A DNA stretch of 48,912 nucleotides from Deltaproteobacteria bacterium (lineage in GTDB: Bacteria > Desulfobacterota > Dissulfuribacteria > Dissulfuribacterales > QOAL01): positions 1 to 48,912 of the forward strand of contig JALWYO010000082.1 in the NCBI GenBank assembly GCA_026992735.1, written 5' to 3'. Position 1 is the stretch's first letter. Each line of letters begins with the position of its first letter. Made by a program: the position numbers and the translations under genes. Positions 1 through 48,912 of the stretch are shown piece by piece. The notes under the pieces were generated by a model. The model searched no databases, was not told the origin of the DNA, and saw nothing but the letters and a program-made list of their open reading frames with translations.

Positions 1-99
1 ATTAATGCCATCTTAGAGGCAGTTATGTCGAGCGCAATAGACATGTTGAAAAACAGCCAACGATTATTTCAAAATAACACTATAATTACAATATGTTAA
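1..99 (+). CDS. Possible 3' end of a gene entering from the left edge
   Basis: Frame 1 is open from the first base to a TAA at 97-99 and would give 32 residues ending LFQNNTIITIC. The other two forward frames close almost at once. The segment includes an amphipathic-looking stretch (AIDMLKNSQRLFQ). No family is recognisable from so short a tail, and an open frame of this length can occur by chance. Confidence 0.25.
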   Translation: MNAILEAVMSSAIDMLKNSQRLFQNNTIITIC

Positions 100-447
100 C
101 CTAAGTCAGAAACTTGAGAACTGAGAAATACGATACAAAATGAACTCCGTGCGTCACAAATGCAGGCCAGAAATTCCCATAAACTGAAAAATAAACGAAA
201 ACAAAAAAACAGCTGCGTGCAAAAACCTAACCGGAAATCACTGGACAAGCCTATTTCATGGGTATATAATTTTACGAATATTATAGTTAGGTGGTGAAGT
301 GGGTTTTTCAAAAATTATCATTACTAGAGAGTGTTGAAACAATCACTATTTTTGTTATTTCAGTAAATTAAGTGATTCAGCCTTTGCAGGCTCATGGAGT
401 ATTACTAGGCAAATTGTAAAATTTGCAGATCTTTAGGAGGTAAAAAA
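100..447. other. Intergenic region upstream of the EPS cluster
   Basis: This AT-rich, non-coding stretch probably carries the promoter of the polysaccharide cluster, though I could not place -35 and -10 boxes with confidence. Two small inverted repeats lie just ahead of the first gene: agcct/aggct around 379-392, and gcaaatt (409-415) with aatttgc (420-426) separated by gtaa. The second sits about 9 bases before the ribosome binding site, so it could influence translation or be an operator. A 71-codon minus-strand frame here looks like chance. Confidence 0.4.
435..440 (+). promoter_or_regulatory. Strong ribosome binding site of the FecR-like gene
   Basis: A perfect aggagg lies seven bases before the ATG at 448. 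It fixes the start codon and is the strongest Shine-Dalgarno sequence in the EPS cluster. This suggests the first protein is made in larger amounts than the proteins downstream. Confidence 0.75.
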
Positions 448-1185
448 ATGGCTCAAAAAGGATCGGGCGTTTTGGCTCTCACGGCAATGTGTCTGTTTTT
501 GATGGCTTCTGTGGCTTCGGCAGCCGGTGGTGGAATTCTGCAGGGGAATTATTCCATTTACAAAGATGGAAAAATTGCAGCTAACTTGACCGGGAAGAAC
601 CCCATGATCGAAGATTCTCTACTGGTCTGCAACGGGAAATGCGTAATAAATTCTCATGGGATAAGCCTTGTTGCCGCGCAGAATGCAATTTTTGCGGTAA
701 GAGACCAGGGAAATCAGTTTAATCTATTGGTAAAACAGGGAAAGGTGGATTTTGCGTTGCTTAATCCTTCCCGCAAGATAGGCTTTTACACCCCTGATGG
801 CGGTTATACCGTTGGCAAAGGCATTGTTAAGACCTCCGTCGACTCCTCATTGCGGGGATTCATGCAGGTAGAAAATGGCAAGACAGAAGTCGGCCTTTAC
901 GATGGAAGCATGGTATTTACTACTGCCGAAGGCATAAAAACAGTCAATGCCAATGAAAAAATAATATTGGCAATGGCAGAAATTCCCGGAAATGGCGGGG
1001 CCGCTTCTGAACCGGTAGCGAAGGAAAAAGGAAATGATAAAAAGAAAGGAGCCGACTGGTGGAGCCAGAATAAGGTACCTGTTGTTGCTTCAGCAGTGGT
1101 ACTTGGGGGAACAGCAATAGGGCTTGGCTTGGCCTTTTCGGGTGACGATAACGACCATCACAAAACAGCAAGTCCAAGCAAGTAA
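448..1185 (+). CDS. FecR-like exported protein with C-terminal membrane segment
   Basis: The 245-residue product has a clear Sec signal peptide (about residues 1-25, ending ASVASA). It is followed by a beta-rich region (about 30-165) that resembles the FecR/LPS-assembly fold found in exported proteins of polysaccharide and PEP-CTERM-type loci. A C-x3-C pair (CNGKC) lies near residue 60. A lysine-rich linker leads to a hydrophobic glycine-rich segment (about 210-232), then an Asp/His-rich tail, so the protein is probably tethered in the inner membrane with its body in the periplasm. It heads the EPS cluster, with a strong ribosome site and a structured spacer behind it. The exact role is unknown. 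The FecR label rests on pattern resemblance only, and no sortase-type tripartite motif is seen at the C terminus. Confidence 0.6.
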   Translation: MAQKGSGVLALTAMCLFLMASVASAAGGGILQGNYSIYKDGKIAANLTGKNPMIEDSLLVCNGKCVINSHGISLVAAQNAIFAVRDQGNQFNLLVKQGKVDFALLNPSRKIGFYTPDGGYTVGKGIVKTSVDSSLRGFMQVENGKTEVGLYDGSMVFTTAEGIKTVNANEKIILAMAEIPGNGGAASEPVAKEKGNDKKKGADWWSQNKVPVVASAVVLGGTAIGLGLAFSGDDNDHHKTASPSK

Positions 1186-1323
1186 AATTTTATACAATTA
1201 ACCGTTTGCCGGGTGCTGTAGATACAAGGTGGAAGGCATATCAGTCCTTGGCAACACCGCGGATCCGGTGCCCGCGAACGGTTACTCTTATCTTTTTATA
1301 ACAGGCGTTATGTACTAATAGTC
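1186..1323. other. Spacer holding a long hairpin element
   Basis: This non-coding spacer separates the FecR-like gene from the exporter gene. Nearly all of it is one extended imperfect inverted repeat, listed separately. There is no obvious T-tract after the hairpin on the + strand, so it is not a textbook terminator. The downstream ATG at 1324 lacks a strong Shine-Dalgarno sequence. Confidence 0.6.
1199..1284 (+). repeat. Hairpin repeat, copy 1 of a dispersed structured family
   Basis: The outer arms 1199-1209 (taaccgtttgc) and 1274-1284 (gcgaacggtta) pair over 11 positions with one G-T wobble. After a bulge the pairing continues through ggg/ccc. The interior holds gggtgc (1211-1216) followed by a tagatacaagg block, and an opposing cggatccggtgc block. 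A second copy with the same outline lies at 32921-33027, and the pair differ by a compensatory change in the outer stem. It is either a mobile palindromic element or a structured RNA between EPS genes. It does not match the tRNA, c-di-GMP, SAM or TPP motifs that I know. Confidence 0.65.
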
Positions 1324-2343
1324 ATGAAGTTCCTGCTTTTGACCATAATATTTTTGGGTCTGTCAGCTCTTTTGTCCGGTTGTGGTCAGCGGCTAAAGGC
1401 GACAACAGACCTTGCGACATTTGAGAAGGAATTCCAGAACAAAAAGGTGGAACCGGCAAATAATGCCGTTTCACCGGGTGATATCCTGGCCAGAGTCGGC
1501 GATGCCGGTGGTGCTGAAGATTATCTTCTTGGTCCCGGAGACTTGATTGACGTAACGGTCTTTGAAACCGAAGATTTAAACACAGAAGTAAGGGTAAGTT
1601 CCAGAGGCACCATCAGCATGCCCATGCTGGGTGTAATATATGTTCAGAATATGACCGCTGCCCAGGCTGAAGAAAAGATAGAAAAACTGCTTGGGGAAAA
1701 GTATTTGCAAGATCCACATGTTTCTATCTTCATAAAGGAGCATGTAAGCAAACAGATTACTCTGGTTGGAGAATTTGAAAAACCGGGCACTTATGAATAT
1801 ATCACGAGGCGGAACCTTCTTGATGTTGTGGCTATAGCCGGGGGCCTGACAGATGATGCAGGTTTAATTGCTTTTGTTACCAGAACAGATAATCAGACTA
1901 AAAAGCGTCAGGTAATACGGGTGGATCTCAACAAATTGATTAAAGAAGGAGATATGGAATATAATATCCCTATATTAGGGGGGGATGTAATTTTCGTACC
2001 TGAAGCAGGGCACTGTTATGTTGACGGCGCGGTCCGTAAACCTGGCTTATATCCCATCAAGGGCAATGTGAATATTGCAGATGCCATAGCCATGGCAGGG
2101 GGGCTCAGGTCATATGCCGATGAAGATCACATAAAATTGGTGCGTTATAAGGAAAATGGCAAGAAAGTAATAGTCAATATTCCATATGATAGTCTCCAGT
2201 CAGGAAAGGTTAAGGACATATACCTGAAGGATGGTGATGTTGTTTTTGCAGAGTCAAGTTCCCTTGGACTCCTTACCTCCGGAGGAGGGATTTCTCTGAT
2301 GTTTATGGGTACAGGCGTTCAATATCGTGCACCCGCACATTAA
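1324..2343 (+). CDS. Polysaccharide export outer-membrane lipoprotein, Wza/KpsD family
   Basis: This protein would form the periplasmic and outer-membrane channel that releases exopolysaccharide. The 339-residue product has a lipoprotein signal with lipobox LSGC (Cys20). A Poly_export domain follows (about 66-150, beginning LLGPGDLIDVTVFE), then two SLBB-type beta-grasp domains (from about residue 153, beginning ITLVGEFEKPGTYEY, and from about 235). The protein is somewhat short for Wza and lacks a convincing amphipathic C-terminal helix; it ends in a glycine-rich segment, so the pore may be built differently or need a partner. It is followed by the ligase, phosphatase and autokinase genes, the usual partners of a Wzx/Wzy-dependent export system. 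No strong Shine-Dalgarno sequence precedes the ATG. Confidence 0.88.
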   Translation: MKFLLLTIIFLGLSALLSGCGQRLKATTDLATFEKEFQNKKVEPANNAVSPGDILARVGDAGGAEDYLLGPGDLIDVTVFETEDLNTEVRVSSRGTISMPMLGVIYVQNMTAAQAEEKIEKLLGEKYLQDPHVSIFIKEHVSKQITLVGEFEKPGTYEYITRRNLLDVVAIAGGLTDDAGLIAFVTRTDNQTKKRQVIRVDLNKLIKEGDMEYNIPILGGDVIFVPEAGHCYVDGAVRKPGLYPIKGNVNIADAIAMAGGLRSYADEDHIKLVRYKENGKKVIVNIPYDSLQSGKVKDIYLKDGDVVFAESSSLGLLTSGGGISLMFMGTGVQYRAPAH

Positions 2344-2371
2344 CAATTAGAAAACCCAAGCCAGTCCGATT

Positions 2372-3814
2372 TTGGCAGCCCTGAAAATAAAGGCCGAGAA
2401 AACGGTCATTTTATCTCTATTGTTTATCCTCGGCACCATGCCGATTATCTTTGGCGCTGTTCATCCATTTACCCAGGGATTGTACACCTTTGCAATTATT
2501 AGCCTGGCAGGAGGCGGGTTATTATTCTGCAGAGACGGCATCATAGAAAGTACTATAAATTTTCGTGTACTTTCGGTCCCATTCATTCTTTTTCTATATA
2601 TAGTGATTAGCTCCCTGCCTGTTCCACTCTTTCTTATTTCTATCTTTTCTCCGCACAGGGCCCGGGCTCTCATGGAAGTCAATATCTTGACAGATTCTGA
2701 CATCAATCTGGCATCGCTCAGTTATAACGGCCTTTCTGGATTGCCCATGGCCGCTTTTTACCTTGCACTGATACTCTTTTTTATAGTTATGGTCTCTTCC
2801 ATGAAAAAAAGAAAAGACCTTTTTTACACAATCTGCATTGTCATGGTCGCAACAGGCAGCTTCGAGGCTGTTTATGGCCTTTTACAGGTATTGTTCCCTC
2901 ATCTTGGAATATTGTGGCTTCCCAATATAACTCATTGCGCTTGCGGAAGTATAATCTATAAGAATCAGTACGCTGCCTTTCTGAATCTCTGCTGGCCAAC
3001 AGCCCTGGCCCTTTATATTGACTGCGCAAACAAGGCAAAACAGGTGCGTAAAACAAAGGGAAAGAGGCGGTACCCGGCCCGCTTTATTAAGGATATTTAT
3101 TTCCATGACAATAAGGGCCTGCTGTTTCTCTTCCTGGCAGTGGTCATGATGCTGGCGATTCTTTTTTCCCTGTCTCGGGCTGGGATCCTAGTCATGTTTC
3201 TAATCTGGGCACTTTTGTTTCTGCTCCTCCCGTTTCCCAGAAAAAAGACACTCCTGCTGTTTTCAGCAGTCTTTGCAGGTCTTTTGTTTTACGGCAGTCA
3301 GATCGGGTTTCATAAACTTCTGGAGAGATTTCTTACACTGGAGAAATCCGGCATCAGCCGGATAACCGTCTGGATATCGAGTTTGCCAATTCTTTATGAC
3401 TACTGGCTTACAGGCATTGGTATAGACTCTTATAAATTGCTTTCCTCCGTTTATCTCAAACATTTTCCCCCGGATATTATTTGGGACAGGGCTCATAATG
3501 AATACCTTGAAACTGTTCTGGAACTTGGAGTTCCGGCAGCGGGCCTACTGTTTGGATGGATCTTTTCCAGGCTGAGCAACGCATATCATTATTTTTTGAA
3601 TCAGAGACACGGCGATTTTTCTGCCATGAGCCTTGAAACCTTTTTGGCTGTTTCCAGCCTGGCATCCATCACGGGATTACTGTTTCATGGCCTCGTTGAT
3701 TTTGTCTGGAAACTTCCTGCAAATGCCCTTTTTTGCACGACACTTGCAGCCTTACTATATTATTGTATGCAGGAAATTTCAGGACAGCACTTAAGCTATC
3801 ATGTTCCAGGATAA
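2372..3814 (+). CDS. O-antigen ligase/polymerase-like membrane protein (Wzy_C type)
   Basis: The product is an integral membrane protein of up to 480 residues with roughly 10-12 hydrophobic segments. A large periplasmic loop (about residues 315-400) carries the family hallmark HNEYLETVLELG preceded by WLTGIGIDSY. Proteins of this fold (WaaL, Wzy and PglL relatives) transfer or polymerise undecaprenyl-linked glycans on the periplasmic face. In an EPS cluster beside Wza and a Wzc-like kinase, polymerase is as likely as ligase. The longest frame starts at a TTG (2372) without a clear ribosome site. A start at the ATG around 2438 would remove the first membrane segment, so I keep the longer form. 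Confidence 0.75.
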   Translation: MAALKIKAEKTVILSLLFILGTMPIIFGAVHPFTQGLYTFAIISLAGGGLLFCRDGIIESTINFRVLSVPFILFLYIVISSLPVPLFLISIFSPHRARALMEVNILTDSDINLASLSYNGLSGLPMAAFYLALILFFIVMVSSMKKRKDLFYTICIVMVATGSFEAVYGLLQVLFPHLGILWLPNITHCACGSIIYKNQYAAFLNLCWPTALALYIDCANKAKQVRKTKGKRRYPARFIKDIYFHDNKGLLFLFLAVVMMLAILFSLSRAGILVMFLIWALLFLLLPFPRKKTLLLFSAVFAGLLFYGSQIGFHKLLERFLTLEKSGISRITVWISSLPILYDYWLTGIGIDSYKLLSSVYLKHFPPDIIWDRAHNEYLETVLELGVPAAGLLFGWIFSRLSNAYHYFLNQRHGDFSAMSLETFLAVSSLASITGLLFHGLVDFVWKLPANALFCTTLAALLYYCMQEISGQHLSYHVPG

Positions 3815-3835
3815 GAGGGGTGAGAAAGATTTGAG

Positions 3836-4633
3836 ATGAAAAAGGCCTATTTCGGATTCTCTGATATTCACTGCCATATCCTGCCTGGGCTGGATGACGG
3901 AGCCAAGGATTTTGCGGTTAGTCTGGCCATGGCCAGGCAGTTTGAACATGCCGGTTTTAAAAAGATTATTGCAACGCCACATTTTATTCCTGGAACTGCC
4001 TGGTCGGCCTCAAAAAAGACGGTATTGAATGCTGTCAGCACGCTTCGGACGCGCCTCCAGGAAGAAGGTATTGCGCTGGATATTTATCCGGGCATGGAGA
4101 TAGCTATACATCCGCAAGTCATGAATAATATAAAAAGGGGCTTTTTGCTGCCATTGGCCAACAGCAATCTGTTTCTCCTGGAGCCATCCTTTTCCAGCGG
4201 CTTTCATGATATATTAAAGGCTGTGGAGGAATGCAGGACTGACGGGATTGATATTGTCCTTGCTCATCCAGAAAGGATACCTGCTCTTCAGAGGCATCCC
4301 AAACGTTTCCTGGAACTCCTGGAAATGGAAATCTATTTTCAGGTTAACATTTCCAGTCTTCTTGGCCACCTGGGCAGGAATAGCGAACAATCTGCTAGAT
4401 ACCTGCTGGAACATGATGCCATCTATTTTTTTGCTTCAGATGCCCATAACAGCTCAATACGCAAACCTCCCGCCACGGAAGACCTTTACAGGCTTGAAAC
4501 AGAATACGGTATCAATTTAAAAAAGTTATTCACTAAGCATATGTTTAACATATTTAATTTCGAAGATATGAACGATACCCGGTACAATAAAATGAGCAGG
4601 GTTAATGCCGGGCTCAGGATGGTATCATATTAG
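3836..4633 (+). CDS. Tyrosine-protein phosphatase of the PHP type (CpsB/YwqE family)
   Basis: The 265-residue cytoplasmic protein has the metal-binding signatures of the polymerase-and-histidinol-phosphatase fold. These are DIHCHILPGLDDGA near the N terminus, a PHFIPG segment, LAHPER near residue 145 and FASDAHN near residue 200. In this family the metals dephosphorylate the tyrosine tail of the cognate BY-kinase, which lies 34 bases downstream. The phosphatase-kinase pair is the usual switch for polymer length and export rate. The start ATG has a G-rich stretch upstream (gaggggtgag). The length is normal for the family. Confidence 0.87.
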   Translation: MKKAYFGFSDIHCHILPGLDDGAKDFAVSLAMARQFEHAGFKKIIATPHFIPGTAWSASKKTVLNAVSTLRTRLQEEGIALDIYPGMEIAIHPQVMNNIKRGFLLPLANSNLFLLEPSFSSGFHDILKAVEECRTDGIDIVLAHPERIPALQRHPKRFLELLEMEIYFQVNISSLLGHLGRNSEQSARYLLEHDAIYFFASDAHNSSIRKPPATEDLYRLETEYGINLKKLFTKHMFNIFNFEDMNDTRYNKMSRVNAGLRMVSY

Positions 4634-4667
4634 TATTCAATTACTTAGAAACGCATAGGTATGAATT

Positions 4668-6980
4668 ATGATTGACAATCCGAGACATCCCAATTCGGAA
4701 AACAATTCACTGGTATTGAGGGCTGGCAGCAACACCGGTCTGCCTTCCACGGAGCTTCGTGAAGTAATACCTGAATTTGAAGAAGAGATAGATCTTCGCG
4801 ATTATATCGATGTCTTGATCAGGAGGAAATGGTCTGTAATCATCTTTTTACTGGTCACCTTTTTTACCGTTGCTGTTTATACATTTACCTGTACTCCGAT
4901 ATTTGTTGCAAAGGGCACCTTGAAGGTTTCCAGTAAGCCTTCCAACGTAACCAAGTTTGAAAATGTTGAAGCTGATCTGATCAAAATACAGGAATTCCAG
5001 ACAACCCAGGTAAATCTGCTGGAAAGCGAGCAGTTGGCATCAAGAGTGATTGGCAGCCTGCAACTTACAGAAAATCCTCTGTTCAACCCTTATCTGGAAG
5101 CTGGACAGGATGATTCTCCGAGCATAGTCGGGGAGGTGTTTGCGGCAGTCAAAAATTTTATCCGTTTCCAGGATGAAGAGAAAGAGTCGTCCGATCTTGA
5201 TGGAGAGATGCGGCAAAATATTATCCTAAACGCGGTACTCAGGAACTTTCGAAACAACTTTCATGTGGCACCTGTCCGGGACAGCGAATTGATTGTGATC
5301 AGCTTTGAATCTCCTGATGCCAGGTTATCAGCACAGGTAGTAAATGTGGCGATGCATGAATTTTTGAACATGAAAATGGACAACCAGATGCAGATATCCA
5401 AAACTGCCTCGAAATTTCTGGAAAAAAAGATACACGATGCCCAGATAAAGCTGGAAAAATCAGAAAAGAAACTTACTGAATTTTCCCAAAAGGCAGGGCT
5501 TGTGTCTCTTGATCCAAAGTTGAACCTGGTGATGAAACAGCTCGAGGAGCTGAACCAGGCACTTGCAGAAGCAAGGACAAAACGCCTCAAACAGGAAGCT
5601 CTCTACCGTCAGGCTGTCAGTAAATCAGGTGAGAATATGCCACGAGTCCTCAATGACCCGCTTATCCAGGAACTTAAGAAACAGTATGCAGAATTAAAAT
5701 CACAATATGAGGACATGCTGACTACGTTCAAGCCTGCTTATCCAAAGATGCAGCAGCTCAAGGCGCACATGAATGATATTTCCAGCCGTATCGCCCTGGA
5801 AAAAAAGATGATTATAGATTCCATCAAAAATGATTACCAGACTGCCCTGAAAAATGAGGAATATCTGACAAAATGCGCGGAAGAACAAAAGCGGAAGGTC
5901 ATCAAATTAAATGACCGCGCTACCCAGTACAAGATATTGCTCAGAGAGGTGAATACCAACAAATCCATCTATCAGAGCCTTCTACAGCGTTCCAAGGAGA
6001 TTGAGGCAACCCTCGGGGCCGGTATCCTGAATATGCAGATTATCGACAATGCCCGCGTACCGGTTTCCCCTGATAAGCCTAAAATCATACGCAATTTGTT
6101 GCTTGCCATTGTACTTGGTCTTTTCGGCGGTATCGGCCTGGCATTCCTTCAGGAATATTTTGACAATACTATAAAAAGTCCGGACGAACTCAGTGATCGC
6201 TTCAATATACCCGTTCTTGGACTGATTCCCTATGAAGAGGAATATGCTGACAACAGTGTGGAAATGGCTACCATGGTTTACCATAAGCCCCGCTCCCCTG
6301 TCAGCGAGGCCGTCTGCACCGCCCTAACCTCTGTCGATTTGTCTTCTGCAGAAAATCCACCGAGGATCATACTTGTCTCAAGTATTCTGCCCGCAGCCGG
6401 AAAGTCAACCTTTTGTAGCAATGCAATACTTTCCTACCTCAGAAAGGGAGAAAGATGTCTTATAGTAGATTGTGACATGCGGAAGCCGAGCCTCCACAAG
6501 ATATTCGGAGCAGGAGAAAGAGACAGGGGCCTTTCAAATCTCCTTACGGGAACTGTAGACCTTAAGGATGTAATACGAAAAACAGATTACAGTGGGCTCC
6601 ATTTTATCTCCAGTGGCCCGCTTCCTCCAAATCCGTCAGAACTACTCTCATCCAAACGCATGCGCAAGCTGCTTGACTTGGCCAGAAATCATTACCACCA
6701 TGTAATACTGGATGCTCCTCCTTACCAGGGATTTGCTGACATACTGATACTCTCCCATATGGTTGACGGAGTAATACTCGTAACAGTGGAAGGGGAGACG
6801 CCAAGGGAAGGTGTCAAGCATTTCAAAAGGTCTATCCTGAATGTGAATGGCAAGATACTGGGAGCAATAATCAACAAGAGTGGAATGAAAAAGGGTTACG
6901 GCTATTCGAGTTATGGCCAATACAAATACTATGCATATCAATATGATTACAAATACGGCAGTGATCAAAAAAGTGATTAA
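4668..6980 (+). CDS. Polysaccharide chain-length/autokinase protein (Wzc-like BY-kinase)
   Basis: This 770-residue inner-membrane protein joins a Wzz chain-length domain to a bacterial tyrosine kinase. TM1 is at about 55-75 (WSVIIFLLVTFFTVAVY). A long coiled-coil periplasmic region spans about 250-440, and TM2 lies at about 470-495. The kinase domain has Walker A PAAGKST (about 576-582), Walker A' LIVDCDMRKP (about 597-606) and Walker B VILDAPP (about 678-684). The Walker A loop reads LPAAGKST rather than the common PGEGKS/T. The C terminus is a tyrosine cluster (YGYSSYGQYKYYAYQYDYKY), the autophosphorylation tail read by the upstream phosphatase. It would co-polymerise with the export lipoprotein to span the envelope. 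This is the last clearly canonical gene of the cluster. Confidence 0.93.
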   Translation: MIDNPRHPNSENNSLVLRAGSNTGLPSTELREVIPEFEEEIDLRDYIDVLIRRKWSVIIFLLVTFFTVAVYTFTCTPIFVAKGTLKVSSKPSNVTKFENVEADLIKIQEFQTTQVNLLESEQLASRVIGSLQLTENPLFNPYLEAGQDDSPSIVGEVFAAVKNFIRFQDEEKESSDLDGEMRQNIILNAVLRNFRNNFHVAPVRDSELIVISFESPDARLSAQVVNVAMHEFLNMKMDNQMQISKTASKFLEKKIHDAQIKLEKSEKKLTEFSQKAGLVSLDPKLNLVMKQLEELNQALAEARTKRLKQEALYRQAVSKSGENMPRVLNDPLIQELKKQYAELKSQYEDMLTTFKPAYPKMQQLKAHMNDISSRIALEKKMIIDSIKNDYQTALKNEEYLTKCAEEQKRKVIKLNDRATQYKILLREVNTNKSIYQSLLQRSKEIEATLGAGILNMQIIDNARVPVSPDKPKIIRNLLLAIVLGLFGGIGLAFLQEYFDNTIKSPDELSDRFNIPVLGLIPYEEEYADNSVEMATMVYHKPRSPVSEAVCTALTSVDLSSAENPPRIILVSSILPAAGKSTFCSNAILSYLRKGERCLIVDCDMRKPSLHKIFGAGERDRGLSNLLTGTVDLKDVIRKTDYSGLHFISSGPLPPNPSELLSSKRMRKLLDLARNHYHHVILDAPPYQGFADILILSHMVDGVILVTVEGETPREGVKHFKRSILNVNGKILGAIINKSGMKKGYGYSSYGQYKYYAYQYDYKYGSDQKSD

Positions 6981-7053
6981 TCCCTTTTCGCCCTACGTAC
7001 ATTTCACTTGCTGCCGGTCGCTTTTATTTGCAGGGAAATAAAAAAACTCTTAG

Positions 7054-8304
7054 ATGGCCATGGAAAATATGTCATGTCGAGACCTTTCCTGCATGAATCG
7101 GCCAGGAAGGCTGATACTGTTTTGGTTTCTGATTCTCCTTGGCTCTGTCCAGTTATGGATTTCGTTGGCTGGCCAGGCAGTTTTTACCAGTCTACCCGGT
7201 GAAGTGTCCCGGTGGGTGTTTATTTCAGATCCCTCGATACTGGTAAAAAGGGCTGAACAACACCTTTTTACTGGTGAAATCGCACCTGCCCATGGCCTAC
7301 TGACCTCAGCCCTGTGGAACGATCCCTTTTATGTCCCCGCCTGGATAAAGATGGCCGAGTTATACGACAATACGGGACAACGCGACAGGGCCGTTTACAT
7401 TGCCCGATACATACATGCATTTTCAGCAGAAAGCGCCCTCTGGCAATGGGACAAGGCCCTCCTTGATTACCAGCTGGACCTGAAAGATTTTCTGGCACAG
7501 GATCTTACATTCATCATAAGCGAAAACCCATCCAAGAGACGAAAGGCTCTTGATCTCGCCATCAGAATATGGCCTGATCCGGATCAACTGATAGATAATA
7601 TAGGCAGGGATGCCCTTCCGATTCTTTTTAAATACTGCATTGGGAAGGGCATGCTCGATAATGCTATTGCGCTGTGGCCAGTGGTTGCAGATTCAAACAT
7701 GTTGAAAGACCGGGATAGGCTCAGGTTTATCGATCGACTCTGGACCCGCGATCACGTACGGATGGCCGCTGCGGTTTGGAAGAAATATTTTGACAGCCGT
7801 CACCTGCTTCATAATGGGAATTTTTCCAAGCCTCTTCTGAATGCAGGCTTTGGCTGGAGGATGTGTAAAAAAGGTCGACTCAAGGGCCTGTCCTGGGAAA
7901 GGATAAAAAAAGATGGCCGCTATTGTATTCATTTTGCATTCTTGGGATCGCACAATCTGAATATGTACCATTTTCACCAGATAGTACCGGTAAGATCCGG
8001 TGGCAGATATATGCTTACAGGAACGTGGCGCAGTAAAAACGTGACCACGGACCAGAAACCCTTCGTGGAAATAGTCGGTGCCAGATGCCGTATGAAACCC
8101 GTCTCCTCCGGTATGATATCGGGAAACCAGGAATGGGGTTCTTTTAAGGTAATCTTTTCCGTTCCGGACCAGTGCCAGCTGGTGAACATACGGCTCAGGC
8201 GGAAGGAAAGCCTGCAGATAGATAACCTGATAGACGGAGATATGTGGCTCACCGGCATGAAGCTGAAGGAGATGAGTCAGGCTGTTTCGGAAAGGGTTCA
8301 ATGA
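7054..8304 (+). CDS. Membrane-anchored TPR-like protein with beta-sandwich C-terminal region
   Basis: The 416-residue product begins with a short basic segment and one hydrophobic helix (about 19-40), so most of it should be periplasmic. Residues about 65-245 are helical with repeat-like pairs (AEQHLFTGEIAPAHGLLTSAL, PFYVPAWIKMAELYDNTG), consistent with degenerate tetratricopeptide repeats. From about 245 a new domain starts with LLHNGNFSKPLLNAGFGW, a phrase seen at the start of carbohydrate-binding-like jelly-roll domains. The gene ends in an ATGA overlap with the next gene, so the two are translationally coupled. Its place behind the kinase suggests a role in glycan or protein handling at the envelope. 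The precise function is unknown. Several in-frame ATGs near 7054-7093 make the start uncertain. Confidence 0.6.
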   Translation: MAMENMSCRDLSCMNRPGRLILFWFLILLGSVQLWISLAGQAVFTSLPGEVSRWVFISDPSILVKRAEQHLFTGEIAPAHGLLTSALWNDPFYVPAWIKMAELYDNTGQRDRAVYIARYIHAFSAESALWQWDKALLDYQLDLKDFLAQDLTFIISENPSKRRKALDLAIRIWPDPDQLIDNIGRDALPILFKYCIGKGMLDNAIALWPVVADSNMLKDRDRLRFIDRLWTRDHVRMAAAVWKKYFDSRHLLHNGNFSKPLLNAGFGWRMCKKGRLKGLSWERIKKDGRYCIHFAFLGSHNLNMYHFHQIVPVRSGGRYMLTGTWRSKNVTTDQKPFVEIVGARCRMKPVSSGMISGNQEWGSFKVIFSVPDQCQLVNIRLRRKESLQIDNLIDGDMWLTGMKLKEMSQAVSERVQ

Positions 8305-9893
8305 AAGAATCTGACAAAAAAAATCTGAAATTACTCATAAGACACCTTAAAACCAATATCGCCACGGAAGATCTCATAAAATTTGTGGCAATATCTGATG
8401 GAATGCTGCAGGCCTGCCAGAATATTGTAAAGACAGAAAAAGGTGACGCACTGTGGGATTGGTTCAGGCAGGCATGCAACCAGGAAGGAGTAAGGCCGGA
8501 AAATATTGTATTCCACCTGCAAAGGGTGCTACAGATATTTTCTCCTTCTTCGGAAGATGATAACGATTATAGCATATTGTGCCTTGAACCTGGAGCCTCT
8601 TTAGATGAAATAAAACGTGCATTTCGAAGACTGAGCGTAAAACACCATCCAGACATGACAGGGGAAGACAAGGAGCAGGCTACTGAAAAATTTATAAAGA
8701 TATGCCAAGCATACAAGAGACTCTCTCAGGCAAGTACCCGGTCCGGAAAATTAAATCAACAGGAAACAAAATCTCCCTGGATATACAAAAAGGAACAGGT
8801 GCGATCCGGGACAGCAAAATTTCGCCATTTCATCCCGCTGGCAGTTCTTGCTATCTTCCTGCTGTTTTTCACCTTTGTGGCGCCGACGCTTTATGAAAGA
8901 CACGTCATATCTTCCCGTTTCAGCTCTCAGGAGCCGAAAAAATCACTAGTCAAGGCGAAAACCCCTATGAAAGTAACACCTGTAAAGAAGCCCATTAAAA
9001 TGGCCTCGCTTGAAAGGACGGATGGATTTCCGAAAAACACCTTTCGTGCTTTCCCTGAAGAAAATAAGACGGAATATATTAAAAAATCATTAAAAGTAAA
9101 AGACAGTAACTGCGATTTACAAAAGCCCGACATATCCGTTCCCAGGGTTATGGTTGTCCATAAGGAAACAGATGAGGCAAAGAAAATTGTAAAAACACTG
9201 GCAAAACCGCATATTCTACTTGCAAAAGCAGATGCCGATACTGCCGAGCCATCCACTGAAACCCCTGCAGAAAAGGCCCAGCCTCAAAAAGCCACTCCTG
9301 TGATGCAGAAATCAAGACAGCCCAAAGATGAAGCATCCATTCAAGTAAATGGCAATAAAAATCATAAAACTGCCTCCACACCTGGAAAAACAACCAGGGA
9401 AAAACATGAATACGGTAATCGGGCCCAAGATAAAAAGGACCTGGCTGCACTGCCTTCTTCAAAGGTAACTGCTCAGAAAAAACAGCTCCCGAAAAAAGAA
9501 AATGAAGAGATGGCCAGACGACTTAATCTTGATCTTTTGCGGGCTAGAATTCTATATTTTGTAAAAAATTTTTGCAAAACTTATGCGAAGCGGGATTTTA
9601 ATAAATTTGCACAGATGTTCTCCCAGGATGCCTTTGAAAATGGCAAATCATTCACTTCTCTCAGGCCTGAATACGAACGGTTGTTTAAAAAGGTCAACAT
9701 GATAGATCTTACAATTATTCCTGATGGATGGAAAACAAATAACAACATGGTGAAGATGCACGGACATTTTAATCTATATCTACAATATTACAGTGGCAGG
9801 AAACGCAATCTTTCCGGATTGATTTCAATGCTCCTAAGAGACAGAAGCAATAGCTTTAAAGTAAAGGAACTCACCTACAAATTTGATCAATAG
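8301..9893 (+). CDS. Membrane-anchored J-domain protein with C-terminal SnoaL-like region
   Basis: I choose the ATG at 8301, which overlaps the preceding stop codon (ATGA), over a longer in-frame start at 8244. This gives 530 residues. A J-domain (about 85-140, with the HPD tripeptide in VKHHPDMTGED) would stimulate an Hsp70. A single membrane helix follows (about 175-200, PLAVLAIFLLFFTFVAP). Next comes a long low-complexity region rich in Lys, Pro, Thr and Ala (about 210-400). A folded C-terminal domain (about 406-530) resembles NTF2/SnoaL-type modules (FVKNFCKTYAKRDFNKFAQMF). The predicted topology puts the J-domain in the cytoplasm and the C-terminal domain in the periplasm. It is not DnaJ itself, as it has no zinc-finger or substrate domain. 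The job is unknown. Confidence 0.72.
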   Translation: MKESDKKNLKLLIRHLKTNIATEDLIKFVAISDGMLQACQNIVKTEKGDALWDWFRQACNQEGVRPENIVFHLQRVLQIFSPSSEDDNDYSILCLEPGASLDEIKRAFRRLSVKHHPDMTGEDKEQATEKFIKICQAYKRLSQASTRSGKLNQQETKSPWIYKKEQVRSGTAKFRHFIPLAVLAIFLLFFTFVAPTLYERHVISSRFSSQEPKKSLVKAKTPMKVTPVKKPIKMASLERTDGFPKNTFRAFPEENKTEYIKKSLKVKDSNCDLQKPDISVPRVMVVHKETDEAKKIVKTLAKPHILLAKADADTAEPSTETPAEKAQPQKATPVMQKSRQPKDEASIQVNGNKNHKTASTPGKTTREKHEYGNRAQDKKDLAALPSSKVTAQKKQLPKKENEEMARRLNLDLLRARILYFVKNFCKTYAKRDFNKFAQMFSQDAFENGKSFTSLRPEYERLFKKVNMIDLTIIPDGWKTNNNMVKMHGHFNLYLQYYSGRKRNLSGLISMLLRDRSNSFKVKELTYKFDQ

Positions 9894-9999
9894 AAATAGT
9901 TTTGTCTATTCTCTGGTGTTCAACTCAGTCCATGGCAGGCGAAGCAGCCCTGGCACATGTCATCAGATGACAAAGAGATATGGCAAGGCACGGGCACGA
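9894..9999. other. Short convergent spacer
   Basis: This stretch lies between the end of the + strand EPS cluster and the minus-strand STAS pseudogene. I see no clear rho-independent terminator. On the minus strand a short frame reads CQGCFACH, reminiscent of a haem motif, but it has no supportable start or length. Confidence 0.4.
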
Positions 10000-10286
10000 T
10001 CACAGCCCTTCAAGGGCATCCTGCCTTGTCGGGAAGATATTGAGGATAGAGCTGAAACCCGAGATATCACACACCTCCCTGGCCATTGAATTAAGACTGT
10101 AAATCCTGAGTTCCCCGCCTGCGGCCCCGCACTGCTTATGTAGTCGATCTTTTCCATGTCCAGCACCAGCCTTGCCGCACCCTTTCCCAATATACCAGAC
10201 AGGGCCTGTGGAGATGTTCCTGTGTCAAGGTCTCCCTCCAGGCCTATGATTTTTACATTGTCTTGCTCTGTAACAGTTATGTCCAT
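10000..10286 (-). pseudogene. STAS-domain (anti-sigma factor antagonist) gene broken by an internal deletion
   Basis: From the ATG at 10286 the frame reads a typical STAS start (MDITVTEQDNVKIIGLEG) through MEKIDYISSAG, the segment that normally carries the phosphorylatable serine. It then goes out of frame near 10118-10128. A neighbouring frame resumes a normal STAS ending (AGGELRIYSLNS, DISGFSSILNIFPTRQDALEGL) and stops at 10000-10002. About a dozen expected residues (the LRVLL-type helix after SSAG) are missing, so a deletion that was not a multiple of three is the simplest cause. The uncorrected frame runs on to 9963 as nonsense. It sits directly downstream of a SiaC-like remnant, which points to a lost Sia-type phospho-switch. 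Confidence 0.72.
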
Positions 10287-10303
10287 GGCGGTTCAATGTC
10301 CCT

Positions 10304-10616
10304 TCAAAAAGATTTCCTCACATCAACATCGTATATCCAGTTGATTTCGATCTCAAAATCCCGGCCAACCGCCTCTTCTATCACGTCAAAGAAGTCGAAA
10401 AAGAACTTCGAGCTGCTGGAGTTGAAGTAGATGATCTCCATATTCAGGACGGTTTTGCACCTGGGAGAGAAGGCAATGTATTCTTCCAGCCATTTCATCA
10501 CAGGAGCATAGAACTCAAAGGTATTTTCCGGGTATGACTTGCCCTTTATTGCCAGCACACGTGATTCAGAATCGAGGCTGATCTCAGTTGGTAGCTTAAA
10601 TGTAGAGTTTATTCAT
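10304..10616 (-). pseudogene. SiaC-like (DUF1987) regulatory phosphoprotein gene, frameshifted
   Basis: The intact middle part reads as a SiaC-family protein (VLAIKGKSYPENTFEFYAP, then NMEIIYFNSSSSKFFFDFF). In that family a threonine near this serine-rich stretch is phosphorylated to control a diguanylate cyclase or phosphatase partner. The N terminus is in another frame: ATG at 10616 gives MNKLYI and then a stop. The sequence just downstream in the body frame reads LPTEISLDSESRVLAIKG, as expected for the family, so a small indel lies near 10590-10600. The C terminus is also short, ending INWIYDVDVRKSF, where the family usually continues with an acidic tail. With the adjacent STAS remnant it forms a decayed two-gene module. 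Confidence 0.65.
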
Positions 10617-10628
10617 GGTTATGCCGCT

Positions 10629-10752
10629 GGTTCATGGTAACTTCTCAAAAAGCTCGTGAGATGGAAACGTAATTCACATTTACATTATATAACCACAAAG
10701 TTCACGAAGGACACGAAGAATTTATATTATTATTGAGAAGTTACGGTTCATG
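10629..10752. mobile_element. 108-bp MITE-like element with 12-bp TIRs and 8-bp target duplication
   Basis: The element spans 10637-10744. Its ends are perfect 12-bp inverted repeats, gtaacttctcaa (10637-10648) and ttgagaagttac (10733-10744). It is flanked on both sides by the same 8 bases, ggttcatg (10629-10636 and 10745-10752), exactly as expected for transposase-mediated insertion with an 8-bp target duplication. The interior is AT-rich and non-coding and includes the phrase cacaaagttcacgaaggaca. The intact duplication suggests a fairly recent insertion, immediately upstream of the decayed SiaC-like gene. The same terminal sequence occurs at 20412-20423. Confidence 0.8.
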
Positions 10753-11048
10753 TTGAATCCCTGTTCTTCCATGTGGCGTTCAAACTACATAGACCGCAAT
10801 CTGGGAAGCGGAAAAATGGCGCACAGACCATAAGCAGAGAGCAGCTTTTTGAACACAGATGAACATGGACTGCACACACGAATAAAAGACAAAAATCTGT
10901 ATTTTTCTGTGTGCATTTGCGCCCATAAAAAGATGCTGTCATCCGCTTCGTCCGTATTGCAGCCGGCAGTTGTTCACGTCCAGCTCCTGGAAGATATGCG
11001 ACGCATAGCCTGCACCTACCTATGCCAGCAAATTAGCATAATACCGGC
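10753..11048. other. Gene-free stretch with a dispersed repeat
   Basis: This lies between the MITE and the 3' end of pgm. Around 10853-10870 it holds gaacacagatgaacatgg, related to a repeat at 20449-20465 between pgl and edd. On the minus strand a 27-codon frame near 10970-11040 (GAGYASHIFQEL) looks protein-like and may be a gene scrap, but it has no start or recognisable family. I see no clear terminator for the long minus-strand operon that ends here. Confidence 0.45.
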
Positions 11049-12680
11049 TCAGACCAGCTTCTCCACTATCTGCCTTGCCTCCTGCTGGATGCGTTCCAGG
11101 TGGGCCTTGTCAATGAAACTCTCTGCATAAATCTTGTAGATGTCTTCCGTGCCAGAGGGACGCAGGGCAAACCAGCCGTTTTCCGCAACCACCTTCAGAC
11201 CTCCTATTGGAGCGCCATTGCCAGGTGCTTTTGTAAGTATCGCCTTTATTGGTTCACCTGCAAGGGTGTCTATCGTGATATCATCGGGAGATAACCTTTT
11301 CAGTATCTCCTTCTGCTCCATCGTGGCCGGGGTATCTATGCGTGCATAGACAGGCGTGCCGTATTTCCTGGTGAGATCCTTATAATACGCTCCAGGGTCC
11401 CTGCCTGTGCGGGCCGTTATCTCAGCGGCAAGCAGGGCAAGGATCATGCCGTCCTTGTCTGTGGTCCAGACGGTGCCGTCTTTTCGCAGGAAACTTGCCC
11501 CTGCGCTCTCCTCGCCGCCGAAACAGATGGTTCCGTGGATGAGCCCGTCCACGAACCACTTGAAGCCCACCGGCACCTCTATCACCTTTCTGCCAAGGCC
11601 TACAGCCACCCTGTCGATTATGGAGCTGCTCACCAGGGTCTTTCCTATGGCAAGGCTGCTGTCCCATTCCGGGCGGTTCCGGCACAGGTAGTCAATGGCA
11701 ACACTGAGGTAATGGTTGGGATTCATCAGGCCGCTGCTGGGGGTGACTATGCCGTGACGGTCAAAATCTGTATCGTTTCCAAAGGCTATGTCATAGCGGT
11801 CCTTCAGGGAAACCAGGCCTGCCATGGCATAGGGAGAGGAGCAGTCCATCCTGATCTTGCCGTCCCAGTCAAGGTGCATGAAGGAAAACGTGGAATCAAG
11901 GGTATCGTGCATGCAGTCCATGTTAAGTCCGTACCGGTCCCTGATGGCCCTGTAATAGGCAAGGCCGGAACCTCCAAGCGCGTCTGCACCTATGTGGATG
12001 CCGGACTCGGCAATCACGTCCATGTCAACCACGCTCTGCAGGTCCTCCACGTAGGGAGTTACAAAATCGTACTGGCGCACGCATTCTGCATGGAGGGCCT
12101 GGTCCAGTTCCATCTTCCTGACATCAGCAAGGCCGTTTTCAAGCATCTGGTTGGCCCGGTCCTGGACCCGCGAGGTAACCTCGACATCCGCAGGGCCGCC
12201 ATGGGGGGGGTTGTACTTGAACCCTCCGTCAGTAGGGGGATTGTGCGAGGGCGTGATAACGATGCCGTCACACTGCCTTTCCCTGCTGTTGTGGGTGATA
12301 ATGGCGTGCGAAATAACGGGAGTGGGAGTATAGCCGAAGTTCTCGGCAATGCGCACTTCAACGCCGTTTGCCGCAAGGACCTGTAGGGCCGTAAGCTGCG
12401 CAGGCCAGGAGAGCGGATGGGTGTCTATGCCCATGAAAAGGGTGCCGGTAATGCCTGCCTCAGCACGGTATTCACATACTGCCTGGCTTACTGCAAGTAT
12501 GTGGGCCTCGTTGAAGCTGTTTTTAAGGGAACAGCCCCGGTGCCCTGATGTCCCGAAGCTCACCCTCTCAGTGGCTATGTCCATGTGGGGCTTGCGGGTG
12601 TAGTATGCAGAAATCAGCTCAGGGACATTTATCAGCATGGATTTGGGGACAGGCTTGCCTGCCAGTGGATGTATGCTCAT
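11049..12680 (-). CDS. pgm: Phosphoglucomutase, alpha-D-glucose-specific
   Basis: The enzyme interconverts glucose-1-phosphate and glucose-6-phosphate through a phosphoserine. The 543-residue length is normal. Signatures are SFGTSGHRG near residue 45, the catalytic loop [11 protein letters not shown] (about 143), the magnesium loop DTDFDRHG (about 303), the sugar-recognition segment GGEESAGAS and the C-terminal phosphate loop RPSGTED. It is the last gene of the ten-gene carbohydrate operon, and its ATG overlaps the ackA stop (ATGA). It takes the glucose-1-phosphate made by the glycogen phosphorylase that heads the operon and supplies the G6P dehydrogenase, so it links the first and second steps of the route. 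Confidence 0.95.
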
Positions 12681-13894
12681 GAATATTCTCTCCTCATTCC
12701 ACAGACTCTCATAGTCTGTCTTGCTATTTCAAGCTCTTCATCAGTGGGGACAACAAGGATTGCACATGCGGAGCCCCGGGCATGGATCTCCAGGATATCT
12801 TTACGGTGAGTGTTGTTTTTCTCCCCGTCAACCCGGATGCCGATTGCCTCAAGCCCCTCGCATGCCTTTTGACGCACCAGGGCGGCATTTTCTCCAATCC
12901 CCCCGGTAAAGACAACACAGTCAATACTGCCAAGGGCTGCCACGTATGCGCCTATGTATTTTTTCAGCCTGTAGCAGAACATGTCCAGGGCCAGCCTTGC
13001 CCTGGCATCTCCTTCCTGGGCCGATTTGGTAATGGCGCGCATGTCGTTTTCACCGCAGATACCCTTGAGCCCGCTCTGCCTGTTTACCATCCGGTCCAGG
13101 GCGTCGATGTCCATTCCCGCCTCCCTTGAGAGGTAGAACAGGATTGCAGGGTCAAAATCTCCACTGCGGGTCCCCATTATCAACCCTTCAAGCGGTGTCA
13201 TGCCCATGGAGGTGTCAATGCATTTTCCGCCACTTATTGCAGCAGCGCTTGCCCCGTTTCCAAGATGGAGGGTGATGATATTCAGTTCATCAATGGGCCT
13301 GCCGAGATGGTCTGCGGCACGCCTGGCCACGTAACTGTGTGAAGTGCCGTGAAAACCGTAACGGCGCACATGGTTCCTGCTGTAACACTCGTAGGGAAGG
13401 GCATACAAGTATGCATGTTCGGGCATGGTCTGGTGAAAGGCAGTATCAAACACCGCTACCTGGGGTATATCAGGCGCATGTTCCATTGCCACGCGGATCC
13501 CGGTGAGGTTAGCCGGGTTGTGAAGCGGAGCCAGGGGCGCCAGCCTTTCAATGGCGTCAATTACTGCCTCGTCTATTTTTACAGGCTCGCTGAATTTCTC
13601 TCCACCATGCACGACCCTGTGGCCGATAGCGGCAAGCTCGCTTATATCAGAAAAGCATCCGCTCTCCTGCAGCATTTCCCCCATCAGCCTTATGGCCTGC
13701 CTGTGATCCAGAACCTGCCTGGAATATTTCAGGGTCTTTTCATTGCCGTTTCCATCCATGAAGTCAAGGTGTGCCGCCCCCCTGGCCTCTCCGATCTCCT
13801 CCACCAGGCCAGAGGCGGCAACAGCAAGACCAGGGAGTGTAAAGAGCTGGAATTTAAGCGATGAAGAGCCTGAATTAAGCACCAGTATCTTCAT
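12677..13894 (-). CDS. ackA: Acetate kinase
   Basis: The enzyme transfers phosphate from acetyl phosphate to ADP, giving acetate and ATP, and can run in reverse. The 405-residue protein carries the family signatures [12 protein letters not shown] at the N terminus, [13 protein letters not shown] near residue 85, the [10 protein letters not shown] segment and GFHGTSH. A GIGENA motif lies near the C terminus. It overlaps pgm by an ATGA and the upstream pyruvate kinase gene by TAATG, so translation is coupled on both sides. It finishes the pyruvate-to-acetate branch with the phosphate acetyltransferase of the same operon. Two genes (thioesterase and pyk) separate it from pta, which usually lies next to ackA. 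Confidence 0.96.
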
Positions 13895-15333
13895 TACTTG
13901 CCCCGTTTCAGGTCTATGATTTCCATGATGTAATTGTTATCGGGATGCGCCCTTGACGGCCCCTCGGCATGTATGAAGCAGTCTCCACGAATGCCGTGCC
14001 TTTCCGCGTATTTTAATGCAGCCGTGTACCAGTCTCCCGGCCTCTCATCCTCCAGTATTGGGTGTACACCGTAGGAAAACATGAGATCCCTGCACGTCTT
14101 GAGCAACGTGGTCGGCGCCAATATCCACACGGGCATCCTGAAACGTGTCAGGCTCCTTGCCATGTACCCGCTCGACGTGGGCGCCAGCACAGCGGCAGGG
14201 GAATCAACAATTTCAATCACCTTGCCAACGCTGGCGGATATAAGATCACCCATATTCGGCTTGTAATCCTTAACCAGGGGCTTCAGCACCACTTCAAAAT
14301 GACTGTGCCGCCTGTTGGGCTCTGTGGCGCGGGCAATGGCGGCAAGCATCTTCACTGCATCCAGCGGGTACTCGCCTATGGCAGATTCTTCAGACAGCAT
14401 AACGCAGTCCGTGCCGTCAAGAATGGCGTTTGCCACGTCAGTGGACTCGGCCCGGGTGGGACGGCGGTTGCTAACCATGGATTCCAGCATCTGGGTAGCG
14501 GTAATGACGGGCTTTCCTGCAAGGTTTGCCTTGGCTGTTATGTGTTTCTGCACATCGGCAATCTCTTCGATGGGTATCTCGACACCAAGATCGCCCCGCG
14601 CCACCATGACCCCGTCTGTAACCCCAAGTATTTCGTCGAGATGTTCCCTGACATTGGCCCTTTCAAGCTTGGCTATGATAAATGGATTGAATCCCATTGC
14701 CGCCGCTGCTGCCCGGACATCTTCCACGTCCCTGGCGTTGCTGACAAATGACTGGGCTATAGCGTCAACGCCCTGCTCAAGGGCAAACTTCATGCACTCC
14801 CGGTCACGCGGCGTAAAGGCGCTGGTGCCAAGATCAATGCCCGGGATGTTCACGCCCTTTCGTGAACGAAGGGGACCGCCGACGATAACGCGGCAGTGAA
14901 TATCGCAGCCTTCCACTTCCTCGACCCTCAGCTCGATAAGGCCGTCGTTCAGGAAGATGGTGTCTCCCGGCCTTACAGCCTTGGGCAGTTCCTGCATGGT
15001 TACGAATACGCGTTCCGCGGTGCCAATGATCTTCTCAGTGGTCAGGGTGAACATGGCGCCCTGTTCCAGCATGACGGATTCTTCCCGGAAGTCGCCTATG
15101 CGCATCTTGGGACCGGGGAGGTCTGCCATTATGGCGACCCTTCGGCCTGTCTTGCGGGAAGCATCCCTGATCCTCTTGATCACGGTGGCGTGCATTGAAA
15201 ATTCGCCGTGTGAAAAGTTGAGCCGGGCAACATTCATGCCTGCCTGGATCATCTTTTCCAGCATCTCGGGGGAATCCGATGCCGGCCCTATGGTGCAGAC
15301 GATTTTTGTCTTATGGTCCTGGAGTTTATTCAT
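13894..15333 (-). CDS. pyk: Pyruvate kinase
   Basis: The enzyme converts phosphoenolpyruvate and ADP to pyruvate and ATP. The 479-residue protein begins KTKIVCTIGPASDS and MNVARLNFSHG. It has the lysine signature IIAKLERANV, the metal/substrate segment VMVARGDLGVEIP and the MLESM...TRAESTDVANAILDG helix. A C-terminal alpha/beta domain, the usual site of effector binding, follows. The length is typical for bacterial type II enzymes. It joins the lower branch: glyceraldehyde-3-phosphate from KDPG cleavage becomes PEP through housekeeping glycolytic enzymes encoded elsewhere. It is packed between the thioesterase gene (5-base gap) and ackA (overlap). Confidence 0.96.
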   Translation of the reverse strand: MNKLQDHKTKIVCTIGPASDSPEMLEKMIQAGMNVARLNFSHGEFSMHATVIKRIRDASRKTGRRVAIMADLPGPKMRIGDFREESVMLEQGAMFTLTTEKIIGTAERVFVTMQELPKAVRPGDTIFLNDGLIELRVEEVEGCDIHCRVIVGGPLRSRKGVNIPGIDLGTSAFTPRDRECMKFALEQGVDAIAQSFVSNARDVEDVRAAAAAMGFNPFIIAKLERANVREHLDEILGVTDGVMVARGDLGVEIPIEEIADVQKHITAKANLAGKPVITATQMLESMVSNRRPTRAESTDVANAILDGTDCVMLSEESAIGEYPLDAVKMLAAIARATEPNRRHSHFEVVLKPLVKDYKPNMGDLISASVGKVIEIVDSPAAVLAPTSSGYMARSLTRFRMPVWILAPTTLLKTCRDLMFSYGVHPILEDERPGDWYTAALKYAERHGIRGDCFIHAEGPSRAHPDNNYIMEIIDLKRGK

Positions 15334-15338
15334 GTATT

Positions 15339-15791
15339 TTAACCTGTTTTGTCATTGCTAACCTTGCAAGATTGCTCTCTTGTGAGCCGTTCTCTCACCA
15401 CGGGATCAATGGCAACCGGCCTGCCCTGCCCATTGATTTTGACGTATGTTATCTCGGTGCTGCATACGAGTTCCTGGCCTCCCTTGTCAAAAAGGACCCT
15501 CCGAGCCTCGAGAAAAAGGCAGATGGAGCTTGTCCCAACGGCATGCACCCTGCCGAAAAACCTGATGTGGTCCCCGGTTTTCACCGGCTTTTTGAAGACT
15601 ACCTCATTCATCTTCACTGTGACAAGGTTGGGAGTTAAACATAGATAAGCGGCAAGCGAGGCCCCTGCCTCGTCAAACCAGGAGAGCATGATGCCGCCAA
15701 ACAGGTTGCCATGGATGCCTATCTGGCCTGCCTGGCATATCTTAGTAGTAATGTATTCCATGGCCGGGGTGCCGTTTCTGTGCCCTGTCAT
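15339..15791 (-). CDS. Hotdog-fold acyl-CoA thioesterase (YciA/BFIT-like)
   Basis: The 150-residue single-hotdog protein has the family features MEYITTKICQAGQIGIHGNLFGG and WFDEAGASLA. The latter contains the helix and the acidic residue used to hydrolyse acyl-CoA thioesters. A MNEVVFKKPVKTGDHIRF strand and a C-terminal basic tail follow. The ATG overlaps the pta stop (TAATG), so it is coupled to phosphate acetyltransferase. In this setting it could spill acetyl-CoA or another short acyl-CoA directly to the free acid and release CoA without making ATP. The substrate cannot be read from the sequence. An earlier ATG-proximal segment (MTGHRNGTPA) may not be part of the fold. Confidence 0.82.
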   Translation of the reverse strand: MTGHRNGTPAMEYITTKICQAGQIGIHGNLFGGIMLSWFDEAGASLAAYLCLTPNLVTVKMNEVVFKKPVKTGDHIRFFGRVHAVGTSSICLFLEARRVLFDKGGQELVCSTEITYVKINGQGRPVAIDPVVRERLTREQSCKVSNDKTG

Positions 15792-17881
15792 TATTTACCC
15801 TGCTGGGCCTGTATGGCAGTAATGGCGACGGTGTTCACAATATCAGGAACCAGGCAGCCGCGGGACAGGTCATTTACCGGCTTTTTCAGGCCCTGCAGCA
15901 CCGGGCCGATTGCAACGGCCCCGGAAGAACGCTGCACTGCCTTGTAGGTATTGTTGCCAGTGTTGAGATCAGGGAAGATAAAGACCGTGGCCCTGCCGGC
16001 AACCTCGCTGCCGGGCATCTTTTTCCCTGCCACTGTCGGATCAATGGCGGCATCGTACTGCATGGGGCCGTCAAGCTTCAGGTCCGGCCTGCGTTTCCTG
16101 GCAATCTCAACCGCCCTTCTCACAAGCTCCACATCGGCGCCTGCGCCCGAGGTGCCGCTGGAATACGACAGCATGGCCACAACCGGCTCGATACCGAACA
16201 ACTCCGCAGTCTTTGCGGAACTTATGGCAATCTCGGCAAGCTGTTCGCTGTCCGGGTTGGGATTTACTGCGCAGTCGCCGTAAACCAGCACCCTTGTATC
16301 CATGCACATGAAAAATACGGAGGAGACGACCAACACGCCGGGGGCTGTGCGAATGATCTGGAACGCCGGGCGGATGGTGTTGGCCGTGGTATGGGCAGCC
16401 CCGGAGACCATGCCGTCTGCCATGTCCCTGTAAACCATCATGGTGCCGAAGTAGCTACCGTCTGCCATGAGGTCCCTTGCATTGTCAAGGGTCATGCCCC
16501 TGTTCCTGCGAAGCTCGTACAGGGTTTCAACAAACTCGTCCAGCAGGTCTGTGGAGCCAGGGTCAATGATGTTCACCCCTACCAGCTTCAGCCCAAGGGT
16601 GGCCGCCCTGTTGCGGATAGCCTCCTCATTGCCGAGTATCGTCAGGTCAACCACGTCCCTGAGAATAAGCAGCTCTGCTGCCTGAAGGATGCGGTCGTCA
16701 TTGCCTTCAGGCAGGACAATGTGTTTCCGTGACTGCCTTGCCCGCTCGAAAAGAGAGTATTCAAACATCAGAGGAGACATGGTGGTGGCCGGGGTAACCC
16801 TGATCCTTTCCTCAAGGGCATGGACATCCACGCTTGATTCAAACGTGCCCAGGGCCAGGGCAATCTTGCGGTCATTGTCAGGCTCAAGCCTTCCACGTAC
16901 TGTCGAGGCATTCATGGCCGTACGGTACGTGTCGGTTTCAACCTGGTAAATGGGAATTGAAAGAGCACCCGTCCCCTCAAGAAGACGGATAATAGAGGCC
17001 TCCGGCAGCATGCCGCCTGACAGCAGTATGCCAACAGGAGACGGGTAATTTTTAGAGGCCACTGCGCCAAGGGTGGTAAGGATTATGTCAGGCCGGTCGC
17101 CAGGGGTGATTATAAGGTCATCCTTCTCAAGGTACTCCAGGAAATGCCCCGGGGCCATTGCCGCCACCTTGAAATCCCGCACGTCCCTCTTCAATCCCTC
17201 TTCGGGCCCGCAGAAACGCATGGCGCCAAGGGTCTGAACGATCTCTTCCATGGTGGGCATGGTAAGGCTCTCTGCCTCTGGCACAAGGTCAATGGCAAGG
17301 CCCTGTGTAAAATGACCCTTCAGCGCATCACGTGCCTGATCCATGACGGCGGGGTCAACCCGGTTGACAATGACGCCCAGCAGGGGGCTGTCGAGCTGCC
17401 GGAACGTGTTTACCGCTGCCCTGATGCGGTCAGCCAGGTTGCGCGGTTCCAGCCCGTAGGCGGATGCCACGTAGAGTGCGGGAGTGCCCAGCTCCCTTGC
17501 TATCCTCACGGACATGTCATACTCGAAGGCATCGGACAGATGTGTTATGTCAGGCCCCTCGCAGAGCAGGAAATCACAGTTCTTTTCCGCCTGCTTGAAC
17601 CTGCTGACGATCTCCCTCAGGAGCCTGCGCTCCTCCCCTGCCCCGATCCATTCCCTGGCCTGCGCATGGGTAACCCCGACCATCTGCTCAGGCTCAAGGC
17701 TGAGCCTGAAGCGGTGCGAGAGCAGCCTGATATGGCTGTCCTGGTCAGCTGCGGCCGGAGAAAGCGTGCGGAAAAAACCCAGCCGGTTCACCCTGTGGGA
17801 CAGCATTTCCATCACGCCAAGGGAGATCACCAGCTTTCCGCTGTTGGCCTCAAGGCTTGCGATATAGAGATTGTCAGCCAT
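15791..17881 (-). CDS. pta: Phosphate acetyltransferase, long form with N-terminal regulatory domain
   Basis: The enzyme exchanges CoA and phosphate between acetyl-CoA and acetyl phosphate. The 696-residue protein is the long form. An N-terminal CobB/CobQ-like P-loop-derived domain (about 1-230, beginning LYIASLEANSGKLVISLG) comes first, then a DRTGG-type middle domain (about 215-340). The catalytic PTA domain follows (about 370-690, from RARQSRKHIVLPEGND through SYSSGTSGAGADVE and FPDLNTGNNTYKAVQRSSGA). In enterobacterial homologues the N-terminal part binds effectors such as pyruvate and NADH. It lies behind eda with a 15-base gap and an SD-like ggggaa, so pyruvate made by Eda is directed to acetate in one transcript. 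Confidence 0.95.
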   Translation of the reverse strand: MADNLYIASLEANSGKLVISLGVMEMLSHRVNRLGFFRTLSPAAADQDSHIRLLSHRFRLSLEPEQMVGVTHAQAREWIGAGEERRLLREIVSRFKQAEKNCDFLLCEGPDITHLSDAFEYDMSVRIARELGTPALYVASAYGLEPRNLADRIRAAVNTFRQLDSPLLGVIVNRVDPAVMDQARDALKGHFTQGLAIDLVPEAESLTMPTMEEIVQTLGAMRFCGPEEGLKRDVRDFKVAAMAPGHFLEYLEKDDLIITPGDRPDIILTTLGAVASKNYPSPVGILLSGGMLPEASIIRLLEGTGALSIPIYQVETDTYRTAMNASTVRGRLEPDNDRKIALALGTFESSVDVHALEERIRVTPATTMSPLMFEYSLFERARQSRKHIVLPEGNDDRILQAAELLILRDVVDLTILGNEEAIRNRAATLGLKLVGVNIIDPGSTDLLDEFVETLYELRRNRGMTLDNARDLMADGSYFGTMMVYRDMADGMVSGAAHTTANTIRPAFQIIRTAPGVLVVSSVFFMCMDTRVLVYGDCAVNPNPDSEQLAEIAISSAKTAELFGIEPVVAMLSYSSGTSGAGADVELVRRAVEIARKRRPDLKLDGPMQYDAAIDPTVAGKKMPGSEVAGRATVFIFPDLNTGNNTYKAVQRSSGAVAIGPVLQGLKKPVNDLSRGCLVPDIVNTVAITAIQAQQGK

Positions 17882-17896
17882 TTATTTTATTCCCCT

Positions 17897-18544
17897 TTAG
17901 CTGGTTGCGCTGGAAACAGCATCCCTGGCAAGCCTGGTTATCCTGTCCCAGTCGCCTTTTTGTGCTGCATCTCCCGGCACGAGCCATGAACCTCCCACGC
18001 AGGCGACATTTCCAAGGGCGAGGTAATCCCTGTAGTTTGAAGGAGAGATACCGCCCGTGGGGCAGAAGGTGCATTGTGGAAACGGCCCGCCTATCGACTT
18101 TATGGCCTTTACGCCTCCTGCTGCCTCGGCAGGAAAAAACTTGAACACGTCATATCCCATCTCCAGGCCCATCATGAGCTCTGAAGACGTGGCAATGCCT
18201 GGGATAAAGCCTATTGGGCCGTTGTTTGCAGCCTCAAGCAGTGTTGGGGTCATGCCTGGGCTAAGGGCAAAGGTCCCGCCTGCGTCCGCCATCATGCGCA
18301 GCTCTTCAGGGGTAAGCACAGTTCCCGCACCAACTATGGCATCCGGCACCTCGCTGCTGATTGCCCGGATAACATCAATGGCAGCCCGGGTCCTGAGCGT
18401 TATTTCAAGCACTCTGACACCGCCTGCAAGCAGGGCCTTTGCCATTGGCACGGCATGTTCAACCTTCTCAACAACCATTACCGGTATTACCGGCCCGGTC
18501 TTTACTATTTCAAGGGGTGATATCTTCCAGTTCCTCTTTGCCAT
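17897..18544 (-). CDS. eda: KDPG aldolase (2-dehydro-3-deoxy-6-phosphogluconate aldolase)
   Basis: The enzyme splits KDPG into pyruvate and glyceraldehyde-3-phosphate. The 215-residue TIM-barrel protein has the family motifs [11 protein letters not shown] (with the catalytic glutamate), [11 protein letters not shown] and [11 protein letters not shown]. The Schiff-base lysine is in [13 protein letters not shown] near residue 130. PTGGIS lies in the phosphate-binding loop. It begins 5 bases after the edd stop with a ggag sequence ahead of the ATG, so edd and eda are co-expressed. It is the last step specific to the Entner-Doudoroff path. Confidence 0.95.
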
Positions 18545-18549
18545 GTCTG

Positions 18550-20388
18550 TTACTCCGTTTTGTCTTCAGTTGTGTACGCGAATATGGCAGAGGCCCCTTC
18601 ATCCGCTCCGAGCTGTTCCTTCCTGAGCGCTGCGAATATCTGCCTGCCAAGGCCGTAATGCGATGCTTTAAGGTCCGCAGTTGCGCATGGACGCTGCTCA
18701 AACTCAGCCCTGTCAACCTTTACCTCAAGGCGGCTGTTTGCGGCATCCATGACAATCACGTCTCCGTCCCGGATCCTGGCAATATTTCCTCCTGCCGCTG
18801 CCTCAGGAGTGCAGTGAATGGCAAACGGCACCGTGCCTGACGCGCCGGAGAGCCTCCCGTCTGTAACAAGCCCGACCGTGTAGCCGCGCTGCATGACCAC
18901 TGTAAGGAACATGATGAGCTTGTGAAGCTCTGGCATGCCGTTGGCGCGGGGCCCTTGAAAGCGGACAACCGCAACAAGGTCCTGATCAAGCCTTCCTTCA
19001 TGGAAGGCGTCCTCAAGCTCCTGCTGGCTGTGGAATACCATGGCAGGGGCCTCAACGTAGGTATTTTCCCCGTCCTTCAGCGCGGATATCTTCATTACGG
19101 CCCTGCCTAGGTTGCCCTGAAGAATCTTTGTGCCGCCAACCTTGTCCATAGGCTCCTGAACAGTTGAAATCGTTCCGGGATCGCTGCTCCTGGCAGGCCC
19201 GTCCTTCCAGGCCGCCTGGTCTCCCTCGAGCACCGGCTGCTGCGTGTACCTGCCAAAACCCTGGCCTGCAACAGTCTGGACATCCTCGTGGAGCATGCCG
19301 TTTTCAAGAAGCTCGCGGATAAAGACTGCCATGCCACCTGCCTGCTGGAAGGTGTTGATGTCACCGCTGCCATTGGGATAGATGCGGACGATCAGAGGGA
19401 CATTGTCTGAAATCTCCTCGAAATCCGCCCAGTCAATGCGTATCCCCGCTGCCCTTGCAATGGCCACCAGGTGCATGGTTTCATTGGTGGAGCCGCCGCT
19501 TGCCATGAGCCCAACCATTGCATTGACAACGGATTTTTCGCTTATTACGTGGCCTATGGGTGTGTAGTTGTCCCCGAGGCTTGTCATGCCGGTCACCTGT
19601 TTTGCTGCCGCAATGGTAAGGGCCCGGCGAAGCGGGGTATTGGCATTTACAAATGATGCGCCTGGGAGGTGCATTCCAAGCATTTCTGCCATGAGCTGGT
19701 TGGAGTTGGCAGTTCCGTAAAAGGTGCAGGTGCCGGGGCTGTGGTACGCTTTAACCTCGGTCTCGAGCATCTCCTTCCTGCCCACCTTGCCCTGGGCAAA
19801 GAGTGCCCGCACCTTGTTCTTTTCGCTGTGTTCTATGCCTGAAGTCATGGGACCGCCAGGGACCAGGATCATGGGAAGGTAGCCGAACTGGAGCGCGCCC
19901 ATGAGAAGGCCCGGAAGTATCTTGTCGCAGATTCCAAGCAGCATGGCCCCGTCAAAGACATTGTGGCAAAGGGCAATCACAGTTGACATGGCAATGACAT
20001 CACGGCTCATGAGGCTCAGGTCCATGCCGGGCTCTCCCTGGGTGATGCCATCGCACATGGCAGGCACCCCGCCTGCCACCTGGGCATTTCCCCCTGCCTC
20101 TGCCACTGCCTTCTTGAGCACTTCAGGATATGCCCGGTAGGGCTCATGGGCAGAGACAAGGTCGTTGTAGGCGGTGATAATGGCGATGTTAGGGACATCG
20201 TCACTCATCAGGGCCTGGCGGCAGGACTGCCCACATGCGGCAAGGTCATGGGCCAGGTTGGAACACTCAAGCCTGTCCCGAAACACACCCCTGCCCCTGT
20301 TTTCGTCAATGCGTTTGAGATATGCCTCTCTATGGGGCTTGCTTCGTTCAATGATTCTCCGGGTTACTCTTTCAATTGCCGTATTCAT
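18550..20388 (-). CDS. edd: 6-phosphogluconate dehydratase
   Basis: The enzyme dehydrates 6-phosphogluconate to KDPG with an iron-sulfur cluster. The 612-residue length matches Edd and is longer than most IlvD proteins. Cluster cysteines are likely in the [12 protein letters not shown] and [14 protein letters not shown] segments. [19 protein letters not shown] and [17 protein letters not shown] are family hallmarks. The ATG at 20388 has aaggaat as ribosome site. Just upstream lies a gap of about 170 bases holding repeat sequence, the largest break inside the operon, so a secondary promoter or transcript-processing point is possible there. Confidence 0.95.
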
Positions 20389-20560
20389 AATGATTCCTTA
20401 TTCACTATCTTGTAACTTCTCAACAACCCCATGTAGATTACAGGTCTTTGGACACAGATGAACATAGAAACCGCAGGATTTTCCTTGTCTTTTATCCGCG
20501 CACGAAGTCTGCGTTTATCTGCGTCCTATTAATGTCTGCTCCCGGGCCATGCGGCTGCTC
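20389..20560. repeat. Intra-operon spacer with MITE terminus and dispersed repeat
   Basis: This is the only sizeable spacer in the carbohydrate operon. It holds gtaacttctcaa (20412-20423), identical to the terminal repeat of the MITE at 10637. No second end is visible, so it is a solo terminus or a degraded copy. Around 20449-20530 lies an imperfect palindromic repeat: ggacacagatgaacataga on the left, and tctgcgtttatctgcgtcc on the right, which is largely its reverse complement. A related sequence occurs at 10853. The repeats would be transcribed in the operon and could fold. Confidence 0.6.
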
Positions 20561-21256
20561 CTACGGGGCCCAGTACACGTTCACAGGCCTTTCTTCATTT
20601 CTCAGCACAAAACGTATGGGCATCTCTTCGAGCGGCCCGTCCGCAAGGGCCTTTTCAAGCACCTGCATCTTCTCAGGCCCTACTATGTGGAGAAAGAGGT
20701 TCTTTGCCGAAAGGATCACCGGCAGGGTGAGGCTCATGCGTTCATGGGGCGCGGCAAGCGGGGCAAGGGCCATGCACTGCCTGCCCGAGTTCATGTCTAT
20801 TGCAGCAGGGAGTTTTTTGGCTCCCGGGAACAGGGAGGCAGTATGCCCGTCTCCGCCCATGCCAAGTATCAACACATCAAAGGGCAATGGCACGTCTTTC
20901 AGCCTTTCCTCGCACTCGGCTTCCCCTTCCCCGACCGTGGCAGCCCTGGTCTTCATGCCGATGAACTGCGCCGCCTGAGCCCTGCCTTTAAGCAGATGAT
21001 CGCGAACCAGCCTCTCGTTGGAGTCAGGATCATCGGGTTCCACCCATCGTTCATCAACCAGGAATATCACCACGTCTTTCCAAGGGATATCCATGCCTGA
21101 CAGATGCTCGAACAGCTCTACCGGCGTTGAGCCGCCTGAAACCGCAAGGCTTGCCCTGCCGTTCTTTTCTATCCCCCTGGCCAGCAGGGCAGTAACCTCA
21201 CCGGCCAAGGCGGTTACAAGTGCATTCCTGTCTGGAAACTTGTGCAGCTTCTCCAT
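20561..21256 (-). CDS. pgl: 6-phosphogluconolactonase
   Basis: The enzyme hydrolyses 6-phosphogluconolactone to 6-phosphogluconate. I start the gene at the ATG at 21256 (MEKLHKFPDRN), because gggaggaa lies just upstream, inside the end of zwf. A longer frame begins with a GTG at 21289. The 231-residue protein has the DevB/SOL signatures: AVSGGSTPVELF, WKDVVIFLVDERWVEP, SNERLVRDHLL and LILGMGGDGHTASLFPG. It overlaps the zwf end at most slightly and follows it directly, matching the reaction order. The C terminus ends ERPVNVYWAP. Confidence 0.93.
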   Translation of the reverse strand: MEKLHKFPDRNALVTALAGEVTALLARGIEKNGRASLAVSGGSTPVELFEHLSGMDIPWKDVVIFLVDERWVEPDDPDSNERLVRDHLLKGRAQAAQFIGMKTRAATVGEGEAECEERLKDVPLPFDVLILGMGGDGHTASLFPGAKKLPAAIDMNSGRQCMALAPLAAPHERMSLTLPVILSAKNLFLHIVGPEKMQVLEKALADGPLEEMPIRFVLRNEERPVNVYWAP

Positions 21257-21263
21257 TGACACC

Positions 21264-22727
21264 TTATTCCTCCCACTCCCTGCCGTCACGCGCGAGAAGC
21301 GCCACCGAGCCTACAGGCCCCCAGCTCCCGGCAGGATAGGATTTTGGCGGCTCATTACTCTTTCTCCATGCATCCTGTATGGAGTCTATCCACATCCAGG
21401 AGCGTTCCACCTCGTCCCGGTGGACGAACAGGGCCTGGTTGCCGCGGGTGATTTCAAGGAGCAGGCGTTCATAGGCATCTGCAATCCGTTCCCCCTTGAA
21501 CGCGTCTGAGAAGCTGAGGTCAAGCATGGTGCGCTGGAGCCGCACACCCTCTCCAATGCCGGGAACCTTGTTCAGCATCTCGATCTCCACGCCCTCGTCG
21601 GGCTGGAGTTTTATTATGAGCTTGTTGGGAGGAAGGCTGCGGTAGGACTCGGAAAAGATATTGTGAGGCAGCTTCTTGAAGTTGATCACCACCTCGGAAC
21701 GCTTGGTTGCCATTGCCTTTCCGGTGCGCAGGTAAAACGGCACGTCTGCCCATCGCCAGTTGTCAATATCCACGCGGATGGCGACAAAGGTCTCGGTTGT
21801 GGAGTCGGGATTGCCGCCTTCCTCTTCAAGATAGCCTGGAACAGGCTTGCCCTTGATGAAACCCGGCCCGTACTGCCCCCTGACCACCTTTTCATCCACG
21901 TTTTCAAGGGTGATGGGCCGCAGGGCCTTCAGGACCTTGAGCTTTTCGTTTCGCAGGCTGTCTCCGTGGAGATTTACAGGCGGCTCCATGGCAACCAGGG
22001 TCAGTATCTGCATCAGGTGGTTCTGCACCATGTCGCGCAGTTGGCCTGCCTTGTCAAAGTAGCCCCAGCGCCCCTCGATGCCCACCTCCTCTGCAACCGT
22101 AATCTGCACATGGTCAATGGTGTTGTGATCCCAGTTGGTGGTAAATATGGAGTTGGCAAAACGCAGGGCAATGAGGTTCATTACCGTTTCCTTGCCAAGG
22201 TAGTGGTCTATGCGGTAGATCTGGTCCTCGTTGAAGAAACGGGCGACAGTGTCGTTGATCTCCCGGGAGCTTGCAAGGTCGCGGCCAATGGATTTTTCCA
22301 GCACAACCCTTGCCTGCGGGGTGATCACGTCCGCATGATGCAGCCCCGTGCAGATGCTGTCAAACAGGAACGGGGCCACGGAAAAGTAGCTTATAAATAC
22401 CCTCTTTTCCTGGTCCAGGACATCCCTCAGGCGCACGTATTCATCCGGTACGTCCAGGTTGATAAGCACGTAGTGCAGCCTTGCAAGAAGGCGCTCCATG
22501 ACATCCTGTTCAAGGGGCTCCTTTACAAAGGTCTTCAGGGCGTCACTCATCTGGCTTACAAAGTCATCCTGCTGGATGTCATGCCGGGCCACGCCGATAA
22601 TACGGGTATCCTCGTGCAGAAGCCCTGCCTTGTCAAGCTGGTACAGGGAGGGCAGTAGCTTGCGCCTGGAAAGGTCGCCAAGGACCCCGAAGATTGTAAA
22701 GTCGCAGGCCTGTAATTTCTTGCTCAT
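21264..22727 (-). CDS. zwf: Glucose-6-phosphate 1-dehydrogenase
   Basis: The enzyme oxidises glucose-6-phosphate to the lactone with NAD(P)+. I start at the ATG at 22727 (MSKKLQACDFTIFG), which has aaggagaac upstream and overlaps the glgP stop (ATGA); the longer frame to 22823 lies inside glgP. The 487-residue protein has an N-terminal Rossmann motif TIFGVLGDLSRRKLLPSLY and the active-site signature RIDHYLGKETV. The dinucleotide loop reads GVLGDL where many homologues have GASGDL, so cofactor preference cannot be assumed. It commits glucan-derived G6P to the Entner-Doudoroff route. Confidence 0.95.
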   Translation of the reverse strand: MSKKLQACDFTIFGVLGDLSRRKLLPSLYQLDKAGLLHEDTRIIGVARHDIQQDDFVSQMSDALKTFVKEPLEQDVMERLLARLHYVLINLDVPDEYVRLRDVLDQEKRVFISYFSVAPFLFDSICTGLHHADVITPQARVVLEKSIGRDLASSREINDTVARFFNEDQIYRIDHYLGKETVMNLIALRFANSIFTTNWDHNTIDHVQITVAEEVGIEGRWGYFDKAGQLRDMVQNHLMQILTLVAMEPPVNLHGDSLRNEKLKVLKALRPITLENVDEKVVRGQYGPGFIKGKPVPGYLEEEGGNPDSTTETFVAIRVDIDNWRWADVPFYLRTGKAMATKRSEVVINFKKLPHNIFSESYRSLPPNKLIIKLQPDEGVEIEMLNKVPGIGEGVRLQRTMLDLSFSDAFKGERIADAYERLLLEITRGNQALFVHRDEVERSWMWIDSIQDAWRKSNEPPKSYPAGSWGPVGSVALLARDGREWEE

Positions 22728-25255
22728 TTTTGTTCTCCTTGTTTCTTGTGTGAGCCAAAAGATACCCCGTCTTCCGGCATCTCTTCCCACTTGACCTGCA
22801 CTGGGAATGCCATTGCATGCCATATATCCCGGGCATAATCTGCAACAGAACGGTCCGAGGAGAACTTGCCCATGCGAACGGCGTTGAGTATGGACATCCT
22901 GGTCCAGTCCTTCTTGTTATCGTAGAGCCTGCTCACCTTTTCCTGGCAGTCAACATAGGAGCGGTAATCGGCAAACAGGGTGTACTGATCGTCGTAGAGC
23001 AGGGAGTCAACAAGGGGCTTGAACAGGTTCCTGTCTCCATGGGAAAAGAAACCGGAGGAGATCAGGTCAATGGCGTGTTTCAGCTCCTCGTCCCTGTTGT
23101 AATAGTCCATGGGATTGTAACCGGCGGACTTGAGCGACATGACCTCCTCCACGGTCAGTCCAAAGAGAAAGAAGTGTTCTGGGCCCACTTCTTCCCGTAT
23201 CTCCACGTTGGCCCCGTCCAGGGTGCCGATGGTAAGTGCCCCGTTCATGGAGAACTTCATGTTGCCCGTGCCGGACGCCTCCATCCCGGCCTGGGAAATC
23301 TGCTCGGACAGGTCAGACATGGGATAGACCGTGTGGCCGATCTTCACGTTGTAATTTGGTATGAAATAGACCTTGAGCCTGTCCTTTACATCGGGATCAT
23401 TGTTTACCACCCCGGCAACCGATGTGATGAGCTTGATCATGAGCTTTGCCATGAAGTAACCAGGGGCCGCCTTGCCTCCAAAGACAAAGACCCTTGGGGT
23501 GATGTCAATATTGGGATTGGCCTTGATGCGGTTGTAAAGCGTGATGATATGGAGCACGTTGAGATGCTGGCGCTTGTACTCGTGTATCCTCTTGACCTGC
23601 ACGTCGAACATCGCAGCTGGATCAACAACAATGCCCAGGTTCTGGGCAGCAAGACCGGCCACGTCCTGCTTGTTCTGCTCCTTTACCTTGCGCCATGCCT
23701 CCTGGAATGCCGGGTCGTCTGCCTGGTCTTCAAGCTGGCGCAGCTCGTCGAGATGGGTCAGCCACCTGTCGCCAATGGCCTCTGTGATAAGGGCGGTAAG
23801 CCGCGGATTGCTCACTGCAATCCAGCGCCTCGGGGTAACCCCGTTGGTGACGTTCTTTATCTTGCCGGGATACATTTCGTTCCAATCTGCGAGTGTGTGC
23901 TTGCGCAGCAGCTCGGTATGCATTTCAGCAACGCCGTTTATGGCCTTTGTGCCTATGCAGGCAAGGTTTGCCATGCGCACGTAACGCGGCCCGGACTCGT
24001 CTATAATGGACATGCGGCTTATCCTTGCGTCATCGCCTGGAAATTTAAGCCTGACCTCGTCAAGGAAACGGCGGTTGATCTCGTAGATGATCTCCATGTG
24101 CCTGGGAAGCAGGCTGGCAAAGAGGTCAATGGGCCACTTTTCCATTGCCTCCGGCAGCAGGGTGTGGTTGGTGTAGTTCAGGGTGTTGCGGGTTATCTCC
24201 CATGCCTTGTCCCAGTCGTAAAAATGGACATCCATCAGGAGACGCATGAGCTCGGGCACGGCCACGGCAGGGTGGGTGTCGTTGAGCTGGGCCTGGAAGT
24301 CATCGGCAAAATCATCGAGGCTGTCGTGGGTGACAAGGTGGATGCGTATCATGTCCTGCAGGGCGCAGGATACGAAAAAATACTGCTGCTCAAGCCTGAG
24401 CTGCTTGCCCTGGAACTGCTCGTCATTCGGATACAGCACCTTGGTAATGGTCTCGGCCTTTATCTTCTCCTCCACGGCGCCGTAGTAATCACCTGTGTTG
24501 AAGTCCTCGAAATCAAAGGAGGAGTGGGCCCTGGCACACCAGAGCCGCAGCAGGTTCACGTTATCTACCTTGTAACCGGGGATGGGCGTATCGTAGGGTA
24601 CTCCTATTACCACCCTGCTTGGGACCCATCGCCACCTGAGGTTTCCATGTTCCCCTGTATATGCCTCGGTATGGCCGCCAAATCCCACTTCGCAGGCGAG
24701 GTCGGCGCGCTTGAGCTCCCAGGGGTTTCCCTGGCGGAGCCAGCAGTCACTGATTTCCTTCTGCCAGCCGTCCACTATCTCCTGGTCAAACATGCCGTAT
24801 TCGTATCGTATGCCATAACCGATGGCAGGTATCTGGAGCGTGGCAAGGGAATCCATGTAACAGGCAGCAAGCCTTCCAAGGCCGCCGTTGCCAAGCCCGG
24901 GCTCCTCCTCGTGGTTGATAAGCTCCTTGAGATCAAGGCCGGTCTCCCTTGCCGCCTGCTCAAACTGGTCGTAGAGTCCCAGGCACACGAGGTTATTGTG
25001 CAGGTGCGGCCCTGTAAGGAACTCTGCAGACAGGTAGCAGACAACCCGTGACTCCTTCTCCAGCGCAGCCTCTGCAAAATGGATGAACAGCTGCTGAATC
25101 CTGTCACGCAGTGTCTGGGCCACTGCCAGGTAGTAGTCATTGAGGGAAGCAGTCACAGAAATGGCTCCTTCCCTGTAAAAGAGGTTGTAGGCAAAGGCCC
25201 GCTTCAGTTCCTTAACCTGATCCTGGTATGCATCATTTTTCTTGGGGGTGCTCAT
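22724..25255 (-). CDS. glgP: Glycogen/alpha-glucan phosphorylase
   Basis: The enzyme removes glucose from alpha-1,4-glucan chain ends with phosphate, giving glucose-1-phosphate. The 843-residue protein is full length for the family. It opens with a YLSAEFLTGPHLHNNL segment and GLGNGGLGRLAACYMDS. It carries the catalytic-site segments QLNDTHPAVAVPEL, TNHTLLPEAMEKW and NGVTPRRWI. The pyridoxal-phosphate lysine lies in EASGTGNMKFSMNGALTIG. The ATG at 25255 follows a good ribosome site (aaggag, five bases before). It is the first gene of the ten-gene operon, so its promoter should lie in 25256-25400. Several kilobases of antisense open frame over it are shadows. Confidence 0.96.
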   Translation of the reverse strand: MSTPKKNDAYQDQVKELKRAFAYNLFYREGAISVTASLNDYYLAVAQTLRDRIQQLFIHFAEAALEKESRVVCYLSAEFLTGPHLHNNLVCLGLYDQFEQAARETGLDLKELINHEEEPGLGNGGLGRLAACYMDSLATLQIPAIGYGIRYEYGMFDQEIVDGWQKEISDCWLRQGNPWELKRADLACEVGFGGHTEAYTGEHGNLRWRWVPSRVVIGVPYDTPIPGYKVDNVNLLRLWCARAHSSFDFEDFNTGDYYGAVEEKIKAETITKVLYPNDEQFQGKQLRLEQQYFFVSCALQDMIRIHLVTHDSLDDFADDFQAQLNDTHPAVAVPELMRLLMDVHFYDWDKAWEITRNTLNYTNHTLLPEAMEKWPIDLFASLLPRHMEIIYEINRRFLDEVRLKFPGDDARISRMSIIDESGPRYVRMANLACIGTKAINGVAEMHTELLRKHTLADWNEMYPGKIKNVTNGVTPRRWIAVSNPRLTALITEAIGDRWLTHLDELRQLEDQADDPAFQEAWRKVKEQNKQDVAGLAAQNLGIVVDPAAMFDVQVKRIHEYKRQHLNVLHIITLYNRIKANPNIDITPRVFVFGGKAAPGYFMAKLMIKLITSVAGVVNNDPDVKDRLKVYFIPNYNVKIGHTVYPMSDLSEQISQAGMEASGTGNMKFSMNGALTIGTLDGANVEIREEVGPEHFFLFGLTVEEVMSLKSAGYNPMDYYNRDEELKHAIDLISSGFFSHGDRNLFKPLVDSLLYDDQYTLFADYRSYVDCQEKVSRLYDNKKDWTRMSILNAVRMGKFSSDRSVADYARDIWHAMAFPVQVKWEEMPEDGVSFGSHKKQGEQK

Positions 25256-25269
25256 AAAAACTCCTTGCG

Positions 25270-25614
25270 CATTTAAAGATGTCTATAAATTCCATAATCA
25301 ACCCTTCACCAGGGCTGTAATCCTTCGGCCATATTCTTCCTGGAGTTTATGGAGATAACCCGGGTCAATCTTGCCCTTCCAGATGGTAATTTTGTAAAAG
25401 CGTTTTATGTATCCTGATCCCAATGCCGCAGTTCTGCCATGACAGGCATTGACGAGACGGCACAGGCAATGAAACATGAGTTACAGCCTATGCATCGTTC
25501 CATGCGAGGGGCAGTCAAAGTTTTCACATTACGGTCTCCTTTGGAGAAGAATATGGCGGGAGGATCAATCGGGACAATTACCCTGGAGCACTGCATGTAA
25601 ATATCGGCCTGCAT
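25270..25614 (-). pseudogene. Remnant of a 4Fe-4S ferredoxin / oxidoreductase locus
   Basis: A 69-codon frame (25405-25614) reads VIVPIDPPAIFFSKGDRNVK, then MERCIGCNSCFIACAV, the start of a ferredoxin-like subunit with the first C-x2-C-x2-C-x3-A pattern. It breaks down straight after and stops. A different frame then reads GYIKRFYKITIWKGKID and EEYGRRITALVKG before a stop near 25312, which looks like the C-terminal end of a larger enzyme. I infer a large internal deletion that fused the two ends out of frame. An aldehyde ferredoxin oxidoreductase-type locus is a possible parent, but that assignment comes from memory of similar ferredoxins and is weak. Confidence 0.45.
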
Positions 25615-25630
25615 TTATGACAGGCCATAA

Positions 25631-25660
25631 ACGGGGCGCTCCATGACAAGTGCGCCCCGT
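25631..25660. terminator. GC-rich perfect hairpin, possible terminator
   Basis: The arms acggggcgc (25631-25639) and gcgccccgt (25652-25660) pair perfectly over 9 bases around a 12-base loop. It lies 34 bases beyond the stop of the minus-strand exported-protein gene. There is no T-tract on either side, so if it ends transcription it is not a canonical rho-independent terminator. Confidence 0.45.
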
Positions 25661-25693
25661 TGCCAGGTATTTATGCGAAACGCATGCCAAATA

Positions 25694-26655
25694 TTACTGC
25701 TTGTCTTTTACCTGTTTCAGGTCGGTAATTGTCATGCCGCCAGGGGCCAGGGTGAACTTGAGCCCTTTTTGGGTGGATTTCAGCTTGAGGACCACGCCCT
25801 TGTCATTTTTCAATGTAGATGCAGAGCCGCCGGCAATGAAGGTTGCTCCTGCCTGCCCGGAAATGTAGGTGCCTTCAAGGTCTTTTGCCACAACGAGATG
25901 ATATACATCCCCGGACGCCTCTACGCTTGATATGCCAACATCTATGATCTCAGGCCCTTTACCTTGAATGTCCAGGTTGTGCCGTCATACATTGTCATGG
26001 TGCCGCTTCCCCACTCGAAGCCAATGCCAGCGGCAACAGATGTTGTCTTGAGCTTGATGGTCCCTGACACCTTGGGGGCAGGTTCCACCTGGACGGCATA
26101 AAGGGTGGTAAAGGTCGCATCAACCCTGTCGCCCTTCTTGACCTTGTCCAGGTTTAGGCTCTTGGAAGCCTTCAGGATAACTGTCTTCTTTGCCCCCTGG
26201 ATCGTGACAGTGCGTTTCTTCTTGTTGACTTCCTTCACCACGCCAACGGCATGGATTGTCTCGCGTATCGCAGCACCAGGCTTATCTCCCTTGGGGGCCC
26301 TGGTTACTTCTATGACGTCCATGCGGCTCGGTTTTTGGCCATCAGCAGGTTTCATGTCTATCATTAGGCCCGTGTAATACCCTACAATAACGATGTCTCC
26401 CCTCTTGATCTGGTCAAAATTCCTGACTTCAGGCCTAGCGACAAAGGTAAACTCGTTATCCCCGTCCTTCAGGGTAAGCTCACGGGTTTCAGGGCTTATG
26501 GCAGTAACAACAGCTACTGCAACCGCAGCAGACGAGAGATCTTTGCCATCAATAATATTTTTTGTTTTCTGCGCAAAAGAAATGCCAGCCAGCGATGTAA
26601 AAAAAAGCGCCATGATTACGGCAGAGATGTACGCCTTTCCAGTTTTTATCCTCAT
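25694..26655 (-). pseudogene. Exported protein with repeated beta modules, split by a one-base frameshift
   Basis: The first frame (26655 to 25942, 237 codons) starts with a signal peptide (FFTSLAGISFAQ). Two similar beta modules follow (VAVVTAISPETRELTLKDG and VGVVKEVNKKKRTVTIQG, each with a RGDIV/KGDRV turn), then GIGFEWGSGTMTMYDG and TFKVKGLRS, where it stops. Directly after the break another frame continues DVGISSVEASGDVYHL, AKDLEGTYISGQ and KSTQKGLKFTLAPGG, and ends at 25694. The two parts read as one protein of about 320 residues if one base is restored near 25943-25947. The ribosome site aaggagca precedes the ATG. This could be a true pseudogene, a sequencing error or, least likely, a programmed shift. 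It is probably periplasmic with no known enzyme motif. Confidence 0.68.
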
Positions 26656-27000
26656 TACTTATTGCTCCTTTTATTAGTTTTATCAAACAGCCTTAAATAC
26701 AATTTTACGATAGTCTCATGAAACAATTATCGTAAACCAGGCCTTACATGATAATAGAGACAAATAATAATAGAGACAAATATCCGAGTGATGAAACGAC
26801 CAACAATTATGAAATTAGGACTATTATATCCCTTTTTATCTGAAAGATAAAGGAATAAATAGCTGACACGTTAAAAGGCATTTAACATTGCAGAGTTACT
26901 AAGGAAAATGATATGGAATATAATTAAAAAGAGCAGGAAAATAAAAAATTTTGGGAGAGAGAATAGCTTGAATATTCGTATTTGTATCGTTCAACGATGC
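26656..27000. promoter_or_regulatory. AT-rich upstream region with palindrome and tandem repeat
   Basis: This gene-free stretch lies upstream of the exported protein and downstream of the DUF434-like gene. It holds an inverted repeat, tttacgat (26704-26711) and atcgtaaa (26729-26736), about 50 bases before the gene start, which could be an operator or leader hairpin. It also holds a perfect 16-bp tandem duplication of ataatagagacaaata (26751-26766 and 26767-26782). I could not assign a specific promoter. Confidence 0.4.
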
Positions 27001-27675
27001 CTACGTAAACATAAGGGGCTTTTTTCTTATTATTCTTCTTATAATATGTCCTGCCAGGTCGAACACCCTGTCGGAAAAATCCAGGACCACGGAATCCGCA
27101 CTTATCTTTATACCCTCCATGGCGGCAATTTCCTTTTCGTTTTTCGCCGTGGTGCTTGCTCTACCTGCCAACCCGTCTTCTTTCATCCATTTATTAAGGG
27201 TAGCACTCAGATCACCGCTTCCGGCATACGGCGCATCCAGCAACAAAAGAGTAAATGAGGGAGGATACCGCTTGAGCACAGAAGAAATATATCCCCAGGC
27301 AATACGGGTACGGCCTGACGGCCTGAATCCCCTGAACACCAAGCCGGCATCCCTCACAAAACCGTCATCTGCCAGCACAACAGGAAGGCCCCTTAATGCA
27401 TTTTCCAGGGTTATCAGACAATTATATGTATCTATAACGACACGGTTACCCCTGATCTCACCAACCCGGACCATCTTGGAGCGTCTTTCTGCTGCAACTC
27501 GCCTGGTAAAGACTCCCCTGAACAGAAGATTTCTCTCCATGGAATCAAGTTGATACCTGTTACCTACGAAATTAAGGGCTGATTTCCTGGGGTAGTTTCT
27601 GGAAAGAAGAAACCGGAAATCCACGGCAGCGGTATTCAGGAGCCGCACCCGGATGGACCTACAATAACTGGTCAC
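27001..27675 (-). CDS. DUF434-family protein
   Basis: The 224-residue soluble protein matches the pattern of the DUF434 family. An N-terminal helical part has AAVDFRFLLSRNYPRKSALN, FVGNRYQLDSMERNLLFRG and a basic segment (RRVAAERRSK). A second alpha/beta domain follows (IDTYNCLITLENALRG, VLADDGFVRDAG, LLLLDAPYAGSGDL). The second half looks like a Rossmann-type or nuclease-like fold with several conserved acidic residues (D-x-Y, DDG, DAP). The function is not established. The longest frame starts with a GTG at 27675 without a clear ribosome site, so the true start may be slightly inside. It lies downstream of argC with a 57-base gap and may share its transcript. Confidence 0.72.
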   Translation of the reverse strand: MTSYCRSIRVRLLNTAAVDFRFLLSRNYPRKSALNFVGNRYQLDSMERNLLFRGVFTRRVAAERRSKMVRVGEIRGNRVVIDTYNCLITLENALRGLPVVLADDGFVRDAGLVFRGFRPSGRTRIAWGYISSVLKRYPPSFTLLLLDAPYAGSGDLSATLNKWMKEDGLAGRASTTAKNEKEIAAMEGIKISADSVVLDFSDRVFDLAGHIIRRIIRKKPLMFT

Positions 27676-27732
27676 GGGATAAACCGTCCCTATACAAGGG
27701 AACGTAACAAGTTGCCCCAGGCTTCCATATAT

Positions 27733-28773
27733 TTATGGATAGAGTGCCACTGACGCCAGCCCCGTGCCTTCATCCAGGCCGTACATGAGGTTCATATTCT
27801 GGACAGCCTGACCAGATGCGCCCCTGCAAAGGTTGTCGATAACAGAACAAACTATGACTCTGCCGGTTCGCGGATCCACTTTAACAGCCATGTGGCAAAG
27901 ATTGGTTCCCCTTACATTGAGCACGTTTGGGAAAGTACCTTCCGGCAGAACCTGCACAAACGGGGAATCGCTATAGGCATATTCCAGGCACTCCCTGATA
28001 TCCCTCTCAGCAGTGCCACGAACCGGCATTGCGTAAATAGTGGAAAGGATCCCTCTGGACATGGGAACAAGATGGGGCGTGAAATTTATGGTCACCGGGC
28101 TGCCTGCTGCCACGGAAAATTCCTGCTCTATCTCAGGAGTATGACGGTGTTCTGCAACCTTGTAGGCCTTGAAACCCTCATTTACCTCGCAAAAAAGCGT
28201 GGCGATGGATGTACTTCTTCCAGCCCCGCTTGTGCCGGACTTGGAATCTATGATAATGCCCTCGGCCATTACAAGGCCGGCCTTGAGCAAGGGAAACATG
28301 GGCAGTATGCAGCTCGTTGGATAGCAGCCGGGATTGGCTATCAACCTGGCAGATGCTATGACATCCCTGTATATCTCCGGGAGTCCATAGACTGCCTCGC
28401 CAAGATATTGGGCCGCACTGTGTTCCTGATACCACTCCTCATAAACGCGCTGGTCCCTGAGCCTGAAGTCAGCAGACAGGTCTATAACCTTGAGCCCCTT
28501 TTCCAGCAGGAAGGGCACCACGTTCATGGCTGTCTGATGCGGGACACAGGTAAATACGATATCGCAGCTGGAGGCAATCTCCTGTAAGTCAGGCTCAGTA
28601 AAGGAAAGGCTGGTCAGCCCGGACAGAGAAGGGAAGACTGTATCGGCCTTCCGACCTGCGTATTTCCTGGAAGTGATTACCGTGACCTCTGCGTTTTCGT
28701 GGTTCAGGAGGATTCTCAGTAGCTCAATTCCTGTATAACCAGAGCCGCCCAGTATGCCGATTTTGATTTTCAT
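27733..28773 (-). CDS. argC: N-acetyl-gamma-glutamyl-phosphate reductase
   Basis: The enzyme reduces N-acetylglutamyl phosphate to the semialdehyde in arginine biosynthesis. I start at the ATG at 28773 (MKIKIGILGGSGYTG), which has gaggaa upstream; a GTG five codons earlier overlaps that ribosome site. The 346-residue length is normal. Features are the NAD(P)-binding GGSGYTGIELLRIL, the catalytic cysteine in NPGCYPT near residue 148, a SGTSGAGRS loop and HRHTPEIEQE. It is the third gene after shc and ade on the same strand. No other arg genes are nearby, so the grouping is not a biosynthetic operon. Confidence 0.95.
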   Translation of the reverse strand: MKIKIGILGGSGYTGIELLRILLNHENAEVTVITSRKYAGRKADTVFPSLSGLTSLSFTEPDLQEIASSCDIVFTCVPHQTAMNVVPFLLEKGLKVIDLSADFRLRDQRVYEEWYQEHSAAQYLGEAVYGLPEIYRDVIASARLIANPGCYPTSCILPMFPLLKAGLVMAEGIIIDSKSGTSGAGRSTSIATLFCEVNEGFKAYKVAEHRHTPEIEQEFSVAAGSPVTINFTPHLVPMSRGILSTIYAMPVRGTAERDIRECLEYAYSDSPFVQVLPEGTFPNVLNVRGTNLCHMAVKVDPRTGRVIVCSVIDNLCRGASGQAVQNMNLMYGLDEGTGLASVALYP

Positions 28774-28806
28774 AGAAAAATTCCTCACAATTTAAGATGA
28801 TTATTA

Positions 28807-30549
28807 TCAGCAGAAAAGTGGAACAAATGAAAATTTTTCCACGTCCACCAGGCCCCTGTCCGTTAGCTTAAGGCTCGGTATCACTGGCAGGGCAAGGAAA
28901 CTCAGGGTCATGAAGGGATTCCGCGGAATGGCGCCCAATGACCTGGCAGCCTGGATGACCCTGTCCGTATCCTTCCTGACCTCGGCAAGGCCACGGTCTG
29001 ACATCAGCCCGGCAACAGGCAGGGGAATTATGGCCATGACACCTCCGGCATCTGCCACGCATAGCCCGCCTCCGGATTCTGCTACTGCCCTGGCAGCATG
29101 CTGCATGGCATTATCATCACATCCGGCAACTATGAGGTTATGCGAATCATGGGCAACAGAGCTTGCGATGGCCCCTTTTTTTAATCCGATTCCCTTGACC
29201 AGCCCTTTGCCAACATTGCCGGTGCCGTGATGTCTCTCCAGGACAAAGAGCTTGATAATGTCATTTTCCAGATCAGGCTGCACCAGCCCTTCCTTAACAG
29301 GCACCTGCATCTCCAGATTTTCAGTCACTATCTGGTCCTCAACCACGCCTATTATCCTGGCCCTGCTGCCCTGGGCCTCTATACTGAAATCCAGTGCAGA
29401 TGCATCCAGGTTAAAATCCCTTGCAGAAGGCAGATCCTTGGCAACGCAGTCTGCTGTCATGCTGCCGTCAATGGCCACTGTGCGGCCGCGGAAGATGGTC
29501 CTGGCTACCTCAAAAGCCTTCAGGTCCTTCAGCAGCACGAGATCAGCATAGCGGCCAGGCGCCACAGCCCCACTGTATTTGAGCCCAAACCTTCTTGAAG
29601 GGTTCAGCGTAACCATGGCAATGGCGTCAACAGGGTCGGTCCCGGCCTCAACGGCAACCCTGAGAGAGTAATCCATGTGGCCCAGGTCCATGAGATCGTC
29701 CGGGTGGCGGTCATCTGAGACCAGGCAGCAGCGGCTCATGGTTGCCGGGGTAACGGCAGGCAGCAGGTCCACCAGGTTCTTTTCAGCAGTACCCTGCCTC
29801 AGAAACAGCCACATACCCCTGGCCAGTTTTTCCCTGGCCTCTGATACAACAGTGCACTCGTGATCTGAATCTATGCCTGCGGATATGTAGGCACAGAGGC
29901 TGTCACCGGAAAGCCCGGGAGCATGGCCGTCAATGGGAACGCCTTTCTGCCTGGCCACCTGGAGCTTTGCCTCAACTTCTGGGTCCGAGAAGGTGACACC
30001 GGGAAAATTCATCATCTCTCCTAGGGCGATCACCCGCTCCTTGTCCAGCAGTGCGCCTATCTCCCTGTGCCCCAGATCTGCACCAGAGGTCTCCAGGTGC
30101 GTGGCAGGGACACATGACGGTGCTGCGAAATATATGGCCATCGGCAAGTCCCTGCTGGCCTGAAGCATGTATTCCACGCCTTCTGTCCCCAGGCAGTTCG
30201 CTATCTCGTGAGGATCTGCAATAACAGCAAGGGTACCCCTGGGAATCACAGCCTTGGCAAATTCTACAGGCGAAAGCAGGGTGCTCTCTATGTGTATGTG
30301 CCCATCGATAAAGCCTGGAGATATGAAAAGCCCGTCACAATCCAGGGTTTCGTCAGCATCAAAGCCCTTGCCTGTGGCGGCAATGAAGCCTTCGGCAATG
30401 GCCACGTCGAGTTCTTCTATTTCACCGGTTAGGCAGTTGACTATCCTGCCGTTTCTGAGACATAGATCAGCCTTTTCATGCCTAAGAGCAACAGATGCAA
30501 GCCTTTTATGAATCTCCGGGGTCAATGTTTTATGGATTGCTGCATGCAT
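28807..30549 (-). CDS. ade: Adenine deaminase
   Basis: The enzyme hydrolyses adenine to hypoxanthine and ammonia in purine salvage. The 580-residue protein is an amidohydrolase of the Ade/YicP type. It has an N-terminal composite beta domain with CDGLFISPGFIDGHIHIEST (metal histidines), AVIADPHEIANCLG and an ALGEMMNFPGV segment. It also has DGHAPGLSGD and the C-terminal HDSHNLIVAGCDD typical of this family. It starts 5 bases after the stop of squalene-hopene cyclase, so the two are almost certainly co-transcribed. That pairing is not explained by general purine salvage (see findings). Confidence 0.93.
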   Translation of the reverse strand: MHAAIHKTLTPEIHKRLASVALRHEKADLCLRNGRIVNCLTGEIEELDVAIAEGFIAATGKGFDADETLDCDGLFISPGFIDGHIHIESTLLSPVEFAKAVIPRGTLAVIADPHEIANCLGTEGVEYMLQASRDLPMAIYFAAPSCVPATHLETSGADLGHREIGALLDKERVIALGEMMNFPGVTFSDPEVEAKLQVARQKGVPIDGHAPGLSGDSLCAYISAGIDSDHECTVVSEAREKLARGMWLFLRQGTAEKNLVDLLPAVTPATMSRCCLVSDDRHPDDLMDLGHMDYSLRVAVEAGTDPVDAIAMVTLNPSRRFGLKYSGAVAPGRYADLVLLKDLKAFEVARTIFRGRTVAIDGSMTADCVAKDLPSARDFNLDASALDFSIEAQGSRARIIGVVEDQIVTENLEMQVPVKEGLVQPDLENDIIKLFVLERHHGTGNVGKGLVKGIGLKKGAIASSVAHDSHNLIVAGCDDNAMQHAARAVAESGGGLCVADAGGVMAIIPLPVAGLMSDRGLAEVRKDTDRVIQAARSLGAIPRNPFMTLSFLALPVIPSLKLTDRGLVDVEKFSFVPLFC

Positions 30550-30553
30550 TGCG

Positions 30554-32569
30554 TTACCATCCCCTTGTAAGTAGATATTTTCTGGCCCTTCCCATGGCCA
30601 TCAGTGGAAAATAATGCCTGTATAGATTATAGTTCAGCATGAACCCCCTGGAAAGCTCAGGGCCCTGTGCCAGCTTGCCGGCCACTTTTGAAAGATCTGC
30701 CCGGTCTCCCCAGCCGTAGCCGGGGAAGCCGGTGCCAGTGTACCATGGCTCATCCCATGTGCCGTCTTCCCTCTGGGTACCGGCCAAGAATTCCAGGCCA
30801 CGCACAATGTTTGCGGTGTATGTCCTGCTGCCAGCGGCTACCAACGCCATGATTGCCCATGCAGTCTGGGACGCAGTGCTCGGCCCCCTTCCCCGCATGG
30901 AGTTATCCATGTAAGAGGCGCAGCTTTCTCCCCAGCCCCCGTCTGCATTTTGATGACCGGCAATCCACCTGGCTGCCTTTTGAACATACTCGGAGGTCAT
31001 GTCCTCGCCAACTGCCTTCAGGCCGGGCAATACCGCGCCTGTCCCATAGATGTAATTGACGCCCCACCTGCCAAACCAGCTTCCATCAGGTTCCTGTTCT
31101 GCCTTGACATATTCCACTGCCCGGCGCACTGCAGGATCATCCATGGTCCTTCCGAGAAGGCCCAGGGCCTCCAGCACATGGCCGGTAACATCCACGCTTG
31201 GAGGATCAAGCGCCTCGCCAAAATCACAGAAGGGGATCTTTGTGACCAGCAGACTGTTGTTATCCTTGTCAAAGGCAGCCCAGCCGCCGTTGGAAGACTG
31301 CATGGCCATTACCCAATCGAGAGCAAGCCTTAGCTTTCTCTTCATGCTTGGAAATTCCGGAAATACATCAGCGATGCGGGCAAGGACAATGAGCGCCACT
31401 GCGGTATCATCCACGTCCGGATACCAGGTGTTGGCCCTCTCAAATGACCATGCACCAGGCCTTGCATCCTTCACATAGACCTGCCAGTCTCCAGGCGCAT
31501 CCACGAACTTGCCCAGCACCCATTTCAGTGCCTTCCTGAAACTGCCGGATTCCGGGGGATTCACACCGCAGTCAAGAAATGCCAGCATGGTCAGGAAGGT
31601 ATCCCAGACTATGGATTCACTGGCATTGATATAAAGGCCTGTATCCTTTTTCCTGGACCAGTGCTCATCGAAGGCCCTCAATCCGCGCTTGATTACGGGA
31701 TGGCAGAGCAGATATCCCTCGTTGTGCAAGGCCATGAGAGAATATATGAGCGGTGGCTGAATGCCTCCCCACACCCCGTCCTCATCCTGGTGTTTTATGA
31801 TCCAGTCAATACAGTACTTTATTGCCGTCTCCCTGAAGGGATGAACCCTCCAACTGCAATACATGTTGAGAAGCCTGTCTGTCTTCAGGAAAAATGACTC
31901 CCAGCAAAGGCCTGTATCCTTCCTGGGCAGGCTGAAATCAAACTGCCCCCTGCCATCCGGAAACAGCTCATCAATGGCCTTGTCCGGTGGAAGCGGCTTT
32001 ACCGGCCTTCTTGCACAGAGAAGTGTAAGGGGGACAATGGTTGCCCTGGCCCATGATGAAAAACGGTAGATATTGAACGGCATCCATGGCGGCAAAAATA
32101 TGATCTCTGGTGGAAGATTGGGCGTATGTTCCCATGGCCACTGGCCAAGAAGAGCAAGCCAGTATTTTGTAAATACCCTTATGTGCCTCAGCCCCCCATG
32201 TTGCAAAATCCACTTTCTGGCCCGGACCATTATATCCTGATCAGGGTCCAAGCCTGCAATCTTCAGGGCTGTGTAACATTCAACTGTCGTATTTATATCA
32301 CCAGTAGGGGCCTTGTAATATATCTCCCATGAACCGTCTTCACGCTGCTCAGAGACAATGGCACGAACCACCTCCGGAAGCTTAGGGTCGTTCAGAAGCC
32401 CCAAAAAATGCATGGCCATTATCCATTCGGCCTCCATGCAGCAGTTGGTATCGATATCGCCGATCCAGTATCCTTCAGGAGCCTGGTGCCTGACAGACCA
32501 GTCCAGTGCATCTTCTATGGAGTTGTTCAATACTTGTATGAGATATTTATCTTCTATCATTTCATTCAT
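30554..32569 (-). CDS. shc: Squalene-hopene cyclase
   Basis: The enzyme cyclises squalene to hopene/hopanol, the first committed step of hopanoid lipids, and sits as a monotopic protein on the membrane face. The 671-residue length is normal. The catalytic acid motif DVDDTA (DxDD type) lies near residue 384. Several QW-type repeats are visible (EQREDGSWE, QSSNGGWAAFD, EQEPDGSWFGRWG, QNADGGWGES, QREDGTWDE). The ending is GFPGYGWG...FPLMAMGRARKYL. No squalene synthesis genes (hpnCDE) or other hopanoid genes lie in the window; adenine deaminase and argC follow. The region upstream is a kilobase of repeat-rich non-coding DNA that should contain its promoter. Confidence 0.96.
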   Translation of the reverse strand: MNEMIEDKYLIQVLNNSIEDALDWSVRHQAPEGYWIGDIDTNCCMEAEWIMAMHFLGLLNDPKLPEVVRAIVSEQREDGSWEIYYKAPTGDINTTVECYTALKIAGLDPDQDIMVRARKWILQHGGLRHIRVFTKYWLALLGQWPWEHTPNLPPEIIFLPPWMPFNIYRFSSWARATIVPLTLLCARRPVKPLPPDKAIDELFPDGRGQFDFSLPRKDTGLCWESFFLKTDRLLNMYCSWRVHPFRETAIKYCIDWIIKHQDEDGVWGGIQPPLIYSLMALHNEGYLLCHPVIKRGLRAFDEHWSRKKDTGLYINASESIVWDTFLTMLAFLDCGVNPPESGSFRKALKWVLGKFVDAPGDWQVYVKDARPGAWSFERANTWYPDVDDTAVALIVLARIADVFPEFPSMKRKLRLALDWVMAMQSSNGGWAAFDKDNNSLLVTKIPFCDFGEALDPPSVDVTGHVLEALGLLGRTMDDPAVRRAVEYVKAEQEPDGSWFGRWGVNYIYGTGAVLPGLKAVGEDMTSEYVQKAARWIAGHQNADGGWGESCASYMDNSMRGRGPSTASQTAWAIMALVAAGSRTYTANIVRGLEFLAGTQREDGTWDEPWYTGTGFPGYGWGDRADLSKVAGKLAQGPELSRGFMLNYNLYRHYFPLMAMGRARKYLLTRGW

Positions 32570-32588
32570 AGAGCACCTAAATTCTGCA

Positions 32589-32686
32589 ATTGGCGAGTTT
32601 GCCCAAGATTCGAGGCGTGAGGGGTGAAGGCATACTTAGGTATTCTGAACCCCGAGTAACAAAGAAGATTGGGCAAACTCGCCAAT
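32589..32686. repeat. 98-bp element with perfect 18-bp inverted termini
   Basis: The arms attggcgagtttgcccaa (32589-32606) and ttgggcaaactcgccaat (32669-32686) are exact reverse complements. The interior of 62 bases is non-coding. No clear target duplication flanks it. It resembles a small non-autonomous mobile element or a REP-like palindromic unit close to the start of shc. Confidence 0.6.
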
Positions 32687-32699
32687 CCCGAAGGGCGGC

Positions 32700-32814
32700 A
32701 AAAGGGGGCAAAAAAGCTGAAATCTGCATTCACTAAAAAAGTGAATTTTACAGACAACCTTTATATTCCCTAACATTCTATTTTTTGGTTTAAAATTCAT
32801 TTTTGCCCCCTTTT
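32700..32814. repeat. 115-bp AT-rich segment bounded by perfect 15-bp inverted repeats
   Basis: The arms aaaagggggcaaaaa (32700-32714) and tttttgccccctttt (32800-32814) are exact reverse complements. They enclose an AT-rich core that contains a small hairpin (ttcact...agtgaa). It directly follows the 98-bp element. It may be a second small mobile unit or a long-range hairpin. Confidence 0.5.
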
Positions 32815-32920
32815 ACCGTGCAGGATTTAGGGAGTATTTTGAATACAAGCTGCCTCTACCGGCCCTTTGTAACCGATCACAGGGTTATGTCGAGTTTTGT
32901 TGCACACCTTCCCCATTCTA

Positions 32921-33027
32921 TAAGCGTTTACAGGGTGCCGCAGATGCAAGGCGGCGGGTGCGCAGTCGTACTCCCTGTACTTCAAGCACCCGCCAACACA
33001 GCAGATGTGGGACACTGTGAACGCTTA
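32921..33027. repeat. Hairpin repeat, copy 2 of a dispersed structured family
   Basis: The outer arms taagcgtttaca (32921-32932) and tgtgaacgctta (33016-33027) pair with one wobble. An imperfect mid-stem follows (gggtgccgcagatgc against gcagatgtgggacac), then an apical arm of 9 perfect pairs (ggcgggtgc 32953-32961 with gcacccgcc 32986-32994). It shares outline and sequence blocks with 1199-1284: gggtgc at the same offset, an agatrcaagg block, and gaacg at the start of the right arm. The apical part is about 21 bases longer here. Confidence 0.65.
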
Positions 33028-33212
33028 CGGCCCTTTTTATCTCCGCAAGACAGGGACAGCAGCATAAAAATCAGGACAATGCCGTGACAATATAGCTTTT
33101 TCTGCCTGTTCTCAATCCCGCAGACAAGAAATTTCCAAAAGAAGACCTGCAACAGGGCAGAGGTTCCACATGAAACATCCCATTAGGGCAGAATAAGACA
33201 GTATATGATTTT

Positions 33213-33232
33213 GACAAATCCACAGATTTGTC
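33213..33232. promoter_or_regulatory. Short palindrome, possible operator
   Basis: gacaaatc (33213-33220) and gatttgtc (33225-33232) are exact reverse complements around a caca spacer, in the gene-free region upstream of the hydrogenase operon. The symmetry and size suit a dimeric regulator, but nothing identifies one, and it lies about 350 bases from the first gene. Confidence 0.3.
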
Positions 33233-33583
33233 GCATAATAAAAAAGGTAGTAAAATTTCGCGTCATTTTTTTGAACTATTGGCGCAGCATGCATGCTCTT
33301 TTCTATTTCATGTAGGGCTGCAATGTTGCCTGGTCGTTTTTCCACAACTCTGAAAACGCTCAAAATACGGGGATGGTATTCCATTGTTAACTGGTAAATC
33401 CTTTTATAGCGTTTCAAAACAGCGCATCATTCCATGTTCTAGCTCCCTGCATGTTCACTCATTACCACTTCATTCCCTAAATTCATCCGGTCTTTATCTT
33501 GCTTGCCTACCTATTATCAGGTTCCAGAAAAAAGGGGGGCAGGATGATCTCTGCAATATTTTCAACAGATGAGGAGGACTCAA

Positions 33584-34693
33584 ATGTCTGAAAAGCAATA
33601 TGGCCATGAAATCAAAACAGGTCTCAGCCGCAGGTCGTTTCTCAAGGGCTGTGCAATTGCTGCCGCCACCCTTGGACTCTCCCCAGAGGTAGTCCCAAGG
33701 ATGGTGGAGGCCGCCATGTCTCCCAAAAGGCCGCCGGTAGTATGGCTGCACTTCCAGGAATGCACGGGCTGCACCGAGGCCCTGTTGCGTTCGGCCAGGC
33801 CGGACATAGCCACCCTTATCCTGGACCTTATCTCCCTGGATTACCATGAAACCGTCATGGCCGCTGCTGGGGAACAGGCTGAGCAGAACCTCCATGAGGC
33901 CATAAACGACAATGCAGGCAAGTTCATCTGCGTGGTGGAAGGGGCCATTCCCACCAAGGATGGCGGCATCTACTGCAAGATAGGCGGAAAAACGGCCATG
34001 GAAATCCTTGACGACGTGGCGCACAAGTCAAAGGCCGTAATCGCCATAGGGACCTGCGGGGCATTTGGCGGCGTCCAGGCCGCAAAGCCAAACCCCACGG
34101 GAGCAGTCGGTGTTCAGGACCTGATAAAAGACAGGCCGATTATAAATGTTCCCGGCTGTCCGCCAAATCCCGCGAACTTCCTGGCCACAGTGGTGCAGAT
34201 ACTCACCTACGGCCGTCCTCCAGAGCTTGACGAACTTGGAAGGCCGAAGTTTGCCTACGGAAGAAAGATACACGACCAGTGCGAGCGCAGATCGCACTTC
34301 GACGAGGGGCGCTTTGTGGAACAGTTCGGGGACCCGGGGCACAAGAAGGCCTACTGCCTCTACAAGATGGGCTGCAAGGGACCTGTCACCTATTCAAACT
34401 GCTCGGTAGAGCGCTTCTGTAACATCGGCGCATGGCCGGTAGGTTCCGGGCATGGCTGTATCGGCTGCACCGAACCAGGATTCTGGGATACCATGATGCC
34501 GATCTACCAGCACCTGCCAGGCATATACATCCCTGTTGGCGGAGGCATCAGGGAACAGGCAGAGAAGATGGGCAAGTTCGCTGTAGGAGGTGCTGCCGCA
34601 GTCATTGCCGCCCATGCCGCAGCGGGAATAGGGAAAAAGATATTCTCCATAAAATGTTCCTCTGGAGAAGACAAGAAAGACAAAGACGAATAG
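33584..34693 (+). CDS. [NiFe] hydrogenase small subunit, Tat-exported (group 1)
   Basis: This is the electron-transfer subunit with three Fe-S clusters. I start at the ATG at 33584, preceded by gaggagg; an ATG at 33569 overlaps that ribosome site. The 369-residue protein has a twin-arginine signal (SRRSFLKGC near residue 16). The proximal-cluster segment is HFQECTGCTEALLRS, with GTCGAFGGVQAAKPNPTG and VPGCPPNP further along. C-terminal cluster motifs are CLYKMGCKGP and CIGCTEPGFWD. A hydrophobic alanine/glycine stretch near the C terminus may anchor it, and the tail is charged. Glycines stand where oxygen-tolerant enzymes have two extra cysteines (CTGC rather than CTCC; FGGVQ rather than WGCVQ), so it is of the standard type. 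Confidence 0.94.
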   Translation: MSEKQYGHEIKTGLSRRSFLKGCAIAAATLGLSPEVVPRMVEAAMSPKRPPVVWLHFQECTGCTEALLRSARPDIATLILDLISLDYHETVMAAAGEQAEQNLHEAINDNAGKFICVVEGAIPTKDGGIYCKIGGKTAMEILDDVAHKSKAVIAIGTCGAFGGVQAAKPNPTGAVGVQDLIKDRPIINVPGCPPNPANFLATVVQILTYGRPPELDELGRPKFAYGRKIHDQCERRSHFDEGRFVEQFGDPGHKKAYCLYKMGCKGPVTYSNCSVERFCNIGAWPVGSGHGCIGCTEPGFWDTMMPIYQHLPGIYIPVGGGIREQAEKMGKFAVGGAAAVIAAHAAAGIGKKIFSIKCSSGEDKKDKDE

Positions 34694-34705
34694 CAGGAGG
34701 CAGAA

Positions 34706-36415
34706 ATGGCTACCAAGATCACTGTCGATCCCATTACCCGGATAGAAGGCCATTTAAGGATAGACGTGGAAGTGGACAAAGGGAACATCACCAATGCATG
34801 GGCGTCTCCACAGATGTGGCGCGGCATAGAGGTGATTCTGAAGGGAAGGGACCCAAGGGATGCGTGGGCATTCTGCCAGAGGATCTGCGGGGTCTGCACC
34901 ACGGTGCATGCCATAGCATCTGTCAGGACGGTGGAAAATGCCCTGGGCATCGGGGTCCCGATAAATGCCCAGTACATCAGGAATATCATACTTTGCGCCC
35001 ATGCAATGCACGACCATATCGTCCACTTTTACCAGCTTTCAGCCCTGGACTGGGTGGACGTTGTTTCAGCCCTGGATGCGGACCCAGGCAAGACAGCCGA
35101 GCTTGCCCAGTCACTGTCTCCCTGGCCGGGCAACGGCAAGAGCCGTTTTGCAGAAGTAAAGGCAAAGCTGGAAGCCCTGGTGAAAAGCGGACAGCTTGGC
35201 CCGTTCCAGAACGGTTACTGGGGGCATCCGGCCATGAAGCTCCCCCCGGAAGCAAACCTCATGGCAGTGTCCCACTACCTGCAGGCCCTGGACTACCAGC
35301 GCAAGGCTGACCAGGTGGCGGCCATCTTCGGAGGGAAAAACCCGCATATACAGACTGTCATAGTGGGAGGAGTGGCCCTGGCCATCAACCTCAACAACCT
35401 TTCCACGTTAAACATGGACAGGCTCACGCAGGCCAAACAGCTTCTCCAGGAGGTGAGGCAATTCGTGCAGCAGGTTTACCTGCCGGACGTGATTGCCATC
35501 GGTGCCCTGTACAAGAACTGGCTTGCCTACGGGAAAGGGGTAACCAACTACCTTGCCGTCCCGGACCTGCCGCTGGACTGCAAGGGAACCAGTTTCGATC
35601 TGCCCGGCGGGACCATCTTCGGCGCAGACCTTAAAGACTTTACCCCCATAACTTCTTTTAATGACAAGTACTTCAGGGACAACGTGGCAGAATCCATTGT
35701 CCACTCCTGGTACAAGGGAGACTGGACCCGTCACCCGTGGAACGAGGAAACAGTGCCTGACTACACTGACTTCCAGGAAAATGGAAAGTATTCCTGGGCA
35801 AAGGCACCCAGGTTTAACGGTGAGCCGATGCAGGTAGGCCCCCTGGCCCAGGTGCTGGTGGGGTACGTGAGCGGACACGAAACAACCAGGAAATGGGTAG
35901 ATCTTGCTCTCAAAAAGGTCTCTGCAATAGCAGGGGCAAATGTTGGTCCTGATGCACTCCAGTCCACTCCTGGGCGTCACCTTGCAAGGTCAATAAGGGC
36001 GGCAATGATCGCCGACTATGCCATCAAGCACATAGACCTTCTTATCAAGAATATCGGTATGGGAGACCTGGAAATCTATCCGTACAACAACCCACCCAGG
36101 TTCCCCAAAGGCGAGATACGCGGCTTTGGCTTCCACGAGGCCCCACGGGGCACGCTTTCTCACTGGATAGTGATAGATAATGGAAAGATCAAGAACTACC
36201 AGTGCGTGGTCCCGTCCACATGGAACGTAAGCCCCAGGTGCGCCAAGGACTACATGGGCCCTTATGAATCATCACTGGTAGGCAACCCGGTGGCAGATGC
36301 CGCCAAGCCCCTGGAAGTTCTAAGGACCATTCATTCCTTTGATCCCTGCATTGCCTGTGCCGTTCATCTCCTGGACCCGGGCAAGAGGGAATTTTCAAAG
36401 GTAAAGGTGCTCTGA
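34706..36415 (+). CDS. [NiFe] hydrogenase large subunit
   Basis: This subunit carries the NiFe active site and splits H2. The 569-residue protein has the N-terminal pair RICGVCTTVHA (CxxC) near residue 62 and the C-terminal pair DPCIACAVH. The segment after that His (LLDPGKREFSKVKVL) is the extension removed by the maturation protease once nickel is in place, and the protease gene is at 44253. It has an aggagg ribosome site and follows the small subunit by 12 bases. With no signal of its own, it would be carried across the membrane by the small subunit's Tat signal. It belongs to the membrane-bound uptake hydrogenase group with the cytochrome b that follows. Confidence 0.96.
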   Translation: MATKITVDPITRIEGHLRIDVEVDKGNITNAWASPQMWRGIEVILKGRDPRDAWAFCQRICGVCTTVHAIASVRTVENALGIGVPINAQYIRNIILCAHAMHDHIVHFYQLSALDWVDVVSALDADPGKTAELAQSLSPWPGNGKSRFAEVKAKLEALVKSGQLGPFQNGYWGHPAMKLPPEANLMAVSHYLQALDYQRKADQVAAIFGGKNPHIQTVIVGGVALAINLNNLSTLNMDRLTQAKQLLQEVRQFVQQVYLPDVIAIGALYKNWLAYGKGVTNYLAVPDLPLDCKGTSFDLPGGTIFGADLKDFTPITSFNDKYFRDNVAESIVHSWYKGDWTRHPWNEETVPDYTDFQENGKYSWAKAPRFNGEPMQVGPLAQVLVGYVSGHETTRKWVDLALKKVSAIAGANVGPDALQSTPGRHLARSIRAAMIADYAIKHIDLLIKNIGMGDLEIYPYNNPPRFPKGEIRGFGFHEAPRGTLSHWIVIDNGKIKNYQCVVPSTWNVSPRCAKDYMGPYESSLVGNPVADAAKPLEVLRTIHSFDPCIACAVHLLDPGKREFSKVKVL

Positions 36416-36431
36416 AAAGGAGGGCAGTATC

Positions 36432-37139
36432 ATGGTAAGGAAAGAACCGAGACTCTACTACAGGGTTTTTGTGTGGAGCGGCACCCTCAGGTTGTTTCAC
36501 TGGACCCTTGCATTCAGCACTTTTATCCTGATCCTTACGGGGATATACATACATTATCCGCCCATAACCACCAAGTGGGCAGAGTTCAAGCCACAGTACA
36601 TCATGGCCACATTGAGATACTGGCATTTTACTGCAGGCTATTTCTTTATATGCGCCCTGCTTGTGCGCTTCTACCTCTTTTTTGCAGGCAACAGGTACGA
36701 ACGCCCCACGGATTTTCTTCCCATAAACAAAAGGAATCTCAAATCATTGGTTTATAACATCAAGTTCTACCTGTACCTGACGGATGAGCACGAGTGCAGG
36801 ATGGGCCACACCATCCTGGCAGGCACGATCTACTTTATCCTGTTCATCTGCGGCCTGATCATGGGCCTGACCGGCCTGTACCTGCTCTACCCTGAGACGC
36901 CCATGATTGCCAAGATAGGGCATGAGCTTTTTGGCACTCCCCAGCAGGCCCGTCTGGTGCACTATACGTTGAACTGGTTCTTCATCTTTTTCATCATGGT
37001 GCATCTCTACATTGCCATATGGAATGATTTCAATGCACCTGACGCTATCATTTCAGGGGCCTTCTCCGGCTCCAAGATGATGCCTGCAGACCTTGAGTGC
37101 CCTATAGAGGAGCTGGAGAAGATCCCCTTTGAAAAATAA
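36432..37139 (+). CDS. Hydrogenase cytochrome b subunit (HyaC type)
   Basis: This di-haem membrane subunit passes electrons from the small subunit to quinone. The 235-residue protein has four likely membrane helices: about 20-40 (FHWTLAFSTFILILTGIYIHY), 60-80 (WHFTAGYFFICALLVRFYLFF), 125-150 (ILAGTIYFILFICGLIMGLTG) and 180-205 (LNWFFIFFIMVHLYIAIWNDF). Histidines in the first, second and last helices suit haem ligation. An aaaggagggc ribosome site precedes the ATG. It closes the structural gene trio, so the hydrogenase is probably an uptake enzyme that feeds the quinone pool from periplasmic H2. Confidence 0.92.
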   Translation: MVRKEPRLYYRVFVWSGTLRLFHWTLAFSTFILILTGIYIHYPPITTKWAEFKPQYIMATLRYWHFTAGYFFICALLVRFYLFFAGNRYERPTDFLPINKRNLKSLVYNIKFYLYLTDEHECRMGHTILAGTIYFILFICGLIMGLTGLYLLYPETPMIAKIGHELFGTPQQARLVHYTLNWFFIFFIMVHLYIAIWNDFNAPDAIISGAFSGSKMMPADLECPIEELEKIPFEK

Positions 37140-37266
37140 TACTATTGCCGGGTAGGACATCGAATTACCTTATTGCCGGAATATTGAGCACAGGGTGCCC
37201 TATGCCCTTTGTCCCCAGTCCCCTGCAGATGAATTACTTCATGCAAGAAAGTCTGGGCAGTGAAAC

Positions 37267-37293
37267 ATTTTACGCTTTTCCGGATCGTAAAAT
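37267..37293 (+). promoter_or_regulatory. Hairpin abutting the SulP start codon
   Basis: attttacg (37267-37274) and cgtaaaat (37286-37293) are exact reverse complements around an 11-base loop, ending six bases before the ATG at 37300. There is no normal Shine-Dalgarno sequence in that gap beyond cagg, so the structure could affect translation, or the palindrome could be an operator. Similar arms (tttacga/tcgtaaa) occur at 26704-26736. Confidence 0.35.
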
Positions 37294-37299
37294 CAGGCC

Positions 37300-39537
37300 A
37301 TGAGGAATTTTCTGCCTGCGCTTAACTGGTTTTCGGGCTATGGCGCCGGGGCGCTGCGCCAGGACCTGGTCAGCGGAATTACAGTGGCACTGGTCCTTAT
37401 TCCCCAGTCAATGGCCTATGCCCAGCTTGCGGGTCTTCCTCCATATTATGGGCTTTATGCCTCCTTCCTGCCTCCAGTAATAGCAGCGCTATTCGGATCC
37501 AGCCGGCAACTTTCCACAGGCCCGGTGGCAGTAGTCGCCATGATGACATCAGCCGCACTGGAACCCATGGCTGTTGCTGGCAGTCAAGGGTATATCGCCT
37601 ATGCGGTATTACTGGCCCTGCTCGTGGGCATAATACAGTTCGGGCTTGGAGTCCTGAGGCTTGGGGTAGTGGTCAACCTTCTGTCTCATCCGGTTTTGCT
37701 TGGCTTCACCAATGCCGCTGCCATTGTGATTGCAACCAGCCAGCTTGGAAAATTTCTTGGCGTGCCAGTTGACAAGGGGCATACGCATTTTGAGACTGTC
37801 TGGCGAATCATCCAGGCAGCCCTGGACTATGTGTACTGGCCGACCATTGCCTTTGGCACAGGGGCACTTGCCGGCATGCTCTACCTGAAATGGAAATATC
37901 CGAAACTACCTTACGTGCTCATCGCGGTAACCATAGCAACGGTTATCTCATGGGCAACTGATTACGGCCTTGACAGGAAGGTATCCATTTCCCAGATAGA
38001 ATGCCCCGATCTGCCTGATCTTGTAAGCAAGTTCAACCAGGAACTCATGACAATAGAGACATTCACGGCGACCCGTTCCAGGTTAAGGCCCCAAGTGGAA
38101 CGCATCAGCAGAGAACACGGCAAGCCATGCAGCCGTTGCCATCCTGCCAGGACGATCGGTACAGACGTACTTGAGACAGCTCCACCAGGCATAAACAAGG
38201 GCAAATGGAACATGAAACAGTATCAGGAAAAGATACTTGTTCTGCACCTCATGGCCGGGGTCATTGATGAATTCATTGCAGATGCAAAGGAAAAACTTGT
38301 AAAATTCAGGGCCTGCCTGAAGGGCTACAAATTCGTGGCAGTCAAACTGCCGGATGGGACCACCCGATATTATCAGAGGTACAAGGTTCCCTACAATGCC
38401 CAGACAGACTGGCGCATCTGGAGGATAAAGGCCTATAACAAACCTATTTCCAGGGATGCGCTGATCCTTGCAGCAGGAGGTGGCGTGGTAGGAGACATAC
38501 CGAAAGGGCTGCCAGGTTTTTCCATGCCATGCCACGATATTGACATAGCCAGGAAACTGTTGCTTTCCGCCTTTGTCATAGCCCTGGTAGGATTTATGGA
38601 AGCAATCTCGATCGCAAAGGTAATGGCAGCCAAATCCGGTCAGAAACTGGATGCAAACCAGGAGCTGATAGGGCAGGGTATTGCCAATATAGCAGGGTCC
38701 TTTTTCAGCAGCTTTCCGGTATCCGGCTCCTTTTCCAGGTCTGCGGTAAATTTCGAGTCAGGTGCCCAAACAGGCATGTCCAGCATTTTTACCAGCATGG
38801 TCGTGATACTGGTCATGCTGTTCCTTACCCCGCTGCTGTATCATCTTCCACAAAGCGTGCTTGCCGCAGTGATCATGGTAGCTGTCCTTGGGCTCATTAA
38901 TATCAAGGGATTAAAACATACATTCAAGGTATCCATGGCTGATGGCGTTATAAGCCTTATCACGTTTGTCACTACGCTGGCATTTGCCCCGCACCTGGAC
39001 AAGGGCGTGCTTACAGGGACCTTGCTGAGCCTTGTTGTCTTTTTCTACAGGATGATGCGCCCGTCCATCGCAGTGCTATCCCTCTGGAAGGATGGCCATT
39101 ACAGGGATTCAAAAAAATACAACCTGGCCCTGTGCCGCTATATTGCAATAATCAGGTTTGACGGGCCATTCTTCTTTGCAAATATTGGCTATCTCGATGA
39201 AGAAGTGCTCAGGATAGTGAACGACAGGAAAGAACTCAGGGCCATAATACTGAAGTGCAACGGTATAAACGTGATAGATGCATCAGGCGAAGAGGCCCTG
39301 GCCCTCATGGTGGACAGGCTCAGGGCAGCGGGTTACCGGGTTTATTTCAGCGGCATAAAGGAAAATGTACTCGAAGTCATCCAAAACAGCTCTCTTTACA
39401 GCAGGATAGGCCCTGAGAACATCTTTGCCACACTCGCAATCGCACTCTCAAAGATATGGGACACATACCATTATGACAGCCAGGAAGAAGAGTGCCCGCT
39501 GAAAAAGGTAATCTACAAACAGGCCACAAAAACCTGA
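37300..39537 (+). CDS. SulP-family anion transporter with large CxxCH-containing insertion and STAS domain
   Basis: The 745-residue protein begins as a SulP transporter (LVSGITVALVLIPQSMAYAQLAGLPPYYGLYAS is split here as LVSGITVALVLIPQSM and AYAQLAGLPPYYGLYAS). The membrane core resumes after an insertion (FVIALVGFMEAISIAKVMA, NIAGSFFSSFPVSGSFSRSA), and the C terminus is a cytoplasmic STAS domain (about 605-715, GINVIDASGEEALA). Between about residues 225 and 410 lies a soluble, partly coiled insertion. It carries CSRCH (residues 277-281), a haem-c or metal-type motif, and a YYQRYKVPYNAQ segment. SulP proteins carry sulfate, bicarbonate or other anions, and the substrate here is unknown. It sits 160 bases after the hydrogenase trio and overlaps the approach to hypF, so it is in the hydrogenase locus. 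Confidence 0.88.
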   Translation: MRNFLPALNWFSGYGAGALRQDLVSGITVALVLIPQSMAYAQLAGLPPYYGLYASFLPPVIAALFGSSRQLSTGPVAVVAMMTSAALEPMAVAGSQGYIAYAVLLALLVGIIQFGLGVLRLGVVVNLLSHPVLLGFTNAAAIVIATSQLGKFLGVPVDKGHTHFETVWRIIQAALDYVYWPTIAFGTGALAGMLYLKWKYPKLPYVLIAVTIATVISWATDYGLDRKVSISQIECPDLPDLVSKFNQELMTIETFTATRSRLRPQVERISREHGKPCSRCHPARTIGTDVLETAPPGINKGKWNMKQYQEKILVLHLMAGVIDEFIADAKEKLVKFRACLKGYKFVAVKLPDGTTRYYQRYKVPYNAQTDWRIWRIKAYNKPISRDALILAAGGGVVGDIPKGLPGFSMPCHDIDIARKLLLSAFVIALVGFMEAISIAKVMAAKSGQKLDANQELIGQGIANIAGSFFSSFPVSGSFSRSAVNFESGAQTGMSSIFTSMVVILVMLFLTPLLYHLPQSVLAAVIMVAVLGLINIKGLKHTFKVSMADGVISLITFVTTLAFAPHLDKGVLTGTLLSLVVFFYRMMRPSIAVLSLWKDGHYRDSKKYNLALCRYIAIIRFDGPFFFANIGYLDEEVLRIVNDRKELRAIILKCNGINVIDASGEEALALMVDRLRAAGYRVYFSGIKENVLEVIQNSSLYSRIGPENIFATLAIALSKIWDTYHYDSQEEECPLKKVIYKQATKT

Positions 39538-39569
39538 TGTTGAGTTCAAGGAATCAGGATATCAACTGC

Positions 39570-41894
39570 ATGGCTCTGGAAATCAGAATCAGAGGCATTG
39601 TCCAGGGAGTCGGCTTCCGGCCATTCGTGTACAGGCTCGCCAAGGGGCTGGATCTAAGGGGCAACATAAGTAATACTACTTCCGGAGTGGTTATACGCAT
39701 AGCCGGGCAAAAGGAGAATGTTGCCATGTTCGTGCAAAAGATCAGGGAAGAGGCACCACCTCTTTCCAGAATACACGGCATGGAAACAGAAAACCTTCTG
39801 ACAGAAGGGCCCTTGCCTGAAGGCTTTGAGATTTCCGGAACCCTCAGCCATGGCAGGGTCAGCACCCTTATCTCTCCTGACATTGCGGTCTGCAGGGATT
39901 GCCTGGCAGAGATCATGGACAGGAACGACAGGCGTTTCGGTTACGCTTTCACAAACTGCACCAACTGCGGCCCCCGTTACACCATCATAGAGTCTCTTCC
40001 GTATGACCGCGAAAACACGTCCATGAAGGCCTTCAGGATGTGCAAGTCCTGCCTTGAAGAATACCAATCTCCCATGGACCGGCGTTTCCATGCCCAGCCC
40101 AATGCCTGCCCGGAATGTGGTCCGGGGCTGTACTGGCTTGCCAGCGGTAAAATCGCCAGGGATGATCCCATAGGCAAGGCAGCTGCCTTTCTCCAGGCAG
40201 GGAAAATAGTGGCCATAAAAGGATTGGGAGGTTTTCATATTGCAGCAGATGCATTTGAGGACGTGCCTGTCAATACATTGAGGACCAGGAAGCAAAGGCC
40301 ATTCAAGCCGTTTGCTGTAATGCTAGATGGTATTGAGACTGCCAGGGAACTATGCCATCTCTCTGACAAGGAAGCCAATATACTGATGTCGCTCGAGGCC
40401 CCGATTGTCGTGGTTCCTGCCAGGGAAGATTCGGGGCTTTCAGCAAAGATTGCGCCGGGGATAGGGAAAATCGGAGTCATGCTGCCGTACACTCCTCTCC
40501 ATCACCTGCTGTTTGCAAGGAAGGCATGCCCCAGGGCATTGATAATGACCAGCGGCAACCCCAGGGGAGAACCCCTGTGCACAGGCAACCATGAGGCATT
40601 GGAACGTCTGGACAACTACGTTGACGGCTTCCTGCTGCACGACAGGGACATATACACGGGAGTGGATGACTCGGTTGTAAGAATCATGGCAGGGAAACCC
40701 AGGTTTATCCGCCGTTCCAGGGGATTTGCTCCCGCACCTGTCAAGGCTGTTGGAGTAAGCCATCCCGGCCTTGCAGTAGGAGCAGAGCTGAAAAACACCT
40801 TCTGCCTGTGCAGAAAAGACGAGGCATTCCCCAGCCAGCACATCGGCAATCTTTCCAGCCTGGCCTGCCTGGAGTTTTTCCAGGAAAACATTGCACATAT
40901 GAAAAGGCTCCTGGAAATTACCCCTGAATTCATTGCGGCAGACCTTCATCCCGATTATCTGAGTACAAGCTATGCTGTAGAGACCGGCCTTCCTGTCTTC
41001 CGGATTCAGCACCATTTTGCACATGCAGCATCGGTCATGGCAGAACACGGTATCAGGGAAGAGGTGCTGGCCCTGGTCCTGGACGGATCAGGCTTCGGCC
41101 CGGATAACACTGTGTGGGGAGGAGAAGTTCTGTCATGCACGCCAGCAGGATTTCAGCGGCTTGCCCGCCTCAGGCCGTTTCCCTTGCCAGGAGGCGACAT
41201 GGCGGCCAGGGAACCGTGGCGAATGGCACTGTCCCTACTTTTTTCCATGGGAGTCACGGATTCTCATGCCGTGCCCATGCTGCCAGGCCAGGCCATTGAC
41301 CCTCAGAAACAGCAAAACATCCTTGAAATAATGAGACTCGGGCTGGGATCTCCCATGACTTCCAGCTGCGGCAGGCTGTTTGATGGAGTGGCGGCACTGG
41401 CTGATGTATGCATTAAAAATACCTATGAAGGCCAATCAGCCATGATGCTGGAGCATTGCTGTCAAAAGGCCTTGAGAGGCAAAAACATAGTTGATACGAC
41501 TGAATTCGAAGATTTTCTGCATGACAGGGCCTGCTGGAGCCAGGGCGAAATGCCTCCTTATGAGATAGACTGGAGACAGTGTGTGGAGACGATACGAAGA
41601 TATTTAAAGGAAGGCCGAAGCAAAGAAGCGATTTCGACAGTTTTCCATGCATTCCTTACAGCCTCGTTCAGTAGTCTCTTGATAGAGCTGGCTTCTCTAA
41701 AAGGCATTTCGAAGCTGGTCCTGAGCGGGGGATGCATGCAAAACCGCGTACTTCTCGAGGGGCTGACCTCCTATCTGAATGCAAAAGGTTTGCAGGTCTA
41801 TGTTAATGAATGCGTTCCTGCAAACGATGCCGGGATATCCCTGGGCCAGGCACTGGCAGGATCGGCACTTTACGAGGCAGCAGTATGTGCTTAG
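39570..41894 (+). CDS. hypF: Carbamoyltransferase HypF
   Basis: HypF makes the thiocarbamate precursor of the hydrogenase cyanide ligands from carbamoyl phosphate and passes it to HypE. I start at the ATG at 39570 (MALEIRIRGIVQGVGFRPF), the homologous start. An ATG at 39537 overlaps the SulP stop (TGATG) and would add 11 residues. The protein has an N-terminal acylphosphatase domain and two zinc-finger-like blocks (CRDCLAEI...CTNCGPRY and CKSCLEEY...CPECGPG). A YrdC-like domain follows (IVAIKGLGGFHIAADA, RKQRPFKPFAVM), then a Kae1-like C-terminal domain (IQHHFAHAASVMAEHG, LVLDGSGFG, LVLSGGCMQNRVL). Its 775 residues are normal for the family. Confidence 0.95.
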   Translation: MALEIRIRGIVQGVGFRPFVYRLAKGLDLRGNISNTTSGVVIRIAGQKENVAMFVQKIREEAPPLSRIHGMETENLLTEGPLPEGFEISGTLSHGRVSTLISPDIAVCRDCLAEIMDRNDRRFGYAFTNCTNCGPRYTIIESLPYDRENTSMKAFRMCKSCLEEYQSPMDRRFHAQPNACPECGPGLYWLASGKIARDDPIGKAAAFLQAGKIVAIKGLGGFHIAADAFEDVPVNTLRTRKQRPFKPFAVMLDGIETARELCHLSDKEANILMSLEAPIVVVPAREDSGLSAKIAPGIGKIGVMLPYTPLHHLLFARKACPRALIMTSGNPRGEPLCTGNHEALERLDNYVDGFLLHDRDIYTGVDDSVVRIMAGKPRFIRRSRGFAPAPVKAVGVSHPGLAVGAELKNTFCLCRKDEAFPSQHIGNLSSLACLEFFQENIAHMKRLLEITPEFIAADLHPDYLSTSYAVETGLPVFRIQHHFAHAASVMAEHGIREEVLALVLDGSGFGPDNTVWGGEVLSCTPAGFQRLARLRPFPLPGGDMAAREPWRMALSLLFSMGVTDSHAVPMLPGQAIDPQKQQNILEIMRLGLGSPMTSSCGRLFDGVAALADVCIKNTYEGQSAMMLEHCCQKALRGKNIVDTTEFEDFLHDRACWSQGEMPPYEIDWRQCVETIRRYLKEGRSKEAISTVFHAFLTASFSSLLIELASLKGISKLVLSGGCMQNRVLLEGLTSYLNAKGLQVYVNECVPANDAGISLGQALAGSALYEAAVCA

Positions 41895-42148
41895 CAATAC
41901 CCATGAAGGTAACAGCAATTGAAGGAGATCAGGATGACATCCTGATACCGCCTGTGGCAACAGTTGAGGCCAGGGGAGTTACAAGCAGGATAAGGCTGGA
42001 TATCGTGGACCGTATGCCCAGAGTTGGCGATTACGTTATTGTTCACGCAGGTTTTGCCATCCATACCCTTGCTCCCGAAGATGCCCGGAAAAGCATGGCC
42101 CTGCTGCAGGAAATGGCCGGGCAGACAGACGACAATCAACCAAGATGA
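41885..42148 (+). CDS. hypC: Hydrogenase maturation chaperone HypC
   Basis: HypC binds HypD while the Fe(CN)2CO unit is built and then the large-subunit precursor. I start at the ATG at 41885 because the mature N terminus MCLAIPMKV, with its essential Cys2, begins there. This start lies inside the end of hypF (10-base overlap). The 87-residue protein has the family beta-barrel motifs VDRMPRVGDYVIVHAGFAIHTL. It overlaps hypD by ATGA, so the hyp genes are translationally chained. Confidence 0.95.
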   Translation: MCLAIPMKVTAIEGDQDDILIPPVATVEARGVTSRIRLDIVDRMPRVGDYVIVHAGFAIHTLAPEDARKSMALLQEMAGQTDDNQPR

Positions 42149-43221
42149 CAGACTTTGCAAAAGGCATGGCCCAAGGCCTGCTGTCAAAGATCAAAGACGC
42201 TTCATCAGGCAAGCCCATGTGCTTCATGGAGGTATGCGGCACGCATACCATGTCCATATTCCGCAGTGGCATCAGAAAACTGCTTCCCAGGGAAATCCGT
42301 CTTGTTTCCGGCCCTGGATGCCCTGTCTGCGTAACACCCGTGGGGGAAATCGACCAGATGATTGAGCTGTCCCTGCTGCCCGGAGTAATTACAGCCACCT
42401 TTGGAGACATATTAAGGGTACCAGGCAGCACATATAACCTGTCAGAAGCCAGGGCAAGGGGCGCTGAAATCAAGGTTGTATATTCTCCTGCAGATGCGCT
42501 GGAAATTGCGGAGAACAACCCTGACAAGAAGGTGGTATTCCTTGGCATAGGCTTTGAGACAACTGCTCCCTCTGTTGCAGCCACAATATTGCAGGCCCAC
42601 AGGAACAAGCTGAAAAACTTTATGGTATTTCCCAGCCACAAACTGATGCCGCCGGCCCTGGATGCGCTGCTTTCCGATCCTGAAATAGACATGGATGGCC
42701 TTATTTGCCCAGGGCATGTCAGTACCATAATAGGGGCCAGAGCCTTTGAACCTGTTGCTGAAAAATTTCAGATGCCTTGCGTTGTAACAGGCTTTGAGCC
42801 TCTGGATATCCTCCAGGGAATCTGTATGCTGGCGCAGCAGGTATCCAGGGGAGAGAACATGGTTGAAAATGCCTACCGACGCGCTGTCTCATGGGATGGC
42901 AACAGGAGGGCCAGAAAGATTATAGAAACGGTGTTCAAGCCTGCAGATGCCAGGTGGAGAGGCCTTGGCACAATAGCAAGAAGTGGACTGGAGATAAGAA
43001 AAAAATTCAGACAGCTTGATGCCAGAAGGCATTTCGGCACCAGGGAAAAGACCGTGCCTGAGCCGAAAGGATGCCAATGCGCCCAGATCATCAAGGGTAT
43101 GGCCCTGCCATCATCGTGTCCCATGTTTTCCAGTGCCTGTACACCCCTGACCCCGGTTGGGCCGTGCATGGTATCCAGCGAAGGCACCTGTGCGGCATAC
43201 TATAAGTATGGAGAATCATGA
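42145..43221 (+). CDS. hypD: Hydrogenase maturation protein HypD
   Basis: HypD is a 4Fe-4S protein that, with HypC, assembles the Fe(CN)2CO unit. The 358-residue length is normal. Conserved elements are FMEVCGTHTMSIFRSGI, SGPGCPVCVTPVGEID, FLGIGFETTAPSVA and GFEPLDILQG. C-terminal cysteines lie in GCQCAQIIKG, SCPMFSSACTPLTPVGPCM and EGTCAAYY. It overlaps hypC and hypE by ATGA at each end. Confidence 0.96.
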   Translation: MTDFAKGMAQGLLSKIKDASSGKPMCFMEVCGTHTMSIFRSGIRKLLPREIRLVSGPGCPVCVTPVGEIDQMIELSLLPGVITATFGDILRVPGSTYNLSEARARGAEIKVVYSPADALEIAENNPDKKVVFLGIGFETTAPSVAATILQAHRNKLKNFMVFPSHKLMPPALDALLSDPEIDMDGLICPGHVSTIIGARAFEPVAEKFQMPCVVTGFEPLDILQGICMLAQQVSRGENMVENAYRRAVSWDGNRRARKIIETVFKPADARWRGLGTIARSGLEIRKKFRQLDARRHFGTREKTVPEPKGCQCAQIIKGMALPSSCPMFSSACTPLTPVGPCMVSSEGTCAAYYKYGES

Positions 43222-44246
43222 AGGCATCAAGAGTGCTTATAGATCATGGAAGCGGAGGCTTGGCCACAAAGGAACTTATCGAAAAAATATTCCTGAAACG
43301 GCTGTCTAACCGCTACCTATCCAGATTGGAAGACAGCGCTGTACTGGACGGTAAATCCAGCGGCAGGATCGCCTTAACTACTGACAGTTACGTGGTGGAC
43401 CCGATATTTTTCCCAGGCGGTGACATAGGCTCCCTGTCTGTCCATGGAACCATAAATGATCTCGCCATGCAGGGGGCCAGGCCGGTTGCCCTGACACTGG
43501 GACTCATACTGGAAGAGGGGTTGCTGATGGAAGAACTGGAGCAGGTAGCCACCTCCATTGCGTCCGCATCTCTTGACGCAGGCGTACCTGTAGTGACAGC
43601 GGATACCAAGGTGGTTCCATGCGGCAAGGCCGACAAGATCTTTATCAATACCTCAGGAATAGGCATGGTGCCTGAGGGGATTTCCCTTGGGGCAGACCGG
43701 GCGCGTCCCGGAGACGTGGTGCTCGTCTCCGGTTTCATCGGAGATCACGGGGCAGCAATCATGACCTCCAGGGCAAACCTGTCATTTTCATCAGGTATAA
43801 ACAGCGATTCCGCACCGCTTCACAGGCTTGTGGAAAGGCTGCTGGACAGATGTCCTGGGAATGAGATGAGGCTTTTCAGAGATCCTACAAGGGGAGGGCT
43901 GGCCACTGTGCTGAACGAGATTGCCCAGGCTTCCAGGGTCAGGATCGCCATTGATGAAGGTGCCATCCCCGTCCGGGCAGAGGTTATCAGCATCTGTGAA
44001 CTTCTTGGCCTTGACCCGCTCTATCTTGCAAACGAAGGGAAACTCGTGACTGTTGCAGCAAGAGAATGCGCGGATCAGGCTCTGGAAGCCATGAAAGAGA
44101 CAGAAGAGGGGAAGCATGCAGCCATAATCGGCGAGATCATGGAGGTAAAAAAGGCCCCGGGCCCACGGGTAACAATCAAAACAGGCATAGGCGGAACCCG
44201 CATAGTCTCCATGCTGGCAGGAGAGCCACTGCCGAGGATATGCTGA
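43218..44246 (+). CDS. hypE: Carbamoyl dehydratase HypE
   Basis: HypE accepts the carbamoyl group from HypF on its C-terminal cysteine and dehydrates it with ATP to the thiocyanate used as cyanide donor. The 342-residue protein is of the PurM/SelD fold. It has an N-terminal LIDHGSGGLATKELIE, the ATP-binding DSYVVDPIFFPGGDIGSLSV and RDPTRGGLATVLNEIA. The C terminus ends PLPRIC, matching the required P-R-x-C tail. It overlaps hypD by ATGA. Confidence 0.96.
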   Translation: MKASRVLIDHGSGGLATKELIEKIFLKRLSNRYLSRLEDSAVLDGKSSGRIALTTDSYVVDPIFFPGGDIGSLSVHGTINDLAMQGARPVALTLGLILEEGLLMEELEQVATSIASASLDAGVPVVTADTKVVPCGKADKIFINTSGIGMVPEGISLGADRARPGDVVLVSGFIGDHGAAIMTSRANLSFSSGINSDSAPLHRLVERLLDRCPGNEMRLFRDPTRGGLATVLNEIAQASRVRIAIDEGAIPVRAEVISICELLGLDPLYLANEGKLVTVAARECADQALEAMKETEEGKHAAIIGEIMEVKKAPGPRVTIKTGIGGTRIVSMLAGEPLPRIC

Positions 44247-44252
44247 TACAAC

Positions 44253-44750
44253 ATGCATAATATTGGGGAAAAAAACGCTGCTGTAATAGGCATAGGTAAC
44301 CTTATCATGGGGGATGACGGGTTTGGAATCCATGTAATCCAGTACCTGGAGAAACATTTCCAGTTCCCTGAAGACGTGAATCTCGTGGACGGAGGCACTG
44401 CAGGCATCTACATGGCCCCTTTATTCGAGGCAACAGACAGGGCCATTGTGATAGATGTAATTGCCATGGACCTGGAGCCTGGCTCAATAGTCTGCCTTGG
44501 CCATGACGAGATGAGGGGAAGAATAACAAGCTCCAGCATGTCTCCACATCAAATCGGGGTGTTGGAGGTGCTGGAGATATGCAGGTTCAATGGCACAGCT
44601 CCCCGGAAGGTGGATTTTATATGCGTGGTGCCAGATAAAATTTTGCCATCAACCAGGCTTTCTCCTGCACTTTCTCCAATAACTGCCAAGGTGGCCCTCA
44701 TGGTAACAGATATCCTTAAACAGGAAGGATTTTCCATAGAGGATGCATGA
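44253..44750 (+). CDS. Hydrogenase maturation endopeptidase (HyaD/HybD family)
   Basis: This protease removes the C-terminal extension of the large subunit after nickel insertion. The 165-residue protein starts AAVIGIGNLIMGDDGFG, with the conserved acidic nickel-sensing region. It continues with LVDGGTAGIYMAPLFEA, RAIVIDVIAMDLEPG and SSSMSPHQIGVLEVLE (the conserved histidine). The target is very probably the large subunit at 34706, cleaved after the histidine of DPCIACAVH. It begins 7 bases after hypE and overlaps hypA by 8 bases. Unusually for a structural-operon protease, it lies within the hyp genes. Confidence 0.92.
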   Translation: MHNIGEKNAAVIGIGNLIMGDDGFGIHVIQYLEKHFQFPEDVNLVDGGTAGIYMAPLFEATDRAIVIDVIAMDLEPGSIVCLGHDEMRGRITSSSMSPHQIGVLEVLEICRFNGTAPRKVDFICVVPDKILPSTRLSPALSPITAKVALMVTDILKQEGFSIEDA

Positions 44751-45141
44751 AGTCAGCCTGGTACAGGGCCTCATGGAACAGGTCAGAAATATAGCCAGGA
44801 ATAACAGAGCCTCTGAAATAATCCGCATAAAGGTGCTCATTGGCCCCTTTTCAGGCGTGGTGATAGATTCATTTGAATTTGCCTTTGATGCGCTCAAGCA
44901 GGACGATGCCCTCTTCAGGCAGTGCATGCTGGAAATCCAGGCACCTGGGCCTGTATTCCAGTGCAGGAAATGCGGTGCAAAGACAGCAGGGCAGGGAAGG
45001 CAGGCTAATACTGTAGATCAGCCGGGTTCTGCCGTATTTTCCTGGCTTTCTCATGAAACAGCCTGTCCTGAATGCGGAGAGAAGGCACTAACTCCATCCG
45101 GAGGAGACGAGATACTGCTGATGCAGGTAGAAATGGAGTAG
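44743..45141 (+). CDS. hypA: Nickel metallochaperone HypA
   Basis: HypA delivers nickel to the hydrogenase large subunit with HypB. The 132-residue protein starts MHEVSLVQGLMEQV, with the nickel-binding Met-His-Glu terminus. It has a zinc site made of two C-x2-C pairs, FQCRKCGAK and TACPECGEK. A spacer between the pairs (about residues 72-108) is longer than in the classic short HypA. It overlaps the protease gene by 8 bases and is followed directly by hypB. Confidence 0.93.
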   Translation: MHEVSLVQGLMEQVRNIARNNRASEIIRIKVLIGPFSGVVIDSFEFAFDALKQDDALFRQCMLEIQAPGPVFQCRKCGAKTAGQGRQANTVDQPGSAVFSWLSHETACPECGEKALTPSGGDEILLMQVEME

Positions 45142-45143
45142 AT

Positions 45144-45848
45144 ATGTGTGATCAATGTGGATGCCAGGCAAACACGGCCCGTGGCAGGAAAGTCCTTGAC
45201 ATCAACAAAAGTCTCCTGGAAGAAAACCAGAAACTCGGTGAAGAGAACAGGAGGCATATCCAGGAGATGGGCGCTGTTGGCATCAACATCATAAGCAGTC
45301 CCGGCGCCGGCAAGACCACGCTCCTCGAAGCAACGGCAGATGCCGCAGCCGGACATTTTTCCTTCGGGGTCATAGAGGGCGATATAGAGACAGAACGTGA
45401 TGCCGAGAGGATCAGGAAGAAAGGCATTCCTGCCGTGCAGATCACCACCGGCGGGGCCTGCCACCTGGATGCACACCTGGTGCATGGAGGAATCCATCAG
45501 ATCCAGGATACGGCAGGCCCGGAAGGCCTGGATATTATCTTCATAGAAAACGTGGGGAACCTGGTCTGTCCTGCCACCTTCTACCTTGGAGAGCACCAAA
45601 GGATAGTAATGGTCTCCGTGCCGGAAGGCTCGGACAAGCCTGCCAAGTATCCCAGGGCATTCATTGGCTCTGACCTCTTCATTATCTCCAAGGCAGACCT
45701 GCTTCCATACTTTGATTTCTCCATGGAAGAAGCCTCTGAAGAGGCCAAAAGGCTGAACCCGGATATAAAGATCCTGACGGTTTCTGCTGTCACAGGAGAG
45801 GGAATGGAACATTGGCTGAGTTATCTCTCCGGCCTGCTGAACAGATAG
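45144..45848 (+). CDS. hypB: GTPase and nickel-insertion protein HypB
   Basis: HypB is a GTP-dependent nickel chaperone. I start at the ATG at 45144 because the N-terminal high-affinity metal site CDQCGC begins there; the longer frame from 45072 lies inside hypA. The 234-residue protein has the P-loop NIISSPGAGKTTLLEA, an EGDIETERDAERI segment, the GTPase-domain metal site TGGACHLDA, IENVGNLVCPATF and the guanine motif SKADLL. There is no long histidine-rich stretch, so nickel storage is not expected. It closes the hyp cluster. Confidence 0.95.
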   Translation: MCDQCGCQANTARGRKVLDINKSLLEENQKLGEENRRHIQEMGAVGINIISSPGAGKTTLLEATADAAAGHFSFGVIEGDIETERDAERIRKKGIPAVQITTGGACHLDAHLVHGGIHQIQDTAGPEGLDIIFIENVGNLVCPATFYLGEHQRIVMVSVPEGSDKPAKYPRAFIGSDLFIISKADLLPYFDFSMEEASEEAKRLNPDIKILTVSAVTGEGMEHWLSYLSGLLNR

Positions 45849-46063
45849 CCAGGTTACTGCTGCAGGGACCTTGCTGATTCACGTTGACAACATGCTTCAA
45901 CAGGATACTATGAGTAGAGTTTGTCTCCAGGTATCCTGATTTATACGTCTGTTTAGAGATTATCATCCCGGATCATGCCTTATCTACGCAGGCTTCACAT
46001 ACAATTTGCTGATATTTCATATAGCTTCAGGCCCTGATTAGGTGAATATCAACCAGAATTATC
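45849..46063. other. Spacer after hypB with a stem-loop
   Basis: This 215-base non-coding gap ends the hyp operon. It contains caggatac (45901-45908) and gtatcctg (45931-45938), exact reverse complements around a 22-base loop. No T-tract follows, so it is at best a weak terminator or an operator. A promoter for the next gene probably lies here but is not evident. Confidence 0.4.
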
Positions 46064-46609
46064 ATGAAACTTCTTCCTGAAAGCGGTCTAAAACGTCAGG
46101 TACTCTTTTACATAGTCTTTATAGGCATTGTATTTCTGACCATGGCCATAGAGATGACCTTTTTTCTTCATGGCGACCGGGTGCTTGGCCTGATCTCATC
46201 TTGCAACGATCCCAAGGTGACCAATGATGCTGTTCAACTTATTCAGCTTAAGGTAGAAATCATGCTCCTTAATCTACTGCTGTCCATAGGGCTGGTCATG
46301 CTTTTGTTCACTAAACGGATTATGATACCGCTCAGCAACATTATAAAGGCTACCAGGTCCATCAGTGATGGCGACCTGTCAGCTACTGTGCCTATACATA
46401 CCAGGGACGAACTTGGAGAATTATCAGGCCATATCAATGATCTAGCAGCCAACTATCAAGAACTGATACTTCTTTGCCGATCCATGACCAGACAGGCCCG
46501 CGATGCCCTCCAGGACGCTGGACAAGAATGCCAGACAGACAGGGCCATTACAGTTCTTGACGAAATGGACAACATCCTTGGCGAGTTCGGACGCAATTTT
46601 TACAGATAG
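46064..46609 (+). CDS. Two-helix membrane protein with HAMP domain and no output domain
   Basis: The 181-residue protein has membrane helices at about 13-35 (VLFYIVFIGIVFLTMAIEM) and 68-88 (IMLLNLLLSIGLVMLLF), with a short periplasmic loop between. A HAMP domain follows (about 90-142, with IMIPLSNIIKATRSISDGDLS and DELGELSGHIND), then a short helical tail of about 38 residues containing one Cys. It looks like the sensor half of a chemoreceptor or kinase without an output module. It lies two bases upstream of a TSUP permease, so it may modulate or pair with that transporter. It could also be a truncated receptor. No strong ribosome site is visible. Confidence 0.72.
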   Translation: MKLLPESGLKRQVLFYIVFIGIVFLTMAIEMTFFLHGDRVLGLISSCNDPKVTNDAVQLIQLKVEIMLLNLLLSIGLVMLLFTKRIMIPLSNIIKATRSISDGDLSATVPIHTRDELGELSGHINDLAANYQELILLCRSMTRQARDALQDAGQECQTDRAITVLDEMDNILGEFGRNFYR

Positions 46610-46611
46610 CC

Positions 46612-47367
46612 ATGCTTGAATACTGGATCATGTTTCCGGCTGGCCTGGTTATCTCAACTTTGGCCATGTTTTCCGGGCTTGGAGGCGGCGTCTTCTGGAT
46701 GCCATTTCTGCTCTCTGTCACGGGCCTGTCACCACATCAGGCAGTTGTAACAACACTGCTGATACAGCTTTTCGGACAGGGCAGCGCTACCGTCGCCAAT
46801 CACAACAACAAATTTATAGACTGGAAACTGGTCATCATGCAGGCAAAAGCAGGAGCTCCAGCAGCTGCAGCCGGAGCTGTTCTGTCCATGTACATGCAAC
46901 CTGTAATGATCAAGTTTCTACTCGGGATCGTCATCTTCTTTATCGCATACGTCTTTCTGCGTGGTGATGACTTTTTTGAAAAGGGCGGCGAGCATGCAGA
47001 TATGAAGGCAGCGATCAAAGGCCGGCCAATAACCACAGCAGGCGGAATACTTACAGGATTTCTTGGAATAGGAGTAGGGGATTGGTTAGTGCCATTCTTC
47101 AACAAACAATGCCACCTCTCAATGGTACGTTCAGTATCCACTGCTATTGCCCTTATGATGCTTCTATCTGCCTCGGCCCTGACCACGTATCTGAACCTTG
47201 GCGCAAAAATTCCATGGAGCATAACACTGCCGGGTATCGCTGGCGTCATTGCAGGTGCCCAGATAGGAGCACGGCTGCTCAAAACCGTATCAGAAGTCCG
47301 CTTTAAAGAAATTTTTGTGCTCATGCTGGTATTTCTTGCAACACATGTTACATTTAATGCCTTCTAA
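46612..47367 (+). CDS. TSUP-family (TauE/SafE) membrane permease
   Basis: The 251-residue protein has about eight membrane segments and the TSUP repeat feel: FSGLGGGVFWMPFLL and SPHQAVVTTLLIQLFGQGSA in the first half, GFLGIGVGDWLVPF and VRSVSTAIALMMLLSASAL in the second. This family moves sulfite, sulfoacetate, taurine-derived or other organosulfur anions, and the substrate here cannot be read. It follows the HAMP protein with a two-base gap and precedes the exosortase genes. In an organism with SulP and hydrogenase it may export sulfite or thiosulfate-type anions; this is an inference. Confidence 0.85.
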   Translation: MLEYWIMFPAGLVISTLAMFSGLGGGVFWMPFLLSVTGLSPHQAVVTTLLIQLFGQGSATVANHNNKFIDWKLVIMQAKAGAPAAAAGAVLSMYMQPVMIKFLLGIVIFFIAYVFLRGDDFFEKGGEHADMKAAIKGRPITTAGGILTGFLGIGVGDWLVPFFNKQCHLSMVRSVSTAIALMMLLSASALTTYLNLGAKIPWSITLPGIAGVIAGAQIGARLLKTVSEVRFKEIFVLMLVFLATHVTFNAF

Positions 47368-47436
47368 CCATGCCCTATAGAAGGGACAATAAGCAGAAAA
47401 ACCAACCTGAAATAACAATCTTCATCAATCATAGGC

Positions 47437-47958
47437 ATGACAAAAAACGCTGCCTTGGACAAGAAAACCATTATCCGCTTCATACTGGTCTATCTGGCAC
47501 TAATCGGCGCCATGGAGATATTTCTTGGACTTCATTTCTTCCAGAGAATAATAGACCTGAACGGCATTTATTCCAGCACTACCGCCTGGTTTTCCGCTAA
47601 ACTGCTTACAGCAGTGGGCATAGATGTGTGGCATAAAGGCCCCCTGCTCCACCTGCCAGGCAGAACTTTAAGAATAGCCTTTGGGTGCAATGGCCTAGAA
47701 GCTGTGGTGATCTACGGCAGCGCCGTTTTGGCGTTTCCAGCTTCCTGGAAGTATAAGATTAAAGGTCTTGTTTATGGACTGGTCTCCATGCAGCTGCTGA
47801 ATCTCATCAGGATAGCTGCCCTTGGCTATACGGCAGTACATTTCCCCAAATGGTTTGACTACGTACATTACTACGTTGCCCAAGGGCTCATGATAGCCGT
47901 TGCCCTTGGTATATTCGTGTTCTGGCTAAGGGGCATAGAAAGTGCCAAGGCCTCATAG
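47437..47958 (+). CDS. xrtH: Exosortase H-like membrane transpeptidase
   Basis: Exosortases cut a C-terminal sorting signal from exported proteins and join them to a surface carrier. The 173-residue protein is multi-spanning and has the catalytic triad context of the family. The cysteine is in RIAFGCNGLEAVVIYGSA (near residue 87), the arginine in QLLNLIRIAALGY (near 122), and the histidine in FDYVHYYVAQG (near 143). Small size and the FGCNGLEA motif fit the XrtH branch. It overlaps the next gene by 17 bases; that product resembles the membrane protein that accompanies exosortase H. No protein in the window ends with the IPTLxxWG-type signal expected for this branch. Confidence 0.82.
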   Translation: MTKNAALDKKTIIRFILVYLALIGAMEIFLGLHFFQRIIDLNGIYSSTTAWFSAKLLTAVGIDVWHKGPLLHLPGRTLRIAFGCNGLEAVVIYGSAVLAFPASWKYKIKGLVYGLVSMQLLNLIRIAALGYTAVHFPKWFDYVHYYVAQGLMIAVALGIFVFWLRGIESAKAS

Positions 47959-48556
47959 ACTCTCTACTGCTGCAAGAGCGGTGCTGGTCTTCTGCCTGGT
48001 CTACCTGCCGATCCTGGCAGGCTGGATAGCATTCAAACACTACTATACGCATCCTCTGGCATGTACTGGCGCAAAGCTTGCCGCCCTGAGCACAGATGCC
48101 GAACTGGCTCACTGTCATTATTCCAAAGGCAGTGTTAACGCCACGTTCGTAAGGATAGTAGTTACCCCTGCCGGGGTATACCCGGCCCGCTCAGGCGTGG
48201 TGCTGGATGACAACCGCTATACATTCAACGTACCTATTACGCTGGCGATGCTCATTGTAACCACTGTGCTCATGAGGATTTCCTGGCGTGCATGGAGCAA
48301 GGCACTGGCTGCACTGATACTGGGGCACCTGCTCTATACCTATGCATGTTTTCTGTTCCAACTGGGCTTCTTCAAGGCCAGGATAGGAGGAGTCATCTAT
48401 TCTTCTACTCCACCAGTTGCAGTACAGCTGTTCTGGGATTTTTGCAGAAGCATGCTGATCCGTTTTGAGCCGTTTCTAATTCTTGCCGTACTCATCTTGG
48501 TGCACAGCCTGACTACTGCAAAAAATAAAGCCGGAGAGGCTGAAACTTCCAAATAA
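47942..48556 (+). CDS. Exosortase H-associated membrane protein
   Basis: The 204-residue protein starts with a GTG inside the end of the exosortase gene. It has a signal-like first helix (VLVFCLVYLPILAGWIAF), a periplasmic region of about 65 residues with two cysteines (PLACTG, ELAHCHY), and three further membrane helices (about 95-112, 120-145 and 170-190). The layout and coupling match the small partner protein found beside exosortase H, whose role is not established. The lysine-rich end (TTAKNKAGEAETSK) is cytoplasmic. A terminator for the opposing rRNA operon lies just beyond. Confidence 0.68.
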   Translation: MPRPHRLSTAARAVLVFCLVYLPILAGWIAFKHYYTHPLACTGAKLAALSTDAELAHCHYSKGSVNATFVRIVVTPAGVYPARSGVVLDDNRYTFNVPITLAMLIVTTVLMRISWRAWSKALAALILGHLLYTYACFLFQLGFFKARIGGVIYSSTPPVAVQLFWDFCRSMLIRFEPFLILAVLILVHSLTTAKNKAGEAETSK

Positions 48557-48593
48557 TATCCGGGGAAATACAAGACGAAGTGATAAATAAAAA

Positions 48594-48625
48594 AAGCCCC
48601 TGTAAACATCAAGTTACAAGGGCTT
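48594..48625 (-). terminator. Rho-independent terminator of the rRNA operon
   Basis: Read on the minus strand, aagcccttgtaa pairs with tttacaggggctt across a short loop, and the hairpin is followed by a run of seven T. It lies 11 bases beyond the 3' end of the 5S rRNA, exactly where an rrn terminator is expected. On the + strand it has only a weak T-rich follow-up, so it may also slow + strand transcripts from the exosortase genes. Confidence 0.85.
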
Positions 48626-48635
48626 GAAAAATTAA

Positions 48636-48752
<117 letters not shown>

Positions 48753-48823
48753 ACTCTTTTTATATATAAAATATAAATATGGGCTTCTTCGAATCCGTTA
48801 GTCTTTTTGGAAACAGAAATAAT

Positions 48824-48912
48824 TTGGTCAAGCCTCACGCCCTATTAGTATCGGTCAGCTTAGACTGTCGCCAGTCTTACACCTCCGACCTATTAACCTT
48901 GTGTTCTCCAAG
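48824..48912 (-). rRNA. rrl: 23S ribosomal RNA, 3' end (cut by the window edge)
   Basis: On the minus strand the sequence contains the conserved 3'-terminal region of 23S rRNA: aggtgtaagactgg, cagtctaagctgaccgatac and taatagggcgtgaggcttga. The exact 3' end is estimated at about 48824. The rest of the gene lies outside the window to the right. Confidence 0.93.

Follow-up and report, generated by a model that had tools for sequence, protein, structure and literature searches.

The window, the whole stretch of 48,912 nucleotides that was analysed, encodes a SulP/SLC26-type anion transporter whose membrane domain is interrupted by a soluble lobe, and the tip of this lobe bears a CxxCH motif that is conserved, together with a histidine, throughout one clade of relatives. 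The gene lies inside a [NiFe] hydrogenase operon (Table 1), in a genome that also holds genes for haem c attachment and for dissimilatory sulfur metabolism. We tentatively propose, giving it somewhat less than an even chance, that the lobe would present a periplasmic bis-His c-type haem on an anion transporter, likely one for sulfate, as a redox input by which transport is adjusted. Transport may be tied in this manner to the electron supply of the cell.

Table 1. Coordinates in the window of the transporter, its parts and the surrounding genes
Feature	Position	Strand	Basis
[NiFe] hydrogenase small subunit with Tat signal	33569..34693	+	TIGR00391 471 bits, cut-off 179.5; TIGR01409
[NiFe] hydrogenase large subunit	34706..36415	+	PF00374 E 1.3e-224
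Hydrogenase b-type cytochrome subunit (cytb)	36432..37139	+	TIGR02125 140.4 bits, cut-off 121.5
SulP/SLC26-type anion transporter, 745 aa	37300..39537	+	ORF, Pfam, NCBIfam, alignment to solved structures
Lobe between TM7 and TM8, residues 223-392	37966..38475	+	AlphaFold2 model of the lobe alone
CSRCH (C277, C280, H281), candidate covalent haem c site, residues 277-281	38128..38142	+	15/15 clade, gap in 29/29 others
H316, candidate second axial ligand	38245..38247	+	His in 15/15 clade, 2/29 others
STAS domain, cytoplasmic, residues 615-713	39142..39438	+	Pfam PF01740, 57.1 bits, cut-off 22.6
hypF-like maturation gene	39570..41894	+	ORF, sequence, conserved order; putative name
hypC-, hypD-, hypE-like genes	41885..44246	+	ORFs and conserved order; putative names
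Hydrogenase-protease-like ORF, before hypA	about 44260-44750	+	Sequence; putative name
hypA- and hypB-like genes	44747..45848	+	Sequence, hypB order; putative names

The transporter gene starts with ATG, and its product scores 442 bits against the TIGR00815 sulP model (NCBIfam, cut-off 380). Sulfate_transp PF00916 is matched in two stretches (Pfam, E 1.5e-110), with both halves of the membrane domain found. Both halves likewise align to the solved structures of SULTR4;1 (7lhv), prestin (7v73), SLC26Dg (5da0) and BicA (6ki1), and the best match includes the STAS domain. However, 7lhv and 7v73 as aligned lack a large lobe between TM7 and TM8, and no CxxCH lobe is present in the solved relatives. 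In particular, residues 305 and 314 of prestin (7v73) align to residues 218 and 393, so that a stretch of 8 residues in prestin is matched by 174 in the window protein. The sequence-only reading had described a SulP protein with a soluble insertion splitting the membrane domain, and this is borne out, TM7 and TM8 being separated by about 173 residues. That reading was also right to place the insertion outside the SulP core, although a comparable one has already been published (group Ci, PMC5840216). The source genome contains one SulP copy (E up to 0.001). Beyond the STAS domain, a C-terminal 'CPL' (residues 732-734, positions 39493-39501) is kept in forms with and without CxxCH, and C732, P733 and L734 are nearly invariant in A2.

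As for the substrate, sulfate is the probable anion, rather than bicarbonate or another one. The motif PXYGLY, linked to sulfate clade C of SulP in PMC5840216, is present as PYYGLY at residues 48-53, and within the CxxCH clade P48 is kept in 14/15 proteins while Y50 and G51 are kept in 15/15. D22 and R69 are also present, according to our own matching of residues to the sulfate-transport features given in PMC5840216. The source genome encodes DsrA and AprA and gives three Cytochrom_CIII matches. Its gene content fits a host with dissimilatory sulfur metabolism, either sulfate reduction or sulfur disproportionation, that would be able to oxidise H2 and to make c-type cytochromes. An alternative, which we hold to be not likely, is that the protein imports bicarbonate for H2-driven CO2 fixation, or for the carbamoyl phosphate used by HypF. 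Indeed, characterised prokaryotic SulP proteins are mostly bicarbonate:Na+ symporters, as stated in PMC5840216, and a carbonic anhydrase (PF00484, E 2.7e-25) with a signal-like N-terminus is encoded near a CxxCH-type sulP of the clade, in one locus only (L133:4838-5572). Yet the BicA model NF050096 gives 135.9 bits, far from its cut-off of 880, PXYGLY is tied to the sulfate clade, and DsrA and AprA are indicative of sulfur respiration. The model of the dicarboxylate transporter DauA (NF008660) also stays below its cut-off, with 227.6 bits against 614.

The position of the lobe relative to the membrane can be approached through the fold. Seven membrane segments precede the break in a fold-guided reading of the sequence, with segment limits that are our own. 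Slc26a9 is built on a 7+7 inverted repeat with its STAS domain in the cytoplasm, and its alpha3-alpha4 loop is extracellular (PMC6656431); by this pattern the TM7-TM8 (alpha7-alpha8) loop should likewise be outside. On the established 7+7 fold and on the count of segments, the lobe should thus be in the periplasm. The short TM6-TM7 loop carries 3 Lys in 7 residues. By contrast, residues 221-412 contain 31 K+R versus 20 D+E, a simple charge count that does not speak for the periplasm. Charge rules are intended for short loops. The sequence-only reading had allowed for either side of the membrane, with a cytoplasmic lobe acting as a metal or thiol switch; a cytoplasmic thiol switch is unlikely, although not disproven, as seven segments, those of the first repeat, precede the lobe.

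Modelling of the lobe alone by AlphaFold2 with 10 sequences gave a mean pLDDT of 80.1, falling below 50 at the CxxCH tip. The predicted fold comprises a strand, a long helix (238-272), the tip loop, two further helices (305-318 and 321-342) and a small beta sheet. The full-length model, also with 10 sequences, was poor (mean pLDDT 42.2). No convincing membrane helix was found within the lobe, whose top 19-residue hydropathy is 1.34. Pfam and NCBIfam yielded only sub-threshold matches of the lobe to unrelated families. Among solved structures, no match was obtained with the A5 profile at E up to 1, and the A3 profile returned three chance-level rows only (E 0.12-0.72). Foldseek with the lobe model gave no match at E up to 0.001, while VIA-align reached a best Z of 7.5 with common helical hairpins of unrelated proteins. 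A haem c protein was not recognised among the structure rows listed for the lobe, a result that excludes nothing.

A related insertion has been described in group Ci of the SulP family, with a mean length of 710 aa and about 90 additional residues compared with Rv1739c and PA1647, and was read there as an extra membrane helix (Marietou et al. 2018, PMC5840216). Group Ci and the window protein share the combination of SulP and STAS domains and an insertion, and the group occurs in sulfate-reducing bacteria. They differ in that the clade of the window adds CxxCH, a longer hairpin tip and the conserved H316, along with the hydrogenase operon, and in that the lobe of the window is without a convincing membrane helix whereas the group Ci insertion was assigned one. 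Comparison within a 44-sequence alignment (the window protein, L002-L016, L071, L043-L066 and L097-L099) separates 15 proteins with CxxCH from 29 without; L042 was left out as a repeat of L014, L071 stands for L041 as the same gene, and L011 and L097 are truncated where their contigs end. All 44 sequences share N246 and W374, and therefore the CxxCH and non-CxxCH forms represent one lobe. The number of residues between 222 and 395 is 165-180 with CxxCH (n=15) and 138-143 without (n=29). This difference, together with the gap at CxxCH, indicates that the tip was either gained by the shared lobe in one form or lost from it in the other. In a tree built on 572 core columns excluding the insertion, the 15 CxxCH proteins form one clade with support 1.0, and the midpoint rooting used does not tell gain of CxxCH from its loss. 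The 29 relatives with the 138-143-residue form are probably group Ci, judging by the description in PMC5840216. Joint conservation of the insertion and CxxCH, a check set by the sequence-only reading, holds within one subclade (15/15) and fails across the family, where 29/29 other aligned homologues with the insertion are without the cysteines. The lobe itself is already known in kind, and what is new is the CxxCH subclade (15/44 aligned) with its longer hairpin tip. No report of a haem- or CxxCH-bearing SulP, or of a SulP in a hydrogenase operon, was found in the open-licence literature searched.

Across the phylum, shorter lobes that lack CxxCH are widespread, and the lobe is broader in distribution than the motif. 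Indeed, the lobe was matched in 52/395 genomes of the phylum, and among the 30 phylum loci listed, 5 carry CxxCH, including the window itself (L040), and 25 do not. Within the class of the window, 16/46 genomes have a match. In its own family (f1), CxxCH is present in ten full-length proteins, the window included, and in the cut L011, while in family f10 the insertion is found in five proteins, none of them with CxxCH. In the class of G196, the CxxCH form was matched in 4/41 genomes, all of one genus. A scan of one genome per species (84,980 species) with the two patterns LHLMAGV[IM] and TD[WR][HR][VI]WRI[KRV], which would miss the second CxxCH branch, recovered 9 loci, all in Deltaproteobacteria or Thermodesulfobacteriota metagenome-assembled genomes. 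These loci (L022-L030) share their genomes with nine of L002-L010 and hence are not independent of them. Viral contigs gave 27 pattern matches, with no relative among them.

The occurrence of CSRCH at residues 277-281, claimed from the sequence, is confirmed, and the spacing is exactly CxxCH in all 15 clade members of the 44-sequence alignment. Insertions within this clade drop to 22% identity to that of the window, with C277, C280, H281 and H316 still present in 15/15. A chance origin of the motif was considered and rejected: composition-preserving shuffles of the protein produce CxxCH in 20/20,000 cases, and the motif is kept throughout the clade. The column of H316 holds E in 19, K in 4, Q in 3, G in 1 and His in 2 of the 29 non-CxxCH proteins. 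His occurs one column later in 18/29 of them, so that how distinctive H316 is hinges on the alignment register, and a one-residue slip is possible. Residue 318 is Met in 11/15 clade members and Leu in 4/15. The replacement by Leu disfavours M318 as second ligand, and a His is favoured over Met for this role.

In organisms possessing CcsA and ResB, an exported CxxCH is as a rule regarded as a site for haem c and is usually haemylated. The source genome encodes this haem c assembly system, with CcsA-type PF01578 in 2 places and ResB PF05140, all over cut-off. On this established knowledge of haem attachment, the lobe likely binds haem c, and H316 may supply an axial ligand. The window protein resembles mono-haem c-type cytochromes in having CxxCH on the presumed outer side and maturation genes in the genome, but it differs from them in that the lobe is predicted as a helical hairpin with a small sheet, for which no counterpart was found among cytochrome c families and folds. 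The main rival to a haem, which we regard as unlikely, is that C277, C280, H281 and H316 bind zinc or another metal at the lobe tip, with a structural or a regulatory role. Two Cys and two His that are strictly conserved together would suit such a site, as would a lobe that matches no known haem fold; against it stand the usual haemylation of exported CxxCH alongside CcsA/ResB and the spacing, which is exactly CxxCH in 15/15.

The genetic setting of the transporter connects it with hydrogenase. The large subunit encoded upstream scores 779 bits with the hydrogenase 2 model NF007778, below the cut-off of 969. The downstream genes, which we take from their sequences to be hypF, hypC, hypD, hypE, a protease-like ORF, hypA and hypB, follow in this order. 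The hypF frame is open from 39492. An in-frame ATG at 39537 shares one base with the sulP stop, while the likelier start, at 39570, lies 32 bases after that stop. No terminator-like site was found on the + strand between cytb and hypF. The order cytb-sulP-hypF is present in the window and in 8/9 scan loci, L029 being the exception, and sulP sits directly downstream of cytb and before hypF in 9/10 full-length family members. In parallel, tblastn detected no hydrogenase gene near the non-CxxCH relatives in 19 loci (L072-L090), some of them short stretches, nor near the f10 loci (L031-L035) in 5/5 cases within the available stretches. The hydrogenase large subunit is encoded in 11/11 family genomes with a SulP match and in 5/8 without one. 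Two genomes (G016 and G013) lack sulP at this place, and their hypF begins 87 bases after cytb. The hydrogenase link is not general, because in the second branch of the clade (L011 and four of the genus of G196) a Usp gene, and not hydrogenase, adjoins sulP in 4/5 loci, the fifth being cut by a contig end.

These arrangements bear on whether the haem might instead serve for docking or for relaying electrons, say between hydrogenase and c3 cytochromes; the transporter would then be an anchor, and its transport would not be regulated by the haem. The position of sulP in the operon beside hydrogenase and cytochrome b, and the c3-type proteins in the genome, are in line with such a relay. It is nevertheless a quite improbable account, given the single haem with no other cofactor in the same protein, the 5/8 family genomes that have hydrogenase and not this SulP, the two genomes in which hypF follows cytb directly, and the second branch located away from hydrogenase. 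A disulfide between the two cysteines, acting in the periplasm as a thiol switch or fold clamp with no cofactor, would agree with two Cys placed three apart in an exported loop but would leave the invariant H281 and H316 unexplained, and is very improbable.

In the preferred reading, the periplasmic lobe tip of an insertion-type SulP would bear a single c-type haem on C277 and C280, with H281 and probably H316 as axial ligands (bis-His). The transporter would be produced together with a periplasmic [NiFe] uptake hydrogenase, and electrons derived from H2 would set the redox state of the haem, either directly or through a c3-type cytochrome, as the possible donor. A change in this state might displace the lobe relative to the mobile transport domain and thereby adjust anion uptake, the anion being most likely sulfate as terminal electron acceptor. 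If the haem is present, we lean slightly towards a regulatory role for it. The fullest form of the model, in which a built-in periplasmic haem c would sense the electron supply from H2 oxidation and gate sulfate uptake, such that a single operon would coordinate the oxidation of the donor with the import of the acceptor, is speculative, and we consider it unlikely to hold in its entirety. Weighing against the haem and gating reading are the pLDDT below 50 at the tip, the absence of a match to known haem folds, the basic character of the lobe, the doubt on the register of H316, the suitability of Cys2His2 for zinc as well, and the occurrence of hydrogenase without this SulP in 5/8 genomes.

To our knowledge, how sulfate reducers tune sulfate import to the electron donor is poorly known. 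If the proposal were true, an outer-face haem on a sulfate-type transporter encoded in a hydrogenase operon would represent a direct redox handle on a protein of SLC26 fold and would connect H2 oxidation to acceptor uptake in a way open to testing, with the natural non-CxxCH relatives (29/44 aligned) as a ready comparison set.

Other observations concern the variation of these loci. Compared with the window, L022, L026 and L030 have hydrogenase structural genes that are about 83-94% identical, sulP 69-74% and hyp genes about 51-72%, while other family members reach about 69-73% in the hydrogenase subunits and about 45% in cytb. From such identities, the hydrogenase structural genes seem to have been exchanged beside a resident sulP-hyp block. 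The genome G019 has two hydrogenase types (L131 and L127): the one adjacent to sulP is 72% identical, and the second, 91% identical, lies on another contig with no sulP nearby. In G029 (L128) the hydrogenase is on a different contig from sulP. In G014 (L129, L028) the genes look broken, as the large-subunit gene contains 1 TGA and 1 TAG and the small-subunit and cytb genes are in pieces; hypF and hypB are also split in L028. In L134 a multihaem cytochrome-like ORF (2960-3856; Cytochrome_C554, E 8.6e-07) lies downstream of a CxxCH-type sulP on the opposite strand. The window itself encodes after hypB a TauE/SafE-type permease (46612-47367; PF01925, E 2.8e-41), which tblastn did not find in related hydrogenase loci. 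It also encodes an ORF of 204 aa (47942-48556) with no Pfam match, which has a 58% identical counterpart after hypB in L022.
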